Shown: positions 1-64,000, counted from the stretch's first letter. The stretch is 64,000 nt of DNA from an uncultured Alphaproteobacteria bacterium (GCA_943787745.1 CALSNJ010000002.1:1236668-1300667), one strand, 5' to 3'. A program made the numbers and translations. The notes: a model not told the origin generated them from the letters alone.

Positions 1-1096
1 CGTCGCGCCAAACCTTGACCGGAACACTCTTCCCGATATCGGTTTCCGCAACGATCCGCGGCAATTCACGCATGCTGTCGACAGATTTTCCGTCGAAAGA
101 CAGGACCACATCACCGGCTTTGATGCCGCCCTCTTCAGCCGGACCATCTGCAGTTACAGAAGACACAAGCGCACCACGCGCCTTGTCGAGACCAATGCTT
201 TCGGCGATCTCGTCGGTCACAGTCTGAATTCGAACACCAAGCCAGCCACGACGCGTCTGGCCGAACTCCTGAAGCTGGGCAATCACGCGTGACACAATCG
301 TGGATGGCACCGCAAACCCAACGCCAACACTACCGCCGGTCGGCGAGAAAATTGCCGTATTCACACCAATGACCTCGCCATCCATGTTGAACATCGGACC
401 ACCCGAGTTGCCGCGATTGATTGAGGCATCGGTCTGCAGGAAGCTGTCATAGGGTCCCTGATTGATGTCGCGCTGACGGGCGGAAATAATACCGGCTGTT
501 ACCGTACCACCCAGTCCGAACGGGTTTCCGATAGCAACAACCCAGTCACCGACACGCGACTTGGTGGAATCACCCCATGGAACAGCGGGGAGGTCCCGGT
601 CTGCATCAATGCGCAGCAGGGCCAGATCCGTCTTGGGGTCCCGGCCCACAAGCGTGGCAACATGCTGGGAGTCATCAGACAATGTGACGGTGATCTCATC
701 CGCCCCTTCGATCACATGGTTGTTCGTAACCACGAGCCCGTCAGAGCTGATGATGAAACCCGAACCCAGCGAGGTCGCACGTCGCGGCGCATTCTGGTTT
801 CGATTGAAAAACTCGCGGAACGAGTCGCCAAATGGCGAACCTTCAGGAAGCTGAGGGGCCTGCGGACCACGATCCTCTCGCACGACTTGCGTGCTTGAGA
901 TGTTCACGACCGAAGGCAAGAGCTTGTCTGCCAGATCGGCAAAGGAGTCCGGTGCCGACTTGGCTGCAGCTGGCAACGCGCCGAGCACCATGGTGAGCGC
1001 AAACAGCAGACCAAGGAGGAAGGCCGCCGTCGTATTCAGGCGGCTTGCGGTCCAGCCTGTCAGCGCGACTGATTGATTGGTTCGATTTGAATTCAT
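1..1096 (-). CDS. degP: Periplasmic serine endoprotease DegP/HtrA (3' end outside window)
   Basis: This is a Do/HtrA-family protease that degrades or refolds damaged proteins in the periplasm. The first 365 codons are visible; the C-terminal part lies beyond the window edge. An N-terminal hydrophobic segment (about residues 22-46, ending in PAAA) fits a signal peptide. The trypsin-like domain keeps the full triad: His in TNNHVIEG, Asp in DPKTDLALL and Ser in GNSGGPMF. A first PDZ domain begins after the protease domain (RRGWLGVRIQTVTDEIA) and runs off the edge. The ATG at 1096 was chosen because GGGAGAG lies just upstream and the signal peptide starts there. It follows hflK, hflC and a DUF2065 gene on the same strand, a frequent proteobacterial arrangement for membrane and envelope quality control. 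A 255-base gap with its own promoter candidate suggests independent transcription as well. Confidence 0.96.
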   Translation of the reverse strand, partial: MNSNRTNQSVALTGWTASRLNTTAAFLLGLLFALTMVLGALPAAAKSAPDSFADLADKLLPSVVNISSTQVVREDRGPQAPQLPEGSPFGDSFREFFNRNQNAPRRATSLGSGFIISSDGLVVTNNHVIEGADEITVTLSDDSQHVATLVGRDPKTDLALLRIDADRDLPAVPWGDSTKSRVGDWVVAIGNPFGLGGTVTAGIISARQRDINQGPYDSFLQTDASINRGNSGGPMFNMDGEVIGVNTAIFSPTGGSVGVGFAVPSTIVSRVIAQLQEFGQTRRGWLGVRIQTVTDEIAESIGLDKARGALVSSVTADGPAEEGGIKAGDVVLSFDGKSVDSMRELPRIVAETDIGKSVPVKVWRD

Positions 1097-1161
1097 GTTT
1101 TCGTCTCTCCCGTTCCGGGCGTTTGTCCTGCGGAGGTGTTTGCTTTGAAAGCTCTTCCAAA

Positions 1162-1190
1162 AATATGAGAGGTCGAGTTTTTCAGTTCAA
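1162..1190 (-). promoter_or_regulatory. Candidate promoter for degP
   Basis: On the minus strand TTGAAC (1185-1190) is followed after exactly 17 bases by CATATT (1162-1167), which resembles a sigma-70 promoter about 60 bases ahead of the degP start. The -35 part also reads CTTGAA, as heat-shock promoters do, but the spacing to a heat-shock -10 is poor. This is inference from motif and position only. Confidence 0.35.
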
Positions 1191-1351
1191 GGGAACCTCA
1201 CCAGGCTGTTTGGCGAGATGGGACAATAAATTGCCGCCAACCAGAGATATGGGGGGCAATCATGGTCGCAATGGGGCGCGCGCCCGGCAGCTTTTGGGCA
1301 GCACGCACCCATGCAATGACAATTGTGTGAACGAATGGATGGAAAACACGC

Positions 1352-1564
1352 TCAAAACGTCTTCACCGCCCATAACAGGGCAAAACCAACAACGGCTGCG
1401 ATGAGGCCTCCTGTGCGCAGGGCCGAGGCTGGAACCTCAACCATGCGCAGCAGGAGTTTCTTCATGGCTTCAGGAGCAATCGCATAGACCAGACCCTCAA
1501 CAATCAGGATCAGGCCAAACCCAATCAGCGCAAAACTTAACCAAGGACCAAGTTGAGCGCCCAT
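1352..1564 (-). CDS. DUF2065 small membrane protein
   Basis: This is a 70-residue protein with two predicted membrane helices, at about residues 8-28 (LSFALIGFGLILIVEGLVYA) and 50-68 (GGLIAAVVGFALLWAVK), joined by a short basic loop. Length, two-helix layout and the MVEVPASALRTGGL linker match the DUF2065 (YjeT-like) family, whose function is unknown. It starts 9 bases after the hflC stop on the same strand. That fits the common hflK-hflC-DUF2065-degP order and suggests an accessory role in the HflKC/FtsH or DegP system. The family call is solid; the role is inferred only from position. Confidence 0.85.
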   Translation of the reverse strand: MGAQLGPWLSFALIGFGLILIVEGLVYAIAPEAMKKLLLRMVEVPASALRTGGLIAAVVGFALLWAVKTF

Positions 1565-1573
1565 GGATTCTCC

Positions 1574-2476
1574 CTATTGCGTGGGCTGACGATCGGTTAC
1601 CCGATCACGGCCACCTTCGAGATTTCCAAAATACTTGAAGAAATCACTGTCGGGAGAAAGCAACATTGTTGTCCCTTCCCGAGCGAAGGTTTCCTTATAG
1701 GCCTCAAGCGAACGGAAGAACTCAAAGAAGTCCGGATCCTTTCCGTAGGATTCGCCGAGGATATCGTTCCGTGTGGCATCGCCCTCACCTTTAAGAACCT
1801 GTGCCTCACGTTGGGCTTCAGCAACGATCACCACCTGCTGGCGATCAGCCTCGGCCCGAATACGACGGGCATTCTCATCACCTTCAGCACGAAGCAGATT
1901 GGCCTGCCGCTGACGTTCGGTCACCATCCGCTCGTACACGGTCTTGGAGACAGCCTCAGGAAGTTCCGTACGACCGATCCGGATATCGACAACATCAATT
2001 CCAAAACCCTGCGTATTCGCCGCAACGTTGTCACGGATGGCCTCCATGATGCCATTGCGCTGTTCGGACAAAACGTCTTCCAGGCTTCGCTTGGCAACAA
2101 CCTCCTTGACCGTTGAAGTCAGGATGTTTCCGAAGCGGTTCCGGAAAATTCCCTCGTCATTCACGGTTTGGAAGAACTGCAACGGATCGGTGATCCGGTA
2201 GCGCGCAAACGCATCCACAAAGATACGTTTTTGATCGTTGAGCAGCATTTCTTCCGCCGCCGGGTCAACGCTCAGGACTCGATTGTCGTAGGCCTTGATA
2301 TTCTGGATCAGAGGCAGTTTGAAATGCAGTCCAGGCTCCTGAATGGTTCGCTTGTGCTCACCAAACTGCAGAACCAGAACCTGTTCCGTCTCACGCACCG
2401 TGAACAGGGATGAACTCAGCAAAATCCCAATCACAACGATCAGGCCACCGAGTATGGCTAATTTTGCGCGGCTCAT
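1574..2476 (-). CDS. hflC: Protease modulator HflC
   Basis: HflC is a 300-residue SPFH/band-7 protein anchored by one N-terminal membrane helix (about residues 6-26). In known systems it assembles with HflK into a large cage around the FtsH protease in the inner membrane and modulates its proteolysis. The SPFH domain follows the helix, then a charged helical region (ERQRQANLLRAEGDENARR), and a C-terminal segment with the typical PDSDFFKYFG motif. The ATG at 2476 overlaps the hflK stop by 4 bases, implying translational coupling. Length is normal for the family. Confidence 0.97.
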   Translation of the reverse strand: MSRAKLAILGGLIVVIGILLSSSLFTVRETEQVLVLQFGEHKRTIQEPGLHFKLPLIQNIKAYDNRVLSVDPAAEEMLLNDQKRIFVDAFARYRITDPLQFFQTVNDEGIFRNRFGNILTSTVKEVVAKRSLEDVLSEQRNGIMEAIRDNVAANTQGFGIDVVDIRIGRTELPEAVSKTVYERMVTERQRQANLLRAEGDENARRIRAEADRQQVVIVAEAQREAQVLKGEGDATRNDILGESYGKDPDFFEFFRSLEAYKETFAREGTTMLLSPDSDFFKYFGNLEGGRDRVTDRQPTQ

Positions 2477-3633
2477 TGTGCTGCTCCCGAACCTGAACGG
2501 TTCCCTCTGAGTTCATTGAGTGGCAGATACGGCACGACGCCCTGTCCGCCTTCGGCATTGCTGTCGATAATAATCTTGTCCGCCTTCTCGAGCACATCTC
2601 GCAGGGTTTCAATATAGAGGCGACGACGGGTCACCTCCGGTGCGGCTTTGAAGGATTTATAAATCTGGTCAAAGCGTGATGCTTCACCTTGCCCCTCCTT
2701 GATCACCCGGTCGCGATAAGCCGTCGCTTCCTGAATGATGCCCGCAGCTTCACCGCGTGCCTTCGGAACAATCTGGTTCCGATAGGATTCCGCCTCGTTC
2801 TGTCGGCGCTCCTTATCCTGACGGGCGCGCTGCACATCATTAAAGGAGTCGATAACAGGTGCCGGCGCTTCGGCTTTCTGAAGCTGGACACGCTCAATGG
2901 CGATACCCGCTCCATATTCATTCAGAATTCCCTGAAGCAGAGTTTGGGTTTCATCCTGAACGCCTTCACGTGCCGAGGTCAGCAGATCATCAAGAGCTGT
3001 TTGACCGACAATTTCGCGCATTGCGCTTTCTGCTGCGGCTTTCACCGTTTCTTCGGGATCGCGAATGTTGAACAGATATTCACCGGCATTGGAGATACGC
3101 CACTGCACCGTGAAATCGATGTCGGCGATATTCTGATCACTCGTGAGCATCAGAGACTCATTGAGTACATCACGCACCGGTCCCCCACGTCCGCCGAGGT
3201 CAGTGTCATCACGGAACCCGATATTCATCCGGTTGATCTGCGTCACCCCTGGGGTCAGCACTTCACCAATCGGGGATGGCGGCCACCAACGCAGGCCAGG
3301 ATCGGTCACATTACCGCTCCAATCACCAAACAGCAGCGGAACGCCACGTTGAGTTTCCTGAACACGGTAGAAACCGCTAAGCAGCCAAAGTCCGATCAGA
3401 ATTGCAAGGATCAGGATAATCGCAGTCGGGCTTCTGAACCCTCCCGGAATAATGTTTCTGACCCTGTCCTGGCTGCGACGCAGCATTTCTTCGATGTTGG
3501 GTTGCTGACCGCCACCAAGGCCGCCACCGCCGCCGCCGCCTGTCGGGCGCTGACCGCCCCATGGGCCGCCGCCGCCACCGCCGCTGCCACCCCATGGACC
3601 GCCACCGCCGCCCCCTTGACTGTTCCAAGGCAT
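2473..3633 (-). CDS. hflK: FtsH protease activity modulator HflK
   Basis: HflK is a 386-residue SPFH/band-7 protein and the partner of HflC. The first ~45 residues are almost pure glycine with interspersed proline and tryptophan, typical of alphaproteobacterial HflK. One membrane helix follows at about residues 72-92 (TAIILILAILIGLWLLSGFY). Then come the SPFH domain and a long charged helix (QRARQDKERRQNEAESYRN) of the sort that forms the cage wall. It is the first gene of the hflK-hflC-DUF2065(-degP) group. It is divergent from mrp, with a 16-bp palindrome in the 183-base region between them. Confidence 0.97.
   Translation of the reverse strand: MPWNSQGGGGGGPWGGSGGGGGGPWGGQRPTGGGGGGGLGGGQQPNIEEMLRRSQDRVRNIIPGGFRSPTAIILILAILIGLWLLSGFYRVQETQRGVPLLFGDWSGNVTDPGLRWWPPSPIGEVLTPGVTQINRMNIGFRDDTDLGGRGGPVRDVLNESLMLTSDQNIADIDFTVQWRISNAGEYLFNIRDPEETVKAAAESAMREIVGQTALDDLLTSAREGVQDETQTLLQGILNEYGAGIAIERVQLQKAEAPAPVIDSFNDVQRARQDKERRQNEAESYRNQIVPKARGEAAGIIQEATAYRDRVIKEGQGEASRFDQIYKSFKAAPEVTRRRLYIETLRDVLEKADKIIIDSNAEGGQGVVPYLPLNELRGNRSGSGAAQ
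3490..3627 (-). repeat. Glycine-codon tract in hflK
   Basis: Runs of GGC/GGT triplets (seen as gccgcc on the plus strand) encode the glycine-rich N-terminus of HflK. It is low-complexity coding sequence rather than a mobile repeat, and is prone to slippage and to assembly error. Confidence 0.8.
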
Positions 3634-3737
3634 ACCCGAATTCCTAACCTGTTGTCTGACACGCTTTCGGCACGAATACCCTCACTGGAGCGAACCGAAG
3701 CCATGCCGGGTTTATAAATCGATCTGCGAGGCTTATA

Positions 3738-3753
3738 TCACAACATGTTGTGA
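3738..3753. promoter_or_regulatory. 16-bp perfect palindrome between hflK and mrp
   Basis: TCACAACATGTTGTGA is self-complementary over its full length. It lies in the short divergent intergenic region, 105 bases ahead of the hflK start and 64 ahead of the mrp start. That is a plausible position for a dimeric repressor or activator site serving either or both genes. No regulator is identified. Confidence 0.4.
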
Positions 3754-3816
3754 GGTGTGATTCTGCCCTGACGACCGTTCCACACGATATTGTCCGTCTT
3801 ACCGGAGTTTTCAAGC

Positions 3817-4932
3817 ATGTCCGCGCTCTCACAGGAAGATATTCACAACGCGTTGCGTACCGTCATGGACCCTGTCAGCGGAAAGGACCTCGTTTCTGGC
3901 GGCCAGATTACCGGATTGGTGATCAAAGATCGCAATGTCGGCTTCGCCATCGAGATTGACCCGGCAGACGCTGAGCGGATGGAGCCACTTCGGAAAGCCG
4001 CCGAACGTGCGGTGATGGGCCTGCAAGGGGTCTCATCTGTTTCTGCTGTCCTGACAGCGCACAACAGAGCCCCCGAACAGCCGCGTCCCAATACAGCCCC
4101 CCGGAATTCTGCGCCTGCCGAACCGAAAGCGGAATTGTTGCCCGACGTCGGCGCGATCGTTGCCGTCGCCAGCGGCAAAGGTGGGGTGGGGAAATCAACA
4201 ACGGCGGTCAATCTCGCCGTCGCGCTCGCCGCGCTTGGAAAGAAGGTCGGTATTCTAGATGCCGATGTCTATGGCCCCTCGCTGCCGCGCATGTTCGGCA
4301 TCACCGACAAACCAACCCCGCTACCCGACAAACGGATTGCGCCGCTTGAGGCTTTTGGCGTGAAAGTTATGTCGATGGGATTCATGGTGGCCGAGGATAC
4401 GGCCATGATCTGGCGCGGCCCGATGGTCATGGGTGCGCTCGAGCAGATGATGCGCGAAGTCGATTGGGGACCGCTCGACGTCCTGGTTGTGGATATGCCG
4501 CCGGGTACGGGCGATGCACAGTTGACCATGGCACAACGCGTGCCGCTCGCCGGGGCCGTGATTGTTTCCACGCCCCAAGACATTGCTCTGATTGATGCAC
4601 GCAAAGGCCTGAACATGTTCGAAAAGGTCAACGTTCCGGTGCTCGGCATCATTGAAAACATGAGCAGCTTCGTCTGTCCCAAATGCGGCGAACGCACCGA
4701 TATCTTCGGTCACGGCGGCGCACGGGCAGAAGCAGAAAGGCTCGGCTGCGACTTCCTGGGTGAAATCCCGCTCGACGTTGCTATTCGCATCACGTCGGAT
4801 TCGGGCCAGCCCATCACGGCATCCGAACCCGACGGTCCACACGCAAAAGCCTATCGCGCCGTGGCCGAGGCCGTTCTTGCCAAGGTTGCAAAAGGCGCAA
4901 CCGCCGCAGCACCGAAGATCGTGATGGAGTAG
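3817..4932 (+). CDS. mrp: Mrp/ApbC-family P-loop iron-sulfur carrier ATPase
   Basis: This is a 371-residue cytoplasmic Mrp/NBP35-family ATPase. Family members carry [4Fe-4S] clusters to apo-enzymes. The N-terminal ~80 residues form a DUF59/MIP18-like domain (EDIHNALRTVMDPVSG). After a proline-rich linker comes the deviant Walker A SGKGGVGKST (about residues 119-128). DMPPGTGDA is the typical switch motif. The CxxC pair that binds the bridging cluster is at Cys287 and Cys290 (FVCPKCGER). The ATG at 3817 was preferred over an in-frame TTG at 3790, because GGAG lies 9 bases upstream of the ATG. It stands alone on the plus strand between the hflKC block and folA-thyA. Confidence 0.95.
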   Translation: MSALSQEDIHNALRTVMDPVSGKDLVSGGQITGLVIKDRNVGFAIEIDPADAERMEPLRKAAERAVMGLQGVSSVSAVLTAHNRAPEQPRPNTAPRNSAPAEPKAELLPDVGAIVAVASGKGGVGKSTTAVNLAVALAALGKKVGILDADVYGPSLPRMFGITDKPTPLPDKRIAPLEAFGVKVMSMGFMVAEDTAMIWRGPMVMGALEQMMREVDWGPLDVLVVDMPPGTGDAQLTMAQRVPLAGAVIVSTPQDIALIDARKGLNMFEKVNVPVLGIIENMSSFVCPKCGERTDIFGHGGARAEAERLGCDFLGEIPLDVAIRITSDSGQPITASEPDGPHAKAYRAVAEAVLAKVAKGATAAAPKIVME

Positions 4933-5280
4933 AAGACCAGATATGTTCACAGCAGCGCGACCAGCAATCGCGCTTAGTTGATCAAACTTTCGTCGCCCAT
5001 CCATTGTTTCCGTTCAGTATCGCCCCCACTTGTGTTGTGGACGCGGGATTAGTGTTTACCCGCATCGAGAGACGCTGGGCCGGTCAAGGCAGTGCCCCGC
5101 AAGTTGCCGACCCGCTTTGCCCCCCAAAAGGTCGACGACGGATGCCTTCTGGTCCGGCGCCTCTCCCTCCTCCTTACAACCAACTTTCCGCAACCATGAA
5201 GAGTTCTTCCGTTCCGATGGAATGTTCGGCACGCGAGCGTGTTTACCTCTTAACTGCATCTTCAACTGTGGAGTTTTTAA
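4933..5280. other. 348-base intergenic stretch, no gene seen
   Basis: No frame here shows recognisable protein, and the open frames that cross it have no family features. A 7-bp stem (AGCGCGA with TCGCGCT, about 4955-4976) after mrp could be a weak terminator but lacks a T-run. The last ~60 bases are AT-richer and end in GGAG just before the YHS gene, so they probably hold its promoter and ribosome site. Confidence 0.5.
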
Positions 5281-5730
5281 ATGCGTCCATTCATTCAAGC
5301 CGCCACATTCCTGTTTGCTGTGTTCGTGCTGATCTCGCCGGCGCACGCCGTGGATCCGGTCTTCCATGTCGATGGCAAGGCGATCCGCGGGTACGACCCG
5401 GTCGCCTATTTCACTCAGGAGAAAGCCGTCGAAGGAGTACCGGCTCACAGCATTGAATACAATGGCGCGACCTGGCAGTTCGCGTCTGCGGAGAACCGCA
5501 AATTGTTTGCTGCCAACCCCGAGAAATATGCGCCCGCCTATGGCGGATACTGCGCCTTTGCCGTTGCCAACAACTATACAGCGTCCATTGACCCCGACGC
5601 CTGGACCATCCGCGACGGGAAGCTCTATCTGAACTATTCAAAAATTGTCCGGGCCCGCTGGGCGCTCGACAAAAGCGGAAATATAACCGCTGCAGATCAG
5701 AACTGGCCGGGCCTGCGCGACGGCAGCTAG
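5281..5730 (+). CDS. Secreted YHS-domain protein
   Basis: This is a 149-residue protein with a clear signal peptide (about residues 1-23, ending AHA) followed by one YHS-like domain. The family hallmark GYDPVAYF appears at about residues 38-45. It is followed by the YNGATWQFAS and GGYCAFAV segments usual in this secreted YHS group. Some YHS domains bind metal (Cys-containing TRASH-like forms), but the physiological role of this secreted class is not established. The ATG at 5281 follows GGAG with an AT-rich spacer. It sits between mrp and folA, convergent with folA, and has no obvious operon partner. Confidence 0.85.
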   Translation: MRPFIQAATFLFAVFVLISPAHAVDPVFHVDGKAIRGYDPVAYFTQEKAVEGVPAHSIEYNGATWQFASAENRKLFAANPEKYAPAYGGYCAFAVANNYTASIDPDAWTIRDGKLYLNYSKIVRARWALDKSGNITAADQNWPGLRDGS

Positions 5731-5737
5731 ACCAAAA

Positions 5738-6226
5738 TCAGGTCTCAATTCGCTCGAGGGTCACGAAGCTGAAGCCGGGTAAATCCCCTTCCGCTTCGTG
5801 GTCCTCACGCGCAACTTCACGCCAGTCACGCGCGGCAAATGCAGGCAGATGTATATCCCCTGCGGGTGATGCATGAACTTCCGTCAGATAAACGCGCGCC
5901 GCCCGCGATAGCGCTTCGGCGTAAATTTGTGCACCACCAATAATCATCACTTCGGATGCATCACCGGCCGCCGTGATAGCCGCATCCAGCCCGACGACGA
6001 CGGTCGCGCCCGGGGCAGAAAAATCCTTGTCTCGCGTTACCACAATATTGTCGCGCCCCGGCAAAGGTCGTCCGATGGACTGCCATGTCTTGCGCCCCAT
6101 CACGATGGGTTTGCCCATCGTGGTTTCCTTGAAAAATTTAAGGTCCGCCGGGATTCGCCATGGCAAATCACCATTGCGGCCGATCACACCATTCTCTGCG
6201 ACGGCAACGATCAGGGAAATTATCAC
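5738..6226 (-). CDS. folA: Dihydrofolate reductase
   Basis: This enzyme reduces dihydrofolate to tetrahydrofolate with NADPH, regenerating the cofactor oxidised by thymidylate synthase. From the GTG at 6226 the protein has 162 residues, the normal bacterial length, and begins directly with the first beta strand (IISLIVAVAENGVIG). The substrate-site segment GDLPWRIPADLKFFK and the NADPH-binding MGRKTWQSIGRPLPGR and MIIGGAQIY are intact. An upstream in-frame ATG at 6307 would add 27 residues lying inside thyA and was rejected. The gene starts 4 bases after the thyA stop, so the two are co-transcribed, as their linked roles in dTMP synthesis predict. Confidence 0.95.
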   Translation of the reverse strand: MIISLIVAVAENGVIGRNGDLPWRIPADLKFFKETTMGKPIVMGRKTWQSIGRPLPGRDNIVVTRDKDFSAPGATVVVGLDAAITAAGDASEVMIIGGAQIYAEALSRAARVYLTEVHASPAGDIHLPAFAARDWREVAREDHEAEGDLPGFSFVTLERIET

Positions 6227-6230
6227 CGGA

Positions 6231-7025
6231 TCAGACCGCGACCTTGGCCGGGATATGCGGGTGGAAACGATATCCGTCGAGATTGAAATCCTCATAAGTG
6301 AACGCAAACAGATCGCTCACATCGCGATTGAGAGTCATTTGTGGCAACGCGTATGGCACGCGCGCAAGCTGTTCGTCGGCCTGCTCGAGATGATTCAAAT
6401 AGAGATGCGCATCACCAAATGTGTGGATGAACTCCCCAGCCTCGAGACCCGCAACCTGCGCAATCATCATCGTCAGCAGCGCATAGGAGGCAATATTGAA
6501 GGGCACGCCCAAAAAGATGTCCGCGCTGCGCTGATAAAGCTGACAGGAGAGCTTTCCGTCAGCAACGTAGAACTGGAAAAGGCAATGACACGGCGGCAGC
6601 GCCATGCTGTCCACGTCCGCCACATTCCACGCGCTGACGATCAGACGACGCGAATCCGGACGGTTTTTAATCTGGTCGAGCAAATTGGCAATCTGATCGA
6701 TTTTCTGGCCAACCGGGGTCGGCCAGGAGCGCCACTGGTGTCCATAGACAGGCCCCAGATCCCCGTCCTCATCAGCCCATTCATTCCAGATCGAGACACC
6801 ATTCTCATTCAGATACGCGATGTTGGTATCGCCCTGCAGAAACCACAACAATTCATGGATCACGGATTTGGTGTGAATCTTCTTGGTCGTGACAAGCGGA
6901 AAGCCGTCCGAGAGGTCAAAACGCATCTGATGGCCGAATACCGACAATGTGCCTGTACCGGTCCGGTCAGTGCGTTTGTGCCCGTTCTCGCGAACATGAC
7001 GCATCAGGTCGAGATATTGCTGCAT
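6231..7025 (-). CDS. thyA: Thymidylate synthase
   Basis: ThyA methylates dUMP to dTMP using methylene-tetrahydrofolate and releases dihydrofolate for FolA. It has 264 residues, identical in length to the E. coli enzyme. The catalytic cysteine is in [13 protein letters not shown], corresponding to Cys146. The phosphate-binding arginines (RRLIVSAWN) and the folate-binding C-terminus (PHIPAKVAV) are present. An N-terminal [11 protein letters not shown] segment is also typical. It is the first gene of a thyA-folA pair on the minus strand. The 5' side faces the ssrA promoter region. Confidence 0.98.
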
Positions 7026-7177
7026 GGCGCGTCCGGCGCTTTCCCATCATTTCAACAGGCTCACAAACTAGTCGGCAAAGCTTGAGTCGCAGAGACGATT
7101 CTTCCTGTGGAAAGAACAGCGAACGGGGATAACCCGCACACCACCTTTCACAAAGGCCCTTGGGACCCTATATTCAG

Positions 7178-7470
7178 GGTGTCGGGCTTGCCCGGCTATG
7201 ACGATAAACGTTTATCGCAATAAACGTTCGGACCCGGGGGCAGTACCCGGCGCCTCCACCATTTCCCGGTTTCCTGGCTTTCGCCAGACCGTTATGGGGG
7301 CGAAACAGGATCGACGGGCGCGTAAAGGGTTAACTTTCGTTCGGCATGGTACCACCGATATCGGGCCATATTCATAGGTGCCAACGACAATGTTGAAACC
7401 TTCGCTGTTGCTGCTTAATAAGCAGAAATAAGCGCGGTTCGGGGGGCACCGGGCAACAGAAGCCCCCCAC
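7178..7470 (+). ncRNA. ssrA: Circularly permuted two-piece tmRNA
   Basis: tmRNA rescues stalled ribosomes and appends a degradation tag. The acceptor piece comes first: T-stem CCGGG/CCCGG around a 7-base loop, then CGCCTCC and ACCA ending at 7261. A short hairpin-containing spacer (7262-7295), removed in other alphaproteobacteria, precedes the coding piece starting GGGGGCGAAACAGGATCGAC at 7296. GGGGGCG pairs with CGCCTCC over 7 bp with a G-U at the third pair, the alanyl-tRNA synthetase identity signal. The tag frame runs 7380-7415 (ANDNVETFAVAA) with tandem stops TAA TAA. A GGGGGGC/GCCCCCC stem (7441-7468) closes the RNA. The 5' boundary is estimated from a possible -10 TATATT at 7169; both ends are approximate. 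sspB follows. Confidence 0.93.
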
Positions 7471-7601
7471 TTAAATCAAACTGCAGCCCTTGCTGCGCCC
7501 GATAGGATTTTCACGAATCGCCTGCCTGCTCGAAACTGTACCCAGATTTTTCAAGTAGCCCCGTTGACCCACGCGCCCGAGCGCGCTTCGATCGCGATGC
7601 C

Positions 7602-8114
7602 ATGACCGATGATTTGATGAGATACGACCAGATGGTCGAAGAAGCCCTGCGCGGTGTCGTCCGCAAGGCATTGCAGCATGCCCTTGATGAGGGCCTGCCA
7701 GGCGAACACCACTACTATCTGACATTCCGCACCAAATCGCCGGGCGTGTCGATCCCTGATTATCTTCACGATCAGTATCCCGAGGAAATGACGATTGTCC
7801 TCCAACACCAGTTCTGGGACCTGACGATCGAGGACGAGCAATTCACGGTAACGCTGAGCTTCAAAAACCGGCCGGCCGAACTTGTCATTCCGTTCGATGC
7901 ACTTTCGGCATTTGCAGATCCGTCAGTGAAATTTGGTCTGCAGTTCACCGTTGAAGGCGACGGAAAAATCAGTGTACCGACCATCCGTCCGGAAGGTGAA
8001 CTCGTGCCCGTACCCGAACCCGCGGACATTGAAGCCAGTGAAGATACGGCGAATGAAGATGGAGAGACCGACGGCGCCGAAGTCGTCAGCCTTGACCAGT
8101 TCCGCAAGAAATAG
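7602..8114 (+). CDS. sspB: SspB, ClpXP adaptor for ssrA-tagged proteins (alpha type)
   Basis: This is a 170-residue adaptor that in alphaproteobacteria binds the ssrA tag and tethers the substrate to ClpX. The N-terminal ~125 residues form the tag-binding SspB fold (MRYDQMVEEALRGVVR; YLTFRTKSPGVSIPDYL; IVLQHQFWDL). A flexible acidic linker (EPADIEASEDTANEDGE) leads to the C-terminal VVSLDQFRKK, which matches the short ClpX-docking peptide of this family. It lies about 130 bases downstream of the tmRNA gene whose tag it should recognise, so tag and adaptor are neighbours. A TfoX-N gene follows 15 bases later. Confidence 0.93.
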   Translation: MTDDLMRYDQMVEEALRGVVRKALQHALDEGLPGEHHYYLTFRTKSPGVSIPDYLHDQYPEEMTIVLQHQFWDLTIEDEQFTVTLSFKNRPAELVIPFDALSAFADPSVKFGLQFTVEGDGKISVPTIRPEGELVPVPEPADIEASEDTANEDGETDGAEVVSLDQFRKK

Positions 8115-8129
8115 GCTTGCCCGTCACTG

Positions 8130-8501
8130 ATGGTGTCGGAAAACGAATTTCCCGAACACGTTCTTGACCTGTTGGCTCAGGTCGGTGCGCCATTCGATAC
8201 AACAGCGCGCCTGCGCCGCATGTTCGGTGGGCATGGCATTTTCTGTGATGGCGTAATGTTTGCGCTGATTGCTGACGACGTTCTGTTCCTGAAAGTCGAT
8301 GCTGACACCAAACAAGAGTTCCTTGCTGCGGGTTCCGAGCCGTTCATATACGAACGAAAGGGCGGCAAGCTGATTGAGATGTCCTATGTCACGGTCCCTG
8401 ATGACGCCGCCGAGAATGTTGATGAACTTCGTCCATGGGCCCATATGGCACTTGCCGCAGCCAATCGTGCCAAGGCAAACAAGCCCGCAAAAAAGCGCTA
8501 G
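8130..8501 (+). CDS. TfoX N-terminal domain protein
   Basis: This is a 123-residue protein covering only the TfoX/Sxy N-terminal domain. The core motif RRMFGGHGIFCDGVMFALI (about residues 29-47) and FLKVDADTKQEF are characteristic, and the tail is lysine-rich (KANKPAKKR). In Enterobacteria full-length Sxy controls competence genes. Stand-alone N-domain proteins are widespread and their function is not established, so a competence role should not be assumed. It starts 15 bases after sspB and is probably co-transcribed with it. Confidence 0.85.
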   Translation: MVSENEFPEHVLDLLAQVGAPFDTTARLRRMFGGHGIFCDGVMFALIADDVLFLKVDADTKQEFLAAGSEPFIYERKGGKLIEMSYVTVPDDAAENVDELRPWAHMALAAANRAKANKPAKKR

Positions 8502-8608
8502 GGCCTGCCAGCAACGGGAGGTTCGCAAGCGGAATGACATCTTTGAACGGATAGGCCTTTACCTATGCGCAGCGGCAGGGATAATGCGCGCCGAAACTGG
8601 AGAGTGTG

Positions 8609-10003
8609 ATGACAGACAATACCCGTATTGAATCCGACACGATGGGCGAGGTCGCCGTACCGGCCGACAAGTACTGGGGTGCACAGACCCAGCGCAGCAT
8701 TGAGAATTTCCCGATCGGCAATGACCGCATGCCGACCGCGCTGGTGCGTGCGTTGGGCATTCAGAAGCAGGCCGCAGCGAAAGCCAATCTTGCGCTTGGG
8801 CAGCTTGAGGCAGAAGTCGCCAATGCGATTGTCGCCGCCGCCCAGGAAGTGATCGACGGCAAGTTTGATGACAATTTTCCCTTGGTGGTTTGGCAAACAG
8901 GTTCGGGCACACAGTCGAACATGAACGCCAACGAAGTGATCGCGAACCGCGCCAACGAGATTCTCGGGGGAAAGCCCGGTGACAAGTCGCCCGTTCACCC
9001 GAATGATCACGTCAACCGCAGTCAGTCCTCGAATGACACTTTTCCGGCCGCCATGCACATCGCCGCCGCGCTGGAGTTCGAAAACCGCCTGATCCCCTCG
9101 CTCAATCACCTCAAAGATGCGCTGGAAGCCAAGTCGAAGGAATTCTCCGATATCATCAAGATCGGACGCACTCACACCCAGGACGCCACGCCACTGACCT
9201 TGGGTCAGGAGTTTTCAGGCTATGCGGCCCAGATGGGTGGTGTGATCGCAGGGGTCGAGCGTGCCATGCCGGACCTGCTGCAGCTGGCCCAGGGCGGAAC
9301 GGCTGTCGGCACCGGGCTGAACACACCCAAGGGATTTGCCGAGCAGTTTGCCAAAGAAGTTGCAGACATCACCGGCAAGCCTTTTGAAACCATGCCCAAC
9401 AAGTTCGCCGGACTGGCTGCCCATGACGCGATGGTCGCAGCCTCCGGTGCGCTGAATGTCGGCGCGGTTGCCGCCATGAAGATTGCCAACGATGTGCGCT
9501 TTCTCGGTTCGGGTCCACGCAGCGGCATCGGTGAGCTGAATCTGCCCGCCAACGAGCCGGGCTCTTCGATCATGCCGGGCAAGGTCAACCCGACCCAGTG
9601 TGAAGCCCTGACCATGGTCGCTGCCGAAGTCATGGGCAACAACATGGCCGTAACCGTTGCTGGCAGTAACGGTCATTTCGAGCTGAACGTCTTCAAGCCG
9701 GTCATTATTTTCAACGTGCTGCGATCAGCTGGATTGCTTGGTGATGCCTGCCGCAGTTTCACCGATCGCTGTGTCGACGGGATCGAAGCAAATCGCGAAC
9801 GAATCGGTGAATTGATGGCCCAGTCTTTGATGCTGGTGACCGCGCTGAACCCGCATATTGGCTATGACAACGCCGCAAAGGTCGCAAAAAAGGCATTTGC
9901 AGACGGGAGTACCCTAAAAGAGGCCGCAATGGACTTGGGGCTACTCACCAGTGAGCAGTATGATGAGTGGGTCAAACCGGAGAACATGATCGAGCCTGCA
10001 TGA
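8609..10003 (+). CDS. fumC: Class II fumarate hydratase
   Basis: FumC reversibly hydrates fumarate to malate in the TCA cycle, without an iron-sulfur cluster. It has 464 residues, the usual length of the homotetrameric class II enzyme. The family signature [15 protein letters not shown] holds the catalytic loop serine. Substrate-site segments [27 protein letters not shown] and [11 protein letters not shown] are intact. The ATG at 8609 follows GGAG by 6 bases; an in-frame GTG one codon earlier is less well placed. The downstream RHH gene overlaps its stop codon. Confidence 0.98.
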
Positions 10004-10239
10004 TGCAAAACATCATTGAGACCCTGCCCCACCAATCGGCGAATAAGAAACGTTCGGTCGTTGTTGCGGGGCATCGTACGAGCGTCTCACTCGAGAATGT
10101 ATTCTGGGACCACCTGCGTATGATGGCGAAGGCACGCCGCGTTTCTGTCAACGAACTGGTGACGGAAATCGATCAGTCTCGCGACGGAAGTCTGTCGAGC
10201 GCGATCCGCGTCTTCATCCTCAATGATCTTCGCAAATAG
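10000..10239 (+). CDS. Small ribbon-helix-helix DNA-binding domain protein
   Basis: This is a 79-residue protein with a ribbon-helix-helix type core: a beta strand ([15 protein letters not shown]), then a helix ([18 protein letters not shown]) and a C-terminal [16 protein letters not shown]. This matches the RHH_4 family common in alphaproteobacteria. Start is at the overlapping ATGATG (10000 or 10003), within the fumC stop, so translation is coupled to fumC. It may be a small transcription factor, but no target is visible. Upstream in-frame codons inside fumC were not included. Confidence 0.8.
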
Positions 10240-10248
10240 CCCCTAATC

Positions 10249-13200
10249 CTATCGCCGCTTGATCAAACCCTCGAGCAGATTCTTGAACTGATCGACAGGT
10301 TCCTGACTCTGTGGCTGAGCTGAACCGGAATCGGTTGCGGGCTGCTCCTGACTGCCACCGGGCAGAAACTTGCGAAGCGCGGTGCCAACGGCCTTGCCGG
10401 CGATGTACTCATTGATCTGATTGACGTTTACAAGGCGCGTGTTTGGCGCCTCCAGCGGTCCCTTTTGTTCCACAACCACGCCCGGAAATTTGGGGTGTGC
10501 CGGGAAGGCGGCCTTGGCCTGAATATCCACCAGCCATTTCGGAAGGTTCGTATTTCCCGAGAATGTCACTGCGGCACATTCGGGATTCAGTTGTTGTTGG
10601 GGCAGCGTTGCAATGCCGTCAGCAATGTCGAAGCGCCCGTCGAAACTGGCGATCTTGGTCTGACCACCCTGGGCCGCTGTTGCCAGCCCCAGAAAACCCT
10701 CAAGACCATTGAGGTTGCCCAGCTGATCGCTGATCCGGCAAACATCCACACCATCGACCACCGCATTGGTGAACTGGACGGCACCCTTGCCACCAAGATT
10801 TGAGATCATTTCAAACTCACTGCGGCCACGGGAAGACACGTTCAGATCAGCTCCCAGCGTGCCCGAAACGAGGTTCACATTCGACACAGGGAACAGCAGT
10901 TCGAGAGCAGACATCACCCCCTTGTCACCACCCCCTTTGGAACCACCGAGGAACTTCGCAGCATCCGCGCCCTTCACATCGAGCACATAGGACATAGTCG
11001 GGACATCACGATCAGCAACTTGTGCCGTCATGGCGAAGGTGCCGCCAAATGCCTGACCGGAAAGCTGGTTCAGGTCGAGCACGCCGTCCTTGACGACCAA
11101 TGCCAGTTGCGGCTGGTCAACACGAATATTGGTGTAGGTAATCGCAGGCGCGGACAGCTTGACTGACGCGTCAGCGGTTTGCAGCGCAGAAAGGTCCAGA
11201 CGCTCGCTTGACCATCGTGCCGCGCCGCTTGCGGGAGACCCGCCACCCGAAGACGCACCTGCGCGCCCTGAACTTCCGCCCGCGGCGCCTTTGTTCGACG
11301 GCACAGGCAGGAACCAGTCGACAATGATTTCACTGGTCTCGAGCTCCGCTGTCAGATCGGGCCGGACCCCGCCCAATGCCAAACGTGCATTGCCCGCGTA
11401 GCTGACAGGTCCCGCACGGCCTTCAAGCTTCGGCAACGAAACCAGATTGGGTTGCATGTCGAGATTGGTCTTGAGCGCAAAAGGTCCGGCATCCGCCAGA
11501 GCGGGCTTGTAGTCATTCGAGAATGTCCGCACGAAGGCGACCATATCGGGATGACTGATATCGAGCGCCATGGCACCGGTTGGCTTGCCCGACGACAGAT
11601 CATTGAGTTTTCCATCAAGCAATATCTTGCCAGGGCCAACACCAATATTGGCATTCAGGTTTGTCGCGTTCAGATCTCCATTGGCGGTGACAACTGCAGC
11701 GAGCGCACCGGTTTTGACGCCCTTCGCGGCCGCGTTTCCTGCCAATCGCCCGAAGAAAGCCGACGCGTCCGCATGCTTGAGGTCGAGCCGCATGTCATAG
11801 CGCGGGGGAATCGCAAGAGCGGCAACAGTGCCCGCCGCTTTCAGATTGGCACCGAGTGCCTGCAATGTAGCATCGACAGCAAGGTTCTGGAGATCGCCCT
11901 TGAAGGTTCCGTTGAGTTTGCCGGGCCCGATCGGAGCCGGGGTGGAGACATTCGCCAGAGCCAGCAGCCGGTCTGCATTTGGCGCATCGACACTGATCGT
12001 GAGGTCGGCGGCTGGTGAACCGGTGAGACCGGTGATCTCACCTTTCGCGGACACTTTCGCGCCCTCAAGATTGGCCACAGAGGCATCGCGCACTTCAAGT
12101 TTGCCGCCTTGGAGCGTGCTATCGAGGTTGACCCCACGAATGTTCTGCTCGCGGTAGACAAGTTCTCCAACTTTCAATTGCAGGATGGCATCAAACGCGT
12201 TGAGCGCAGAAAGACCGCCAGCTGCCTTATCTTCGCTCTGTTCACGGGGCGCTTCGGCGCTTGCTGTCCCGCCGGAACCCGAAGACACAGGCGCATCCGC
12301 CTCGACCGGCAGATACGCGTCCACATTCAGCTTGTCGAGTGACAACCCAACACCAAAACCCGGGCGCTCACGAAGCGCGATGGCAACCCCACCGCGCAGA
12401 CGTGAAACATCCACACTCACATCGATATCGGTGAGCGTGACGTTCTCAGGCGTTGCCACGACAGAGACAGAACCCGCCATCTTGCGCAGACGTTCGGCGG
12501 GCACGGCATCAACATCGGCACCGGCCCACTTGATCAGGGACCGAAGATTGTCCGACGACAGTTCGGCCTGACCATTGAATTCTGGTCCGCCTTCATTGCT
12601 GGACACCAAACCAACGAGCGAGGCGGAAGAACCGCCGGGCAGCTGGGCAGAGGCCCGAGAGATATTCACCACACCTTCGGCGAGTTCAGCATTCAGAATG
12701 ACCTGCCGGATCACCCCATCCCGATAGACCAGTGCGTCGATCTTTGTTTCGATACTCGCTGACAACACGGTCGGAATGGAAAATCCGCCCGATCCGGATT
12801 TTGACGTCGACTTTTCTGTCGTGCCGGACTTGGAATCCGCAATACCTGGCTCATTGGTGGATTGAGATGTTGAGGTCTCCGACAACAGACGATCGAGATC
12901 GAGCTGCGACATGTTGATGACAACATTGGCGGTCGGACTCTCGCCCAATGCGACATCAATCGCTCCGGTCGCAGAATCCGCACCCAGCCGCAAAGCCAAA
13001 TCACTGACCGTGACCGCTTCCTGACTGGCCGTTACCGTACCGTCGATCTCCAGCGCCTTGCCGCTCAATGCCGATGGCGCTGTTGATCCGGAAACACTGG
13101 CGATCATCTTTGAGAGATCATCGGCGCGAACCTCAACCTGACCGGATACCCGCGGTGTGCCCGTCGCCCCCGACAAAACGCCCGAATAGTTGATTTTCGC

Positions 13201-13896
13201 GCCTGCGGTGGTGATGCGCAGATTGACCGGTGTCGCCTTGTCCTCAACCAGTTCACCCACACCAGCGGTCAAGTCGACATCGAAGCCACGCGCCATAAGC
13301 GACCCTTCCGCGCGGAAAGGTCCGGTCAGGCTGCCCGCACCGAGCGAGACATCAATGTCTTCAATGCGCTCGACCTGGTCGGGTGTCTTGTAGGTCAGCG
13401 TGCCATCCACGATGACCACATCATCAAACCGAATCGGCGGGGTTTTCGCCGAAGCACCATCCTCGGATGCACCATCAGAACCCGCCGCCGTGCCCGCGGT
13501 CTCTGACGGGGGTGCAAACGTCCAGTTGTTCGAGCCATCAGCATATTGCTCGAGCAGGATATCCGGCCTGCGCAGAACAATGCGGTTCACCTGCACATTG
13601 CCGGTCAGCAACGGGAACAGCGCCACCTCAACGGTTGCCCCGTCCAGTTGCACCATGGGCGTCTCACCACCCTGCTCCGCATTCGAGAGCGAGACATCAC
13701 CCACAGACACGCCGGGTTTGGGGAGCACACGAAAGCTGAGCTTGCCATTGATCGAAAGGGTCCGACCGGTGGCCTTGCGAACCTCCGCCGCTATATCGGT
13801 CTTGATTGAATCCGTGGGCACAAAAAGCGGCCCCGCAAATGCCACCCCCACCAAGACAACAACGAGAACACCGAGGCCAATCAGTAACTTTCGCAC
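10249..13896 (-). CDS. AsmA-family protein
   Basis: This is a very large (1215-residue) AsmA-family protein. It has one N-terminal membrane helix (about residues 4-26, LIGLGVLVVVLVGVAFAGPL) and a long beta-rich periplasmic body. An AsmA N-domain opens it (KATGRTLSINGKLSF). The C-terminal region (about residues 930-1160; LDLSALQTADASVKLSAPAI, GTLGADLNVSSRGRSEF) holds the usual AsmA_2 repeats. The tail is low-complexity (SQEQPATDSGSAQPQSQEP). AsmA-like proteins are thought to act in lipid transport or outer-membrane assembly between the two membranes. The start is GTG at 13896 with GGAG about 10 bases upstream. It is divergent from ggt and convergent with the fumC-RHH pair. Confidence 0.92.
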   Translation of the reverse strand: MRKLLIGLGVLVVVLVGVAFAGPLFVPTDSIKTDIAAEVRKATGRTLSINGKLSFRVLPKPGVSVGDVSLSNAEQGGETPMVQLDGATVEVALFPLLTGNVQVNRIVLRRPDILLEQYADGSNNWTFAPPSETAGTAAGSDGASEDGASAKTPPIRFDDVVIVDGTLTYKTPDQVERIEDIDVSLGAGSLTGPFRAEGSLMARGFDVDLTAGVGELVEDKATPVNLRITTAGAKINYSGVLSGATGTPRVSGQVEVRADDLSKMIASVSGSTAPSALSGKALEIDGTVTASQEAVTVSDLALRLGADSATGAIDVALGESPTANVVINMSQLDLDRLLSETSTSQSTNEPGIADSKSGTTEKSTSKSGSGGFSIPTVLSASIETKIDALVYRDGVIRQVILNAELAEGVVNISRASAQLPGGSSASLVGLVSSNEGGPEFNGQAELSSDNLRSLIKWAGADVDAVPAERLRKMAGSVSVVATPENVTLTDIDVSVDVSRLRGGVAIALRERPGFGVGLSLDKLNVDAYLPVEADAPVSSGSGGTASAEAPREQSEDKAAGGLSALNAFDAILQLKVGELVYREQNIRGVNLDSTLQGGKLEVRDASVANLEGAKVSAKGEITGLTGSPAADLTISVDAPNADRLLALANVSTPAPIGPGKLNGTFKGDLQNLAVDATLQALGANLKAAGTVAALAIPPRYDMRLDLKHADASAFFGRLAGNAAAKGVKTGALAAVVTANGDLNATNLNANIGVGPGKILLDGKLNDLSSGKPTGAMALDISHPDMVAFVRTFSNDYKPALADAGPFALKTNLDMQPNLVSLPKLEGRAGPVSYAGNARLALGGVRPDLTAELETSEIIVDWFLPVPSNKGAAGGSSGRAGASSGGGSPASGAARWSSERLDLSALQTADASVKLSAPAITYTNIRVDQPQLALVVKDGVLDLNQLSGQAFGGTFAMTAQVADRDVPTMSYVLDVKGADAAKFLGGSKGGGDKGVMSALELLFPVSNVNLVSGTLGADLNVSSRGRSEFEMISNLGGKGAVQFTNAVVDGVDVCRISDQLGNLNGLEGFLGLATAAQGGQTKIASFDGRFDIADGIATLPQQQLNPECAAVTFSGNTNLPKWLVDIQAKAAFPAHPKFPGVVVEQKGPLEAPNTRLVNVNQINEYIAGKAVGTALRKFLPGGSQEQPATDSGSAQPQSQEPVDQFKNLLEGLIKRR

Positions 13897-13921
13897 GTGC
13901 GTATCACTCCAGATGAATTTT

Positions 13922-13969
13922 GCGTTTCGCTACACAGGAAACGCATCGAACCCGCTATGGATCCATAGC
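13922..13969. promoter_or_regulatory. Two dyads in the asmA-ggt divergent region
   Basis: GCTATGGATCCATAGC (13954-13969) is a perfect 16-bp palindrome. Just before it GCGTTTC (13922-13928) and GAAACGC (13938-13944) form a 7-bp inverted repeat. Both lie 26-73 bases ahead of the asmA start in the 212-base divergent region. They are candidate operators; no regulator is identified. Confidence 0.35.
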
Positions 13970-14108
13970 CCAGAAACCAAGGACGTGGCAGCTTATCAAC
14001 TTCCACGACCACAAACCGCCCATTCAGGCATTTAGACGCAAACTTCTTGTCAAAGATGTGACGACGCGCACAGTTGGGCGAATAACAATTACGTGGCAGC
14101 CTGTGTTT

Positions 14109-15866
14109 ATGAATAGCCATTTCTACGCCAGATTGCCCGCGATTCTTGCAGCACTTCTTTTTCTGACAGTCGCTCCGGCAAATGCCCAGTCTCCCCAGCC
14201 CGAAGATTCAACCGGTCGCGGGGAACACAAACTGGTTCAGGCAGACCGGCAAATGGTCGCTGCGGCACATCCTGACGCCGTGGCCGCCGGGCTGGATATG
14301 TTGCGTAAAGGCGGCAGCGCAGCCGACGCCGCCATCGCCGTCCAGCTGGTTCTCAATCTTGTCGAACCCCAAAGTTCAGGAATCGGCGGCGGCGCCTTCC
14401 TGCTTTTTCATGACCAGCGCACCCGAAAAACCATCGCCTATGACGGCCGTGAAACCGCGCCAGCCAAGACCCGTGCAGATCACTTTCTGAACGCGGACGG
14501 CACACCCATATCGTTTGCAGATGCGGTTGTCGGAGGCCGGTCCGTCGGCACACCGGGCACGGTCGCGCTGCTGGCCGAAGTCCATGCCCGGCATGGCAAA
14601 CTGCCCTGGGCCGACCTATTCGAGCCAGCCATTCAACTCGCAAAGGAAGGCTTCATCGTCGGACCTCGCCTTGCCGCAATGCTTGCTGGTCCAAGGGCCG
14701 AACGGATCAAAACCTTCACCACCACACGCGCATATTTCTTCCCGACTGGAACGCCGCTGAGTGCGGGCATGCGTAAGACCAATCCGGCCTTTGCCAGGAC
14801 CCTGAGTCAGATCGCCCTGCAAGGTCCCGCTGCATTCTATGACGGCCCCATTGCGGCCGCGATCATCGCAGCAGTGCAGAAGGCACCGATCAACCCAGGC
14901 GTCCTGTCGCTGCAAGATCTCTTGAACTATCGCGTGATCGCACGCACACCGGTTTGCCACCCGTATCGCGTCTTCGAAGTCTGCGGCATGGGACCGCCCT
15001 CCTCGGGAGGTGTGGCTGTGGGACAAATCCTCGGTATTCTCTCACATTTCGACCTGCCCGGCATGGGCCCGGACAGCGTTCAAAGCTGGCACCTTCTCAA
15101 CGAAGCCTCCAAACTCGCTTTCGCAGACCGCAACCAGTACATGGCGGATTCTGATTTCGTCGATGTCCCCACAGCCGGCCTTCTCGAACCCGGCTACCTC
15201 GCGACCCGCGCTGGTTTCATCCGCACCGAAACTTCGATCATTCCCCCGGTGGTTCCCGGGCGACCAAGAGGCGTCCCGGCAAAACTGCCAGGCGCAGACA
15301 CGCAGACAGGTCGGCCGGGCACCAGTCACATTTCAATCGTGGATGCGGACGGGAATGCGGTTTCGATGACCACCACCATCGAAGGTGCGTTTGGATCCCA
15401 GATCATGGTCGGCGGTTTCCTGCTGAACAACGAATTGACGGATTTCTCGTTTCGTCCGACGCAGGACGGACACCCTGTGGCCAACCGGCTTGAGCCGGGC
15501 AAGCGCCCGCGCAGCTCCATGGCGCCAACCATCGTGTTTGATAAGTCTGGCGAATTGCGCCTTGTCCTTGGTTCACCCGGGGGAAGCCGCATCATCGGCT
15601 ATGTCGCAAAGACGCTTGTGGCCGTTCTGGATTGGAACCTCGATATCCAGACCGCCATCGATATGGGCCACCTGGTCAACCGTAACCGCTTTACCGACAT
15701 CGAACTCGGGACGCCTGCGGCCCGACTGCAAGCCCCGTTGGAGGCCCTCGGCAATCGCGTCAAACTTCGCGACCTGAACAGCGGACTGCACGGTATCGAA
15801 GTGATGGATGGAAAATTGCGCGGCGGCGCCGACCCACGGCGCGAGGGCGTGGCACAGGGCGACTAG
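14109..15866 (+). CDS. ggt: Gamma-glutamyltransferase, periplasmic
   Basis: This enzyme cleaves or transfers gamma-glutamyl groups from glutathione and related peptides. It is made as a proenzyme that cuts itself. From the ATG at 14109 it has 585 residues and begins with a signal peptide (about residues 1-28, ending ANAQ). The long upstream extension of the open frame has no protein features and was dropped. The self-cleavage and catalytic Thr405 starts the TSHISIVDADGN segment, equivalent to TTHYS of the E. coli enzyme. GGSAADAAIAVQLVLNLVEP and the GPPSSGG region are family typical. The nearby 5-oxoprolinase handles a downstream product of gamma-glutamyl metabolism. Confidence 0.95.
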   Translation: MNSHFYARLPAILAALLFLTVAPANAQSPQPEDSTGRGEHKLVQADRQMVAAAHPDAVAAGLDMLRKGGSAADAAIAVQLVLNLVEPQSSGIGGGAFLLFHDQRTRKTIAYDGRETAPAKTRADHFLNADGTPISFADAVVGGRSVGTPGTVALLAEVHARHGKLPWADLFEPAIQLAKEGFIVGPRLAAMLAGPRAERIKTFTTTRAYFFPTGTPLSAGMRKTNPAFARTLSQIALQGPAAFYDGPIAAAIIAAVQKAPINPGVLSLQDLLNYRVIARTPVCHPYRVFEVCGMGPPSSGGVAVGQILGILSHFDLPGMGPDSVQSWHLLNEASKLAFADRNQYMADSDFVDVPTAGLLEPGYLATRAGFIRTETSIIPPVVPGRPRGVPAKLPGADTQTGRPGTSHISIVDADGNAVSMTTTIEGAFGSQIMVGGFLLNNELTDFSFRPTQDGHPVANRLEPGKRPRSSMAPTIVFDKSGELRLVLGSPGGSRIIGYVAKTLVAVLDWNLDIQTAIDMGHLVNRNRFTDIELGTPAARLQAPLEALGNRVKLRDLNSGLHGIEVMDGKLRGGADPRREGVAQGD

Positions 15867-17059
15867 ATTTTCGAAACCCCCACCCGGGTCAGAAAATTCG
15901 AACTGAGAAATGCCAGCACCGAGGCAACGAGCATCACAACTGCCATCGGGATTGGTGTGTCGTCCTGCACCACACCAGCCAACTGGGCGAACCCGGCACC
16001 AATCAGCATTTGCAGGAATGCCAGCAAACCTGAGGCCGTCCCTGCAAATTGTGGAGAGATGCTAATCGCACCGGCCTGCGCGTTCGGCATCGCCAGACCG
16101 TTGGCCATGGCCATGGCGGCGCCCGGCAGAAATATCGTCCAGGGCGACCAGATTCCTGCCAGCACAAACCCCAGCATCACCGCACCGAACACAACGGCGA
16201 GTGCGCTGCCGATCCGCATCATCCGGTCGAGGCCCACCCGCTCGCCAAATTTCCCGGTCAGAAAGGTTCCCATCATGAACCCGGCCGATATCAGAACAAA
16301 GAACAGGCCGAACTCGGTCGGGGGCCGTTCGAGGACGTTTGCCATCACAAACGGGGCGGCGCCCAGAAATGCCATGAACATACCCATCCCGAAGCCGACC
16401 TGCCCGGCGTAGCCTAAGAATGCAGGCACGCGTAACAGAATCAAAAATCCACCGAACATGCCGCGCAAGGTCTGAACATCCGCGCCCGGCGGTAAGGTCT
16501 CAGGCACTCTTGGCAGGGCGAAAGCAAGCACCAGTGCCCCGATGATGCCAGCAAAGATAAAGATGGCACGCCAGTCGAAAGCTTCATTGAGCAGGCCGCC
16601 AATCAGGGGGGCAATCATGGGCGCCACCACCAGCGCGGTGATCATGTAAGCCATCAGGCGTGCGGCCGTTTCGCGATCATAAAGGTCACGAATGATCGCC
16701 CGGCTCAGCACCATGCCAGCCGCACCGCCGACCGCCTGAACAATCCGGCCCAGAATGACGATCTCGATGGTCGGCGCGAGCGCCGCAATCGCACTGCCGA
16801 TTACAAAAATGACCAACCCGATCACGAGCACCGGACGCCGCCCATAGCGGTCGGATGCAGGGCCATAGACGAGGGTCGAGAAGGCAATCGTGAACAGCGC
16901 GAGTGACAACACATATTGCACGGTTGCAGCTGGGACCTCGAAGGCCACCTGCATGACCGGCAACACCGGCAGAATGATCTGCATGGATAGCGGCCCCAGC
17001 GCGGTAATGACCGCGAGGACAGCTATGAACGCGCGCGTGTTGACCGGCGGCGTGGGCAT
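15863..17059 (-). CDS. Bcr/CflA-type MFS drug-resistance exporter
   Basis: This is a 398-residue inner-membrane transporter with 12 predicted helices. The Bcr/CflA type is indicated by the opening SMQIILPVLPVMQ, the loop 2-3 motif YGPASDRYGRRPVLVIG and GRIVQAVGGAAGMVLSRAI. Known relatives export drugs, sulfonamides or small peptides and amino acids such as cysteine by proton antiport. The start at 17059 lies 4 bases after the stop of the 5-oxoprolinase gene and is preferred over an in-frame codon at 17113 inside that gene. Co-transcription with 5-oxoprolinase hints at an amino-acid-related substrate, which is inference. Its 3' end overlaps the convergent ggt end by 4 bases. Confidence 0.92.
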   Translation of the reverse strand: MPTPPVNTRAFIAVLAVITALGPLSMQIILPVLPVMQVAFEVPAATVQYVLSLALFTIAFSTLVYGPASDRYGRRPVLVIGLVIFVIGSAIAALAPTIEIVILGRIVQAVGGAAGMVLSRAIIRDLYDRETAARLMAYMITALVVAPMIAPLIGGLLNEAFDWRAIFIFAGIIGALVLAFALPRVPETLPPGADVQTLRGMFGGFLILLRVPAFLGYAGQVGFGMGMFMAFLGAAPFVMANVLERPPTEFGLFFVLISAGFMMGTFLTGKFGERVGLDRMMRIGSALAVVFGAVMLGFVLAGIWSPWTIFLPGAAMAMANGLAMPNAQAGAISISPQFAGTASGLLAFLQMLIGAGFAQLAGVVQDDTPIPMAVVMLVASVLAFLSSNFLTRVGVSKI

Positions 17060-17063
17060 TGAC

Positions 17064-20000
17064 CTATTCCGTCGCCTGACCGAATCCGCCGCCGCCTGGC
17101 GTTTCGATGACAAAGGTATCGCCGGGCTGCGCGTGCGTGCGGTCCGTGCCGCTCATCTCGACACGTGACCCGTCGGCACGCTCCAGCCAGTTGCGACCCG
17201 GGGCGGCATCTTCGCCACCGTTCAAACCATAGGGTGGGATGGTCCGGTGATTGGCGAGGATCATCACATCCATGTCTTCGAGGAACCGGACTCTTCTACG
17301 CACACCATCACCGCCGCGATGTTTGCCGGCACCACCCGAATCCTTTCGTATCTCGAAGCTTTCGAGCAGGACCGGGAACCGCCACTCCAGAATTTCCGGA
17401 TCTGTCAGACGCGAGTTGGTCATGTGGGTGTGGACAGCCGAGGTGCCATCGAAATCTGGCCCCGCACCCGCGCCGCCACAGATGGTTTCGTAATACTGGT
17501 GACGTTCATTGCCGAAGGTGAAATTGTTCATGGTGCCCTGCGCGGCAGCCATCACCCCCAGCGCCCCATAGAGGCTGTCCGTGATCGCCTGACTGGTCTC
17601 CACGTTCCCGGCCACCACGGCGGACGGGTATTCGGGAGCGAGCATCGAACGCGGCGGAATGATGATGTCGATCGGCTTGAGGCAGCCTTCATTCATCGGA
17701 ATGTCGTCATCCACCAGCGTGCGGAAGACATACAACACCGCCGCGCGTGCAATCGCTGTCGGCGCATTGAAGTTGCTGTCCAGCTGGCCGCTCGTCCCGG
17801 TGAAATCAACCTTTGCACTGCGGGTGGACCGGTCAATCGACACAGCGACTTTGATCTCGGCGCCATTGTCGAGCGGATAGGTGAAGGACCCGTCTTTAAG
17901 AACATCGATGACCCGACGCACGGATTCCTCGGCATTGTCCTGCACGTGACGCATATAGGCATGGACGGTTTCCAGTCCGAACTGTTCAACCATACGGCGC
18001 AGTTCCGAGACGCCCTTTTCATTGGCCGCGATCTGCGCCTTCAGATCGGCAACATTCTGATCGGCATTCCGTGCAGGATGCGGTCCCGCCCCCAACATGT
18101 CCCGGAATGCGTCTTCGCGGAACAGCCCGGCATCGACCGCTTTGAAGTTGTCGATGAGAACCCCTTCGTCTTCGATCGTTTTGGAATCAGGCGGCATCGA
18201 ACCCGGCGAAATACCGCCGATATCCGCGTGATGCCCGCGGCTGCCCACATAAAACAGAATCTCGCTGCCGCCATCATTGAAGACCGGCGTGATCACCGTC
18301 ACGTCGGGCAAATGCGTGCCGCCGTTATAGGGTGCGTTGAGAACATAGACATCGCCGGGCGCCATCGATCCGGCATTGTTCCGGATCACCGCCCGGATGC
18401 TCTCCGACATGGACCCCAGATGCACCGGCATATGCGGCGCGTTCGCGACAAGATTTCCATCGGGATCAAAGATCGCACAGGAGAAGTCCAGCCGCTCCTT
18501 GATGTTCACCGAATAGGCCGTGTTCTGCAGGGTAAAACCCATCTGCTCGGCGATGGACATATAGAGGTTGTTGAACACTTCGAGCATCACCGGGTCGACT
18601 TTGGTGCCGATAGCTGCAACCCGTTGGGCGGCGACAACACGTTCGAGTACGAGGTCGCCACGCTCGGTCATCGTGGCCCGCCAGCCCGGTTCGACAATGG
18701 TGGTGGCGACCGCCTCGCTGATGATGGCCGGACCCTCGACCTGCGCCCCGGGCGACAATGATTCCCGCGCATAGACCGGCGTTGTGCGGGATGCGCCGTC
18801 CATATGCGAGCCGACCTCCGCAACAGCCGCGCCATCTCCCCCACCACCCATTTCTGGCTGACTGTGACCGACGGTTTCATCAGAAACACCCACCGCCTCA
18901 ACAGCTGCAGTTTCAATGACCAGCGGCTTCTCGGGCATGATGAAGCCGTAGCGTTGTCGGTGCAGATCGGCAAACTGCTCGGACATGGTTGTGCTATCTG
19001 CGAAGTCCACCTCCAACGACGTGTCAGTGCCCTCGTAGCGCAGATGAAGCCGTCGCCGGACCTCAATCCGCGCTGCCGCCACGCCCTGCCCGGCGACTTC
19101 GTCATGGGCGGTGGCTGCCAGCCGTTCGAGAATTCCGGTCACGTCGCCCGAAATAGTTTCGCCCAGCGCCACCTCGACAGATTGCTCGCGCAACGCACGA
19201 ATATCGGCAAGCCCCATCCCGTATGCCGACAGAACACCGGCGAGCGGATGCAGCAGAACGCGTGTCATACCCAGCGCATCCGCGACCAGACAGGCGTGCT
19301 GGCCTGCAGCGCCGCCAAACGCGCACAGGGTGTACTGCGTCACGTCATAGCCACGCTGGACGGAAATCTTTTTGATGGCATTCGCCATGTTTTCGACAGC
19401 GATCTTCAGGAAACCCTCCGCCACTTCGGCCGGGCTGCGGGTGTCACCGGTGGCCGCGCGAATGTCCTCTGTGAGCGCTGCAAACTTCTGCGCCACGACG
19501 TCCGCATCCAGCGGAGATTTCTGATCCGGCCCAAAGACCGCCGGAAAATGTTCGGGCTGCAATTTTCCGAGCATCACATTGCAGTCGGTCACGGTCAGCG
19601 GGCCACCCTTGCCATAGCTGGCCGGTCCCGGGTCCGCGCCCGCGCTCTCCGGACCCACACGGTAACGGGCACCATCAAACGAACAAATCGATCCACCGCC
19701 AGCCGCAACCGTGTGTATCTGCATCATCGGCGCGCGCATCCGCACACCCGCCACAAGAGTCTCGAAGGCGCGCTCATATTCGCCGTTGTAATGGGTCACA
19801 TCGGTTGAGGTACCGCCCATGTCAAAGCCGATCATCTGGCTAAATCCGGCGGCTTCACTCACCTGTACGGCACCAACCACGCCGCCCGCGGGACCCGACA
19901 GGATCGCATCCTTGCCCTGGAACATATGCGCGTCGGTCAGCCCACCATTGGACTGCATGAACATCAGATTCACATCACCAAGGTCGCCTGCGACCCGGTC

Positions 20001-20693
20001 TACATACCGGCGTAAAATGGGAGACAGATAAGCATCCACCACCGTCGTGTCGCCGCGCCCCACGAACTTGATGAGCGGACTGGTCTCATGACTGACGGAT
20101 ATCTGTGTGAAGCCGATCTCTCGGGCAATCGCGGCGCACGCCGCTTCGTGATCGGGCACGCGATAGCCGTGCATGAAAGCGATGGCCACGGCGCGGATGC
20201 CGTCATCAAAAGCCGCTTGCAGAGCGACACGCGCGCTTACCGGATCGAATGGTACAAGCACTTCGTCTTTCGCGTTCACACGCTCATCGATCTCAACAAC
20301 CTGCTCATAGAGAAGTTCAGGCAGGATAATATTTCGGTCGAACAGGCGCGGCCGCGCCTGATAGCCGATCCGCAGCGCGTCACGAAATCCACGCGTCACA
20401 GCCAATACGGTGCGGTCGCCCTTGCGTTCCAACAAGGCGTTGGTCGCCACGGTCGTGCCCATCTTGACGACACTGATCTGCGCAGAGGGGATCGGCTGAT
20501 CCTTCGACAATCCCAGCAACTCACGCATGCCCTGTACAGCAGCATCGGCGTAGTGCTCGGGGTTGTCCGAGAGCAGCTTGTGGGTGTGCAGCTTACCGTC
20601 CGGCGCGCGTCCGACAATATCGGTAAACGTGCCACCGCGATCGATCCAGAAATGCCACTGGCCAACGCTGCTGTTTTCAGTCGTCTCGCTCAT
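17064..20693 (-). CDS. 5-oxoprolinase, HyuA-HyuB fusion (hydantoinase/oxoprolinase family)
   Basis: This is a 1209-residue ATP-dependent enzyme fusing both subunits of the hydantoinase/oxoprolinase family. The HyuA part spans about residues 1-690: [16 protein letters not shown] with the N-terminal ATP-binding fold, then [10 protein letters not shown] and [11 protein letters not shown]. HyuB spans about residues 695-1205, with [16 protein letters not shown] and [20 protein letters not shown]. Single-chain length matches eukaryotic-type and bacterial 5-oxoprolinase, which opens 5-oxoproline to glutamate. N-methylhydantoinase or acetone-carboxylase-like roles are the alternatives, usually two-subunit. 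The start is ATG 20693; a TTG just before is less likely. The MFS gene follows 4 bases later, and ggt lies beyond. Confidence 0.9.
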
Positions 20694-20770
20694 CAAAGTA
20701 ACCTGTTCTGCAGATCGCGAGACTGGTTCTTCATCCTGTGAAAGTCAAAGGCACAGGTCGTTAAAGTGAT

Positions 20771-20804
20771 GAGGCGGGCACCGTCGAATGACCACACCCG
20801 CCTC
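20771..20804 (-). terminator. Putative terminator after the PEBP-like gene
   Basis: GAGGCGGG (20771-20778) pairs with CCCGCCTC (20797-20804) around an 18-base loop, about 25 bases past the stop of the minus-strand PEBP-like gene. The following T-run on that strand is short (CACTTTAA), so strength is doubtful. Confidence 0.4.
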
Positions 20805-20829
20805 AGAATAGGACTGGAGTTCTATTTTG

Positions 20830-21234
20830 TCAGGGATACTGCTGGCTCGAACGTGCGCGCGCAATCGTGTCGCCGTCAGCGTCACGTGCACGGGCGCTCC
20901 ATTCATAATTGTGCTTTCCGTTCGGCGGACACGGGCTTTGGTACTTGAACGCACCGGGCTGAATTGTGTTGTCACCGGTGTACTCGGCCGTTCCGCCACC
21001 GTGATTGTAGTTGGGGGCATCCTTATCTGTCAGGGAGAACCGAATTTCCTTGGTGCCTTCGGGAACATTGTTCAGCTCGAAAATCGGGTTCTCGACGCGA
21101 TTGGGATAGCCGGTATTGCAAAGCGGAATATCGCCCCATTTAAACGTGAAGGAGAAATCTTCAGCATGGGCTGCAGTCGAAGACATTGCTGCGACACCAA
21201 TAATCAAAGCACCGGCGAAATTGCGAAATTTCAT
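20830..21234 (-). CDS. Secreted PEBP/YbhB-YbcL-like protein
   Basis: This is a 134-residue protein with a signal peptide (about residues 1-24, ending AHA). The mature part resembles the phosphatidylethanolamine-binding protein (YbhB/YbcL, Raf-kinase-inhibitor-like) fold. It contains PEGTKEIRFSLTDKDAPNYN with the conserved D-x-D-A-P type loop, the GGG turn, the YQSPCPPNGKHNYEW segment and two conserved cysteines. Function in bacteria is unknown for most members. It is a single gene, divergent from the TerB/J-domain gene, with a hairpin just downstream. Confidence 0.82.
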   Translation of the reverse strand: MKFRNFAGALIIGVAAMSSTAAHAEDFSFTFKWGDIPLCNTGYPNRVENPIFELNNVPEGTKEIRFSLTDKDAPNYNHGGGTAEYTGDNTIQPGAFKYQSPCPPNGKHNYEWSARARDADGDTIARARSSQQYP

Positions 21235-21341
21235 TGGGCAAGCTCTTGTTGGTTATTGGAAACGGGTTTGCACGCAAAGAATGTACGATCAAACAAATGT
21301 CCACGCGTGTCACTTCATTTGGGCACAGAACCCGCAACAGT

Positions 21342-21350
21342 TGTGGATAA
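21342..21350 (-). promoter_or_regulatory. Isolated perfect DnaA box
   Basis: TTATCCACA on the minus strand matches the DnaA box consensus at all nine positions. It lies between the divergent PEBP-like and J-domain genes. No second perfect box or AT-rich unwinding region was noticed nearby, so this is not an origin. It could be a chance match or a DnaA-responsive promoter site. Confidence 0.35.
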
Positions 21351-21475
21351 ATACGCCAGGCACAACCAACGGGCATGCAAGTACCGGAACGAAAACCACG
21401 AATCACATGCTCTGCAAACTGAAGACGTGACAACGACCGTTCCCTCGCCGCCCGCTTTCCGGTAAACGTCTCCCC

Positions 21476-22210
21476 ATGAGCATATGGGGCAAAGTACTGG
21501 GCGGCGCTGCCGGGTTTGCGATTGGCGGGCCATTGGGCGCGCTGATTGGCGTCGGCGCAGGCCATCTTTACGACAAGAAGCGTGAATACGCAGCCGAGGC
21601 GGGCAGCGCTGACCCGACCAAACAGGTTGGCTTCACCATTGCCGTGATCGCTCTCGGTGCCAAGCTGGCCAAGGCTGATGGCGTCGTGACGCCCGATGAA
21701 ATTCGCGCCTTCCGGCGGGTCTTCAAGGTCGCGCCCGAGGAAACCCAGAACGTCGCGCGCATTTTCAATCAGGCACGCAAGTCCACTGCCGGATACGAGC
21801 CTTATGCCAAGCAGGTTTCCGGGATGTTCACGGACAACCCGGCCGTGCTTGAAGAACTTCTCAATTGTCTGTTCCACATTGCCAAGGCTGATGGCGAAGT
21901 CCACGAGGACGAACTCACCTATCTGCGCAACGTCGCCGCAATATTCGGGTTCACCGACGCTGACTTCGCACGCGTTCGCGAACAGAATATGGGCCCAGAC
22001 CTCGCCGACCCCTATACTGTTCTGGGCGTCGCTCATGATGCGAGTGATGACGAAATTAAAACCACCTACCGCAAACTTGTGCGCGAGAACCATCCGGACT
22101 CCCTGATCGCCCAGGGCATGCCCGAAGAGTTTATCGAGATCGCAAACGACAAGCTCGCCGCGATCAACGCGGCCCATGACAAGATTTGCGCCCAGCGCGG
22201 GATCAAGTAG
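21476..22210 (+). CDS. TerB/J-domain co-chaperone (DjlA-like)
   Basis: This is a 244-residue protein. The N-terminal glycine-rich hydrophobic stretch (residues 7-30, LGGAAGFAIGGPLGALIGVGAG) probably associates with the membrane. A TerB-type helical domain follows (about residues 50-150; KLAKADGVVTPDEIRAF and FHIAKADGEVHEDEL are its two acidic repeats). The C-terminal J domain (about residues 178-244) carries HPD at 206-208. This layout is that of DjlA, which stimulates DnaK ATPase at the inner membrane. It ends 16 bases before uup and may be co-transcribed with it. Confidence 0.9.
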   Translation: MSIWGKVLGGAAGFAIGGPLGALIGVGAGHLYDKKREYAAEAGSADPTKQVGFTIAVIALGAKLAKADGVVTPDEIRAFRRVFKVAPEETQNVARIFNQARKSTAGYEPYAKQVSGMFTDNPAVLEELLNCLFHIAKADGEVHEDELTYLRNVAAIFGFTDADFARVREQNMGPDLADPYTVLGVAHDASDDEIKTTYRKLVRENHPDSLIAQGMPEEFIEIANDKLAAINAAHDKICAQRGIK

Positions 22211-22226
22211 ACACCCATCCGCACTT

Positions 22227-24038
22227 ATGGCCTCTGATCCTCCCGTACTGACATTGAAAGGCGCCGCTGTTGGCTTCGGAGGCGAGCCGCTCTTCACCGA
22301 CGCGGAACTTTCCATCACGCCCGGCATGCGGGCTTGTCTTGTCGGGCGAAACGGATCGGGCAAATCCACGATCCTCAAGGTGCTCGCAGGCGTGATCGAA
22401 CCTGACGCGGGAGAACTCTACATCCAGCCCGGCCTCTCGATTGGCTACCTGCCGCAGGACGTTCCGATCATCTCCGGACAGACCGTGGCCGAATTTGTCG
22501 GGGAAGCCGGCGCACCGCGACACGAAGTCGATGCCGCCCTGTCGCGTGTCGAAATTGATGGCGCACGAATGGCGGATACGCTCTCGGGCGGTGAAGCACG
22601 GCGCGCGGCGATGGCCCGTGCGATGCTCGCCGATCCCGATGTGCTGTTGCTCGATGAGCCGACCAACCATCTCGACCTGCCCACCATCGAATGGCTCGAA
22701 CGCGACCTTGTGGAACGGCGCAAAACGCTGGTCGTCATCAGCCATGACCGGGCATTCCTTGAGGCTGTAACCACCGATACGCTCTGGATGGATCGTGGAA
22801 AGCTGCGGCAAAACAGCAAGGGCTATGGCGACTTTGACAACTGGACCGATCAAATCGCTGACGCCGAGATCAAGGCCGCGCAGAAGCTCGACCAGAAACT
22901 CAAAGCCGAAGCGCGCTGGCTGCTGCGAGGTGTCACGGCCCGGCGCAAACGCAACCAGGGTCGTCTTGAGCGACTTGGCCGTTTGCGCGCCCAGCGCAAG
23001 GCGCTCTTAACCGGTCAGGATCTCGTCAAACTGGAACTCGATAGCGGCCCGATCAGCAGCCGCATGGTGATCGATTGTGAAAACCTGACAAAGTCCTTCG
23101 GTGACCTGAAGATCGTCGACGGATTTTCCACCCGCATTCTGCGCGGTGACCGTGTTGGGTTCATAGGACCCAACGGCGCGGGCAAAACGACACTTCTGAA
23201 AATTCTGATCGGCGAAGAGGAACGCGACAGTGGGCGGCTACGCCGGGCCAAGAATCTCTCAATCTCTTTCTTCGACCAGACCCGCAGCCAGCTCGACCCG
23301 AAGGATACACTTTGGCAAACCTTGGCACCCCGTGGAGGTGATTCCATCAATGTGCGCGGCACACCACGTCATGTGGTTGCCTATCTGCGAGATTTTCTGT
23401 TCGACGAAAAACAGGCGCGTGCGCCCGTCGGCACGCTATCAGGTGGCGAGCGCAACAGATTGTTGCTCGCCAAAATCCTTGCCCAGCCTTCCAACCTCCT
23501 GGTGCTCGACGAACCGACCAACGATCTCGATGCCGACACGCTCGATGTCCTGCTCGATATGCTCGACAGCTATGACGGGACCGTTCTACTGGTCAGCCAT
23601 GACCGTGATTTCCTGAATCGAGTTGTGAACAGCACGATCGCCGTCGAGGGTGACGGGATCGTTGAGGAGTACCCCGGAGGCTACGCGGACTACCTCCGCC
23701 AGCGGAAAAGAAAAGCCGCGCCCGACAAAACCGCAAAACCTCGCGATACAGCCAATCCAGCAAAACCACGCCCCAAAAGCGCGGCCGTGAAGAAACTATC
23801 ATTCAACGAGCAACACGAGCTCGACAATCTGCCGGATAGGATCAGCGCGCTGGAAACGGCCAAAACAGAGCTGGAGAAAGCTCTGGCTGATCCCAACCTG
23901 TTTGCCCGGGACCGAAGCGGCTATGAAGCCGCTGCACAAAAGCTTTCTGAAGTTGAAACTGCAATTACGGCGGCCGAGGATCGATGGCTCGAACTCGATG
24001 CCCGACATGAAGAGCTCACGGGCCGGGCCGCGTCATGA
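22227..24038 (+). CDS. uup: ABC-F ATPase, Uup type
   Basis: This is a 603-residue soluble protein with two ABC nucleotide-binding domains. First: Walker A GRNGSGKST about residues 38-46, signature TLSGGEARR. Second: Walker A GPNGAGKTT about residues 314-322, signature TLSGGERNR. Both have the ABC-F LLDEPTNHLDL/LVLDEPTNDLDA blocks. A C-terminal coiled-coil domain (about residues 520-600, LPDRISALETAKTELEKAL) identifies Uup among ABC-F proteins. Uup acts on ribosomes and affects genome stability rather than transporting anything; there are no membrane segments. The start at ATG 22227 precedes the first strand directly. The amidase gene overlaps its stop by 4 bases. Confidence 0.95.
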   Translation: MASDPPVLTLKGAAVGFGGEPLFTDAELSITPGMRACLVGRNGSGKSTILKVLAGVIEPDAGELYIQPGLSIGYLPQDVPIISGQTVAEFVGEAGAPRHEVDAALSRVEIDGARMADTLSGGEARRAAMARAMLADPDVLLLDEPTNHLDLPTIEWLERDLVERRKTLVVISHDRAFLEAVTTDTLWMDRGKLRQNSKGYGDFDNWTDQIADAEIKAAQKLDQKLKAEARWLLRGVTARRKRNQGRLERLGRLRAQRKALLTGQDLVKLELDSGPISSRMVIDCENLTKSFGDLKIVDGFSTRILRGDRVGFIGPNGAGKTTLLKILIGEEERDSGRLRRAKNLSISFFDQTRSQLDPKDTLWQTLAPRGGDSINVRGTPRHVVAYLRDFLFDEKQARAPVGTLSGGERNRLLLAKILAQPSNLLVLDEPTNDLDADTLDVLLDMLDSYDGTVLLVSHDRDFLNRVVNSTIAVEGDGIVEEYPGGYADYLRQRKRKAAPDKTAKPRDTANPAKPRPKSAAVKKLSFNEQHELDNLPDRISALETAKTELEKALADPNLFARDRSGYEAAAQKLSEVETAITAAEDRWLELDARHEELTGRAAS

Positions 24039-24742
24039 TCACGACGTTCGTCTCGCCCAATTGCGGACCGCGCAAATCCGAAAAGGGAATCGCACCGGTG
24101 ATCGACACGCTGGTCATCCACTACACGGGCATGATGCCGACCCGCCGCGCCCTCGACTGGTTGTGTGATCCTATTTCTCAGGTCAGCGCGCATTACCTTA
24201 TCGACGAAGACGGCACGACATGGCGCATGGTCGAAGAGGCAGATCGCGCATGGCATGCCGGCGTTGGCGCCTGGCGTGGTTGGCGGGACATCAACTCCCG
24301 CTCGATCGGGATCGAACTCTCCAATCCAGGCCATGACTACGGTTACCGGGCATTTCCCAACGCGCAGATCGAAACTCTGATCGAACTCACGAATGGCATT
24401 CTGGAGCGTCACCCCATTCCGGCGCGGAACGTCGTCGCCCATTCTGACATCGCACCATCGCGCAAGATTGACCCCGGCGAACTCTTTCCATGGGGCCAAC
24501 TGGCCGCGAACGGGATCGGCGTCTGGCCGGGTCAGGTTTCGGCAGCGGTGTCGGAACAGGACGCAGCGCAAACCCTGCAGGCGATCGGCTACGATGTAGC
24601 CGAAAACAAGTTCAAAACCGTGCTGTCAGCGTTTCAGCGCCGATTTCGGCCCGCCTGTTTCGACGGCGTACTTGATCACGAAACACGCAGCTGCATCGCC
24701 GCGGTCCACGAGCTGGTTGCAGAAACGCCACCTACGGACTAA
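24035..24742 (+). CDS. N-acetylmuramoyl-L-alanine amidase, AmpD-like with C-terminal PGB-type domain
   Basis: This is a 235-residue zinc amidase (Amidase_2) that removes the peptide from muramyl sugars. Zinc ligands are suggested by VIHYTG (about residue 33) and VAHSDIAPSRKIDPG (about residues 136-150, with the catalytic lysine and final Asp). The substrate-site NSRSIGIELSNPG is intact. The C-terminal ~65 residues (DAAQTLQAIGYDV, LSAFQRRFRPACFDG) resemble a PG_binding_1 domain. No signal peptide is apparent, so it may act in the cytoplasm on recycled muropeptides like AmpD. The start overlaps uup (ATGA), and rnpB begins just after its stop. Confidence 0.9.
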   Translation: MITTFVSPNCGPRKSEKGIAPVIDTLVIHYTGMMPTRRALDWLCDPISQVSAHYLIDEDGTTWRMVEEADRAWHAGVGAWRGWRDINSRSIGIELSNPGHDYGYRAFPNAQIETLIELTNGILERHPIPARNVVAHSDIAPSRKIDPGELFPWGQLAANGIGVWPGQVSAAVSEQDAAQTLQAIGYDVAENKFKTVLSAFQRRFRPACFDGVLDHETRSCIAAVHELVAETPPTD

Positions 24743-24746
24743 TGAA

Positions 24747-25148
<402 letters not shown>

Positions 25149-25316
25149 ACTTTCCAAGAACAGAACATACCAAGAACATAGTTCTGCCGCTTTATTGCGC
25201 GAAGAATTTGTTTGATCCGGCGCGACTCATCGTCGGAGAAGATTCGGGTTACTTGATCGGGCATAGAGCAACCCAATCAACACTCGAAAATATATGGGTT
25301 TTTACTGGTTTAGTCG

Positions 25317-25346
25317 TTGACGACCCATTGAAACCCATGATATCCC
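25317..25346 (+). promoter_or_regulatory. Candidate mraZ promoter
   Basis: TTGACG (25317-25322) is a good -35 match, followed after 18 bases by TATCCC (25341-25346), a weak -10. It would start transcription about 75 bases before mraZ. The MraZ boxes overlap its spacer, -10 and start region, as expected of autorepression. Confidence 0.4.
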
Positions 25347-25357
25347 AAAAATTCCCA
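25324..25357 (-). promoter_or_regulatory. Four MraZ-type TGGG boxes
   Basis: CCCA occurs at 25324, 25334, 25344 and 25354, so the minus strand reads TGGGN four times at an exact 10-bp period. Characterised MraZ sites are TGGGN direct repeats with 5-base spacers, one helical turn apart. The array overlaps the candidate promoter ahead of mraZ, supporting autoregulation of the dcw cluster. The motif runs on the strand opposite mraZ. Confidence 0.75.
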
Positions 25358-25427
25358 TACTGGCGCTTATGCCAAGAAAACGGAGGGGCTGGAGCCGTCG
25401 CGTCAAAAACGACGGTGTGCAAACACG

Positions 25428-25904
25428 ATGGCGTTGTTTCTGTCGACCACGATCAACAAGGTCGACCGCAAGGGGCGAGTATCCGTTCCTGCGGCGTTTC
25501 GTGCTGTCCTGTCAGGGCAGGCGTTCCATGGAATTGTCGCCTTCCCGTCCTTCAAGCATCCCGCTGTTCAATGTGGCGGCATGGAGTGGATGGAGAAACT
25601 GGGCGCAGGCGTCGACGCCTATGACATGTTCTCCGACGAACACGACACACTGACAGCCGCCCTCTTCGCGAATGCACAGCAACTTTCCTTTGATGGCGAA
25701 GGCCGGGTGCTACTTCCCGAATCTCTGATCGAGCATGCGAGCCTGTCCGAACAGGCTGCCTTTGTTGGCCGCGGTCCGCTCTTCGAGGTCTGGAACCCAG
25801 GCACGTTCCAGGCCTATCAGGCCGAAGCCGTCCGTCAGGCCTCCGAAAAGGGCCTCACCCTTCGCCCCGGCACCCCGCCCGGCGGAGAAGGAGGACAACG
25901 GTGA
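25428..25904 (+). CDS. mraZ: Transcriptional regulator / division protein MraZ
   Basis: This is a 158-residue DNA-binding protein that opens the dcw cluster. It has the two tandem AbrB-like (SpoVT-type) swapped-hairpin domains, each with the D-x-x-G-R-V-x-x-P motif: DRKGRVSVP at residues 13-21 and DGEGRVLLP at 89-97. MraZ forms ring oligomers and represses its own promoter in E. coli through TGGGN repeats, which are seen just upstream here. The GTG/ATG start of rsmH overlaps its stop codon. No strong ribosome site precedes the ATG at 25428, although GGAG elements lie about 35-45 bases upstream. Confidence 0.96.
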   Translation: MALFLSTTINKVDRKGRVSVPAAFRAVLSGQAFHGIVAFPSFKHPAVQCGGMEWMEKLGAGVDAYDMFSDEHDTLTAALFANAQQLSFDGEGRVLLPESLIEHASLSEQAAFVGRGPLFEVWNPGTFQAYQAEAVRQASEKGLTLRPGTPPGGEGGQR

Positions 25905-26917
25905 TGGCGGCGCGTTCCACGCGTCACCCCGACAACTCCGGAGTCTCCGTGACTCCCGGACACACTCCGGTTCTCCTCAACGAGGTCATTGAAGCCCTCA
26001 ATCCGCGCGATGGCGGCATCTATGTTGATGGCACACTTGGCGGTGGTGGCTATACCCGTGCCATTCTGGATGCTGCGGATTGCACCGTTCTCGGGATCGA
26101 TCGTGACCCTGATGCGATCTCTCGCAACGAACCCCTTCTCGAAATCTACGGCGCCCGCCTGATGCTGGTGCCCGGTCGTTTTGGCGACATGGACGCACTG
26201 GTGCGAGGCCTCGGCTTTGATGCCGTGGACGGCGTCACTCTCGACCTCGGTGTTTCCTCACCACAGATTGATGAGGCCGAACGCGGCTTTTCCTTCGCCA
26301 AGGATGGCCCGCTCGACATGCGCATGGAGCGCGTTGGGGAAAGCGCCGCCGATGTGGTCAACACGGCGAGCGAAGAAGACCTTTCCAATATCGTTTTCCG
26401 ACTTGGCGAAGAACGTCACGCACGCAGGGTCGCACGCGCAATTGTACGGGCCCGGACAGAACAGGTCTTCGAGACCACGGCACAACTTGCCGATGTGGTT
26501 CGCAGCGTGGTGCCGAAATCGCGCAAGACCCATGTCGACCCTGCAACCCGGACGTTTCAGGCGATCCGCATTCACGTGAATGATGAAATCGGCGAACTCG
26601 AGCGCGGCCTGATCGGCGCAGAGGCCCTGCTGCGCCCCAATGGGCGCCTTGCTGTGGTGTCTTTTCATTCTCTGGAAGACCGTCCAGTGAAAGCCTTTTT
26701 GCGCACGCGCAGTGGCGGCGATGGCCGCGGCTCGCGGCACCTGCCCGACGCACCTGCGGGCCGCGCACCGGCCTGGCGCCTGCCGACACGGCGCGCCATA
26801 CGCCCCAGTGACAAAGAAACCAGCAGCAACCCGCGCGCGCGCTCGGCGAGCCTTCGTGTGGGCGAACGCACTGACGCGCCCTCCTGGGGTTCGCTCAAAG
26901 AGGAGGCTGCCGGATGA
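25904..26917 (+). CDS. rsmH: 16S rRNA m4C1402 methyltransferase RsmH (MraW)
   Basis: RsmH N4-methylates C1402 of 16S rRNA with S-adenosylmethionine. It has 337 residues from ATG 25904, with AAGGAGG 9 bases upstream; GTG at 25901 is a possible alternative. Motifs: HTPVLLNEVIEAL near the start, SAM-binding DGTLGGGGYTRAIL, LDLGVSSPQIDEAERGFSF, and the C-terminal VVSFHSLEDRPVKAFL. The C-terminal tail is arginine-rich. It overlaps the mraZ stop, and ftsL overlaps its own stop (ATGA), so the dcw genes are translationally coupled here. Confidence 0.97.
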   Translation: MAARSTRHPDNSGVSVTPGHTPVLLNEVIEALNPRDGGIYVDGTLGGGGYTRAILDAADCTVLGIDRDPDAISRNEPLLEIYGARLMLVPGRFGDMDALVRGLGFDAVDGVTLDLGVSSPQIDEAERGFSFAKDGPLDMRMERVGESAADVVNTASEEDLSNIVFRLGEERHARRVARAIVRARTEQVFETTAQLADVVRSVVPKSRKTHVDPATRTFQAIRIHVNDEIGELERGLIGAEALLRPNGRLAVVSFHSLEDRPVKAFLRTRSGGDGRGSRHLPDAPAGRAPAWRLPTRRAIRPSDKETSSNPRARSASLRVGERTDAPSWGSLKEEAAG

Positions 26918-27417
26918 TCCGACCAACCTCCGCCATCCTTCTGGTTCTCGCCGCGGCGGCCGGTGGCGCGCTGTTCCACGTGTCGTTTGAAGTGTCTGCC
27001 CTCGACGACCGACTGGGAACGCTGAACCGCGACATCAAGAGTGACCGCGAAGCCATTCACGTGTTGAAAGCCGAATGGAGCTTCCTGAACCAGCCCGAAC
27101 GGATTGAGGAACTCGCCCGACGACATCTGGATTTGACCCCGGTCTCGGGCAAACAGCTGACCGGTGCTGGCACGCTTCCGGTGCGTCCTGAGCAAGATCT
27201 CCCGGCGCCCCAGATCGATAACGGCCAGAATATTGATCGCGCAATTCTTCTCGATGCAGGCGCCCCCAAAGCCAAGCCCGCAGCGCCACATCGTCGCGCC
27301 ATCGTTCCCGTCGTGAGCCATACCGCGAAAACCGACGTCGCAAGCCGATCATTGGACGACGTTCTTCGTGAGATCGTCAGCGACGACGTGCATGCCGGAA
27401 AGGCAGGCGCACGATGA
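26914..27417 (+). CDS. ftsL: Cell division protein FtsL (probable)
   Basis: This is a 167-residue single-pass protein: a membrane helix at about residues 5-23 (TSAILLVLAAAAGGALFHV), a heptad-like coiled coil at about 28-60, then RIEELARRHLDLTPVSGKQ, the usual FtsL end motif. In the divisome FtsL joins FtsB and FtsQ and activates FtsWI. Sequence conservation of FtsL is low, so the call leans on topology and on position between rsmH and ftsI. Unusually, a further ~80-residue polar tail (about 88-167), rich in Ala, Pro and Asp, follows the coiled coil. It overlaps both neighbours by 4 bases. Confidence 0.88.
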   Translation: MIRPTSAILLVLAAAAGGALFHVSFEVSALDDRLGTLNRDIKSDREAIHVLKAEWSFLNQPERIEELARRHLDLTPVSGKQLTGAGTLPVRPEQDLPAPQIDNGQNIDRAILLDAGAPKAKPAAPHRRAIVPVVSHTAKTDVASRSLDDVLREIVSDDVHAGKAGAR

Positions 27418-29111
27418 TCCGTCGCATCAAGATGGAAAGCACCAAAAAGCAGGCCATCGAGACCGCCCGCAACCGATTGCTGATCGGCGGCGCGCTCATG
27501 GCAGCCGCATTCCTGGTTGTCGGAGCCCGCCTGTTCGACATCGTCGTGCTCAACGAAAACGAAGATCTTCGGCGTGCAGCAGCGCGAGACATCGTCCGCC
27601 CGGACATCATGGCCCGGGCCGACATTGTCGATCGCAATGGTATTTTGCTGGCCACGAGCCTGCCCACGGCATCGCTCTTTGCCAATCCGCACAAAGTTTC
27701 GGATCCGGCCAGCGCCGCGACACGGATCGTCGAGGTCCTCCCGGATTTGAGCGAGGAAGTTGTCGCCGCACGGCTTTCCGCTGACAAAGGCTTTGTCTGG
27801 CTACGTCGCAACCTGACCCCGACCCAACAGTTCGAGATCAACCGACTTGGCATCCCAGGGCTTGATTTTGAAGAGGAAGAACGGCGCGTCTATCCTCACG
27901 GACGCCTGGCCGGCCACATCATAGGGTTCACGAATGTGGACAATGCCGGTCTTGCCGGTATCGAACAGAGTATGGACGCGGCCATCTCCGGCGCGAAAGA
28001 ACCGCTCAAGCTATCGATCGACATTCGTGTCCAACAGATTGTGCGTCAGGAACTCGCCGCACAGATCGAAAAGTTCAAAGCCATCGGCGGCGGCGGAATC
28101 GTGCTGGACGTGCGGACCGGCGAAGTGATCTCCATGGTCTCTCTCCCGGACTTTGACCCCAACGCGCCTGCGCAGGCCCCCGACGAGACACGCTTCAACC
28201 GGATCACACTCGGTGTTTACGAGCTCGGCTCGGTGTTCAAGATTTTCAACCATGCGATCGCATTGGAGACCGGTGCGGCCTCCATGTCGAAAAGCTATGA
28301 CGCAACAAAGCCGATCAAAATTTCGCGCTTCCGAATTTCGGACTATCACCCTGAAAACCGGTGGTTGACCGTCCCGGAAATTTTCAAGCTGTCCTCCAAT
28401 ATCGGATCCGCGAAGATGGCGCTGGATATCGGCTCCGAGCGTCAGCGCAAATATCTTGGCCATCTGGGCCTGCTGCGTCGCACGAGCATCGAGCTTCCTG
28501 AACAATCCATGCCGATGATCCCGGCCCGCTGGCGTGAGATCAATACGATGACCATTTCCTATGGTCACGGCATTGCCGTCAGTCCTTTGCATCTCGCCAG
28601 CGCCGTCGCCGCCACCGTCAATGGCGGCATCCTGCGCCCCGCCACACTGATCCGCGCAAAAACCCCTGAAACCGGAGGCGTACAGGTCTTCTCGGCAGAA
28701 ACCTCAGACAAAATGCGGCGCCTGCTTCGTCTGGTCGTTGAGAATGGCACCGGCCGCAATGCCGACGCACCAGGTTATCTCGTCGGCGGCAAGACCGGCA
28801 CAGCCGAGAAACAGGTCAACGGCAGCTACAAGCGCAATGCGCTGATCTCGTCCTTTGTTGGGGTCTTTCCGGCCACCGACCCGCGCTTTGTTGTTTACAT
28901 CATGATCGACGAGCCCAAGGGCATTCGCGAAAGCTTCGGCTACGCCACAGGCGGCTGGACCGCCGCACCGGTTGTCGGCGGCGTCATCAAACGCATGGCG
29001 CCTCTTATGGGCATCAAGCCGCTCGATGAAACCGCACCTGAAATCGTCCGCGCCCTGAACGTCAATCTCACCGCAGGGCCTGCCGAGGGCCGGCCCAATG
29101 CGACTAACTGA
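27414..29111 (+). CDS. ftsI: Septal peptidoglycan transpeptidase FtsI (PBP3)
   Basis: This is a 565-residue class B penicillin-binding protein that cross-links septal peptidoglycan with FtsW. One N-terminal membrane helix (about residues 24-44, LLIGGALMAAAFLVVGARLF) is followed by the pedestal domain (ARDIVRPDIMARADIVDRNG). The transpeptidase domain has SxxK with catalytic Ser273 (GSVFKIF), SSN in KLSSNIGSAKM, and KTGT at 460-463. The ATG at 27414 overlaps ftsL by 4 bases. The murE start lies 14 bases inside its 3' end. Confidence 0.97.
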   Translation: MIRRIKMESTKKQAIETARNRLLIGGALMAAAFLVVGARLFDIVVLNENEDLRRAAARDIVRPDIMARADIVDRNGILLATSLPTASLFANPHKVSDPASAATRIVEVLPDLSEEVVAARLSADKGFVWLRRNLTPTQQFEINRLGIPGLDFEEEERRVYPHGRLAGHIIGFTNVDNAGLAGIEQSMDAAISGAKEPLKLSIDIRVQQIVRQELAAQIEKFKAIGGGGIVLDVRTGEVISMVSLPDFDPNAPAQAPDETRFNRITLGVYELGSVFKIFNHAIALETGAASMSKSYDATKPIKISRFRISDYHPENRWLTVPEIFKLSSNIGSAKMALDIGSERQRKYLGHLGLLRRTSIELPEQSMPMIPARWREINTMTISYGHGIAVSPLHLASAVAATVNGGILRPATLIRAKTPETGGVQVFSAETSDKMRRLLRLVVENGTGRNADAPGYLVGGKTGTAEKQVNGSYKRNALISSFVGVFPATDPRFVVYIMIDEPKGIRESFGYATGGWTAAPVVGGVIKRMAPLMGIKPLDETAPEIVRALNVNLTAGPAEGRPNATN

Positions 29112-30585
29112 TCTGTTGCCCGAGATGATGAACATCGATCCCATCATGCGCGAAACGGAAATATCCGGGCTCACCGCAGACAGTCGGCGGGTCGAGCCGG
29201 GCTATCTTTTTGCCGCGCTTCCCAGCGCGACCGAGAATTCAGGCACGGACGGCCGAGACTACATCGAGGACGCGGTTGCACGCGGTGCCGTTGCGATCCT
29301 CGCACCCGACGGCACAACAGTCGAAACGCCGGGGGAGAATGCCCCCTGCGTGATCACAGACGAAAATCCACGCTGGCGGCTCGCGCAGTTTGCGTCCCGA
29401 TTCTACGAAAAACAGCCGCGGACAGTTGTCGGGATCACCGGAACAAACGGCAAATCGTCCGTCGCCGGCTTCACGCGACAGATATGGTCCGTGCTCGGCG
29501 AGACATCAGCCAGCATGGGCACGCTGGGTCTTGATGCGGATGGTTTTGATGCCGGCCCCAGCCTGACGACACCCGACCCGGTGACACTGCATGAAACACT
29601 ATCCGACCTGGCGACAGCCGGTGTTCACCATCTTGCACTGGAGGCCTCCTCTCATGGCCTCGATCAGTATCGCCTGGATGGCGTTCGGTTTGCCGCTGCG
29701 GCGTTCACCAACCTGAGCCGTGACCATCTCGACTATCACAAGACCGAAGCGGCCTATCTCGACGCCAAGCTTCGACTCTTCCGGTTTCTTCTGCCTCATG
29801 ACGGCGCCGCAATCCTGAACGCTGATTCTCCCTACTTCGAACCTGTCGCCGATGTCTGCCGTTCGACAGGACATCGCATCCGAAGCTTCGGAATCCAGAC
29901 CAGCGACATTCATATAGCGGACGTCTCAGCCCTGTCCGACGGGCTGCGCCTTTGCATCACAATGCGTGACCAGAGCTTTGAAACCCGCCTCAATCTTGTT
30001 GGCGGATTTCAGGCCTATAACGTTCTCGCGGCTCTCGCCCTTGCGGTCGAAACCGGCTCGGATATGACGGATGCGTTTGGCACTCTCGCCCATCTGCGCG
30101 GCGTCCGAGGTCGCATGGAACACGTGGGCGGGCTCGACAATGGCGCCCAGGTCTATGTGGACTACGCACACACACCCGACGCGCTGAAAACCGCACTCAC
30201 CGCAATCCGGCCGCATGTGAGAAACCTTCTCCATGTCGTATTCGGTGCGGGTGGCGACAGAGATTCAGGCAAACGTCCAATGATGGGCCAGATCGCAGCC
30301 ACACATGCGGACCGGGTCATCGTCACCGATGACAATCCACGTCACGAAGACCCCAACACCATCCGGCGGCAGGTGCTGAACGGATGTCCGAAGGCCGATG
30401 ACATCGGCAATCGGGAGGAAGCCATCGCGGCGGCTGTCGCAAACCTCGAAGCCGGCGACATTTTGATGATTGCAGGCAAAGGCCACGAAACCGGTCAAAT
30501 TATTGGCAGCGAAACTCGCCCCTTCGATGATGCCGAAGTGGCACGCAAAGTCATTCTTGGCCGCGGTGGCGAGGTGGTCGAATGA
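29098..30585 (+). CDS. murE: UDP-MurNAc-L-Ala-D-Glu:meso-DAP ligase MurE
   Basis: MurE adds meso-diaminopimelate to UDP-MurNAc-dipeptide in the cytoplasm. It has 495 residues with the three Mur ligase domains: N-domain with TADSRRVEPGYLFAAL, ATP-binding GITGTNGKSSVAGF and the C-terminal ligase domain. The DNPR motif in VTDDNPRHEDPNTIR is the signature for meso-DAP rather than lysine specificity. The conserved EASSHGLDQYRL segment is present. It starts 14 bases inside ftsI, and murF overlaps its end by 4 bases. Confidence 0.97.
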   Translation: MRLTDLLPEMMNIDPIMRETEISGLTADSRRVEPGYLFAALPSATENSGTDGRDYIEDAVARGAVAILAPDGTTVETPGENAPCVITDENPRWRLAQFASRFYEKQPRTVVGITGTNGKSSVAGFTRQIWSVLGETSASMGTLGLDADGFDAGPSLTTPDPVTLHETLSDLATAGVHHLALEASSHGLDQYRLDGVRFAAAAFTNLSRDHLDYHKTEAAYLDAKLRLFRFLLPHDGAAILNADSPYFEPVADVCRSTGHRIRSFGIQTSDIHIADVSALSDGLRLCITMRDQSFETRLNLVGGFQAYNVLAALALAVETGSDMTDAFGTLAHLRGVRGRMEHVGGLDNGAQVYVDYAHTPDALKTALTAIRPHVRNLLHVVFGAGGDRDSGKRPMMGQIAATHADRVIVTDDNPRHEDPNTIRRQVLNGCPKADDIGNREEAIAAAVANLEAGDILMIAGKGHETGQIIGSETRPFDDAEVARKVILGRGGEVVE

Positions 30586-32030
30586 TGACGCCCGCACCAC
30601 TCTGGAACTCGGAAGAAGTCATTGCGGCCACGCTCGGAAGCGCGACTGGCGGAACGGACGCATGGACCGCGACCGGCGTATCCATCGATAGCCGGACCTG
30701 CCAGCCAGGAGACCTGTACGTGTCGATTTCCGGCGACCAGTTCGATGGCCATGACTTCGTGGCCGGCGCGCTTGAATCTGGCGCCTGCGCTGCAATCGTC
30801 ACTCGCCGCCCTGACGGGCTGGGAGATGATGCGCCTCTCGTTCAGGTCGATGATGCCATGGATGCGCTTGAGGCACTTGGGCGCGCGGCACGGGATCGTG
30901 CTGCCGCATCCGTGATCGGGGTAACGGGTTCCGTCGGCAAAACCGGTACGAAAGAAGCCCTCACTCTGGCATTTGGCGCGCTGGGCGAAACCCATGCGAC
31001 GCTCGGCAACCTCAACAATCACATCGGCGTGCCGTTGACGCTCGCGCGATTACCGCGCGACGCCCGCTTTGCCGTTGTCGAAATGGGTATGAACCACGCT
31101 GGTGAAATATCAGAACTTTCAATGCTTGCGCGACCCGATGTGGCCATCATCACAACCATCGCCGCTGTTCACCTGGAGTTCTTTGATAGCGTTGCGGGGA
31201 TTGCGGATGCCAAGGCCGAGATCTTTGACGGCATGGCCAAGGGCGGCACAGCCATTCTCAACCGCGACAACATCTACTTTGCCATTCTCGCGTCACGCGC
31301 CTGGGCACATGGGGTAGAACGTGTGGTGGGCTTCGGTGCGCATCCTGAAGCCGATGCGCAATTGTCCGCCTGTGCGTTGACCGGCGACGGTAGCGATATC
31401 ACAGCACGAATAGGCGACCACATCGTGCGCTACCAGCTTCGTGTCCCGGGACGCCATTGGGTTCACAATTCACTCGCAGTACTGGCCAGCGTTCACGCGC
31501 TTGATGGCGACCTCAACGCGGCAGCAGAAGCCCTTGAGCTTCTGGAAGCGCCGCGCGGTCGTGGCGCACGGATCGACATCCAGCTTGAGGACGGCACGCT
31601 TACATTGATCGACGAAAGCTATAACGCCAGCCCCGCCTCGATGCGTGCTGCGATCGCTGTTCTCGCGAGCAGCCGGACCAAGCCCGGCGGCCGCCGGATC
31701 GCAATCCTCGGGGACATGCTCGAATTGGGCGAAACCGCCCCTCAACTACACGCCGCTCTCGCACGTGATCTCGAATCCAGTGACATCGATCTTGTATTCT
31801 GTGCGGGCCCGAACATGAACGCACTCGACGCGGCACTGCCCGCAAAAATGCGCGGCGCCCACGCGAAAGATTCCAAAGGCCTCACGCCAGCCGTCCTGAA
31901 CGCGATCCGTGGCGGTGACGTTGTGATGGTGAAAGGCTCCCTTGGAAGCCAGATGGCCGTCATCGTTGATGCCCTCTCCGCCATGGATATCGGCAACGCC
32001 GGGCTAAGGGGGGTTCCTCATGCTGTTTAA
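30582..32030 (+). CDS. murF: UDP-MurNAc-tripeptide:D-Ala-D-Ala ligase MurF
   Basis: MurF adds the D-Ala-D-Ala dipeptide to complete the UDP-MurNAc-pentapeptide. It has 482 residues. Visible motifs: [16 protein letters not shown] in the N-domain, the P-loop [40 protein letters not shown] and the C-terminal [15 protein letters not shown]. The dipeptide it consumes is made by Ddl further along the cluster. The start is ATGATG overlapping murE, and the 3' end overlaps mraY by 11 bases. Confidence 0.97.
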
Positions 32031-33105
32031 TCTGCTTGGACCGCTCGCAGACGAGTTCATTCTTTTCAATCTTTTCAATTCACTCACCTTCCGGGCTGGC
32101 GGGGCGGTGGTGACGGCATTGGCTGTCTCGTTCTTGTTCGGTCCCATGATCATTGGCTGGCTAAAAAAGCAACAACCCGGTGGCCAACCAATCCGTGAGG
32201 ATGGCCCTCAGGGTCATTTCAAGAAGGCCGGCACGCCCACCATGGGCGGGTTCCTGATCCTGTTGGCGATTATCGTCAGCACGCTGCTTTGGGCTGACTT
32301 GCGCAACGGATATGTCTGGGCGCTGCTGCTGATTACCATCGGTTTCGGGGCCATCGGTTTTGCTGATGACTACCAGAAGCTCACCCGCTCCCACTCCAAA
32401 GGGATCCCGGGTCGCGTTCGATTGTTCGCCGAAATCGTGGTCGCCGGCGTCGCCACATTCTGGATTATGCGCCTCACACCGGACCCCATTGCCACCGGCC
32501 TTGCATTGCCGTTTGTGAAAAACTTCCTGATCGAACTGAGCTGGTTCTTCATTCCGTTTGCGATCTTCGTGATCGTCGGCGCTTCGAACTCGGTCAACCT
32601 CACAGATGGATTGGATGGCCTGGCCATTGTGCCCGTGATGATCGCGGCTGGCTGTTTTGGCCTGATCACCTATGTCGCCGGCAATTCGGTGTTCGCCAAC
32701 TACCTGCTGATCTACGCGGTGCCCGGCGCGGGTGAACTGACAATATTCTGCGGCGCCCTGATTGGCGCGAGTCTCGGTTTTCTCTGGTTCAACGCCCCGC
32801 CGGCCATGGTGTTCATGGGCGACACGGGATCCCTCGCCATGGGTGGCGCTCTCGGCGGCATCGCCGTTGTCACCAAGCACGAACTCGTCCTCGCAATCAT
32901 CGGTGGCTTGTTCGTTCTCGAAACCGTCTCCGTGATCGTGCAGGTCGCATCCTTCAAGATGACTGGCCGACGTGTCTTCAAGATGGCCCCCTTGCATCAC
33001 CACTTCGAACAGAAGGGGTGGGCAGAACCAACCATCGTGATCCGGTTCTGGATCATCGCCATGGTGCTGGCGCTTGTCGGCCTCGCAACACTGAAGCTGC
33101 GGTGA
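32020..33105 (+). CDS. mraY: Phospho-MurNAc-pentapeptide translocase MraY
   Basis: MraY transfers phospho-MurNAc-pentapeptide to undecaprenyl phosphate, giving lipid I on the inner membrane. It has 361 residues with about ten membrane helices. Active-site motifs: GTPTMGGF near the N-terminus, [10 protein letters not shown] (catalytic Asp pair), [27 protein letters not shown] and the histidine motif [11 protein letters not shown]. It starts within the 3' end of murF (11-base overlap) and is followed by murD after 4 bases. Confidence 0.98.
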
Positions 33106-33109
33106 GTCG

Positions 33110-34546
33110 ATGAACGGATCAGCCACATTCAATCGTCTCGATCTCTCGGCCTATCAGGGCCGGGACATCGCCGTTCTGGGCCTTGGCATTTCAGGCCAAA
33201 GCGCGGCAACTGCACTGCAGGGTGCCGGCGCTCGGGTCATGGCCTGGGATGACTCCTCCGAACGGCGAGCCGCAATCTCCGCAAAGGGCGTATCAGCTGT
33301 TGACCTTATGGGTGTCGACTTCAAGACGGTCGATGCGCTCGTCCTCAGCCCTGGAATTCCGCACGGACACCCCCACTCGCACCCGATGATTGATCGTGCG
33401 CGCGATGCCGACTGCCAGATTGTCTGTGATCTCGAACTTCTCACCCGTGTCGAAACGGATGCCCGATATATCGGCATCACCGGCACCAATGGAAAATCGA
33501 CCACCACTGCACTGATCGGACACATCCTGTCCGAAACCGGGATCGCGAATGCGGTGGGCGGCAATATTGGTGCGCCGGGTCTCGATCTCCCGGCGATGGG
33601 TGCATCCGGCGTTTATGTGCTGGAGCTTTCCTCCTACCAGCTCGAACTTTTGCCCACAGCGATATTCGATATTGCCATCCTGCTAAACATCACACCGGAC
33701 CATCTCGACCGCCATGGCGGGATGGATGGTTATGTCGCGGCAAAACAGCGGATATTCGATGGTCAGCGCTCTGGCCAGACAGCCATCGTCGGAATCGATG
33801 ACGCCCCATCGCGCGGGATGTTTGAAGGACTCCGCGACGGCAGTGATGCCACGCTCATTCCGTTATCGACGCATGAAGCCTGCCCGGGTGGCATATACGT
33901 CTCGGAAGGCTGGCTCATTGATGATCGCAACGGCACGGCCCAACGCGTCCTCGAACTCTCAAGTCTCGAGACCCTGCCCGGCGCGCACAACGCCCAGAAC
34001 GTGGCGGCGGCCTATGCTGCCAGCACCGTGATCGCGGGTGCAAAACATGAAAAGAAACAAATCGCAATCATTGCGGCCATCCGATCTTTCCCAGGACTGG
34101 CACATCGACAGGAACTTGTCGGCTACCGGAAGTCTGTTCGGTTTGTAAACGATTCCAAGGCAACCAACGCCGAAGCCGCAGCCCATGCTCTGGCCGCCTA
34201 TGACAACATCATCTGGATCGCAGGCGGCATCGCCAAAGAGGGCGGAATCAAGTCCCTGCGCGATCAATTTGGTCGCATTCAGCACGCATTCCTGATTGGC
34301 GAAGCCGCTGACGAATTCGCAGAAACTCTGGACGGCCAGGTGCCGTTCGACGTCTCGGGGGATTTGGCCACGGCCGTATCAGAAGCCGCAAAACTCGCGG
34401 GCGATGGCCCCGCGACCGTTTTACTGGCACCAGCCTGCGCCTCCTTCGATCAGTTCCCCAGTTTCGAGGCGCGCGGCGATGCCTTCAAGACAGCCGTTGC
34501 GGCCCTCGATGGATTTACGCCCCAAAACGCGGGAGGTTCGGCATGA
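33110..34546 (+). CDS. murD: UDP-MurNAc-L-Ala:D-Glu ligase MurD
   Basis: MurD adds D-glutamate to UDP-MurNAc-L-alanine in the cytoplasm. It has 478 residues. The N-terminal Rossmann-like domain has VLGLGISGQSAATAL, the P-loop is GITGTNGKSTTTALIG, and ELSSYQLELL and NITPDHLDRHGGMDGY are diagnostic. The C-domain includes FVNDSKATNAEAA. It begins 4 bases after mraY, and ftsW overlaps its stop by 4 bases. Confidence 0.97.
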   Translation: MNGSATFNRLDLSAYQGRDIAVLGLGISGQSAATALQGAGARVMAWDDSSERRAAISAKGVSAVDLMGVDFKTVDALVLSPGIPHGHPHSHPMIDRARDADCQIVCDLELLTRVETDARYIGITGTNGKSTTTALIGHILSETGIANAVGGNIGAPGLDLPAMGASGVYVLELSSYQLELLPTAIFDIAILLNITPDHLDRHGGMDGYVAAKQRIFDGQRSGQTAIVGIDDAPSRGMFEGLRDGSDATLIPLSTHEACPGGIYVSEGWLIDDRNGTAQRVLELSSLETLPGAHNAQNVAAAYAASTVIAGAKHEKKQIAIIAAIRSFPGLAHRQELVGYRKSVRFVNDSKATNAEAAAHALAAYDNIIWIAGGIAKEGGIKSLRDQFGRIQHAFLIGEAADEFAETLDGQVPFDVSGDLATAVSEAAKLAGDGPATVLLAPACASFDQFPSFEARGDAFKTAVAALDGFTPQNAGGSA

Positions 34547-35667
34547 CGCCCTTTACCCGCGCAGACACGTCGATTCTTGGCCGTTGGTGGTGGACGGTTG
34601 ACCGGTGGAGCCTTGTGGCAATCGCTGCCCTGATGGCCTTCGGCGCACTTCTGGCCGCCGCCTCCAGTCCCGCTGTAGCGGAACGAATTGGCCTGGACGC
34701 ACTCTACTTCATCAAGCGTCACTTCATGCTGCTTCCGGTTTCCGTAGTCCTGATTGTCGCGATCTCGGCACTCACGCCGATTCAGGTTCGTCGTTTTGCA
34801 GTGATTGCCTTCCTGGGCTGCATTGTCCTGCTTGTCGCCACACTGGCGCTGGGCGTGGAAATCAAGGGAGCACGTCGCTGGCTCTCCCTCGCCGGGTTCT
34901 CCCTCCAGGTGACCGAGTTCGTAAAACCGACCTTTGCCGTTGTCGCGGCCTGGCTGTTCAGCGAAGCCGCGCATGATCCGCGCTTTCCCGGACGTTTGAT
35001 CAGCACGGGACTCTTTGCAGTCGTCCTCGCACTCGTCATTGCCCAACCCGATCTGGGACAGGCCGTTGTGATCACATCGGTGTGGATGGCGCAGTTCTTC
35101 CTCGCCGGCCTGTCGATGTGGCTGGTTGGCGGTCTGGTCGTGCTGGGCGTGGCCGGACTGATCGGCGCCTATTTCACGCTGCCCCACGTCACCAGTCGAA
35201 TTGATCGGTTCCTCAATCCGGATTCCGGCGACACCTATCAGATCGAACGCAGTATCGAAGCCTTCTCGAGCGGTGGCCTGTTTGGCCGTGGCCCGGGCGA
35301 AGGCACGGTCAAAAATGTTTTGCCCGATGCCCATGCCGATTTCGTCTTTGCGGTCGCCGGTGAAGAGCTCGGACTGCTGGTTACCCTGATCATTGTCGGG
35401 CTGTTCGCCTTCATCGTGCTGCGCGGATTGGCGCGCGCCATGTCCGAGCAAAATCTATTTGTTCTGCTGGCCGTGTCTGGCCTGCTCGTTCAATTCGGTT
35501 TCCAGGCATTGGTCAATATGAGTTCCAGTCTTCAGTTGATCCCGACAAAGGGCATGACACTGCCGTTCATCAGTTATGGCGGCTCCTCGCTTCTTGGGAT
35601 TGGCATTGGCCTTGGCATGACCCTCGCGCTGACTCGGCGACGGCTCGGTTCGGAGGCGATGACATGA
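34543..35667 (+). CDS. ftsW: Septal peptidoglycan glycosyltransferase FtsW
   Basis: FtsW is a SEDS-family polymerase that works with FtsI at the septum. It has 374 residues and about ten membrane helices. SEDS motifs: GARRWLSLAGFSLQVTEFVK in the first half, AHADFVFAVAGEELG (catalytic-loop region), PTKGMTLPFISYGGSS near the end and a basic C-terminal TRRRLGSE. The ATG at 34543 overlaps murD (ATGA). murG overlaps its stop, so lipid II synthesis and polymerisation genes are coupled. Confidence 0.97.
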   Translation: MTPFTRADTSILGRWWWTVDRWSLVAIAALMAFGALLAAASSPAVAERIGLDALYFIKRHFMLLPVSVVLIVAISALTPIQVRRFAVIAFLGCIVLLVATLALGVEIKGARRWLSLAGFSLQVTEFVKPTFAVVAAWLFSEAAHDPRFPGRLISTGLFAVVLALVIAQPDLGQAVVITSVWMAQFFLAGLSMWLVGGLVVLGVAGLIGAYFTLPHVTSRIDRFLNPDSGDTYQIERSIEAFSSGGLFGRGPGEGTVKNVLPDAHADFVFAVAGEELGLLVTLIIVGLFAFIVLRGLARAMSEQNLFVLLAVSGLLVQFGFQALVNMSSSLQLIPTKGMTLPFISYGGSSLLGIGIGLGMTLALTRRRLGSEAMT

Positions 35668-36821
35668 GCAACATGCAGCGCCCGATCATGATCACGGCTG
35701 GCGGCACCGGCGGACATATGTTCCCGGCTGTCTCACTTGCCAATATTCTGGCCGCACGCGGACATCGGGTGATGTTTGTGACCGACCCCCGTGGCGCCAC
35801 CATCAAAACCGATGTGCTGGGCCTTTCGGAAGACGTCGCACGCCACACCATTTCGGCACGCAGCCTCTCGGGTGGCATGAAGGGCATTGCCGCGGGCGTG
35901 AGCGCACTGACGCGTGGGTTCTTTGAATCGCGCCGCCTGATCCGTGAGCACAATCCCGTGCTCGCCGTCGGATTTGGTGGCTACCCGACCGTACCGCCCA
36001 TTCTGGCAGCCGGTCTGTCCGGGCTTCCCACGGTCATTCACGAACAGAACGCACTCCTTGGCCGCGCCAACCGGCGGCTCGCGCGCGGTGCTGCCGCCTT
36101 CGCGCTGAGCTTTGCGCAAACCCAGCGCCTCAAATCCACAGGGCACGAGCGCTCGACTGTGGTGGGCAATCCCGTCCGTGCCGAAATCGCAGCACTCGCG
36201 GCCCGGCCTTACACACCTCCAAGCGGCGTAATCGACCTGTTGATCGTAGGCGGCAGTCAGGGCGCCCAGGTTTTCTCGAAGATCGTTCCTGCGGCCTTCA
36301 GTTCCCTGACGGCACCACAGCGCGCCCGGTTCCGAATCGCACAGCAATGCCGCGCTGAGGATATCGAGGCCGTGCGTGAAACCTATGCCGCGCTGAATAT
36401 GCCCGTCGAACTTCAGACATTCTTCGAAGACATCCCCTCGCGCCTCGCCGCCGCACATCTTGTGGTTGGCCGTTCCGGCGCTTCGACAGTGGCAGAACTG
36501 ACGGCCGCCGGTCGCCCCGCGCTCTACGTTCCCTACCCTCATGCTGTCGATGATCACCAGATGGCCAATGCCCGCGCGGTTGAAGCCGCAGGTGCGGGCT
36601 GGGTCATGGCGCAGAAGGAATTCAGCCCGTCCGCCATGGCCGGCTGGCTTGAGGCGGCGCTGGAATCTTCCGAGGCTCTGGCGCGCGTCGCATCCGCAGC
36701 ACGTGCGCTGGGCCATCCGGATGCAGCAGATCGTCTGGCCGATCTCGTGGAACACCTCATTCCGGCCAATGGCAACGGAAATGGCCGACGCGAACCCGAA
36801 ATGCGGGAGGCCGCAGAATGA
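35664..36821 (+). CDS. murG: UDP-GlcNAc:lipid I GlcNAc-transferase MurG
   Basis: MurG converts lipid I to lipid II on the inner face of the membrane. It has 385 residues of GT-B fold. N-terminal [14 protein letters not shown] is the glycine-rich acceptor loop, [14 protein letters not shown] and [13 protein letters not shown] follow, and the donor site has GGSQGAQVF and [12 protein letters not shown]. The C-terminal ~20 residues are polar and poorly conserved. It overlaps ftsW and murC by 4 bases each. Confidence 0.97.
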
Positions 36822-38248
36822 GAACTCTTCCTCTCGATATTGGCATGATCCATTTCGTCGGCATCGGCGGCATCGGCATGAGCGGCATCGCCGAAACACT
36901 GAATGCATTGAACTATCAGGTTCAGGGCAGTGATATTTCCGACAATGCCAATGTGAAGCGTCTGCGCGATCTCGGCATTGGTGTCGAGGTCGGCCATCGC
37001 GCCGAGAACATCGAAAACGCCTCTGTCCTCGTCGTGTCGACAGCGGTGAAGGCCGACAACCCGGAAGTTGTCGCGGCACGCGCACGGCTTGTCCCTGTTG
37101 TTCGTCGGGCCGAGATGCTGGCTGAACTGATGCGCCTGAAATGGTCCATCGCGGTCGGCGGCACCCACGGCAAAACGACCACCACATCACTGATCGCGTG
37201 CATGCTTGACGCTGCTGATCGCGACCCGACAGTTATCAATGGCGGCATCATCAACGCTTACGGAACCAATGCCCGATTGGGCGACGGTGAGTGGATGGTG
37301 GTTGAAGCCGATGAATCGGACGGCACTTTCACCAAGCTACCCGCCGCGATTGCGGTCGTTACAAATATCGACCCCGAACATCTGGATTTCTACGGCACTT
37401 TCGATGGTGTTCGTGAGGCATTCAAGACTTTCGTTTCGAACATCCCGTTCTACGGCTTTGCTGCCATGTGTATCGATCACCCAGAGGTGCAGGCACTCAT
37501 TCCGCAGCTCGAGGATCGCCGCATTGTAACCTACGGCTTTTCACGTCAGGCAGATGTTCGCGGGATCAATCTTGAAACGGACAAGAACGGCCTGACCTTT
37601 GATGTCGTTATCGGGCAACGCTCGGGCGGGCCAGATCGTACGATCAAGGGACTACGCCTGCCAATGTATGGCGCGCACAACGCTCAGAACGCACTTGCGG
37701 CAGTCACCATCGCGCTGGAAATGGATATCACGGATGACATTATCCGCGATGGCTTCACCGGATTCCGCGGCGTCAACCGGCGTTTCACAAAGACCGGCGA
37801 AGCTGGCGGCATCACTGTCATTGATGACTACGGGCATCATCCGGTTGAGATCGAGGCCGTATTGGACGCGGCCCGTTCGGCTACGGATGGGCGTGTGATT
37901 GGCGTCTTCCAGCCGCATCGTTATTCGCGCGTCGAAAGCCTGTTCGACGACTTCTGCACCTGCTTCAACGACGCGGACATTGTCTTCGTGTCGGACATCT
38001 ACCCGGCCGGCGAGGCCCCGATCGAGGGAGTGGACCGCGACGCACTGGTGAACGGGCTTCGTGCCCGCGGTCACCGGGACGTCCGGCCCCTCCCCGATCC
38101 GGATCGCCTGGCTGAACTGATCGCATCCAGTGCGTCGGATGGCGACATGGTTGTCTGCCTTGGCGCGGGCACCATAACGGCATGGGCTCAGAAACTGCCG
38201 GTGGACCTGAAACCTCTCGTCGACCAAAGCACGGGGACGGAGGGATGA
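36818..38248 (+). CDS. murC: UDP-MurNAc:L-alanine ligase MurC
   Basis: MurC attaches the first amino acid, L-alanine, to UDP-MurNAc. It has 476 residues. N-domain [18 protein letters not shown] binds the nucleotide sugar, the P-loop is [14 protein letters not shown], and [24 protein letters not shown] and [14 protein letters not shown] are typical. The C-terminal domain contains [16 protein letters not shown]. It overlaps murG and murB by 4 bases each. Confidence 0.97.
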
Positions 38249-39180
38249 CGATGGCGGCTTTCTCTGCACCTCCCTCACTGCTCGACCGGCTCCCCGCCGT
38301 GCGTGGCAGATACGAACCTGACGGCGCCATCGGGCGCTACACCTGGTTCCGCGTCGGTGGCCCCGCCGAAGTTCTGTTTCGCCCGGCCGATGTTGCTGAC
38401 CTGGCGAACTTTCTGGCTGGCAAACCCCACGACGTCCCCGTGACGCTCCTGGGTGCAGGATCCAATATGCTGATCCGCGACGGGGGTATTCCCGGCGTCG
38501 TGATCCGGTTGGGGCGCCCCTTTACCAAGATCCGGTGCGACGGCACGACAATTCAGGCCGGTGCGATGGCACTGGACTACAACGTTGCAAAGGCTGCCCG
38601 CGACGCCGGCGTGGCCGGGTTCGAATTCATGGCCGGCATTCCCGGCACCATCGGCGGCGGCCTGCGCATGAACGCAGGTGCCTATGGACGCGAGTTCAAG
38701 GATGTCGTCCGTGAGGCCACAGCGCTGACCTCCCATGGTGAGACCCGCGTTCTTTCTCCCGAAGATTGGGGACCCAGCTATCGAGGTTCTGCAGTTCCAT
38801 CCGACTGGATCTTCGTTGGCTGTGTGATGGACGGCGTCTGGGGCAACGTCGCCGAAATCACCAAGGCCATGGAGCTGGTTCAGGAATCCCGCGAAGAAAC
38901 CCAGCCGATCCGCACCCGCACGGGCGGCAGCACCTTCAAGAACCCGAATGGTCACAAGGCATGGGAACTCGTCGATCGTGCGGGTTGCCGCGGCCTGAAA
39001 CTGGGCGGCGCGCAGGTATCCGAAAAACATTGCAACTTCCTGGTCAACACCGGCGGCGCGACAGCTGCTGACATCGAAGGCCTTGGGGAAGAAGTTCGCC
39101 GACGCGTACGCGAATGCACAGGTATTGAACTTGTCTGGGAGCTCGAGCGTATCGGCACCCCCGGGGGAGGCGAGGCATGA
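38245..39180 (+). CDS. murB: UDP-N-acetylenolpyruvoylglucosamine reductase MurB
   Basis: MurB reduces the enolpyruvyl group to give UDP-MurNAc, using FAD and NADPH. From ATG 38245 it has 311 residues. That start has GGAGGG upstream and overlaps the murC stop by 4 bases; an open extension to 38182 lies inside murC and was dropped. Motifs: [47 protein letters not shown] and TGGSTFKNP with the active-site serine. The C-terminal glutamate ([12 protein letters not shown]) is present. Confidence 0.97.
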
Positions 39181-40103
39181 CCGTCCGCACCCACAACAAG
39201 ATCGCTGTCCTGATGGGTGGCACATCGGCCGAACGGGATGTGTCACTCCAATCCGGCCACCAGTGTGCAGCGGCTCTGCGTGACGCCGGATACGATGTGA
39301 CTGAAATAGACGTAACAGCAGATATCACCGCGCTGATTCAGGCCCTCACACCAAGACCCGATGCCGTTTTCAACGCTCTGCACGGACGTGCAGGTGAGGA
39401 CGGAAACATTCAGGGTCTTCTGAACCTGCTCGGCATCCCCTACACACATTCCGGCCTGCTCGCTTCGGCTCTGGCCATGGACAAGGCTGTGGCACGTACG
39501 ATGTTCGAGAAAGAGGGCCTCACTGTTGCCAAAGGCCGTTTGGCGACACGGGAAGAGATCCTTGGCGGGGATATCCTGCCGCGACCTTATGTTGTCAAAC
39601 CGAACAATGAAGGCTCATCCGTCGGAATCCAGATCATTCATGACGGCGACATGGGACCTGATCCCGATGCCATTGATGCTGACACATTGCTGGTTGAGGA
39701 ATTTATTCCAGGCCGCGAACTGACGGTCGCTGTGATGGGCGCACCTGGCGAAGAGCCCAAGCCGCTCGCCGTCACGGAGCTGCGCCCCAAAAAGGGCTTC
39801 TATGACTACGAAGCCAAATACACGGACGGTGTGACCGAGCATTTGGTGCCCGCACCGGTCTCCCAGGGCCTTGGTGCCAAGGCGATGGCCTGGGCGGCAC
39901 AAGCACACAAGGCGCTCAACTGCCGCGGCGTGACCCGGACCGATTTCCGATATGACGACTCGCGCGACGCCCTCGTCATTCTTGAACTGAACACACAACC
40001 GGGCATGACGCAGCTTTCGCTCGTGCCCGAACAGGCGAGCCATTGCGGCATCGCTTTTCCAGAACTGGTGAGTTGGATGGTGGAGACGGCGCAATGCGAT
40101 TGA
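39177..40103 (+). CDS. ddl: D-alanine:D-alanine ligase
   Basis: Ddl makes the D-Ala-D-Ala dipeptide used by MurF. It has 308 residues of ATP-grasp fold, DdlB-sized. Motifs: VLMGGTSAERDVSLQSG at the N-terminus (with the active-site Glu), ALHGRAGEDGNIQGLLNL, PYVVKPNNEGSSVGIQI and LELNTQPGMTQLSLVPEQA. Magnesium-binding Glu and Asn lie in the ELNTQPGM segment. It overlaps murB by 4 bases and ftsQ by 10. Confidence 0.97.
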   Translation: MTVRTHNKIAVLMGGTSAERDVSLQSGHQCAAALRDAGYDVTEIDVTADITALIQALTPRPDAVFNALHGRAGEDGNIQGLLNLLGIPYTHSGLLASALAMDKAVARTMFEKEGLTVAKGRLATREEILGGDILPRPYVVKPNNEGSSVGIQIIHDGDMGPDPDAIDADTLLVEEFIPGRELTVAVMGAPGEEPKPLAVTELRPKKGFYDYEAKYTDGVTEHLVPAPVSQGLGAKAMAWAAQAHKALNCRGVTRTDFRYDDSRDALVILELNTQPGMTQLSLVPEQASHCGIAFPELVSWMVETAQCD

Positions 40104-40942
40104 TGCCGAGTATTTTCAGAAACGAAGATCGCAAGACGCGGCGTTCCCAATCCGGAAAGCTGCGCCGCAGGTTGATCAAGGCAGGCATTCTCACAGCAAC
40201 CATCGGTGTGTTCGGTGGCGGTGGCTGGTACCTGATCCAAAGCGGCTGGGTGTCCGAGCGTATTGCGGCGGCCAATGCATCCTTCATGAACGCGACAGCT
40301 GATGCGGGCCTGAGTGTGCAGGATGTGGTCGTCAGCGGTCGGACACGCGCGAATGGTGAAGAAATTCTCGCGGCTCTCGATCTTGAGCGCGGCAGCCCCA
40401 TTCTCGACGTGGACATGGCCGCGGCTCGTAAACGTATCGAATCAATCGGATGGATTTCATCTGCGGAGATCGCGCGACGCCTTCCCGACGTCATCTACGT
40501 GCGGGTGGTGGAACGCCAACCGCTCGCCATTTGGCAACATGACGGCAAGTCCGCCTTGGTCGATCGCGCCGGCAAAATCATCCAGCGGACCGGTCTCGAT
40601 GCATTCTCTGAGTTCCCTCTTATCGTGGGAGAAGGCGCCCCGCATCAGGCAGCGCAGTTGCTCGATCTGTTACGTGCTTACCCAACTGTGGCCAATGAAA
40701 CCGAGGCAGCGGTTCGGGTTTCAAACCGACGCTGGAACCTGCGGCTGCACAACGGCATCGATGTTCGACTGCCGGAGAAGAACATCGCCACGGCACTTGA
40801 TCGATTGGAAGAGTTCCAAAGGGAACACGCCCTGTTTGACCGCGATGTCATCGCCGTCGACCTGCGCGTGCCCGACCGCCTGATCGTGCGCGTAAACCCC
40901 AACGCGGCCATTCCGGCCAAAGCCCGGGGGAAAGATACATGA
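40094..40942 (+). CDS. ftsQ: Cell division protein FtsQ
   Basis: FtsQ is a 282-residue bitopic divisome protein bridging early and late division proteins through FtsB and FtsL. A basic cytoplasmic tail (RNEDRKTRRSQSGKLRRR) precedes one membrane helix (about residues 32-52). A POTRA domain follows (VQDVVVSGRTRANGEEILAA), then the beta domain (VRVVERQPLAIWQHDGK, IVGEGAPHQAAQLLDLL). The ATG at 40094 was chosen over 40043 because GGAG lies 8 bases upstream and the overlap with ddl is then only 10 bases. ftsA overlaps its stop by 4 bases. Confidence 0.95.
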   Translation: MRLMPSIFRNEDRKTRRSQSGKLRRRLIKAGILTATIGVFGGGGWYLIQSGWVSERIAAANASFMNATADAGLSVQDVVVSGRTRANGEEILAALDLERGSPILDVDMAAARKRIESIGWISSAEIARRLPDVIYVRVVERQPLAIWQHDGKSALVDRAGKIIQRTGLDAFSEFPLIVGEGAPHQAAQLLDLLRAYPTVANETEAAVRVSNRRWNLRLHNGIDVRLPEKNIATALDRLEEFQREHALFDRDVIAVDLRVPDRLIVRVNPNAAIPAKARGKDT

Positions 40943-42282
40943 GCATTGATTGGGGGCATGGCAGTGTGACCCGAAAAATGACCAAACCGCGATCCGGGAC
41001 CGTCGCGGTCCTTGATATTGGCACCAGCAAGGTTTGCTGCCTGATTGCCCGCACCGGACGCCCCTCACCCGACGGCTCGAACACTGTCGCGTCACAACCG
41101 CGCGTGATTGGGGCAGGCCACCAGGTCAGCCGCGGCGTGCGCAATGGTACAATCGTCGACGTGGATGCGACGGAAGACGCGATCCGCAAGGCCGTACATA
41201 TGGCCGAGCACATCGCACAGGAAACCATCAGTTCTGTCACGGTCAATCTCAGCGCCGGCGCACCCCATTCCGAAATACTCGGTGTGGACGTCGATATCGG
41301 CGGCCAGCAGATCGACGAATCTGACCTGCTTCGAATTTTCCAGCAGACCCACACAATGCGCGAAGACAACGCAGCACCAACCAATGGAATCAGCAACGGC
41401 AAAGAGCGGGAACTGATCCATTCGATCCCGGTCGGCTTTGCGATCGACGGGCAGCAGGGCATCGCCGACCCGCGTGGCATGTTCGGACAAAAGCTGTCGG
41501 TCAACATGCATTTGGTCTCAGCTTCGGCCAATGCGGTCCGCACGATCCGTGCGGCTGTTGAACGCTGTCATCTGGAGATCGACGGTTTTGTACTCTCTCC
41601 CTATGCCGCCGGACTGGCGACCTTGGTCGAGGATGAATCTGATCTCGGCGTGACCGTCGTCGACATGGGCGGCGGCACCACGGGTCTTTCGATCTTTTAT
41701 GACGGTGAAATGGTCTTCGCAGACACAATTCCTGTCGGCGGCAACCATGTCACCTCGGATGTGGCTCGCGGGCTCTCGACCCCGATTTCTCACGCTGAAC
41801 GCCTCAAAACCCTTTACGGCAATGCCATCGCGGCTGAGTCCGACGAACATGAAATGCTCGATGTGCCCCAGGTGGGCGAGGACGAACACAGCGCGTCGCA
41901 TCAACTGCCGCGCTCCTTGCTCAATGGCATTATTCAGCCGCGCATCGAAGAAACCTTTGAACTGGTCCGCGCACGTCTCGATGACAGTGGCTTCGGACCT
42001 TTCGCCGGACGTCGCGTCGTGTTGACGGGCGGTGCCAGCCAATTACAGGGCGCACGCGATCTCGCGGCGCGCATTCTCGACAAACAGGTTCGTATGGGTC
42101 GGCCCCTGCGCGTTCGCGGTCTCGCGGAAGCCATTGCCGGTCCCGCGTTCGCAACAGGTGCAGGCCTGATCGCACATGCGATCGAAAATCCGTCATCTCT
42201 GACGATGCCGACACCTTTGCAATATGGGGAGCCGGGACGCCTTACCGGGCGGCTCGGTCAGTGGTTCCGTGAACATTTCTAG
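40939..42282 (+). CDS. ftsA: Cell division protein FtsA
   Basis: FtsA is a 447-residue actin-fold ATPase that tethers FtsZ to the membrane and recruits later division proteins. Motifs: VAVLDIGTSKVCCLIA (phosphate 1), VVDMGGGTTGLSIFY (phosphate 2) and VLTGGASQLQGARDLA (adenosine loop). The C-terminal amphipathic helix GRLGQWFREHF is the usual membrane-targeting sequence. A ~20-residue polar insert around TNGISNGKERE is unexceptional. It ends 120 bases before ftsZ, the first real gap after mraZ, and that gap carries a perfect hairpin. Confidence 0.97.
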   Translation: MSIDWGHGSVTRKMTKPRSGTVAVLDIGTSKVCCLIARTGRPSPDGSNTVASQPRVIGAGHQVSRGVRNGTIVDVDATEDAIRKAVHMAEHIAQETISSVTVNLSAGAPHSEILGVDVDIGGQQIDESDLLRIFQQTHTMREDNAAPTNGISNGKERELIHSIPVGFAIDGQQGIADPRGMFGQKLSVNMHLVSASANAVRTIRAAVERCHLEIDGFVLSPYAAGLATLVEDESDLGVTVVDMGGGTTGLSIFYDGEMVFADTIPVGGNHVTSDVARGLSTPISHAERLKTLYGNAIAAESDEHEMLDVPQVGEDEHSASHQLPRSLLNGIIQPRIEETFELVRARLDDSGFGPFAGRRVVLTGGASQLQGARDLAARILDKQVRMGRPLRVRGLAEAIAGPAFATGAGLIAHAIENPSSLTMPTPLQYGEPGRLTGRLGQWFREHF

Positions 42283-42318
42283 AAACCAGCACCCCAAATC
42301 ACTGACCCGGAGTTTCGG

Positions 42319-42354
42319 CATGTCCCGGAACGGTGGGTCACCGTTCCGGTCATG
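42319..42354. promoter_or_regulatory. Hairpin/dyad upstream of ftsZ
   Basis: CCGGAACGGTG (42325-42335) and CACCGTTCCGG (42339-42349) form a perfect 11-bp inverted repeat with a 3-base loop. CATG on both flanks extends it to about 15 bp with one bulge. There is no T-run, so it is not a standard terminator. It lies 50-80 bases ahead of the ftsZ start and could act as an operator, an mRNA-processing site or a stability element. Confidence 0.55.
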
Positions 42355-42402
42355 TATGGCCTTTCTTTCCCTATCTCCCCTTGCGCTCAACTGGAGGATC
42401 AA

Positions 42403-44214
42403 ATGACGCTCAACCTCACAGCTCCCCCCCCGGAATCCCAACTCAAGCCACGTATCGTCGTGGTTGGCGTTGGTGGTGCCGGATCCAACGCGGTCAACAA
42501 CATGATCGCTTCAAACCTCGAAGGCGTTGAATTCGTCGTCGCCAATACGGACGCCCAGTCGCTTGCGATGAATTCGTCCGAACGGCGCATTCAGCTCGGG
42601 GCCAATATTACCAATGGTCTTGGTGCCGGTGCGCGCCCGGATATCGGACGCGCCGCTGCTGAAGAGGCGCTCGATGAGATCATCGATCACCTTCAGGGCA
42701 GCCACATGGCCTTTATCGCCGCCGGTATGGGCGGTGGAACGGGCACAGGGGCCGCGCCGGTCATTGCCCGCGCCGCTCGCGAACAGGGCATCCTGACCGT
42801 CGGCGTTGTCACCAAGCCGTTCCAGTTCGAAGGTCGCCATCGCGCCACACTGGCCGATGAAGGCATCGAAGAACTGCAGCACTTCGTCGACACCCTGATC
42901 GTTATCCCGAACCAGAACCTGTTCCGGATCTGCAACGAGAACACGACCTTTGCTGATGCCTTCTGCATGGCCGACAACGTGCTCCATTCCGGTGTTCGTG
43001 GTGTGACCGATCTGATGATTATGCCGGGCCTGATCAATCTCGACTTTGCCGATATTCGTACGGTCATGAGTGAGATGGGCAAGGCGATGATGGGCACCGG
43101 TGAAGCCGGTGGCGATGGTCGCGCGATTGAATCCGCCGAAGCGGCAATTGCAAACCCCCTCCTCGATGATGTTTCCATGCGCGGCGCCCGCGGCGTTCTG
43201 ATCAACATCACCGGCGGTCCGGACATGACCCTGTTCGAGGTCGACGAAGCAGCAAATCGTATCCGTGAAGAAGTAGATGCGGACGCCAACATCATCTTCG
43301 GATCGACATTCGACCAGAACATGGAAGGCACGATGCGTGTTTCTATCGTCGCCACGGGCATCGATGCCAACGCAGATGCCCTGCCGCGTTCACCGATGAT
43401 CTCTCTGGTTCATGACGCCGACCACGCGAAGGCAAAGAAAATCACAACCGAGGACGCATCCAAAAACGACGCACCCGCCGTGGTTGCTGAAAAGGTCGAA
43501 GCCAAGCCGGTCGCGCCAGAGGCTCCCGCCGCTGAAAAACCGGCCGCCGAGGCCAAAGTCGAGGCAACCTCTTCTCCCGCCATGACTTGGCCGGAAGAGA
43601 CCAAACCCGCCACGACGGCGTTCATCCCACCCAAGCCAGTCGCTGCAGAAAAACGTCCGTCAGCACCTGCGCAACCGCGTAAAGCTGATGCGTTTGCGGA
43701 AGCTGCGATCACCAATGCCGGTGCGCAAGCCGAACGCAAGCGCGGACGCAGTCTGTTCCAGAAAGTGACTGGTGCCGTGAACCGGGCCATGAACGACGAG
43801 CAGGCTGAAGACAAGTCCCAGGCCAGCGAACGTCGCGAACCTGTTGCGGCTGCACCGGTTGCAGAACCGGCTGCAAAACCGGCTGCGCCCCAAGCCGCAG
43901 CGCCAGAACCCGAAGTCGCAAAGGCCCCGGAACCTGTCGCGGCTCCTGAAGTTGTTGCGGCACCTGAACCCGTCGTTCAGGCCGAACCGGTCAAGGTCGA
44001 ACCTGTCGCAGCACCGGAACCTGTCGTTGCCGAATCCCCGGCCCAACCGGTCGTGACAGAGGCGCCAGCAGCCCCCGAGGCAGTGGTCACAGAGCCTGCT
44101 GCACCGGCTCAGCAAAACCTGGCTGACATCAAACCAGCTGCACCACGCGATAGCGCACGTGCGGAAGAGGACATGCTGGAAATTCCGGCATTTTTGCGCC
44201 GTCAGGCCAACTAG
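42403..44214 (+). CDS. ftsZ: Cell division GTPase FtsZ
   Basis: FtsZ is a 603-residue tubulin homologue that forms the division ring. The GTPase core spans about residues 15-335, with [13 protein letters not shown], the signature [13 protein letters not shown] and the T7 loop [12 protein letters not shown] very long intrinsically disordered linker (about residues 340-590) made of Ala, Pro, Glu and Val repeats follows. The C-terminal conserved peptide [10 protein letters not shown] binds FtsA and other partners. ATG 42403 follows GGAGG by 5 bases; an open extension to 42352 has no ribosome site. A strong terminator follows. Confidence 0.98.
43845..44115 (+). repeat. Ala/Pro/Glu/Val-codon repeats in the ftsZ linker
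   Basis: Degenerate copies of a unit reading roughly GCACCGGAACCTGTCG (APEPV) recur across the linker-coding part of ftsZ. The repeats are imperfect and in frame, so they look like expanded coding repeats, not a mobile element. Confidence 0.65.
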
Positions 44215-44228
44215 CAAAAACAAGGTCG

Positions 44229-44264
44229 AAAGCCGCGGGTTTCCAGGGAAATCCGCGGCTTTTG
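44229..44264 (+). terminator. Intrinsic terminator after ftsZ
   Basis: AAAGCCGCGG (44229-44238) pairs with CCGCGGCTTT (44253-44262), a 10-bp stem with a 14-base loop, followed by T residues. It begins 15 bases after the ftsZ stop and closes the dcw operon. Confidence 0.85.
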
Positions 44265-44387
44265 CATCGCAACACTCTGTAACAAAGTGTGATTTGTAGC
44301 GACGTGGCAGGAGTTGTTACATCCACCCTCAGACAAAAAGACATTTGCACGCCCCAAAGGGCACCTGATCGGAAAAAGAACAATCAC

Positions 44388-45314
44388 ATGACAGACGATC
44401 TCGAATACGGCGAACACCTGCAGCAAACGCTGAAAAGCGAAATTGGCTGTAGCGGCACAGGCCTGCACACAGGCAACACCGTATCGATCGTCCTCAAGCC
44501 CGCCCCCGAAGATACAGGTATTGTTTTCCGCCGCACCGACGAAGCCGGAAACGGCGCAGAAATTGAAGGCCGCGTTGAGAACGTGGTTGAAGCCACGCTC
44601 TGCACCACGTTGGGAAATGACGAAGGCATCAAGGTTGCCACCGTTGAGCACCTTCTTGCAGCGCTTGCCGGGTGCCGTATCGACAATGTCTATGTCGAGG
44701 TCGACGGACCCGAAATGCCTATTATGGACGGCAGCGCCGCTCCTTTTGTTTTCCTGATCGAGTGTGCTGGCGTTGTGGGACAGAGCAAGTCACGCCGCAT
44801 CATCGAAGTTCTCAAACGCGTTACGGTTTCCGACAACGGCCGGGAAGCCTCCCTGTCTCCCGGAGATGGTTTCTCTGTCGGATTTGAAATCGATTTCGAC
44901 AGTGACGCGATTGGCAAACAGGATAAAAATGTGCGCCTCGTCAACGGCACCTTCAAAGGCGAGATTTCCCGTGCACGCACATTCGGGTTTGCCGAAGAAG
45001 TCGACCAGCTTCGAAAGATGGGTCTGGCACGAGGTGGCAGTCTCGACAACGCCGTCGTCGTGAGCGGCGACAAGATTCTGAATGACGAAGGCCTGCGTTA
45101 CGACGACGAATTCGTCCGTCACAAAATTCTCGATTGTGTGGGGGATCTGTATCTCGCAGGGGCTCCTATTTCAGGCCATTTCCAGGGCTTCCGCTCGGGA
45201 CACGCGATGAATCACGCAATCGTTCGCGCGCTTTTCTCCGATCCGACAGCCTGGCGCTATGTCGATGCTGATGAGAGTCTGGAAGAGCCGGAATTGATGC
45301 TGGCAACCGCCTGA
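44388..45314 (+). CDS. lpxC: UDP-3-O-acyl-N-acetylglucosamine deacetylase LpxC
   Basis: LpxC performs the committed step of lipid A synthesis. It has 308 residues from ATG 44388. The first domain carries [16 protein letters not shown] and the zinc-ligand motif [12 protein letters not shown]. The second carries [14 protein letters not shown] (second zinc His and Asp) and [16 protein letters not shown] (catalytic His). The open frame extends back to 44289 but the extra residues are non-conserved. GGAAAAAG lies about 10 bases before the chosen ATG. Terminators on both sides suggest its own transcription unit. The sequence therefore implies a lipopolysaccharide-type outer membrane. Confidence 0.97.
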
Positions 45315-45339
45315 AAGCATGACCACACGAATATGTTTG

Positions 45340-45367
45340 AACGGGTCGGTTCCGCCGGCCCGTTTTT
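45340..45367 (+). terminator. Intrinsic terminator after lpxC
   Basis: AACGGGTCGG (45340-45349) pairs with CCGGCCCGTT (45355-45364) over 10 bp with one G-U, a 5-base loop and a following T-run (TTTTTC). It lies about 25 bases past the lpxC stop. Confidence 0.85.
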
Positions 45368-45475
45368 CTGTGAATCCGGCCCTTCCGTGATATATTGATG
45401 TCTAGCCACATCCCGGACCCTTCGGGTATGTGACCTGTTTCATGTTTCTATAGGTACCGTTCTTTGGCGAGTTCG

Positions 45476-46327
45476 ATGACGAAACGCATTCAAACACCTT
45501 ATCGCAGCTGGCTGAAACTCAGCGGCGCGCTTGTCGCGGTCCTCGTTGTCGCGGCCTGCTCGACAGACGACCCTGAATATGTCGAACGTCCGGTTGAAGA
45601 GCTCTACAACGAAGCCGTGGATTCGGTGGAAACAGAAGAATACGGCCAAGCTGCAGACCTGTTTCTTGAAGTCGAGCGTCAGCATCCCTATTCGATCTGG
45701 GCCACCAAAGCGCAGCTTATGTCGGCCTTCAGCTACTATTCAGACGGCCAGTATGACGATGCCATCCTCGCCGTAGACCGATTTATCCAGCTGCACCCGG
45801 GCAACCGCGATGTCGGTTATGCGTATTACCTGAAAGCGTTGAGTTACTACGAGCAGATCACCGATGTCGGCCGCGATCAGCGCAACACCGAACAGGCACT
45901 GGTGGCGCTGGAAGAAATTATTCGCCGCTTCCCTGATTCAGGTTATGCACGCGATGCCCGCCTGAAACTTGATCTGACCCGCGACCATCTTGCCGGCAAG
46001 GAAATGGAAGTCGGACGCTACTACCATGAGCGCGAAAACTATCTGGCTGCAATCAATCGCTATAAAACGGTGATTGAGAACTACCAGACAACAACGCATG
46101 TGCCTGAGGCGCTCCATCGGCTTTCAGAAGCCTATGTGGCATTGGGCATCGAACCCGAAGCCCGCGCCAACGCCGCTGTGCTTGGCTTCAACTTCCCGGG
46201 AAGCGAATGGTATCTCGACAGCTACGAGCTCGTGGAGGGTGAAACACTGGTCGACCTTGATGGCGACGGCGAACCAGACCCCAAAAAAGATGGCGACGGT
46301 TTCTTCAGTCGCCTCTGGCCGTTCTAG
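45476..46327 (+). CDS. bamD: Outer membrane assembly lipoprotein BamD (ComL)
   Basis: BamD is a 283-residue lipoprotein of the BAM complex that inserts beta-barrel proteins into the outer membrane. The signal peptide ends in a lipobox (VVAAC, lipidated Cys at about residue 28). TPR repeats follow: LYNEAVDSVETEEYGQAADL, SAFSYYSDGQYDDAILAVDR, LDLTRDHLAGKEMEVGRYY and AINRYKTVIENYQ. ATG 45476 was preferred over an in-frame TTG at 45464. The lpxC-bamD-recN order is common in alphaproteobacteria. recN starts 6 bases later. Confidence 0.96.
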   Translation: MTKRIQTPYRSWLKLSGALVAVLVVAACSTDDPEYVERPVEELYNEAVDSVETEEYGQAADLFLEVERQHPYSIWATKAQLMSAFSYYSDGQYDDAILAVDRFIQLHPGNRDVGYAYYLKALSYYEQITDVGRDQRNTEQALVALEEIIRRFPDSGYARDARLKLDLTRDHLAGKEMEVGRYYHERENYLAAINRYKTVIENYQTTTHVPEALHRLSEAYVALGIEPEARANAAVLGFNFPGSEWYLDSYELVEGETLVDLDGDGEPDPKKDGDGFFSRLWPF

Positions 46328-46333
46328 GCCGCC

Positions 46334-48052
46334 ATGCTACTCCAACTGTCGATCCGGGACGTTGTCCTGATCGACCGGGTCGATCTGACGTTCGGGCCTG
46401 GCCTCAGCGCGCTGACCGGCGAAACAGGCGCAGGTAAATCCATTCTACTTGATGCTTTTGGGCTGACACTGGGTGCACGGTCGGATTCTGGCCTTGTCCG
46501 CACAGGAACAGAAAGAGCTTCTGTAACTGCGACCTTCGACGGCGCAGTCGTGGATGACCTCCGGGTCATATTCGATGCGCATGATATCGAACTCGAACCC
46601 GGTGAAGATATGATCCTGCGCCGGACTGTTGGCAAAGACGGCCGAAGCCGCGCCTTTGTGAACGACCAGTCGATCAGCATCGGCTTGTTGCGACAGATCG
46701 GCGATGCTCTTGTCGAAATTCATGGCCAGTTCGAGAGGTTCTCACTCGCCGACCCAATCGTGCAGCGCGATGCACTTGATGCTTTTGGAAACCTCAAAGC
46801 CCAGAAGGACAAGGTTGCCCGACTATATCGCGTCTGGCGCGAGGCCCAGGACGCCAGAGATACAGCAATCGGTTCACTCAGCGCCTCGCAGGCCGAAGCC
46901 GTGGAACTGCGAAACGCCCTCGATGAACTCGACGCGCTGAATCCTCAGGCTGGTGAAGAAGCCGAACTGACGTCCCGACGCCTGCTGCTCCAGAACGCCT
47001 CACGGCTCGTCGAGACCCTGAACAGCGCCTCGGATGCCCTGACCGGCGACCCGGGCGCCGAAACGCTGCTCCAACGCGCCGCACGTGTGCTTGAGCGAGA
47101 CAACGAGATTTCTGGCGGACGCCTGACTCCTGTAATTTCCGCGCTCGACAAAGCCAACGCCGAACTTGCCGAGGCGGTGCAAGAACTCAACACCGTTGCC
47201 CATGCGATGGACGCTGACCCCGGTGAACTCGACACCGTTGAGGAACGCCTGTTTGCGTTACTTGCCACGGCCCGCCGCCATGGTGTGACAAGCGATGACC
47301 TTCCCCGGGTCCATCTGGAGATCGCAACCCGACTGGATGCGATTGACGACCGGGATGGCCACCTTGAGGCGCTCACCAAGGCTGTCGAGGAAGCACGGCG
47401 GGACTATTGCGAGGCCGGAGAGGCACTATCCCGTGCTCGCAAAAAGGCCGCAACGGCTCTGGACAAGGGAATCGCAGCCGAATTGCCGCCACTCAAGCTC
47501 GAAAATGCTGCCCTGACCACGCGCATCGACCGGCTGGATGAGAACACCTGGGCCGAACACGGGCTGGACAGTATCTCATTCGAGGTCTCAACCAATCCGG
47601 GATCAACTCCCGGACCACTCGGCAAGATTGCTTCGGGTGGGGAACTCAGCCGCTTCATGCTGGCTTTGAAAGTCGTGCTCGCCGGAACGTCGGGGACCAA
47701 CACTATTGTCTTCGATGAGGTCGACACCGGCATCGGTGGGGCCACCGCGGCGGCGGTTGGCAAACGACTGGCCGAGTTGGCCAACACACGCCCTGACCAA
47801 CAAATACTTGTCGTCACCCATAGCCCGCAGGTCGCCGCCTCCGCACGCGAACACCTTCGGGTCCAAAAGGTCTCAGACGGGAAATCCCGGGATGGCAACA
47901 CGAAGACAGATGTCCTTCGACTGGACCCGGAAGAACGCCGCGAAGAAATCGCGCGCATGCTTGCTGGAGCCAAAATTACAGACGAGGCTCGCGCGGCCGC
48001 GGATCGATTGATGCGTGGTGAGGATGAGCCAACGTTACAGGCGTCCGCGTGA
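46334..48052 (+). CDS. recN: DNA repair protein RecN
   Basis: RecN is a 572-residue SMC-like ATPase acting in double-strand break repair. N-terminal QLSIRDVVLIDRVDL and Walker A GETGAGKSILLDA come first. A central antiparallel coiled coil spans about residues 155-390. The C-terminal ABC half has GKIASGGELSRFMLALK (signature) and IVFDEVDTGIGG (Walker B), then VVTHSPQVAASA. Length is normal. The EamA transporter gene overlaps its stop (GTGA). Confidence 0.97.
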   Translation: MLLQLSIRDVVLIDRVDLTFGPGLSALTGETGAGKSILLDAFGLTLGARSDSGLVRTGTERASVTATFDGAVVDDLRVIFDAHDIELEPGEDMILRRTVGKDGRSRAFVNDQSISIGLLRQIGDALVEIHGQFERFSLADPIVQRDALDAFGNLKAQKDKVARLYRVWREAQDARDTAIGSLSASQAEAVELRNALDELDALNPQAGEEAELTSRRLLLQNASRLVETLNSASDALTGDPGAETLLQRAARVLERDNEISGGRLTPVISALDKANAELAEAVQELNTVAHAMDADPGELDTVEERLFALLATARRHGVTSDDLPRVHLEIATRLDAIDDRDGHLEALTKAVEEARRDYCEAGEALSRARKKAATALDKGIAAELPPLKLENAALTTRIDRLDENTWAEHGLDSISFEVSTNPGSTPGPLGKIASGGELSRFMLALKVVLAGTSGTNTIVFDEVDTGIGGATAAAVGKRLAELANTRPDQQILVVTHSPQVAASAREHLRVQKVSDGKSRDGNTKTDVLRLDPEERREEIARMLAGAKITDEARAAADRLMRGEDEPTLQASA

Positions 48053-48951
48053 GCGTCGACCGTCGAGAACGAAGGATCGGTTGGATATGGATCGTGGCGA
48101 TGGTCTTTATCTGGACCAGCTTCCATCTATCGGGACGCATTGGCGCAGAACTGACCCTGACACCCTATGACCTGACCACACTCCGGTTCTGCGGGGCAGG
48201 TCTGATCCTCCTACCTTGGCTTATACGAAACGGTTTGGGCGGCATCTCATTCTGGCAGGCATTGTTGCTGGCCATGGCTGCCGGACCGGGCTTTTCGGTA
48301 TTTGCCTTTGGTGGCTACCATTTTGCCCCCGCCGCCCATGGCGCAACCATTTTGGCTGGCGCCCTGCCATTGTTTACCGCGCCCTTCGCCTGGTGGCTTG
48401 CCGGCGAACGCATGAGCACTGCGCGTGTCATTTCGATCAGCCTGATTTTTGCCGGCGTTCTGTTTCTTCTGATTGATGCCACGACGGAAGGCACCCCCGA
48501 CGAATGGCTCGGTGATGTGTTGTTTTTCGTCGGTGCTGCGTCGTGGTCGCTGTTTGGCGTTCTGGCGCGCAAATGGAATGTCACACCAATACGGAGTGCA
48601 GCGATCGTCGCGGTCTTTACCTTCGCGACGTTCACGCCCGTTCATTTGCTGTTTCTTCCTTCAGGTCTGCTGGAGGCACCGTGGCAGGAACTTACAGCGC
48701 AGTGGATATTTCAGGGCGGAATCATGTTCATCGGGTCGACCTTCGGTTATCCACGTGCATCAGCAGCCTTGGGCGCCACAACCACAGCCACAGCTGTGGC
48801 CCTCGTTCCGGCGTCAGTAACGATTCTGGCCTGGATGTGGTTAGGTGAAGTGGTGGGCGCAATTACCATCGGAGGCGTCGCACTTGTCATCATGGGTACG
48901 CTGGCAAGCACAGTGAAATTTCGCAACAAACTCAACACAGCCAAGGGGTGA
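48049..48951 (+). CDS. EamA/DMT-family membrane transporter
   Basis: This is a 300-residue integral membrane protein with about ten helices in two EamA-type repeats (about residues 12-140 and 155-290). FHLSGRIGAELTLTPYDLTTLRF and the second-half GGVALVIMGTLAST are DMT-superfamily features. Substrates of such transporters are metabolites or amino acids and cannot be told from sequence. The start is GTG overlapping the recN stop by 4 bases. A gene of this kind between recN and ligA is not part of the usual core order. Confidence 0.88.
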   Translation: MSVDRRERRIGWIWIVAMVFIWTSFHLSGRIGAELTLTPYDLTTLRFCGAGLILLPWLIRNGLGGISFWQALLLAMAAGPGFSVFAFGGYHFAPAAHGATILAGALPLFTAPFAWWLAGERMSTARVISISLIFAGVLFLLIDATTEGTPDEWLGDVLFFVGAASWSLFGVLARKWNVTPIRSAAIVAVFTFATFTPVHLLFLPSGLLEAPWQELTAQWIFQGGIMFIGSTFGYPRASAALGATTTATAVALVPASVTILAWMWLGEVVGAITIGGVALVIMGTLASTVKFRNKLNTAKG

Positions 48952-51063
<2,112 letters not shown>

Positions 51064-51083
51064 GACCGGTAAAGCGAGGTGGC

Positions 51084-51512
51084 CTAGTCGTTCTCGAAGG
51101 CCGCGCGCACCGTTGCGGGGATCTCACAGGATTTTATCTGCCCTGATCCATCCGGATCACGTTGCACACAAACCCGTTCCTCTGTGCCTTCTGCAACCGC
51201 AACACCACTCTCCGACTGACTGACGCGATGCGTAACGGTGAAAGACCGTGATCCCCAGCGCGTGACTTCGCTTTCGATCTCGATGTTGTCTTCCCAGCGC
51301 GCCGGGGAAAGGAAACGAGACTGGGCATCCACGATCGGGGTTAGAACACCCAGATCAGCTTCCAATGTCTTCAGGGACATCCCCGCATCCTCAAACAACT
51401 GATGAGTGCCGCGATCGAACCAGTCAAAGTAGTTGGGGTAGTAGACAATCTGGGCCGGGTCACAGTCACCGAAACCAATCTTGAGATGTGTCGTGGTTTT
51501 CCGTGATGTCAT
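51084..51512 (-). CDS. 4HBT-family acyl-CoA thioesterase
   Basis: This is a 142-residue hot-dog-fold thioesterase. The N-terminal block GFGDCDPAQIVYYPNYFDWF holds the catalytic Asp of the 4-hydroxybenzoyl-CoA thioesterase type. The conserved RFLSPARWEDNIEIESEV and SFTVTHRV follow. The start at 51512 lies 2 bases after the upstream flavin monooxygenase stop, so it is the last gene of a three-gene operon. The likely job (inference) is hydrolysis of the CoA product made by the hydroxylase, for example a hydroxyaryl-CoA. A general clean-up thioesterase is the alternative. Confidence 0.88.
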   Translation of the reverse strand: MTSRKTTTHLKIGFGDCDPAQIVYYPNYFDWFDRGTHQLFEDAGMSLKTLEADLGVLTPIVDAQSRFLSPARWEDNIEIESEVTRWGSRSFTVTHRVSQSESGVAVAEGTEERVCVQRDPDGSGQIKSCEIPATVRAAFEND

Positions 51513-51513
51513 T

Positions 51514-52638
51514 TCATCCCTGCCCTTCGTACTTTGCCATGAAGCCGGGCGCGAATTTTCGCAGCCGGTCATCATCAATACGACCGGACCGGGTCATATA
51601 GGCATAGCCAAAATCAAGCGGGCTGAGCTTCATATGATCAGCAAAGTCCTCATACCAACGCGCGCTCGACGTCGCGGCGTTGACGATTTTTTCAACGATC
51701 GGCTTTCGCGCATCTTCATAGCTGCGCAGCGCCCCGGGTAAATCATCGGGTTTCGCCTCGAGTGCCTCGATCAGCGCAATGACATCCTCCAGCGCAAGCC
51801 GCGTCCCCGAGCCAATAGAGAAATGCGCCGTGTGCAGGGCATCCCCCACAAGCACCATGTTCAGGTGTGACCAGCGGTCGTTCCAGAGCACCGGGAAATT
51901 CCGCCAGTTGGACTTGTTGATTATCAGCGGTTTGCCATCGAGTGTGTCCGAGAAGATCTCCGCGCATTTGATCGCGGAGTCCGCTTCGCTCAATGTCGCA
52001 AAGCTCGCCTTCTCCCAGGTGTCGCGCGCGCATTCGACCAGAAATGTGCTCATTTGCGGGGTATAGCGATAGTGATGGGCGTTAAAAGGCCCGTACTCGG
52101 TCTCGATGAATGTTTGGGTCAGGGTCTCGAACGGCTTTTCAACGCCGTACCACGCAAACTTGTTGGGCAGGTAGGACAGCGACATCGCAAAGTCACCCTC
52201 AAAGGCACGTCGCACGATGGAATTGATGCCATCCGACGCCACGATCAGATCGTAATCTGCCAGTTCGACGGGAGAACTGATCGTCGTTTCAAACGCCAGT
52301 TCGGCACCTACAGCCAGAGCCCGTTCCTGAAGCAACTGCAGGAGATGCAGACGCCCGATGGAGGAAAACCCGACGCCATCGATGGTGACCTTTTCGCCCT
52401 TGTGGACGAGGGTCATATCCTCCCAGGTTTCCATTTCAGGGGTGATCAGATCGTGGGTTTCGGGATCATCAGCGCGCAGAAACTCCAGCGCGCGATCGGA
52501 AAACACCACACCGAACCCGAATGTTGCATCAGGCGGGTTCTGCTCAAAAACCTGCACGGTGGCGTCCGGGTGTCGCTTTTTCCAAAGCGTGGCGAAATAC
52601 AGTCCGGCGGGGCCCCCACCAACCACGGCAATACGCAT
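51514..52638 (-). CDS. FAD monooxygenase resembling the N-terminal half of salicylyl-CoA 5-hydroxylase / 2-aminobenzoyl-CoA monooxygenase
   Basis: This is a 374-residue flavoprotein aromatic hydroxylase. FAD motifs: VVGGGPAGLYFATLWKK at the N-terminus, the mid DLIVASDGINSIVRR and the C-terminal VGDALHTAHFSIGSGTRLAL. The phrases NPPDATFGFGVVFSD and HFSIGSGTxLALED closely recall salicylyl-CoA 5-hydroxylase (SdgC) and aminobenzoyl-CoA monooxygenase. Those proteins are about twice as long and carry a C-terminal old-yellow-enzyme domain that is absent here. The substrate is probably an aryl- or related acyl-CoA, but this is inferred. It sits between a BKACE-like gene (23 bases upstream) and a thioesterase (1 base downstream). 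Confidence 0.85.
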   Translation of the reverse strand: MRIAVVGGGPAGLYFATLWKKRHPDATVQVFEQNPPDATFGFGVVFSDRALEFLRADDPETHDLITPEMETWEDMTLVHKGEKVTIDGVGFSSIGRLHLLQLLQERALAVGAELAFETTISSPVELADYDLIVASDGINSIVRRAFEGDFAMSLSYLPNKFAWYGVEKPFETLTQTFIETEYGPFNAHHYRYTPQMSTFLVECARDTWEKASFATLSEADSAIKCAEIFSDTLDGKPLIINKSNWRNFPVLWNDRWSHLNMVLVGDALHTAHFSIGSGTRLALEDVIALIEALEAKPDDLPGALRSYEDARKPIVEKIVNAATSSARWYEDFADHMKLSPLDFGYAYMTRSGRIDDDRLRKFAPGFMAKYEGQG

Positions 52639-52661
52639 AACAAATACTCCAGTGTGCAGAA

Positions 52662-53555
52662 TTAAGCCGCGAGCGGCTTCAACCCCATGATTTCACGTGC
52701 TTCCTCCGGGGTCGCCGGCTCCATGCCAAGCTCGCGGATAATACGCACGATTCGTTCGACCAGTTGCACATTGTTGGCCAGCACGCCACGCTCATAGTAG
52801 AGGTTATCTTCAAGACCGACACGAACATGGCCGCCCAGCATAAGTGACTGCAACGCCGCATTCAACTGGGACGGCCCAATCGCGCTAACATTGAAGTTCG
52901 CGCCCTCGGGCATCAAATCGACCATGTCCTGCAATATCTTCGGGGAATACGGCATCGCACCCTGAAACCCCCGGTCGGCGCCGAGTACGAAATTGATGAA
53001 ATACGGCGCTTCATCAAGACCCGCCTCCAGCAGGCGATTCACGTCCTGCAGCAGATGGGTCGGGCTGAACACCTCCCATTCGGGCTTGATGCCCTTGGCC
53101 TGCATCTTGGTGGCGAGTTCGCGACACCGCTCAGGCGAGGTGTTCATCAAGATTTCCCGGCCCTCGAAATTTGCGACAATGGTCGTCGGATCAAGGGTGC
53201 ACATCTCGGCGCCGGCCTCGAGGCCCTTCAAACGCTCTTCCCAGGATATTTCCAGAAACCCGTCCGTGGCTTCCTTCAGCATATCGCCGTTGATGCCGCC
53301 GCCAGTGGAGTTGTTGATGATGATGTCGCACTTGGCGCGGATACGTTCGTTGATATCGCGGTAAATCGCCGGATTACAGGTCGCCTCATCATCCGGGCGC
53401 CGCGCATGGACTGCGACAACAGAAGCACCTGCTTCGTAGCAACGATATACGTCCTCAGCGATCTCTTCTGGCTGGGTCGGAATATTCGGGTTCTGCTTTT
53501 TGCTCGCCATCCCGCCTGTCGGCGCGATGGTTACGATGACTTTACGTTCGGCCAT
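52662..53555 (-). CDS. BKACE-family beta-keto acid cleavage enzyme (DUF849)
   Basis: This is a 297-residue TIM-barrel protein of the 3-keto-5-aminohexanoate cleavage (Kce/BKACE) family. Family members condense a beta-keto acid with acetyl-CoA, giving acetoacetate and a new acyl-CoA. Recognisable blocks: VTIAPTGGMASKKQNPNIP, DIIINNSTGGGINGD, NTSPERCRELATKM and the C-terminal VRVGLEDNLYYERG with the conserved Glu. The first zinc motif, normally HxH (LHLHARDP), reads VAVHARRP: the first His is Ala and the following Asp is Arg. Only one of the two histidines remains, so metal binding may differ. It is the first gene of the operon with the flavin hydroxylase and the thioesterase. Confidence 0.9.
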   Translation of the reverse strand: MAERKVIVTIAPTGGMASKKQNPNIPTQPEEIAEDVYRCYEAGASVVAVHARRPDDEATCNPAIYRDINERIRAKCDIIINNSTGGGINGDMLKEATDGFLEISWEERLKGLEAGAEMCTLDPTTIVANFEGREILMNTSPERCRELATKMQAKGIKPEWEVFSPTHLLQDVNRLLEAGLDEAPYFINFVLGADRGFQGAMPYSPKILQDMVDLMPEGANFNVSAIGPSQLNAALQSLMLGGHVRVGLEDNLYYERGVLANNVQLVERIVRIIRELGMEPATPEEAREIMGLKPLAA

Positions 53556-53627
53556 TCTGGTCTCCCCCGTTGGATCTTTTGCGAAACAACATTCTCACCG
53601 GAAAGCTTAACGCGGTTTCCGCTGCTC

Positions 53628-55424
53628 TCAACCCGTTTTCAGGGGCGCCGTCGCTGTGTCGAGCCAGACACGTGCTGCACCATCCACCAGCGGGCCGATC
53701 TCTTCGCGAACCCGCGCGTGATACTCATCAAGCCAAACACGTTCGTCATCGCTCAAAAGACCAACCTCGATCACGGTCCGGTCGATCGGCGCAAGAGTCA
53801 GGGTTTCAAACCCCAACATCGCGCGCTCGCCACCCGCTATTTCCGATGGCGGGCTGACAGCCACAAGGTTTTCAATTCGAATCCCGTATGCACCCGTTTT
53901 GTAGTACCCGGGCTCATTGGACACGATCATGCCGGGCTGAAGCGCAGTGCCGGACCCGACCTTTGATATCCGTTGCGGTCCCTCATGCACCCCGAGATAG
54001 CTTCCCACGCCGTGCCCTGTGCCGTGGTCATAGTCCAGACCGGCCTGCCAGAGCGCCTGACGCGCCATGGCATCAATCTGTGACCCGTTGGTCCCTTCCG
54101 GGAAACGCAGCGTAGCAAGCGCGATGTGACCTTTGAGCACGCGGGTGAAACGATCCCGCATCTCGTCGCTGGGATTGCCGATTGCGACGGTGCGGGTAAC
54201 ATCGGTCGTACCATCGAGATACTGCGCACCGGAATCGACCAGATAGAGCTCACCATCGCCAAGCAGACGGTTGGTGTCCTCGCTCACCCGGTAATGAACA
54301 ATCGCACCATTGGGCCCCGACCCCGAGATCGTTCCGAAACTCAGATCTCGAAAGTGCTCACCCGGCGCGCGGAACGCGGCGAGCTTGTCGGCAACGGTCA
54401 TTTCATCAATGCCATCACCCGGTGCGGCATCCGACAACCAGTGCAGGAACCGAACCAGTGCGGCACCATCGCGTTTGTGGGCGGCCCGGGATCCGGACAG
54501 TTCCGCCTCGTTCTTGACCGCTTTTGACATGGTCACGGGGTCGTCCCCTCGTGCAATCTTCACTTCAGCTGCTGCCAACCGGTCAAATACCCATGACGCG
54601 CCGGTATCAGGGCAAGCCCAGACCCGCTTGCCGGTCAACGCACCCAGACAGGCACTCAGGTCTTCAGGTGCGTGAACCCTCACGCCATCTCCAAGATGCG
54701 TCAAGACCGGGTCAGAAAGCTTATCCGGTGCCACAAACCAGTCGATCTCACCTGCCGCGTGTACCACTGCAAAACTCAATGGCAACGGCGTGTGGTCCAC
54801 ATCATTGCCGCGCACATTCAAGAGCCAAGCGATCGAATCCGGCTGCGTTAGCACAACGGCATCAAGACCATTATGCCTCAGAGAGGCGGCAAGGTCGGCC
54901 CGTTTGGCGGCGCTGCTGCGTCCAGCAAACTCAATATCGTGGGGCACCACTGGCTCCAAAGGGGGCGACGGGCGGTCATTCCAAATCGCATCGACGAGGT
55001 TCTGTTCCACAGGCACAAGTTCTGCACCGGCGTCCGACACTGCGCGCGCGAGCCGCTCACGCTGGGTTTGCGTGTGCAGCCAGGGATCAAAGCCCAGCTT
55101 CATGCCTTCAGAAAGCGTGTTGTCCAGCCAACTCGCGACCGGTTCTTCGACTAGATGGTGATAGCTGTACAGCCCTTCATCCACCTGATCGCGCACCTGC
55201 AGCGTATAGCGGCCATCCACGAAGATCGCCGCCTGGCCCGCCAGAACCACAGCCGTTCCCGCCGATCCGTTGAAGCCGGTGAGCCAGAACAGGCGTTCGG
55301 CATCGGGCGGCAGAAATTCGTTTTGGTGCGCATCTGCGTGCGGCACAATAAAACCGTCGAGGTCTTGCTCAGACATCGCAGCGCGCAATGCCGACAGGCG
55401 CTCGGAAGGTGACAAGTTGGTCAT
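53628..55424 (-). CDS. Aminopeptidase P family (M24B) metallopeptidase
   Basis: This is a 598-residue Xaa-Pro aminopeptidase of the long type. There are two creatinase-like N-domains (RLSALRAAMSEQDLDGFIVP; RADLAASLRHNGLDAVVL). The C-terminal pita-bread domain has all five metal ligands: the Asp pair in DSGAQYLDGTTDVTR, His in GTGHGVGSYLG, Glu in SNEPGYYKTGAYGIR and Glu in GFETLTLAPID. It removes N-terminal residues preceding proline from peptides in the cytoplasm; no signal peptide is seen. ATG 55424 was chosen (MTNLSPSERL); 55430 is also possible. It lies on the same strand as the BKACE operon, 72 bases upstream. Confidence 0.93.
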   Translation of the reverse strand: MTNLSPSERLSALRAAMSEQDLDGFIVPHADAHQNEFLPPDAERLFWLTGFNGSAGTAVVLAGQAAIFVDGRYTLQVRDQVDEGLYSYHHLVEEPVASWLDNTLSEGMKLGFDPWLHTQTQRERLARAVSDAGAELVPVEQNLVDAIWNDRPSPPLEPVVPHDIEFAGRSSAAKRADLAASLRHNGLDAVVLTQPDSIAWLLNVRGNDVDHTPLPLSFAVVHAAGEIDWFVAPDKLSDPVLTHLGDGVRVHAPEDLSACLGALTGKRVWACPDTGASWVFDRLAAAEVKIARGDDPVTMSKAVKNEAELSGSRAAHKRDGAALVRFLHWLSDAAPGDGIDEMTVADKLAAFRAPGEHFRDLSFGTISGSGPNGAIVHYRVSEDTNRLLGDGELYLVDSGAQYLDGTTDVTRTVAIGNPSDEMRDRFTRVLKGHIALATLRFPEGTNGSQIDAMARQALWQAGLDYDHGTGHGVGSYLGVHEGPQRISKVGSGTALQPGMIVSNEPGYYKTGAYGIRIENLVAVSPPSEIAGGERAMLGFETLTLAPIDRTVIEVGLLSDDERVWLDEYHARVREEIGPLVDGAARVWLDTATAPLKTG

Positions 55425-55531
55425 GCCCATGAAGCTACGCGACGCTCTCGCACAAGACAATCGGCCCTTGCGCGGCTAAGATGCGGGCTTCAAATTTGCA
55501 CTCTGAGATGCATCCAATGGAGAGAAACACT

Positions 55532-56092
55532 ATGACCCGACTTGATCCCCCGCCAGGACCCAGCATCAGCGTGGAAGACATGCAGACACGCGTGGCTCGT
55601 TTCAAGGAACTCAAGGGCAGTGATCTGTGTTTTATGGACCAGCGCATTCCCGGCCATGAAAGAGAAATGATCAACCTCCTCGGCCTCGGTGTTACCGAGA
55701 ACGAGGACGACCCTGATCTGGCGCCCAAGGTTGGCGCGGCACACGGTTTCGCCAATGGTTTTGCCAAATGTGAACCCGGATGCGGTGCTGCCTTGCACTG
55801 GCACGAAACCGAAGAGGTCTTCATGCCACTCGATGGTACATGGTCGATCTACTGGCGTGATGGCGAAGAAGAGCGTGAAGTCATTCTGGAAGCAGGCGAC
55901 ACCGTATCTGTGCCCATCGGCATCTATCGCGGCTTCAAAAATGTCGGCGATACGCCAGCCACATTGCACTTCATCGTCGGCGGTCCCGACACAGGCAAGG
56001 TCCACTGGCATCCGTCCGTGATCGAAGCCGCCCGCGAAACGGGCCTCGCAGTCGACGACAACGGCCTGCTGGTCGAGGTCGCAGCCGAATAG
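55532..56092 (+). CDS. Single-domain cupin protein
   Basis: This is a 186-residue protein with one cupin barrel. Motif 1 is ALHWHETEEVFMPLDG with the HxH and Glu metal ligands. Motif 2, normally PxGxxHxxxN, reads PIGIYRGFKN, so the last His ligand is Arg. The C-terminal FIVGGPDTGKVHWHP contains two further histidines. Function is unknown; it may be a sugar or small-acid isomerase, a dioxygenase relative or a binding protein. ATG 55532 follows GGAGAG by 7 bases. The GMC oxidoreductase begins 17 bases downstream and is likely co-transcribed. Confidence 0.82.
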   Translation: MTRLDPPPGPSISVEDMQTRVARFKELKGSDLCFMDQRIPGHEREMINLLGLGVTENEDDPDLAPKVGAAHGFANGFAKCEPGCGAALHWHETEEVFMPLDGTWSIYWRDGEEEREVILEAGDTVSVPIGIYRGFKNVGDTPATLHFIVGGPDTGKVHWHPSVIEAARETGLAVDDNGLLVEVAAE

Positions 56093-56109
56093 GCTGCGAC
56101 ACCCGTCCC

Positions 56110-57741
56110 ATGCGCGACCTCGGAACATTTGATTATGTAATCGTCGGCGCCGGTTCGGCGGGCTGCGTGCTCGCCAACCGGCTGTCGGCTGACCCGGATG
56201 TCTCTGTTCTGCTTCTTGAGGCAGGAGGCAAGGACAACTATTTCTGGATCAATATTCCTGTCGGCTACCTCTATTGCATGAACAACCCACGCACCGACTG
56301 GTTGTTCAAAACCGAAGCCGAAGAAGGCCTCAACGGTCGCGCGCTTGATTACCCTCGTGGACGCGTTCTGGGTGGCTGTTCCTCGATCAACGGCATGATC
56401 TATATGCGTGGCCAGTCGCGGGACTACGACCAGTGGCGCCAACTCGGCAATACAGGCTGGGGTTGGGACGATGTGCTGCCCTATTTCCTCAAGTCAGAAG
56501 ATCAGGCTGCCGTCCCCACAGACGATGTACATGCGGACGGTGGTGAGTGGCGCGTGGAGAACCAGCGCCTCTCCTGGGAAGTGCTCGATGCCTTTCAGGA
56601 CGCTGCCGCTCAGGAAGGCATTCCGAAAACCAATGATTTCAATCGCGGTGACAATCTTGGCTGCGGGTACTTCCACGTCAACCAGCGGAGCGGAACCCGC
56701 TGGAGCACATCAAAAGGCTTCCTCAAGCCCGCCATGGGTCGGTCCAATCTGACCGTTCTGACCCATGCAGAAGCGGACAAGATCGAGTTTGATGGCACCC
56801 GTGTCACCGGCCTGACCCTGCGCCAGAAAGGCGATCCTGCGCGGGTTTCAGTAGCCGGTGAACTCATTCTCTCGGCGGGCTCGATCGGCAGCCCGCAAAT
56901 TCTCGAACTCTCAGGCGTCGGCAATCCCGAAGTTCTGCGTGAACACGGCGTTGCGGTCGTCCACGCCCTCAACGGCGTCGGCGAAAACCTGCAGGATCAT
57001 TTGCAAGTCCGCGTTGCGTACAAGGTCCATGGTGTGAAAACCCTGAACGAGCGCGCCAACAGCCTGTTTGGCAAAGCGGGGATCGCGCTCGAGTATCTTC
57101 TCAAGCGTTCCGGCCCGATGTCGATGGCACCTTCGCAATTGGGAGCCTTTGCCAAGTCCGACCCGTCACTCGAGTTCCCGAACCTGCAGTATCACGTCCA
57201 GCCGCTGACGCTGGAGAAGTTCGGCGAACCGCTTCACCCCTTCCCCGCCTTCACCGCCAGCGTGTGCAACCTGCGGCCGGAAAGCCGCGGCTCGGTGCAT
57301 ATCAGGAGCGGGACGCCGGGCGACAAACCATCGATCCGTCCGAATTATCTATCCGCACCGGCCGATCGTCGCGTTGCCGTCGAAGCCATTCGCATGACAC
57401 GCCGGATCGTGAACCAGCCCGCGATGGCGCAGTTCTCTCCCGAAGAATTCAAGCCGGGACCAAGCATCCAAAGCGATGATGATCTGGCACGTGCGGCCGG
57501 CGATATTGCGACCACGATCTTCCATCCGGTCGGCACCGCCAAGATGGGCGATGATGAGATGTCGGTGGTCGATGACCGACTGCGGGTCCATGGGCTTCAG
57601 GGACTGCGTGTTGTAGATGGTTCTGTGATGCCGACCATCACAAGCGGCAATACAAATTCACCGATCATCATGATCGCTGAAAAGGCCGCCGACATGATCC
57701 GCGAGGATCGCCGCACAGGAACAGCCAAGGCCGCCGCCTAG
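56110..57741 (+). CDS. GMC-family FAD alcohol dehydrogenase (choline dehydrogenase-like)
   Basis: This is a 543-residue glucose-methanol-choline oxidoreductase that oxidises an alcohol to an aldehyde or ketone using FAD. Motifs: FDYVIVGAGSAGCVLANRLS (FAD), PRGRVLGGCSSINGMIYMRG (GMC signature 1), GELILSAGSIGSPQILELSG (signature 2) and the C-terminal active-site regions FHPVGTAKMG and SGNTNSPIIMIAEKAADM. It resembles choline and polyethylene-glycol or other alcohol dehydrogenases; the substrate is not predictable. No signal peptide is evident. It is paired with the cupin gene, and its end overlaps convergent prmA by 4 bases. Confidence 0.93.
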   Translation: MRDLGTFDYVIVGAGSAGCVLANRLSADPDVSVLLLEAGGKDNYFWINIPVGYLYCMNNPRTDWLFKTEAEEGLNGRALDYPRGRVLGGCSSINGMIYMRGQSRDYDQWRQLGNTGWGWDDVLPYFLKSEDQAAVPTDDVHADGGEWRVENQRLSWEVLDAFQDAAAQEGIPKTNDFNRGDNLGCGYFHVNQRSGTRWSTSKGFLKPAMGRSNLTVLTHAEADKIEFDGTRVTGLTLRQKGDPARVSVAGELILSAGSIGSPQILELSGVGNPEVLREHGVAVVHALNGVGENLQDHLQVRVAYKVHGVKTLNERANSLFGKAGIALEYLLKRSGPMSMAPSQLGAFAKSDPSLEFPNLQYHVQPLTLEKFGEPLHPFPAFTASVCNLRPESRGSVHIRSGTPGDKPSIRPNYLSAPADRRVAVEAIRMTRRIVNQPAMAQFSPEEFKPGPSIQSDDDLARAAGDIATTIFHPVGTAKMGDDEMSVVDDRLRVHGLQGLRVVDGSVMPTITSGNTNSPIIMIAEKAADMIREDRRTGTAKAAA

Positions 57742-58610
57742 CGCATAATCAGCGTGGACCATTCGTCGTGATGAATACGTGCGACCAGTGACAGCCCCTG
57801 CACCCGATAAGCAGACATGACCTGCTGCTCCTGTTCGCGGAGCAACCCGGACAGGATGACCGGCACCCCCGGCTCGCAGCTGGCAGCAATGGCTGGCGCA
57901 AGTCGCTGCAGAGGTCGCGCGAGTATATTGGCGAAGATCAGCCCAAACGGGGCATGTCGGCGCAGCTCGCCCGCCTCGAGGCCGCGGCTCTCAAACACAC
58001 GCATATAATCTGAAACACCGTTCAGCCGGACATTGGCGCGCGCCATGGTAACGGCAATCGGATCAATATCGGACGCGATCACCGGCAAGCGCAGGGATTT
58101 TGCGGCAGCGATTCCCAGAATCCCGGTGCCACAACCCAGATCCAGTATCGGCGCCGATACATCACCGGCACGAACCAGTCGTTCCAGCGCCTCGAGGCAG
58201 CCGCGCGTGGTGCCGTGATGACCGGTCCCGAAAGCCGTCGCGGCATCGACCAGAACAGGAACCGTTCCAGCCTGCGGCGGATCGAGGTGATAGGAATCAT
58301 GAATGTGAAAACGGCCGGCCCGGACGGGTTCAAACCGGGCCTGGTTTTCAGCCACCCAGTCAATATCGGGCAACCAGACGACATGCACGGCAGGCGTAGA
58401 AACGCCCTCAATCGACGCGACATTCGCCAATGCCGTATTCAGGGCGACTTCGTCCGGCGCATCCGCCCCGAAGGCTGTAATGCGGCTTTCCCCGGTGCCT
58501 TCCACTGCGAACAGGTTTACGACGCCAGAGAAGGGTTCCAGCGCATCAGAAAACGCATCCTGACTGATCGTTGGAACGAAGAACTCTATTTTCCAGGCCG
58601 ACCCCGTCAC
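57738..58610 (-). CDS. prmA: Ribosomal protein L11 methyltransferase
   Basis: PrmA trimethylates ribosomal protein L11. It has 290 residues. The N-terminal substrate-recruiting domain is weakly conserved. The Rossmann domain has DAATAFGTGHHGTTRGCLEAL and SAM-binding LDLGCGTGILGIAAAK (about residues 155-170). The NPPY-like catalytic strand reads IFANILARPL, the PrmA form. The start is GTG 58610, 6 bases after the uvrD stop, so uvrD-prmA form an operon. Confidence 0.95.
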   Translation of the reverse strand: MTGSAWKIEFFVPTISQDAFSDALEPFSGVVNLFAVEGTGESRITAFGADAPDEVALNTALANVASIEGVSTPAVHVVWLPDIDWVAENQARFEPVRAGRFHIHDSYHLDPPQAGTVPVLVDAATAFGTGHHGTTRGCLEALERLVRAGDVSAPILDLGCGTGILGIAAAKSLRLPVIASDIDPIAVTMARANVRLNGVSDYMRVFESRGLEAGELRRHAPFGLIFANILARPLQRLAPAIAASCEPGVPVILSGLLREQEQQVMSAYRVQGLSLVARIHHDEWSTLIMR

Positions 58611-58616
58611 AACGCA

Positions 58617-60902
58617 CTAGACCGCATCTGCAGGTACAACAAAGCTGTCGAGGACCTTCTTGTCCCCCGCCTTGTCGAAGCTGATCGACAATTTGTTGTC
58701 GCTGATTGCCGTAACATGGCCGTATCCGAATTTCTGATGAAACACCCGGTCACCGATCGCAAACCCATTTGGATCGGCGTGGATGAGGGTGGATTCTTTA
58801 TCTCGCCCGGGCGTTCGCACACGTCCAGAACCATATCCACTGCCGCCATATCCCAGTGAACGACCGCCGCCAAATGGGTCCCCACCACCCGAATAGACTC
58901 CTTGTTCACTGTCGATGTCCACGAACTCGGGCGGCAACTCATCAACGAAACGCGATGGGATGGACGACTGCCATTGGCCATGCACACGGCGGTTGGCTGC
59001 AAACAGGATCGTGGCGTCCCGCTTGGCCCGGGTCAGCCCGACATAGGCCAACCGGCGTTCCTCTTCGAGGCCGGCCAGGCCGTTTTCATCCATATTGCGC
59101 TGATGCGGGAACAACCCCTCTTCCCAGCCCGGCAGGAAGACCGTGTCGAATTCCAGCCCCTTGGCAGAGTGCAGAGTCATGATGTTGATCAGATCGCTGC
59201 CTGCAGCCTCGGTATTTTCCATCACCAGCGAAACATGCTCGAGGAACCCTCCGAGATTCTCGAACTCTTCCATGGCGACGATCAGTTCTTTGAGGTTTTC
59301 CAGACGTCCGGGCGCTTCGGGCGCCTTGTCGTTCATCAGCATCTCGGTATAGCCGCTTTCGTCGAGCACCATCTCGGCCAGTTCGGAATGGGGCAATCCA
59401 TCCCGTCCATCACCGTTCAATGCGCGCCAGCGTTCAAAGTCGCTGATCACGCCACCCAGAGAACTTCGTGTATTGGGACGCAATTCGTCTGTGGTCACCA
59501 ACTCGGCAGCCGCACGATAGAGGCTTGTGCCCCCGGCGCGTGCAATCGTGTGCAACATCTGGACCGTTGTATTCCCAATGCCACGTTTGGGCTTATTCAC
59601 GATCCGCTCGAATGCCAGATCATCATCGGGCTGCTGGATAATGCGCAAATAGGCCAGCGCGTCCCGAAGTTCCTGGCGTTCGTAGAATCTGGGTCCACCG
59701 ACCACGCGGTATGGCAGTCCGAGGGTCAGAAAACGTTCTTCAAACTCACGGGTCTGGAACCCGGCACGGACCAGAATAGCAATCTGATTTAGCGGGATTG
59801 GGGTACCGTCATTTCCCTTCCGCTGGATGTCCTCAATTCGGTCCGAAACAACGCGCGCCTCTTCCTCACCATCCCAAACACCACGCACTTTGACGCGATC
59901 GCCGCCTTCGGCCTCGGTCCAAAGCGTCTTGCCCAAACGCCCTTCGTTCTTGGTGATAAGTCCGGAAGCCGCGCCAAGGATCGGCCCGGTCGAACGGTAG
60001 TTCTGCTCGAGACGAACAATCTTTGCGCCCGGAAAATCTTCTTCAAACCGCAAAATGTTGCCGACTTCTGCGCCTCGCCACGCATAGATCGACTGATCAT
60101 CATCTCCCACGCACGCGATGTTCTTATGCTTCTGGGCGAGCAGGCGCAGCCAGAGATACTGGGACACGTTGGTGTCCTGATACTCATCGACCAGAATGTA
60201 CTGAAAACGATCCTGATACTCTTCGAGCACATCGGGGTTTTCAGCAAAGATCGTCAGGTTGTGGAGGAGCAGGTCGCCAAAATCGGCAGCATTGAGTGTC
60301 CTCAGACGTTCCTGATAATCCCGATAAAGTTCAACCAGCTTGCCACCGGCCAAATCACCAGCGTCGGCCGCCGAAACCTTATCCGGCGTCAGCGCACGAT
60401 CCTTCCAGCGCTGGATGACGCCCATTAGAACACGTGCGGGCCAACGTTTGTCATCGAGGTTCTCAGCTTCGATCAGCTGCTTGAGCAGACGCACCTGATC
60501 GTCAGCATCGAGAATTGTGAAATTGCTTTTGAGTCCAACCAACTCGGCATGTTTGCGCAGAATACGCGCGCCGAGTGCATGGAAGGTGCCCAGCCAGATC
60601 GCTTCGGCCGGTCCGCCAACCAGATGCCCCACCCGTTCGCGCATTTCCCGTGCGGCGCGATTGGTAAAGGTCACGGACAAAACCTGATACGGCCGCGCTT
60701 TGCCGCGCCGCAAAAGATGCGCCAGCCGCGTGGTCAGAACGCGCGTTTTTCCCGTTCCCGCACCGGCGAGTACCAGTACCGGACCATCCAGCGTTTCAAC
60801 AGCTTCACGCTGCGGCGTGTTCAGTTGCGTCAGATAAGGTGCCGGCGCAGCTTCGGAAACGACGGATTCCTGCGGTTCTTCGATGTAAAATGGATCGCTC
60901 AT
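58617..60902 (-). CDS. uvrD: ATP-dependent DNA helicase UvrD/PcrA
   Basis: This is a 761-residue superfamily 1A helicase acting in nucleotide excision and mismatch repair, moving 3' to 5'. Q motif LNTPQREAVETL, Walker A AGAGTGKTRVLTTR, motif II LVDEYQDTNVSQY, motif III GDDDQSIYAWRGA, motif IV VRLEQNYRS, motif V TLHSAKGLEFDTVFL and motif VI RRLAYVGLTRAKRDA are intact. The C-terminal Tudor-like end (AIGDRVFHQKFGYGHV) binds RNA polymerase in PcrA. A glycine-rich linker precedes it. prmA follows. The start at 60902 is the only strong candidate. Confidence 0.97.
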   Translation of the reverse strand: MSDPFYIEEPQESVVSEAAPAPYLTQLNTPQREAVETLDGPVLVLAGAGTGKTRVLTTRLAHLLRRGKARPYQVLSVTFTNRAAREMRERVGHLVGGPAEAIWLGTFHALGARILRKHAELVGLKSNFTILDADDQVRLLKQLIEAENLDDKRWPARVLMGVIQRWKDRALTPDKVSAADAGDLAGGKLVELYRDYQERLRTLNAADFGDLLLHNLTIFAENPDVLEEYQDRFQYILVDEYQDTNVSQYLWLRLLAQKHKNIACVGDDDQSIYAWRGAEVGNILRFEEDFPGAKIVRLEQNYRSTGPILGAASGLITKNEGRLGKTLWTEAEGGDRVKVRGVWDGEEEARVVSDRIEDIQRKGNDGTPIPLNQIAILVRAGFQTREFEERFLTLGLPYRVVGGPRFYERQELRDALAYLRIIQQPDDDLAFERIVNKPKRGIGNTTVQMLHTIARAGGTSLYRAAAELVTTDELRPNTRSSLGGVISDFERWRALNGDGRDGLPHSELAEMVLDESGYTEMLMNDKAPEAPGRLENLKELIVAMEEFENLGGFLEHVSLVMENTEAAGSDLINIMTLHSAKGLEFDTVFLPGWEEGLFPHQRNMDENGLAGLEEERRLAYVGLTRAKRDATILFAANRRVHGQWQSSIPSRFVDELPPEFVDIDSEQGVYSGGGDPFGGGRSLGYGGSGYGSGRVRTPGRDKESTLIHADPNGFAIGDRVFHQKFGYGHVTAISDNKLSISFDKAGDKKVLDSFVVPADAV

Positions 60903-61041
60903 TTGAACGAAAGCTTATATCACGACCCGAAGATGAGTCGTGTGTGCTCGACGCCGGTTGAAATTCCCGTGATGCACCCCGCGCATCGCCTAAGCGGTGC
61001 TATCATCGCCATCTGGCAGGTCTTGCGCGCAACGGATCGAG

Positions 61042-62067
61042 ATGATGACCATATTGACGACGAACCTTCAGAAACTCACATGGATGTTCGCCCTTTTGAC
61101 GGGCCTGCTTCTGCCAACTCTCGCGGTACAGGCACAAACAGCGCAGTCGGGCGTTACAGGAGACGTCCTCGATACGGTGGTCGGTATAGACACGCGTATC
61201 CCCGGCAACGCGCGGACGGCGAGCTTTCTGGGCACCACTCGGCAAGGGTCAGGCGTGGTGATTTCCGATGACGGACTGGTCCTGACCATCGGCTACCTTA
61301 TCCTCGAAGCACTGGAAATCGACATCGTGCTCAATGATGGCCGGGAGATACCGGCCTCGTTTGTCGCCTATGACCACGAAAGCGGATTTGGTCTCGTCAG
61401 GGCCGCAAGTGAAATCAGAGTTACACCAGCCGAGCTCGGCTCATCTGGTGGAATGGGCGTGAGCACGCAAGTGCTTCTGGCAAACCGCCTGGGGCCAGGT
61501 GCCGCGCAAGGCGTGTTCGTGGTCGACCGACGGGAATTTGTCGGACCGTGGGAGTATCTGCTCGACAGCGCGATATATACATCTCCACCGAACCCCAACT
61601 TCAGCGGTGCAGGTCTGTTCGATGCAGACGGTAAACTGATCGGTATCGGCTCGCTTTTTGTCGGGAATGCCGCATTTCTGCGTCAACCCGTGCCCGGCAA
61701 CATGTTCGTGCCCATCGATGAACTGAAACCGATTCTGGACGACATGATCACCGGTGGCCGGCGCGCCGAGGCGCCGCGGCCATGGCTTGGAATCGCGCCC
61801 TCCGAACATCGCGACCGGGTCTTCATAGATCGGGTCTCGCCCGACAGCCCGGCGTCGCGTGCAGGCGTTCAGCCGGGTGAGTTGATCCTCGCCGTAGATG
61901 AGACACCCGTTGTGAGCATGTCGGGTTTCTTTCGAGCAATCTGGCGAGGCCGCGAAGCCGGAGATGCCGTCAGCATCCGACTGCTGACCCCGGAAGGTCA
62001 AATCCGCGAGGTCGCTGTTGAATCCATGGACCGGAGCGACTGGTTGCGTCTGGATCCAAGCCTTTAG
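61042..62067 (+). CDS. HtrA-like trypsin-fold/PDZ protein lacking His and Asp of the triad
   Basis: This is a 341-residue secreted protein (hydrophobic signal about residues 15-31, ending VQAQ) with an S1C trypsin-like domain and one PDZ domain (about residues 250-335; DRVSPDSPASRAGVQPGELI). Alignment by eye to the degP product gives LTIGYLILEA where TNNHVIEG is expected, so His is Tyr. It also gives DHESGFGLV where DPKTDLALL is expected, so Asp is Gly. FSGAGLF keeps only the Ser. It is therefore probably proteolytically inactive and may bind misfolded proteins or regulate another protease. The start at 61042/61045 follows GGATCGAG. It is divergent from uvrD and convergent with the ClC gene. 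Confidence 0.85.
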   Translation: MMTILTTNLQKLTWMFALLTGLLLPTLAVQAQTAQSGVTGDVLDTVVGIDTRIPGNARTASFLGTTRQGSGVVISDDGLVLTIGYLILEALEIDIVLNDGREIPASFVAYDHESGFGLVRAASEIRVTPAELGSSGGMGVSTQVLLANRLGPGAAQGVFVVDRREFVGPWEYLLDSAIYTSPPNPNFSGAGLFDADGKLIGIGSLFVGNAAFLRQPVPGNMFVPIDELKPILDDMITGGRRAEAPRPWLGIAPSEHRDRVFIDRVSPDSPASRAGVQPGELILAVDETPVVSMSGFFRAIWRGREAGDAVSIRLLTPEGQIREVAVESMDRSDWLRLDPSL

Positions 62068-62076
62068 AATGTTTGA

Positions 62077-63924
62077 CTAGGCGTGCTCTTCGTCACGCGC
62101 GCTCAGCAATGCATCGTTGTGCGCGCGCGTGACATCAAGTGCATTCACGATGCCGCGCAACAGCATGCTGTCCTTGCTCGCCACGACAGCGACGCTTTGC
62201 CGGTCGAGCCCCTCGATCAGCCGCATGGCTTGCTCCAGGCTGTCTGAAACAGTCAGAACATCCCCGGCGGAATGCGCCAGCTCGCCAACAATCTGAGGGC
62301 GGCCTTCAGCATCTGGGCTCATCAGAGCCGCATTCAGGTCAGCGTAGTTCACGAGCCCGCGCAGCATGCCTTCATCATTTACGACATAAACCTCGCCGAG
62401 CGGCGATTCACGCAGCTTGCTGTGCAATTGTTCCAACGGTGCGCTTTCCGAAATCGACGCCATGTTGCGCCGCATGACGCGTGCGACCGATATCCCCTGC
62501 AGAACAGCCTGGTCGTGACCGCTCGAAACGTTGAGGCCCCGACCGCGAAGTTGGGCGTGGAAGAAAGATTTGCCAAAGAACTGATGGGTCAGGATCGACG
62601 CCACAGCGGTGGCGATCATCACCGCAACGGTCAGTTCCGAAGACCCTGTGAGCTCAAAGATAATGAAGATCGTCGACAACGGCGCGCCCATCACGGCACC
62701 CGCCAAAGCCCCGGTCCCAATTAGCGCATAAGCAGGCACGCCCGAGAACAACTCGGGAAACACACCGCCAGCAACAAAGCCAAATGCGCCACCAACTGTC
62801 GCGCCAAGCACAAGCGATGGCGAAAACACGCCGCCGCCAAAGCCGAAGCCGATGCACACAGCGACCGCCGCAATCTTTGCGACAATCAGCAACAACAGGA
62901 AATCAAGCGCAAAGCCACCGCGAAGCGCGACATCCGCCGTTGTGAAGCCAACACCAAGAATTTCGGGCACCTCCAGCGCCAGCGCCCCGAGCAACAACCC
63001 GCCAATTGCAGGCTGAATCCATTTTGGAATTGGGGTCTTGGCCATACCAGCATCAACGGCGAGAATGGTTTTCATGAACGCAATCCCAACCACAGCGCAC
63101 ATCACGCCAAGCAGGATAAACGCGGGAAATTCCCAAAGCGAAATAAGCTCATGCGCAGGCACGGTGAAAGACGGTTCGGAGCCAAAATAGAAACGTCCGA
63201 TCGCTGTGCCGGTGACAGCCGCGATAAAAATCGGCGCGCCAGCCTTAAGCGAGAGATTGCCGACAACGAGTTCGATAGCGAAGACAGCCCCCGCAACAGG
63301 CGCGTTGAAGAGTGACCCAATCGCCGCGGCCACACCACAGCCAATCAGGGTGCGGCTTTGCGACCGATCCAGATGCAGCTTCTCCGAGATCCAGGCACTC
63401 ATGGTTGCGCCCAGATGCACAAGCGGTCCTTCACGACCCGTTGATGCCCCAACGCCAAGCGATGCGCCATGGGCGACAGCCGATACAAGACCGTCCTTGA
63501 GAGACATCTTGCCCCCGCGCAGAGCGGAAGCCTCGATCACATGCGCGATCGCATGGGCACGACCGCCGCCATGAAAGAAATGCAGGAACAAACCAATAAG
63601 AAGACCGCCCAACGCGGGCACGAGCAATATCTGCCACCAGGCAGTCGTCTCAATTGTCGGGATCACCTGATCAAGGGCGGCGCCAAAGGCCACCGACTGC
63701 AATGCATCGACAGCAACCCGAAAGACCAGCGCGCCATAGGCTGCCACAGCGCCGACAGCAAGAGCCATCACACCGAGCAGTAGATGTTCATTCCGAAGCA
63801 CGCGGCGCATCTGCAACCGCGCCCGGACAACAATTGGCGGACGCACGCGTTTCCCTCCAGCCGGTATCCCGACCGGAACTTTGTAACACGTTGATTCTTT
63901 AGAAGTCAGCGCACCGAAGTGCAC
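62077..63924 (-). CDS. ClC-family chloride channel/antiporter with CBS domains
   Basis: This is a 615-residue membrane protein with about ten or more helices, then a cytoplasmic CBS pair (about residues 490-610; EVYVVNDEGMLRGLVNYADL and QSVAVVASKDSMLLRGIVNALD). ClC motifs: STGREGPLVHLGA (GREGP, gating Glu), GSLFNAPVAGAVFAIEL and FGFGGGVFSPSLVLGATVG (GxFxP). The opening serine motif (GSGIP-type) is not obvious. It moves Cl- or exchanges it for H+. The start is GTG 63924 with GGAG about 10 bases upstream; Met 63810 is an alternative. It begins 1 base after the stop of another gene. Confidence 0.92.
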   Translation of the reverse strand: MHFGALTSKESTCYKVPVGIPAGGKRVRPPIVVRARLQMRRVLRNEHLLLGVMALAVGAVAAYGALVFRVAVDALQSVAFGAALDQVIPTIETTAWWQILLVPALGGLLIGLFLHFFHGGGRAHAIAHVIEASALRGGKMSLKDGLVSAVAHGASLGVGASTGREGPLVHLGATMSAWISEKLHLDRSQSRTLIGCGVAAAIGSLFNAPVAGAVFAIELVVGNLSLKAGAPIFIAAVTGTAIGRFYFGSEPSFTVPAHELISLWEFPAFILLGVMCAVVGIAFMKTILAVDAGMAKTPIPKWIQPAIGGLLLGALALEVPEILGVGFTTADVALRGGFALDFLLLLIVAKIAAVAVCIGFGFGGGVFSPSLVLGATVGGAFGFVAGGVFPELFSGVPAYALIGTGALAGAVMGAPLSTIFIIFELTGSSELTVAVMIATAVASILTHQFFGKSFFHAQLRGRGLNVSSGHDQAVLQGISVARVMRRNMASISESAPLEQLHSKLRESPLGEVYVVNDEGMLRGLVNYADLNAALMSPDAEGRPQIVGELAHSAGDVLTVSDSLEQAMRLIEGLDRQSVAVVASKDSMLLRGIVNALDVTRAHNDALLSARDEEHA

Positions 63925-63925
63925 A

Positions 63926-64000
63926 TCAGCTATGCTCCGCCAGAATTCGCGACAACGCGCAGAACCGGTCCGCCAAGGGCCACTTCCACACGATTTCGTC
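63926..64000 (-). CDS. C-terminal 24 residues of an unidentified gene
   Basis: An open frame enters from the window edge and stops at 63926-63928. The 24 visible residues (ending FCALSRILAEHS) are too few to name a family. One base separates its stop from the GTG start of the ClC gene, so the two are probably co-transcribed. The rest lies outside the window. Confidence 0.4.
   Translation of the reverse strand, partial: DEIVWKWPLADRFCALSRILAEHS

Follow-up and report, generated by a model that had tools for sequence, protein, structure and literature searches.

A marine alphaproteobacterial operon that may link aroylacetate cleavage by an atypical BKACE-family protein to the salicylyl-CoA/gentisyl-CoA route

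We describe a three-gene operon of a marine bacterium, located on the minus strand at positions 53555-51084 of the window, which is a 64,000-nucleotide stretch of DNA from an uncultured Alphaproteobacteria bacterium (GCA_943787745.1 CALSNJ010000002.1:1236668-1300667). The first gene encodes a member of the BKACE/DUF849 family (BKACE), and it is followed by genes for a stand-alone flavin hydroxylase (FMO) of the salicylyl-CoA 5-hydroxylase type and a 4HBT-type thioesterase. We give about an even chance to the reading that the encoded proteins would make an aroyl-CoA from an aroylacetate by means of BKACE, then gentisyl-CoA and finally gentisate. The second and third steps would correspond to the known salicylyl-CoA/gentisyl-CoA route and the first would open a new way into that route, so that a known degradation route would probably gain here an unusual entry needing no ligase.

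Results

Organisation of the operon

The gaps between the genes are 23 bases (BKACE/FMO) and 1 base (FMO/thioesterase), and the thioesterase starts with an ATG at 51512, one base past the FMO stop. Ribosome-binding sequences of the GGAG type precede BKACE and FMO, and the base composition of the operon resembles that of the neighbouring genes (Table 1). The surroundings consist of housekeeping genes (lpxC, recN, ligA, peptidase and uvrD-like genes, named by eye from the sequence), with ligA beyond the thioesterase in the opposite orientation, and the order of these neighbours is retained across the family. Genes in unannotated loci were called by a purpose-written script; gene calls in the two AT-rich loci L039 and L147 were poor, and neighbours from these loci were left out.

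In the family loci read, a cupin (window 55481-56092) and a GMC oxidoreductase (56110-57741) adjoin the M24 peptidase. A cupin of related look lies near a cluster of BKACE with boxBC (L098), and cupins are also present near the ligase locus (L133, L135) and within a Variovorax cluster (L160). In two relatives a LysR regulator gene is divergent from BKACE (L046:4805-5743, L047:5944-6849); it is missing at that position of the window. An ordinary permuted alphaproteobacterial tmRNA and an RNase P RNA are located at window 7142-7471 and 24755-25147.

Table 1. Positions of the operon genes, their motifs and the upstream neighbour in the window.
Feature	Position	Strand	Details
BKACE/DUF849-family protein, AxH clade	52662..53555	-	297 aa; PF05853 287 bits
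BKACE residues 48-53, A-V-H-A-R-R, Ala replacing first His of HxH	53397..53414	-	five aligned solved relatives
Stand-alone flavin hydroxylase (FMO), salicylyl-CoA 5-hydroxylase type, N-half homologue	51514..52638	-	374 aa; NF006101 408 bits
FMO GxGxxG FAD-binding motif, residues 7-12	52603..52620	-	G7, G9 and G12 invariant in 20 relatives
FMO GD motif, G265-D266	51841..51846	-	invariant in 20 relatives
4HBT-type hotdog thioesterase	51084..51512	-	142 aa; PF13279
Thioesterase Asp18	51459..51461	-	aligned with catalytic Asp17 of 4-hydroxybenzoyl-CoA thioesterase
M24 peptidase, upstream neighbour	53628..55460	-	place fixed in family loci

The hydroxylase and the thioesterase

The best NCBIfam match of FMO is NF006101, the bifunctional salicylyl-CoA 5-hydroxylase, which it matches with 408 bits, the match being confined to profile positions 1-381 of 768. 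With a single half in its chain FMO stays below the bifunctional criterion of 1078 bits, and comparison with this profile shows the gene to be without the oxidoreductase half. The first-pass annotation, which had described an operon of three families on one strand and a hydroxylase reduced to the monooxygenase half, is borne out on both points by the profile scores, the short gaps and the extent of this match. The GxGxxG, DG and GD motifs of class A flavin hydroxylases are all found in FMO, and the nearest solved fold to its predicted model (pLDDT 76) is VioD (TM 0.71-0.76), the VioD/KMO-like fold being that of class A flavin hydroxylases.

A search of 289 alphaproteobacterial genomes yielded stand-alone FMO homologues in open frames of about 320-415 aa (main group 50-64% identical) and fused homologues in open frames of about 745-1170 aa (40-48% identical). 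The two types fall on opposite sides of a branch in a 59-sequence tree, with SH-aLRT values of 97 for the fused and 86 for the stand-alone proteins. Judged by tree and contexts, the window FMO belongs with those FMOs that have genetic links to aroyl-CoA ligase and gentisate genes. An orthologue of this ligase, 57-66% to the Bradyrhizobium ligase, lies directly beside the stand-alone FMO in seven sampled alphaproteobacterial genomes. The FMO loci of Bradyrhizobium, Paracoccus and Agrobacterium contain the ligase, a divergent thioesterase and gentisate dioxygenase, with a fumarylpyruvate hydrolase-like gene in Bradyrhizobium and Paracoccus; the same gene set serves the conversion of salicylate through salicylyl-CoA and gentisyl-CoA to gentisate (PMC4600096).

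The window genome also encodes a stand-alone old-yellow-enzyme protein (L167:9350-10516; G000:C1, about 164350-165516), adjoining a carnitine-dehydrogenase-like gene. Among NCBIfam models it is matched best by the oxidoreductase half of NF006101 (336 bits; NamA 322). It shares 37-43% identity with the fused halves, and it is possible that this protein is a separate partner of the stand-alone hydroxylase.

The thioesterase scores 63 bits to 4HBT_2 (PF13279) and matches the solved structures 1bvq (E 1.1e-17) and 5wh9 (E 5.8e-19). Its residues D18 and D33 align to the catalytic Asp and the second active-site Asp of 1bvq; in 4-hydroxybenzoyl-CoA thioesterase Asp17 is catalytic and a second Asp is found in the active site (PMC516016). 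The protein is a probable gentisyl-CoA/aroyl-CoA thioesterase. One relative has no thioesterase gene at its FMO locus and carries a 43%-identical one in the gentisate dioxygenase region (L102).

A dispersed gentisate route in the window genome

Outside the operon, the window genome contains genes for a gentisate 1,2-dioxygenase (G000:C1:274831-275826; 547 bits against a cut-off of 442) and for an aroyl-CoA ligase 58% identical to the FMO-linked ligase (G000:C2:892016-893617). Ligase, hydroxylase, thioesterase and gentisate 1,2-dioxygenase are all contained in this one genome and, as the ligase and the dioxygenase lie at other loci, the gentisate route is present but dispersed. The first-pass annotation had held that the operon is not the known gentisate route; we reject this claim because of these two genes and because the FMO clade is linked elsewhere to ligase, gentisate dioxygenase, fumarylpyruvate hydrolase-like protein and thioesterase. 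Its companion claims fared better: the tree does not place FMO with unrelated monooxygenases, and hydroxylation of a CoA thioester followed by thioester hydrolysis is what homology and context argue for, making the predicted FMO and thioesterase steps well supported.

An FAH-family gene near the dioxygenase of the window genome has other hydrolases as its best NCBIfam matches, and a separate benzoyl-CoA box cluster is found on G000:C4. Copies of a two-gene transposase-like pair lie near the gentisate dioxygenase (L097:2086-3215) and near the aroyl-CoA ligase (L129:12085-13214).

The AxH clade of BKACE proteins

BKACE is assigned to PF05853 with 287 bits against a cut-off of 24.8 and retains the RVGLEDN segment, with R245, E249 and D250. 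AxH is found in the window BKACE and in 26 of 26 clade members, whereas HxH is present in 11 other homologues and in the five aligned solved relatives; the AxH proteins form one clade (SH-aLRT 99). The first His of HxH, which we take to be a zinc ligand in the Kce structure, is missing in this clade, so the usual chemistry cannot be assumed. The clade is further characterised by its own FINxVLGADRGFQGA segment and by a Met (Met16 in the window BKACE) at a Kce Glu position, presumably that of Glu14. Close relatives of the window BKACE are rare, being found in 3 of 385 alphaproteobacteria, 4 of 398 genomes in the phylum and 12 of 351 in one betaproteobacterial family.

The database label '3-keto-5-aminohexanoate cleavage', a name from lysine fermentation, is probably wrong for this protein. 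Activity of BKACEs in vitro on benzoylacetate and 4-hydroxybenzoylacetate is recorded in what PMC4922564 relates of Bastard 2014. Cleavage of beta-ketoadipate, suggested for other BKACEs located in pca clusters (PMC8963497), was considered as a role for the window BKACE and discarded, no pca-type context being seen for the AxH clade.

Genomic context of BKACE

The pairing of BKACE with FMO is more than coincidental: a close copy of BKACE is present in 12 of 24 family genomes and lies directly beside FMO in nine of these 12, across two genera, where it occupies the FMO-neighbour place held by the ligase elsewhere; these adjacencies, being counted inside one family, are non-independent events. 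The full trio is kept at fewer loci (window, L046, L047). As to whether the three genes are neighbours in other genomes, the BKACE-FMO adjacency is kept in the family and found again within one Variovorax cluster, although the exact trio is not universal.

Two further genomes of the genus carry a 96%-identical BKACE that instead adjoins boxB and boxC, both above curated cut-offs, which represent another aroyl-CoA oxygenation system. As both of these BKACEs nest inside the FMO-linked genus group of the tree, the box association is probably the result of one relocation; it hints that the substrate is benzoyl-type rather than salicyl-type, or that several aroylacetates are used. At L136 (G289:C108) a benzoate-CoA ligase type gene remains at the usual box locus, from which boxB and boxC are missing, and the same genome carries boxBC beside BKACE elsewhere (L099).

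The alternative that survives best is an ordinary dispersed gentisate route, in which the unlinked ligase makes salicylyl-CoA for FMO and the thioesterase while BKACE is an unrelated passenger. The ligase orthologue and the gentisate dioxygenase of the genome are consistent with it. So are the close relatives L045, L051 and L053, which keep FMO and thioesterase with BKACE missing from the operon (BKACE is located elsewhere in two genomes of this set, and a search of the L051 genome for a close copy found none), and genome G404, in which an 85%-identical BKACE has acyl-CoA dehydrogenase and crotonase-type genes for neighbours and FMO is missing there. Nevertheless, the adjacency to FMO in two genera, its recurrence in the Variovorax cluster together with gentisate dioxygenase, and the occurrence of other clade members beside boxBC or an acetophenone-carboxylase-like module all argue for a functional link, and we consider a passenger BKACE unlikely, if by no means negligible.

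Independent support for the proposed role of BKACE is provided by the Variovorax cluster and by Sphingomonas plasmids. The cluster, on a plasmid of Variovorax boronicumulans, comprises gtdA, FAH-family, thioesterase, BKACE (65%) and 3-hydroxyacid dehydrogenase type genes and continues with acyl-CoA dehydrogenase, crotonase, FMO (52%; 371 bits to NF006101) and AMP-ligase. The plasmids of Sphingomonas bisphenolicum and Sphingobium yanoikuyae carry genes for a carotenoid oxygenase family protein, aldehyde dehydrogenase, thioesterase and BKACE (64%), the latter adjoining biotin carrier, biotin carboxylase, carboxyltransferase and HAD phosphatase, with pobA nearby. Likened by gene type, this carboxylase and phosphatase are those of HpeCBA-HpeD, and HpeCBA with HpeD makes hydroxyphenyl-beta-ketopropionates (PMC9618137). 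A plasmid of Massilia putida shows a divergent LysR, BKACE (73%), a gentisate dioxygenase-like protein (269 bits, below the cut-off), FAH-family, isomerase, dehydrogenase, crotonase, ligase and acyl-CoA dehydrogenase genes.

Ligase, acyl-CoA dehydrogenase, crotonase and hydroxyacyl-CoA dehydrogenase-type genes are present in the Variovorax and Massilia clusters, where none of the stretches read has an annotated thiolase. These clusters could suit a protein that cleaves a CoA ester (aroylacetyl-CoA), through a retro-Claisen reaction of thiolase-like or hydrolytic kind, and not the free acid by exchange with acetyl-CoA. Even though the altered metal-site motif points in the same direction, the nearby dehydrogenase resembles enzymes of free hydroxy acids and the upstream genes of the Sphingomonas plasmids are expected to yield free aroylacetate; cleavage of the CoA ester by the AxH protein appears to us rather improbable.

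A nitrogen analogue of the proposed pathway has still less to recommend it. BKACE would convert 2-aminobenzoylacetate to anthraniloyl-CoA, FMO would hydroxylate this at position 5 and the thioesterase would free 5-hydroxyanthranilate, and FMO could indeed fit, since it should be no less a homologue of the N-half of 2-aminobenzoyl-CoA monooxygenase-type enzymes (the profile test covered the salicylyl-CoA model only). However, the dioxygenases of both the window genome and the Variovorax cluster are above the gentisate 1,2-dioxygenase cut-off and well under that of 5-aminosalicylate dioxygenase, and we hold the analogue to be a distant prospect.

Very improbable, finally, is a carnitine-type module, in which BKACE would cleave 3-dehydrocarnitine and the thioesterase hydrolyse betainyl-CoA with FMO incidental: other AxH-clade BKACEs are found near a carnitine-dehydrogenase-like protein and/or a thioesterase, and several adjoin a dehydrogenase with L-carnitine dehydrogenase as best NCBIfam match and a thioesterase near, but these matches (246-283 bits) are far under the carnitine cut-off of 414, the window-family thioesterase tracks FMO and the dioxygenase locus and not BKACE, the window operon has no carnitine-dehydrogenase-like gene, and the Variovorax cluster holds FMO and gentisate dioxygenase too.

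Discussion

In the mechanism that we propose, BKACE would transform an aroylacetate, most likely (2-hydroxybenzoyl)acetate, and acetyl-CoA into salicylyl-CoA and acetoacetate, so that no ATP-dependent ligase would be needed for the thioester. FMO would then convert salicylyl-CoA, with O2 and NAD(P)H, to gentisyl-CoA, from which the thioesterase would release gentisate and CoA. The gentisate would next undergo cleavage by the gentisate 1,2-dioxygenase that the genome encodes at another locus; salicylate could still enter by the unlinked aroyl-CoA ligase. Families, motifs, adjacency and genome content are read from the sequence, and from them we infer every reaction, above all the first one, that of BKACE with its 2-hydroxy substrate. 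Our proposal sharpens the earlier idea of a unit fed in by BKACE, which would make the aroyl-CoA itself. The operon holds no gene that would make the aroylacetate, and the only lead to a source is an unlinked 3-hydroxyacid dehydrogenase-like gene (45%) of the window organism.

For the AxH clade as a whole we advance, with a little less than even confidence, the reading that it is a separate type of aroylacetate-cleaving enzyme whose metal site has been remodelled. It would pass aroyl-CoA directly to aroyl-CoA oxygenating enzymes (the salicylyl-CoA-type hydroxylase here, BoxAB in sister genomes) and so offer marine alphaproteobacteria and the hosts of catabolic plasmids a ligase-free entry to CoA-dependent aerobic aromatic degradation. 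When acetophenone is degraded anaerobically, the aroylacetate is instead activated by a ligase and then cut thiolytically (PMC5214803). Our literature search found no paper linking the aroylacetate activity of BKACEs to a role coupled with aroyl-CoA hydroxylation. The operon and the clade contexts would give this activity a role and would explain how aroyl-CoA can arise, with no dedicated ligase, from carboxylated aryl ketones or from phenylpropanoids with a shortened side chain, and a BKACE clade with an altered metal-site motif poses a testable mechanistic question.

Among the closest known systems is the WA46 sdg pathway (PMC4600096), with which the window genome shares a homologous type of hydroxylase, the thioesterase step, gentisate 1,2-dioxygenase and ligase; in contrast, the window genes are dispersed, the hydroxylase is linked to BKACE and not to the ligase, and it does not include the oxidoreductase half that belongs to the NF006101 form. 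The acetovanillone pathways of Sphingobium SYK-6 (VceA/VceB) and Rhodococcus (Hpe) (PMC9618137, PMC11837543) likewise lead from an aroylacetate to an aromatic acid. SYK-6 has the aroyl-CoA thioesterase VceB, comparable to the predicted thioesterase step of the window, and on the Sphingomonas plasmids AxH relatives adjoin Hpe-like carboxylase genes; the difference lies in the flavin hydroxylase, which in the window would be placed between cleavage and hydrolysis (VceA is set beside it by description only). With the BKACE family (Kce, 2y7d; the groups of Bastard 2014 in so far as PMC4922564 presents them) the window BKACE shares the Pfam family and the STGG-like, PE-E and RVGLEDN motifs, and it departs from Kce-type members in having AxH for HxH, Met16 for a Kce Glu and the altered FINxVLGADRGFQGA segment, its identity to HxH members being about 45% or less. 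The thioesterase resembles 4HBT class I and the Bacillus halodurans gentisyl-CoA thioesterase (PMC516016) in its FGDCDPA motif, catalytic Asp and second Asp, BH1999 being likened by motif. The nearest solved structure to FMO is the tryptophan hydroxylase VioD (3c4a, 8gqr; 30% identity), which acts on a violacein intermediate rather than on a CoA thioester.
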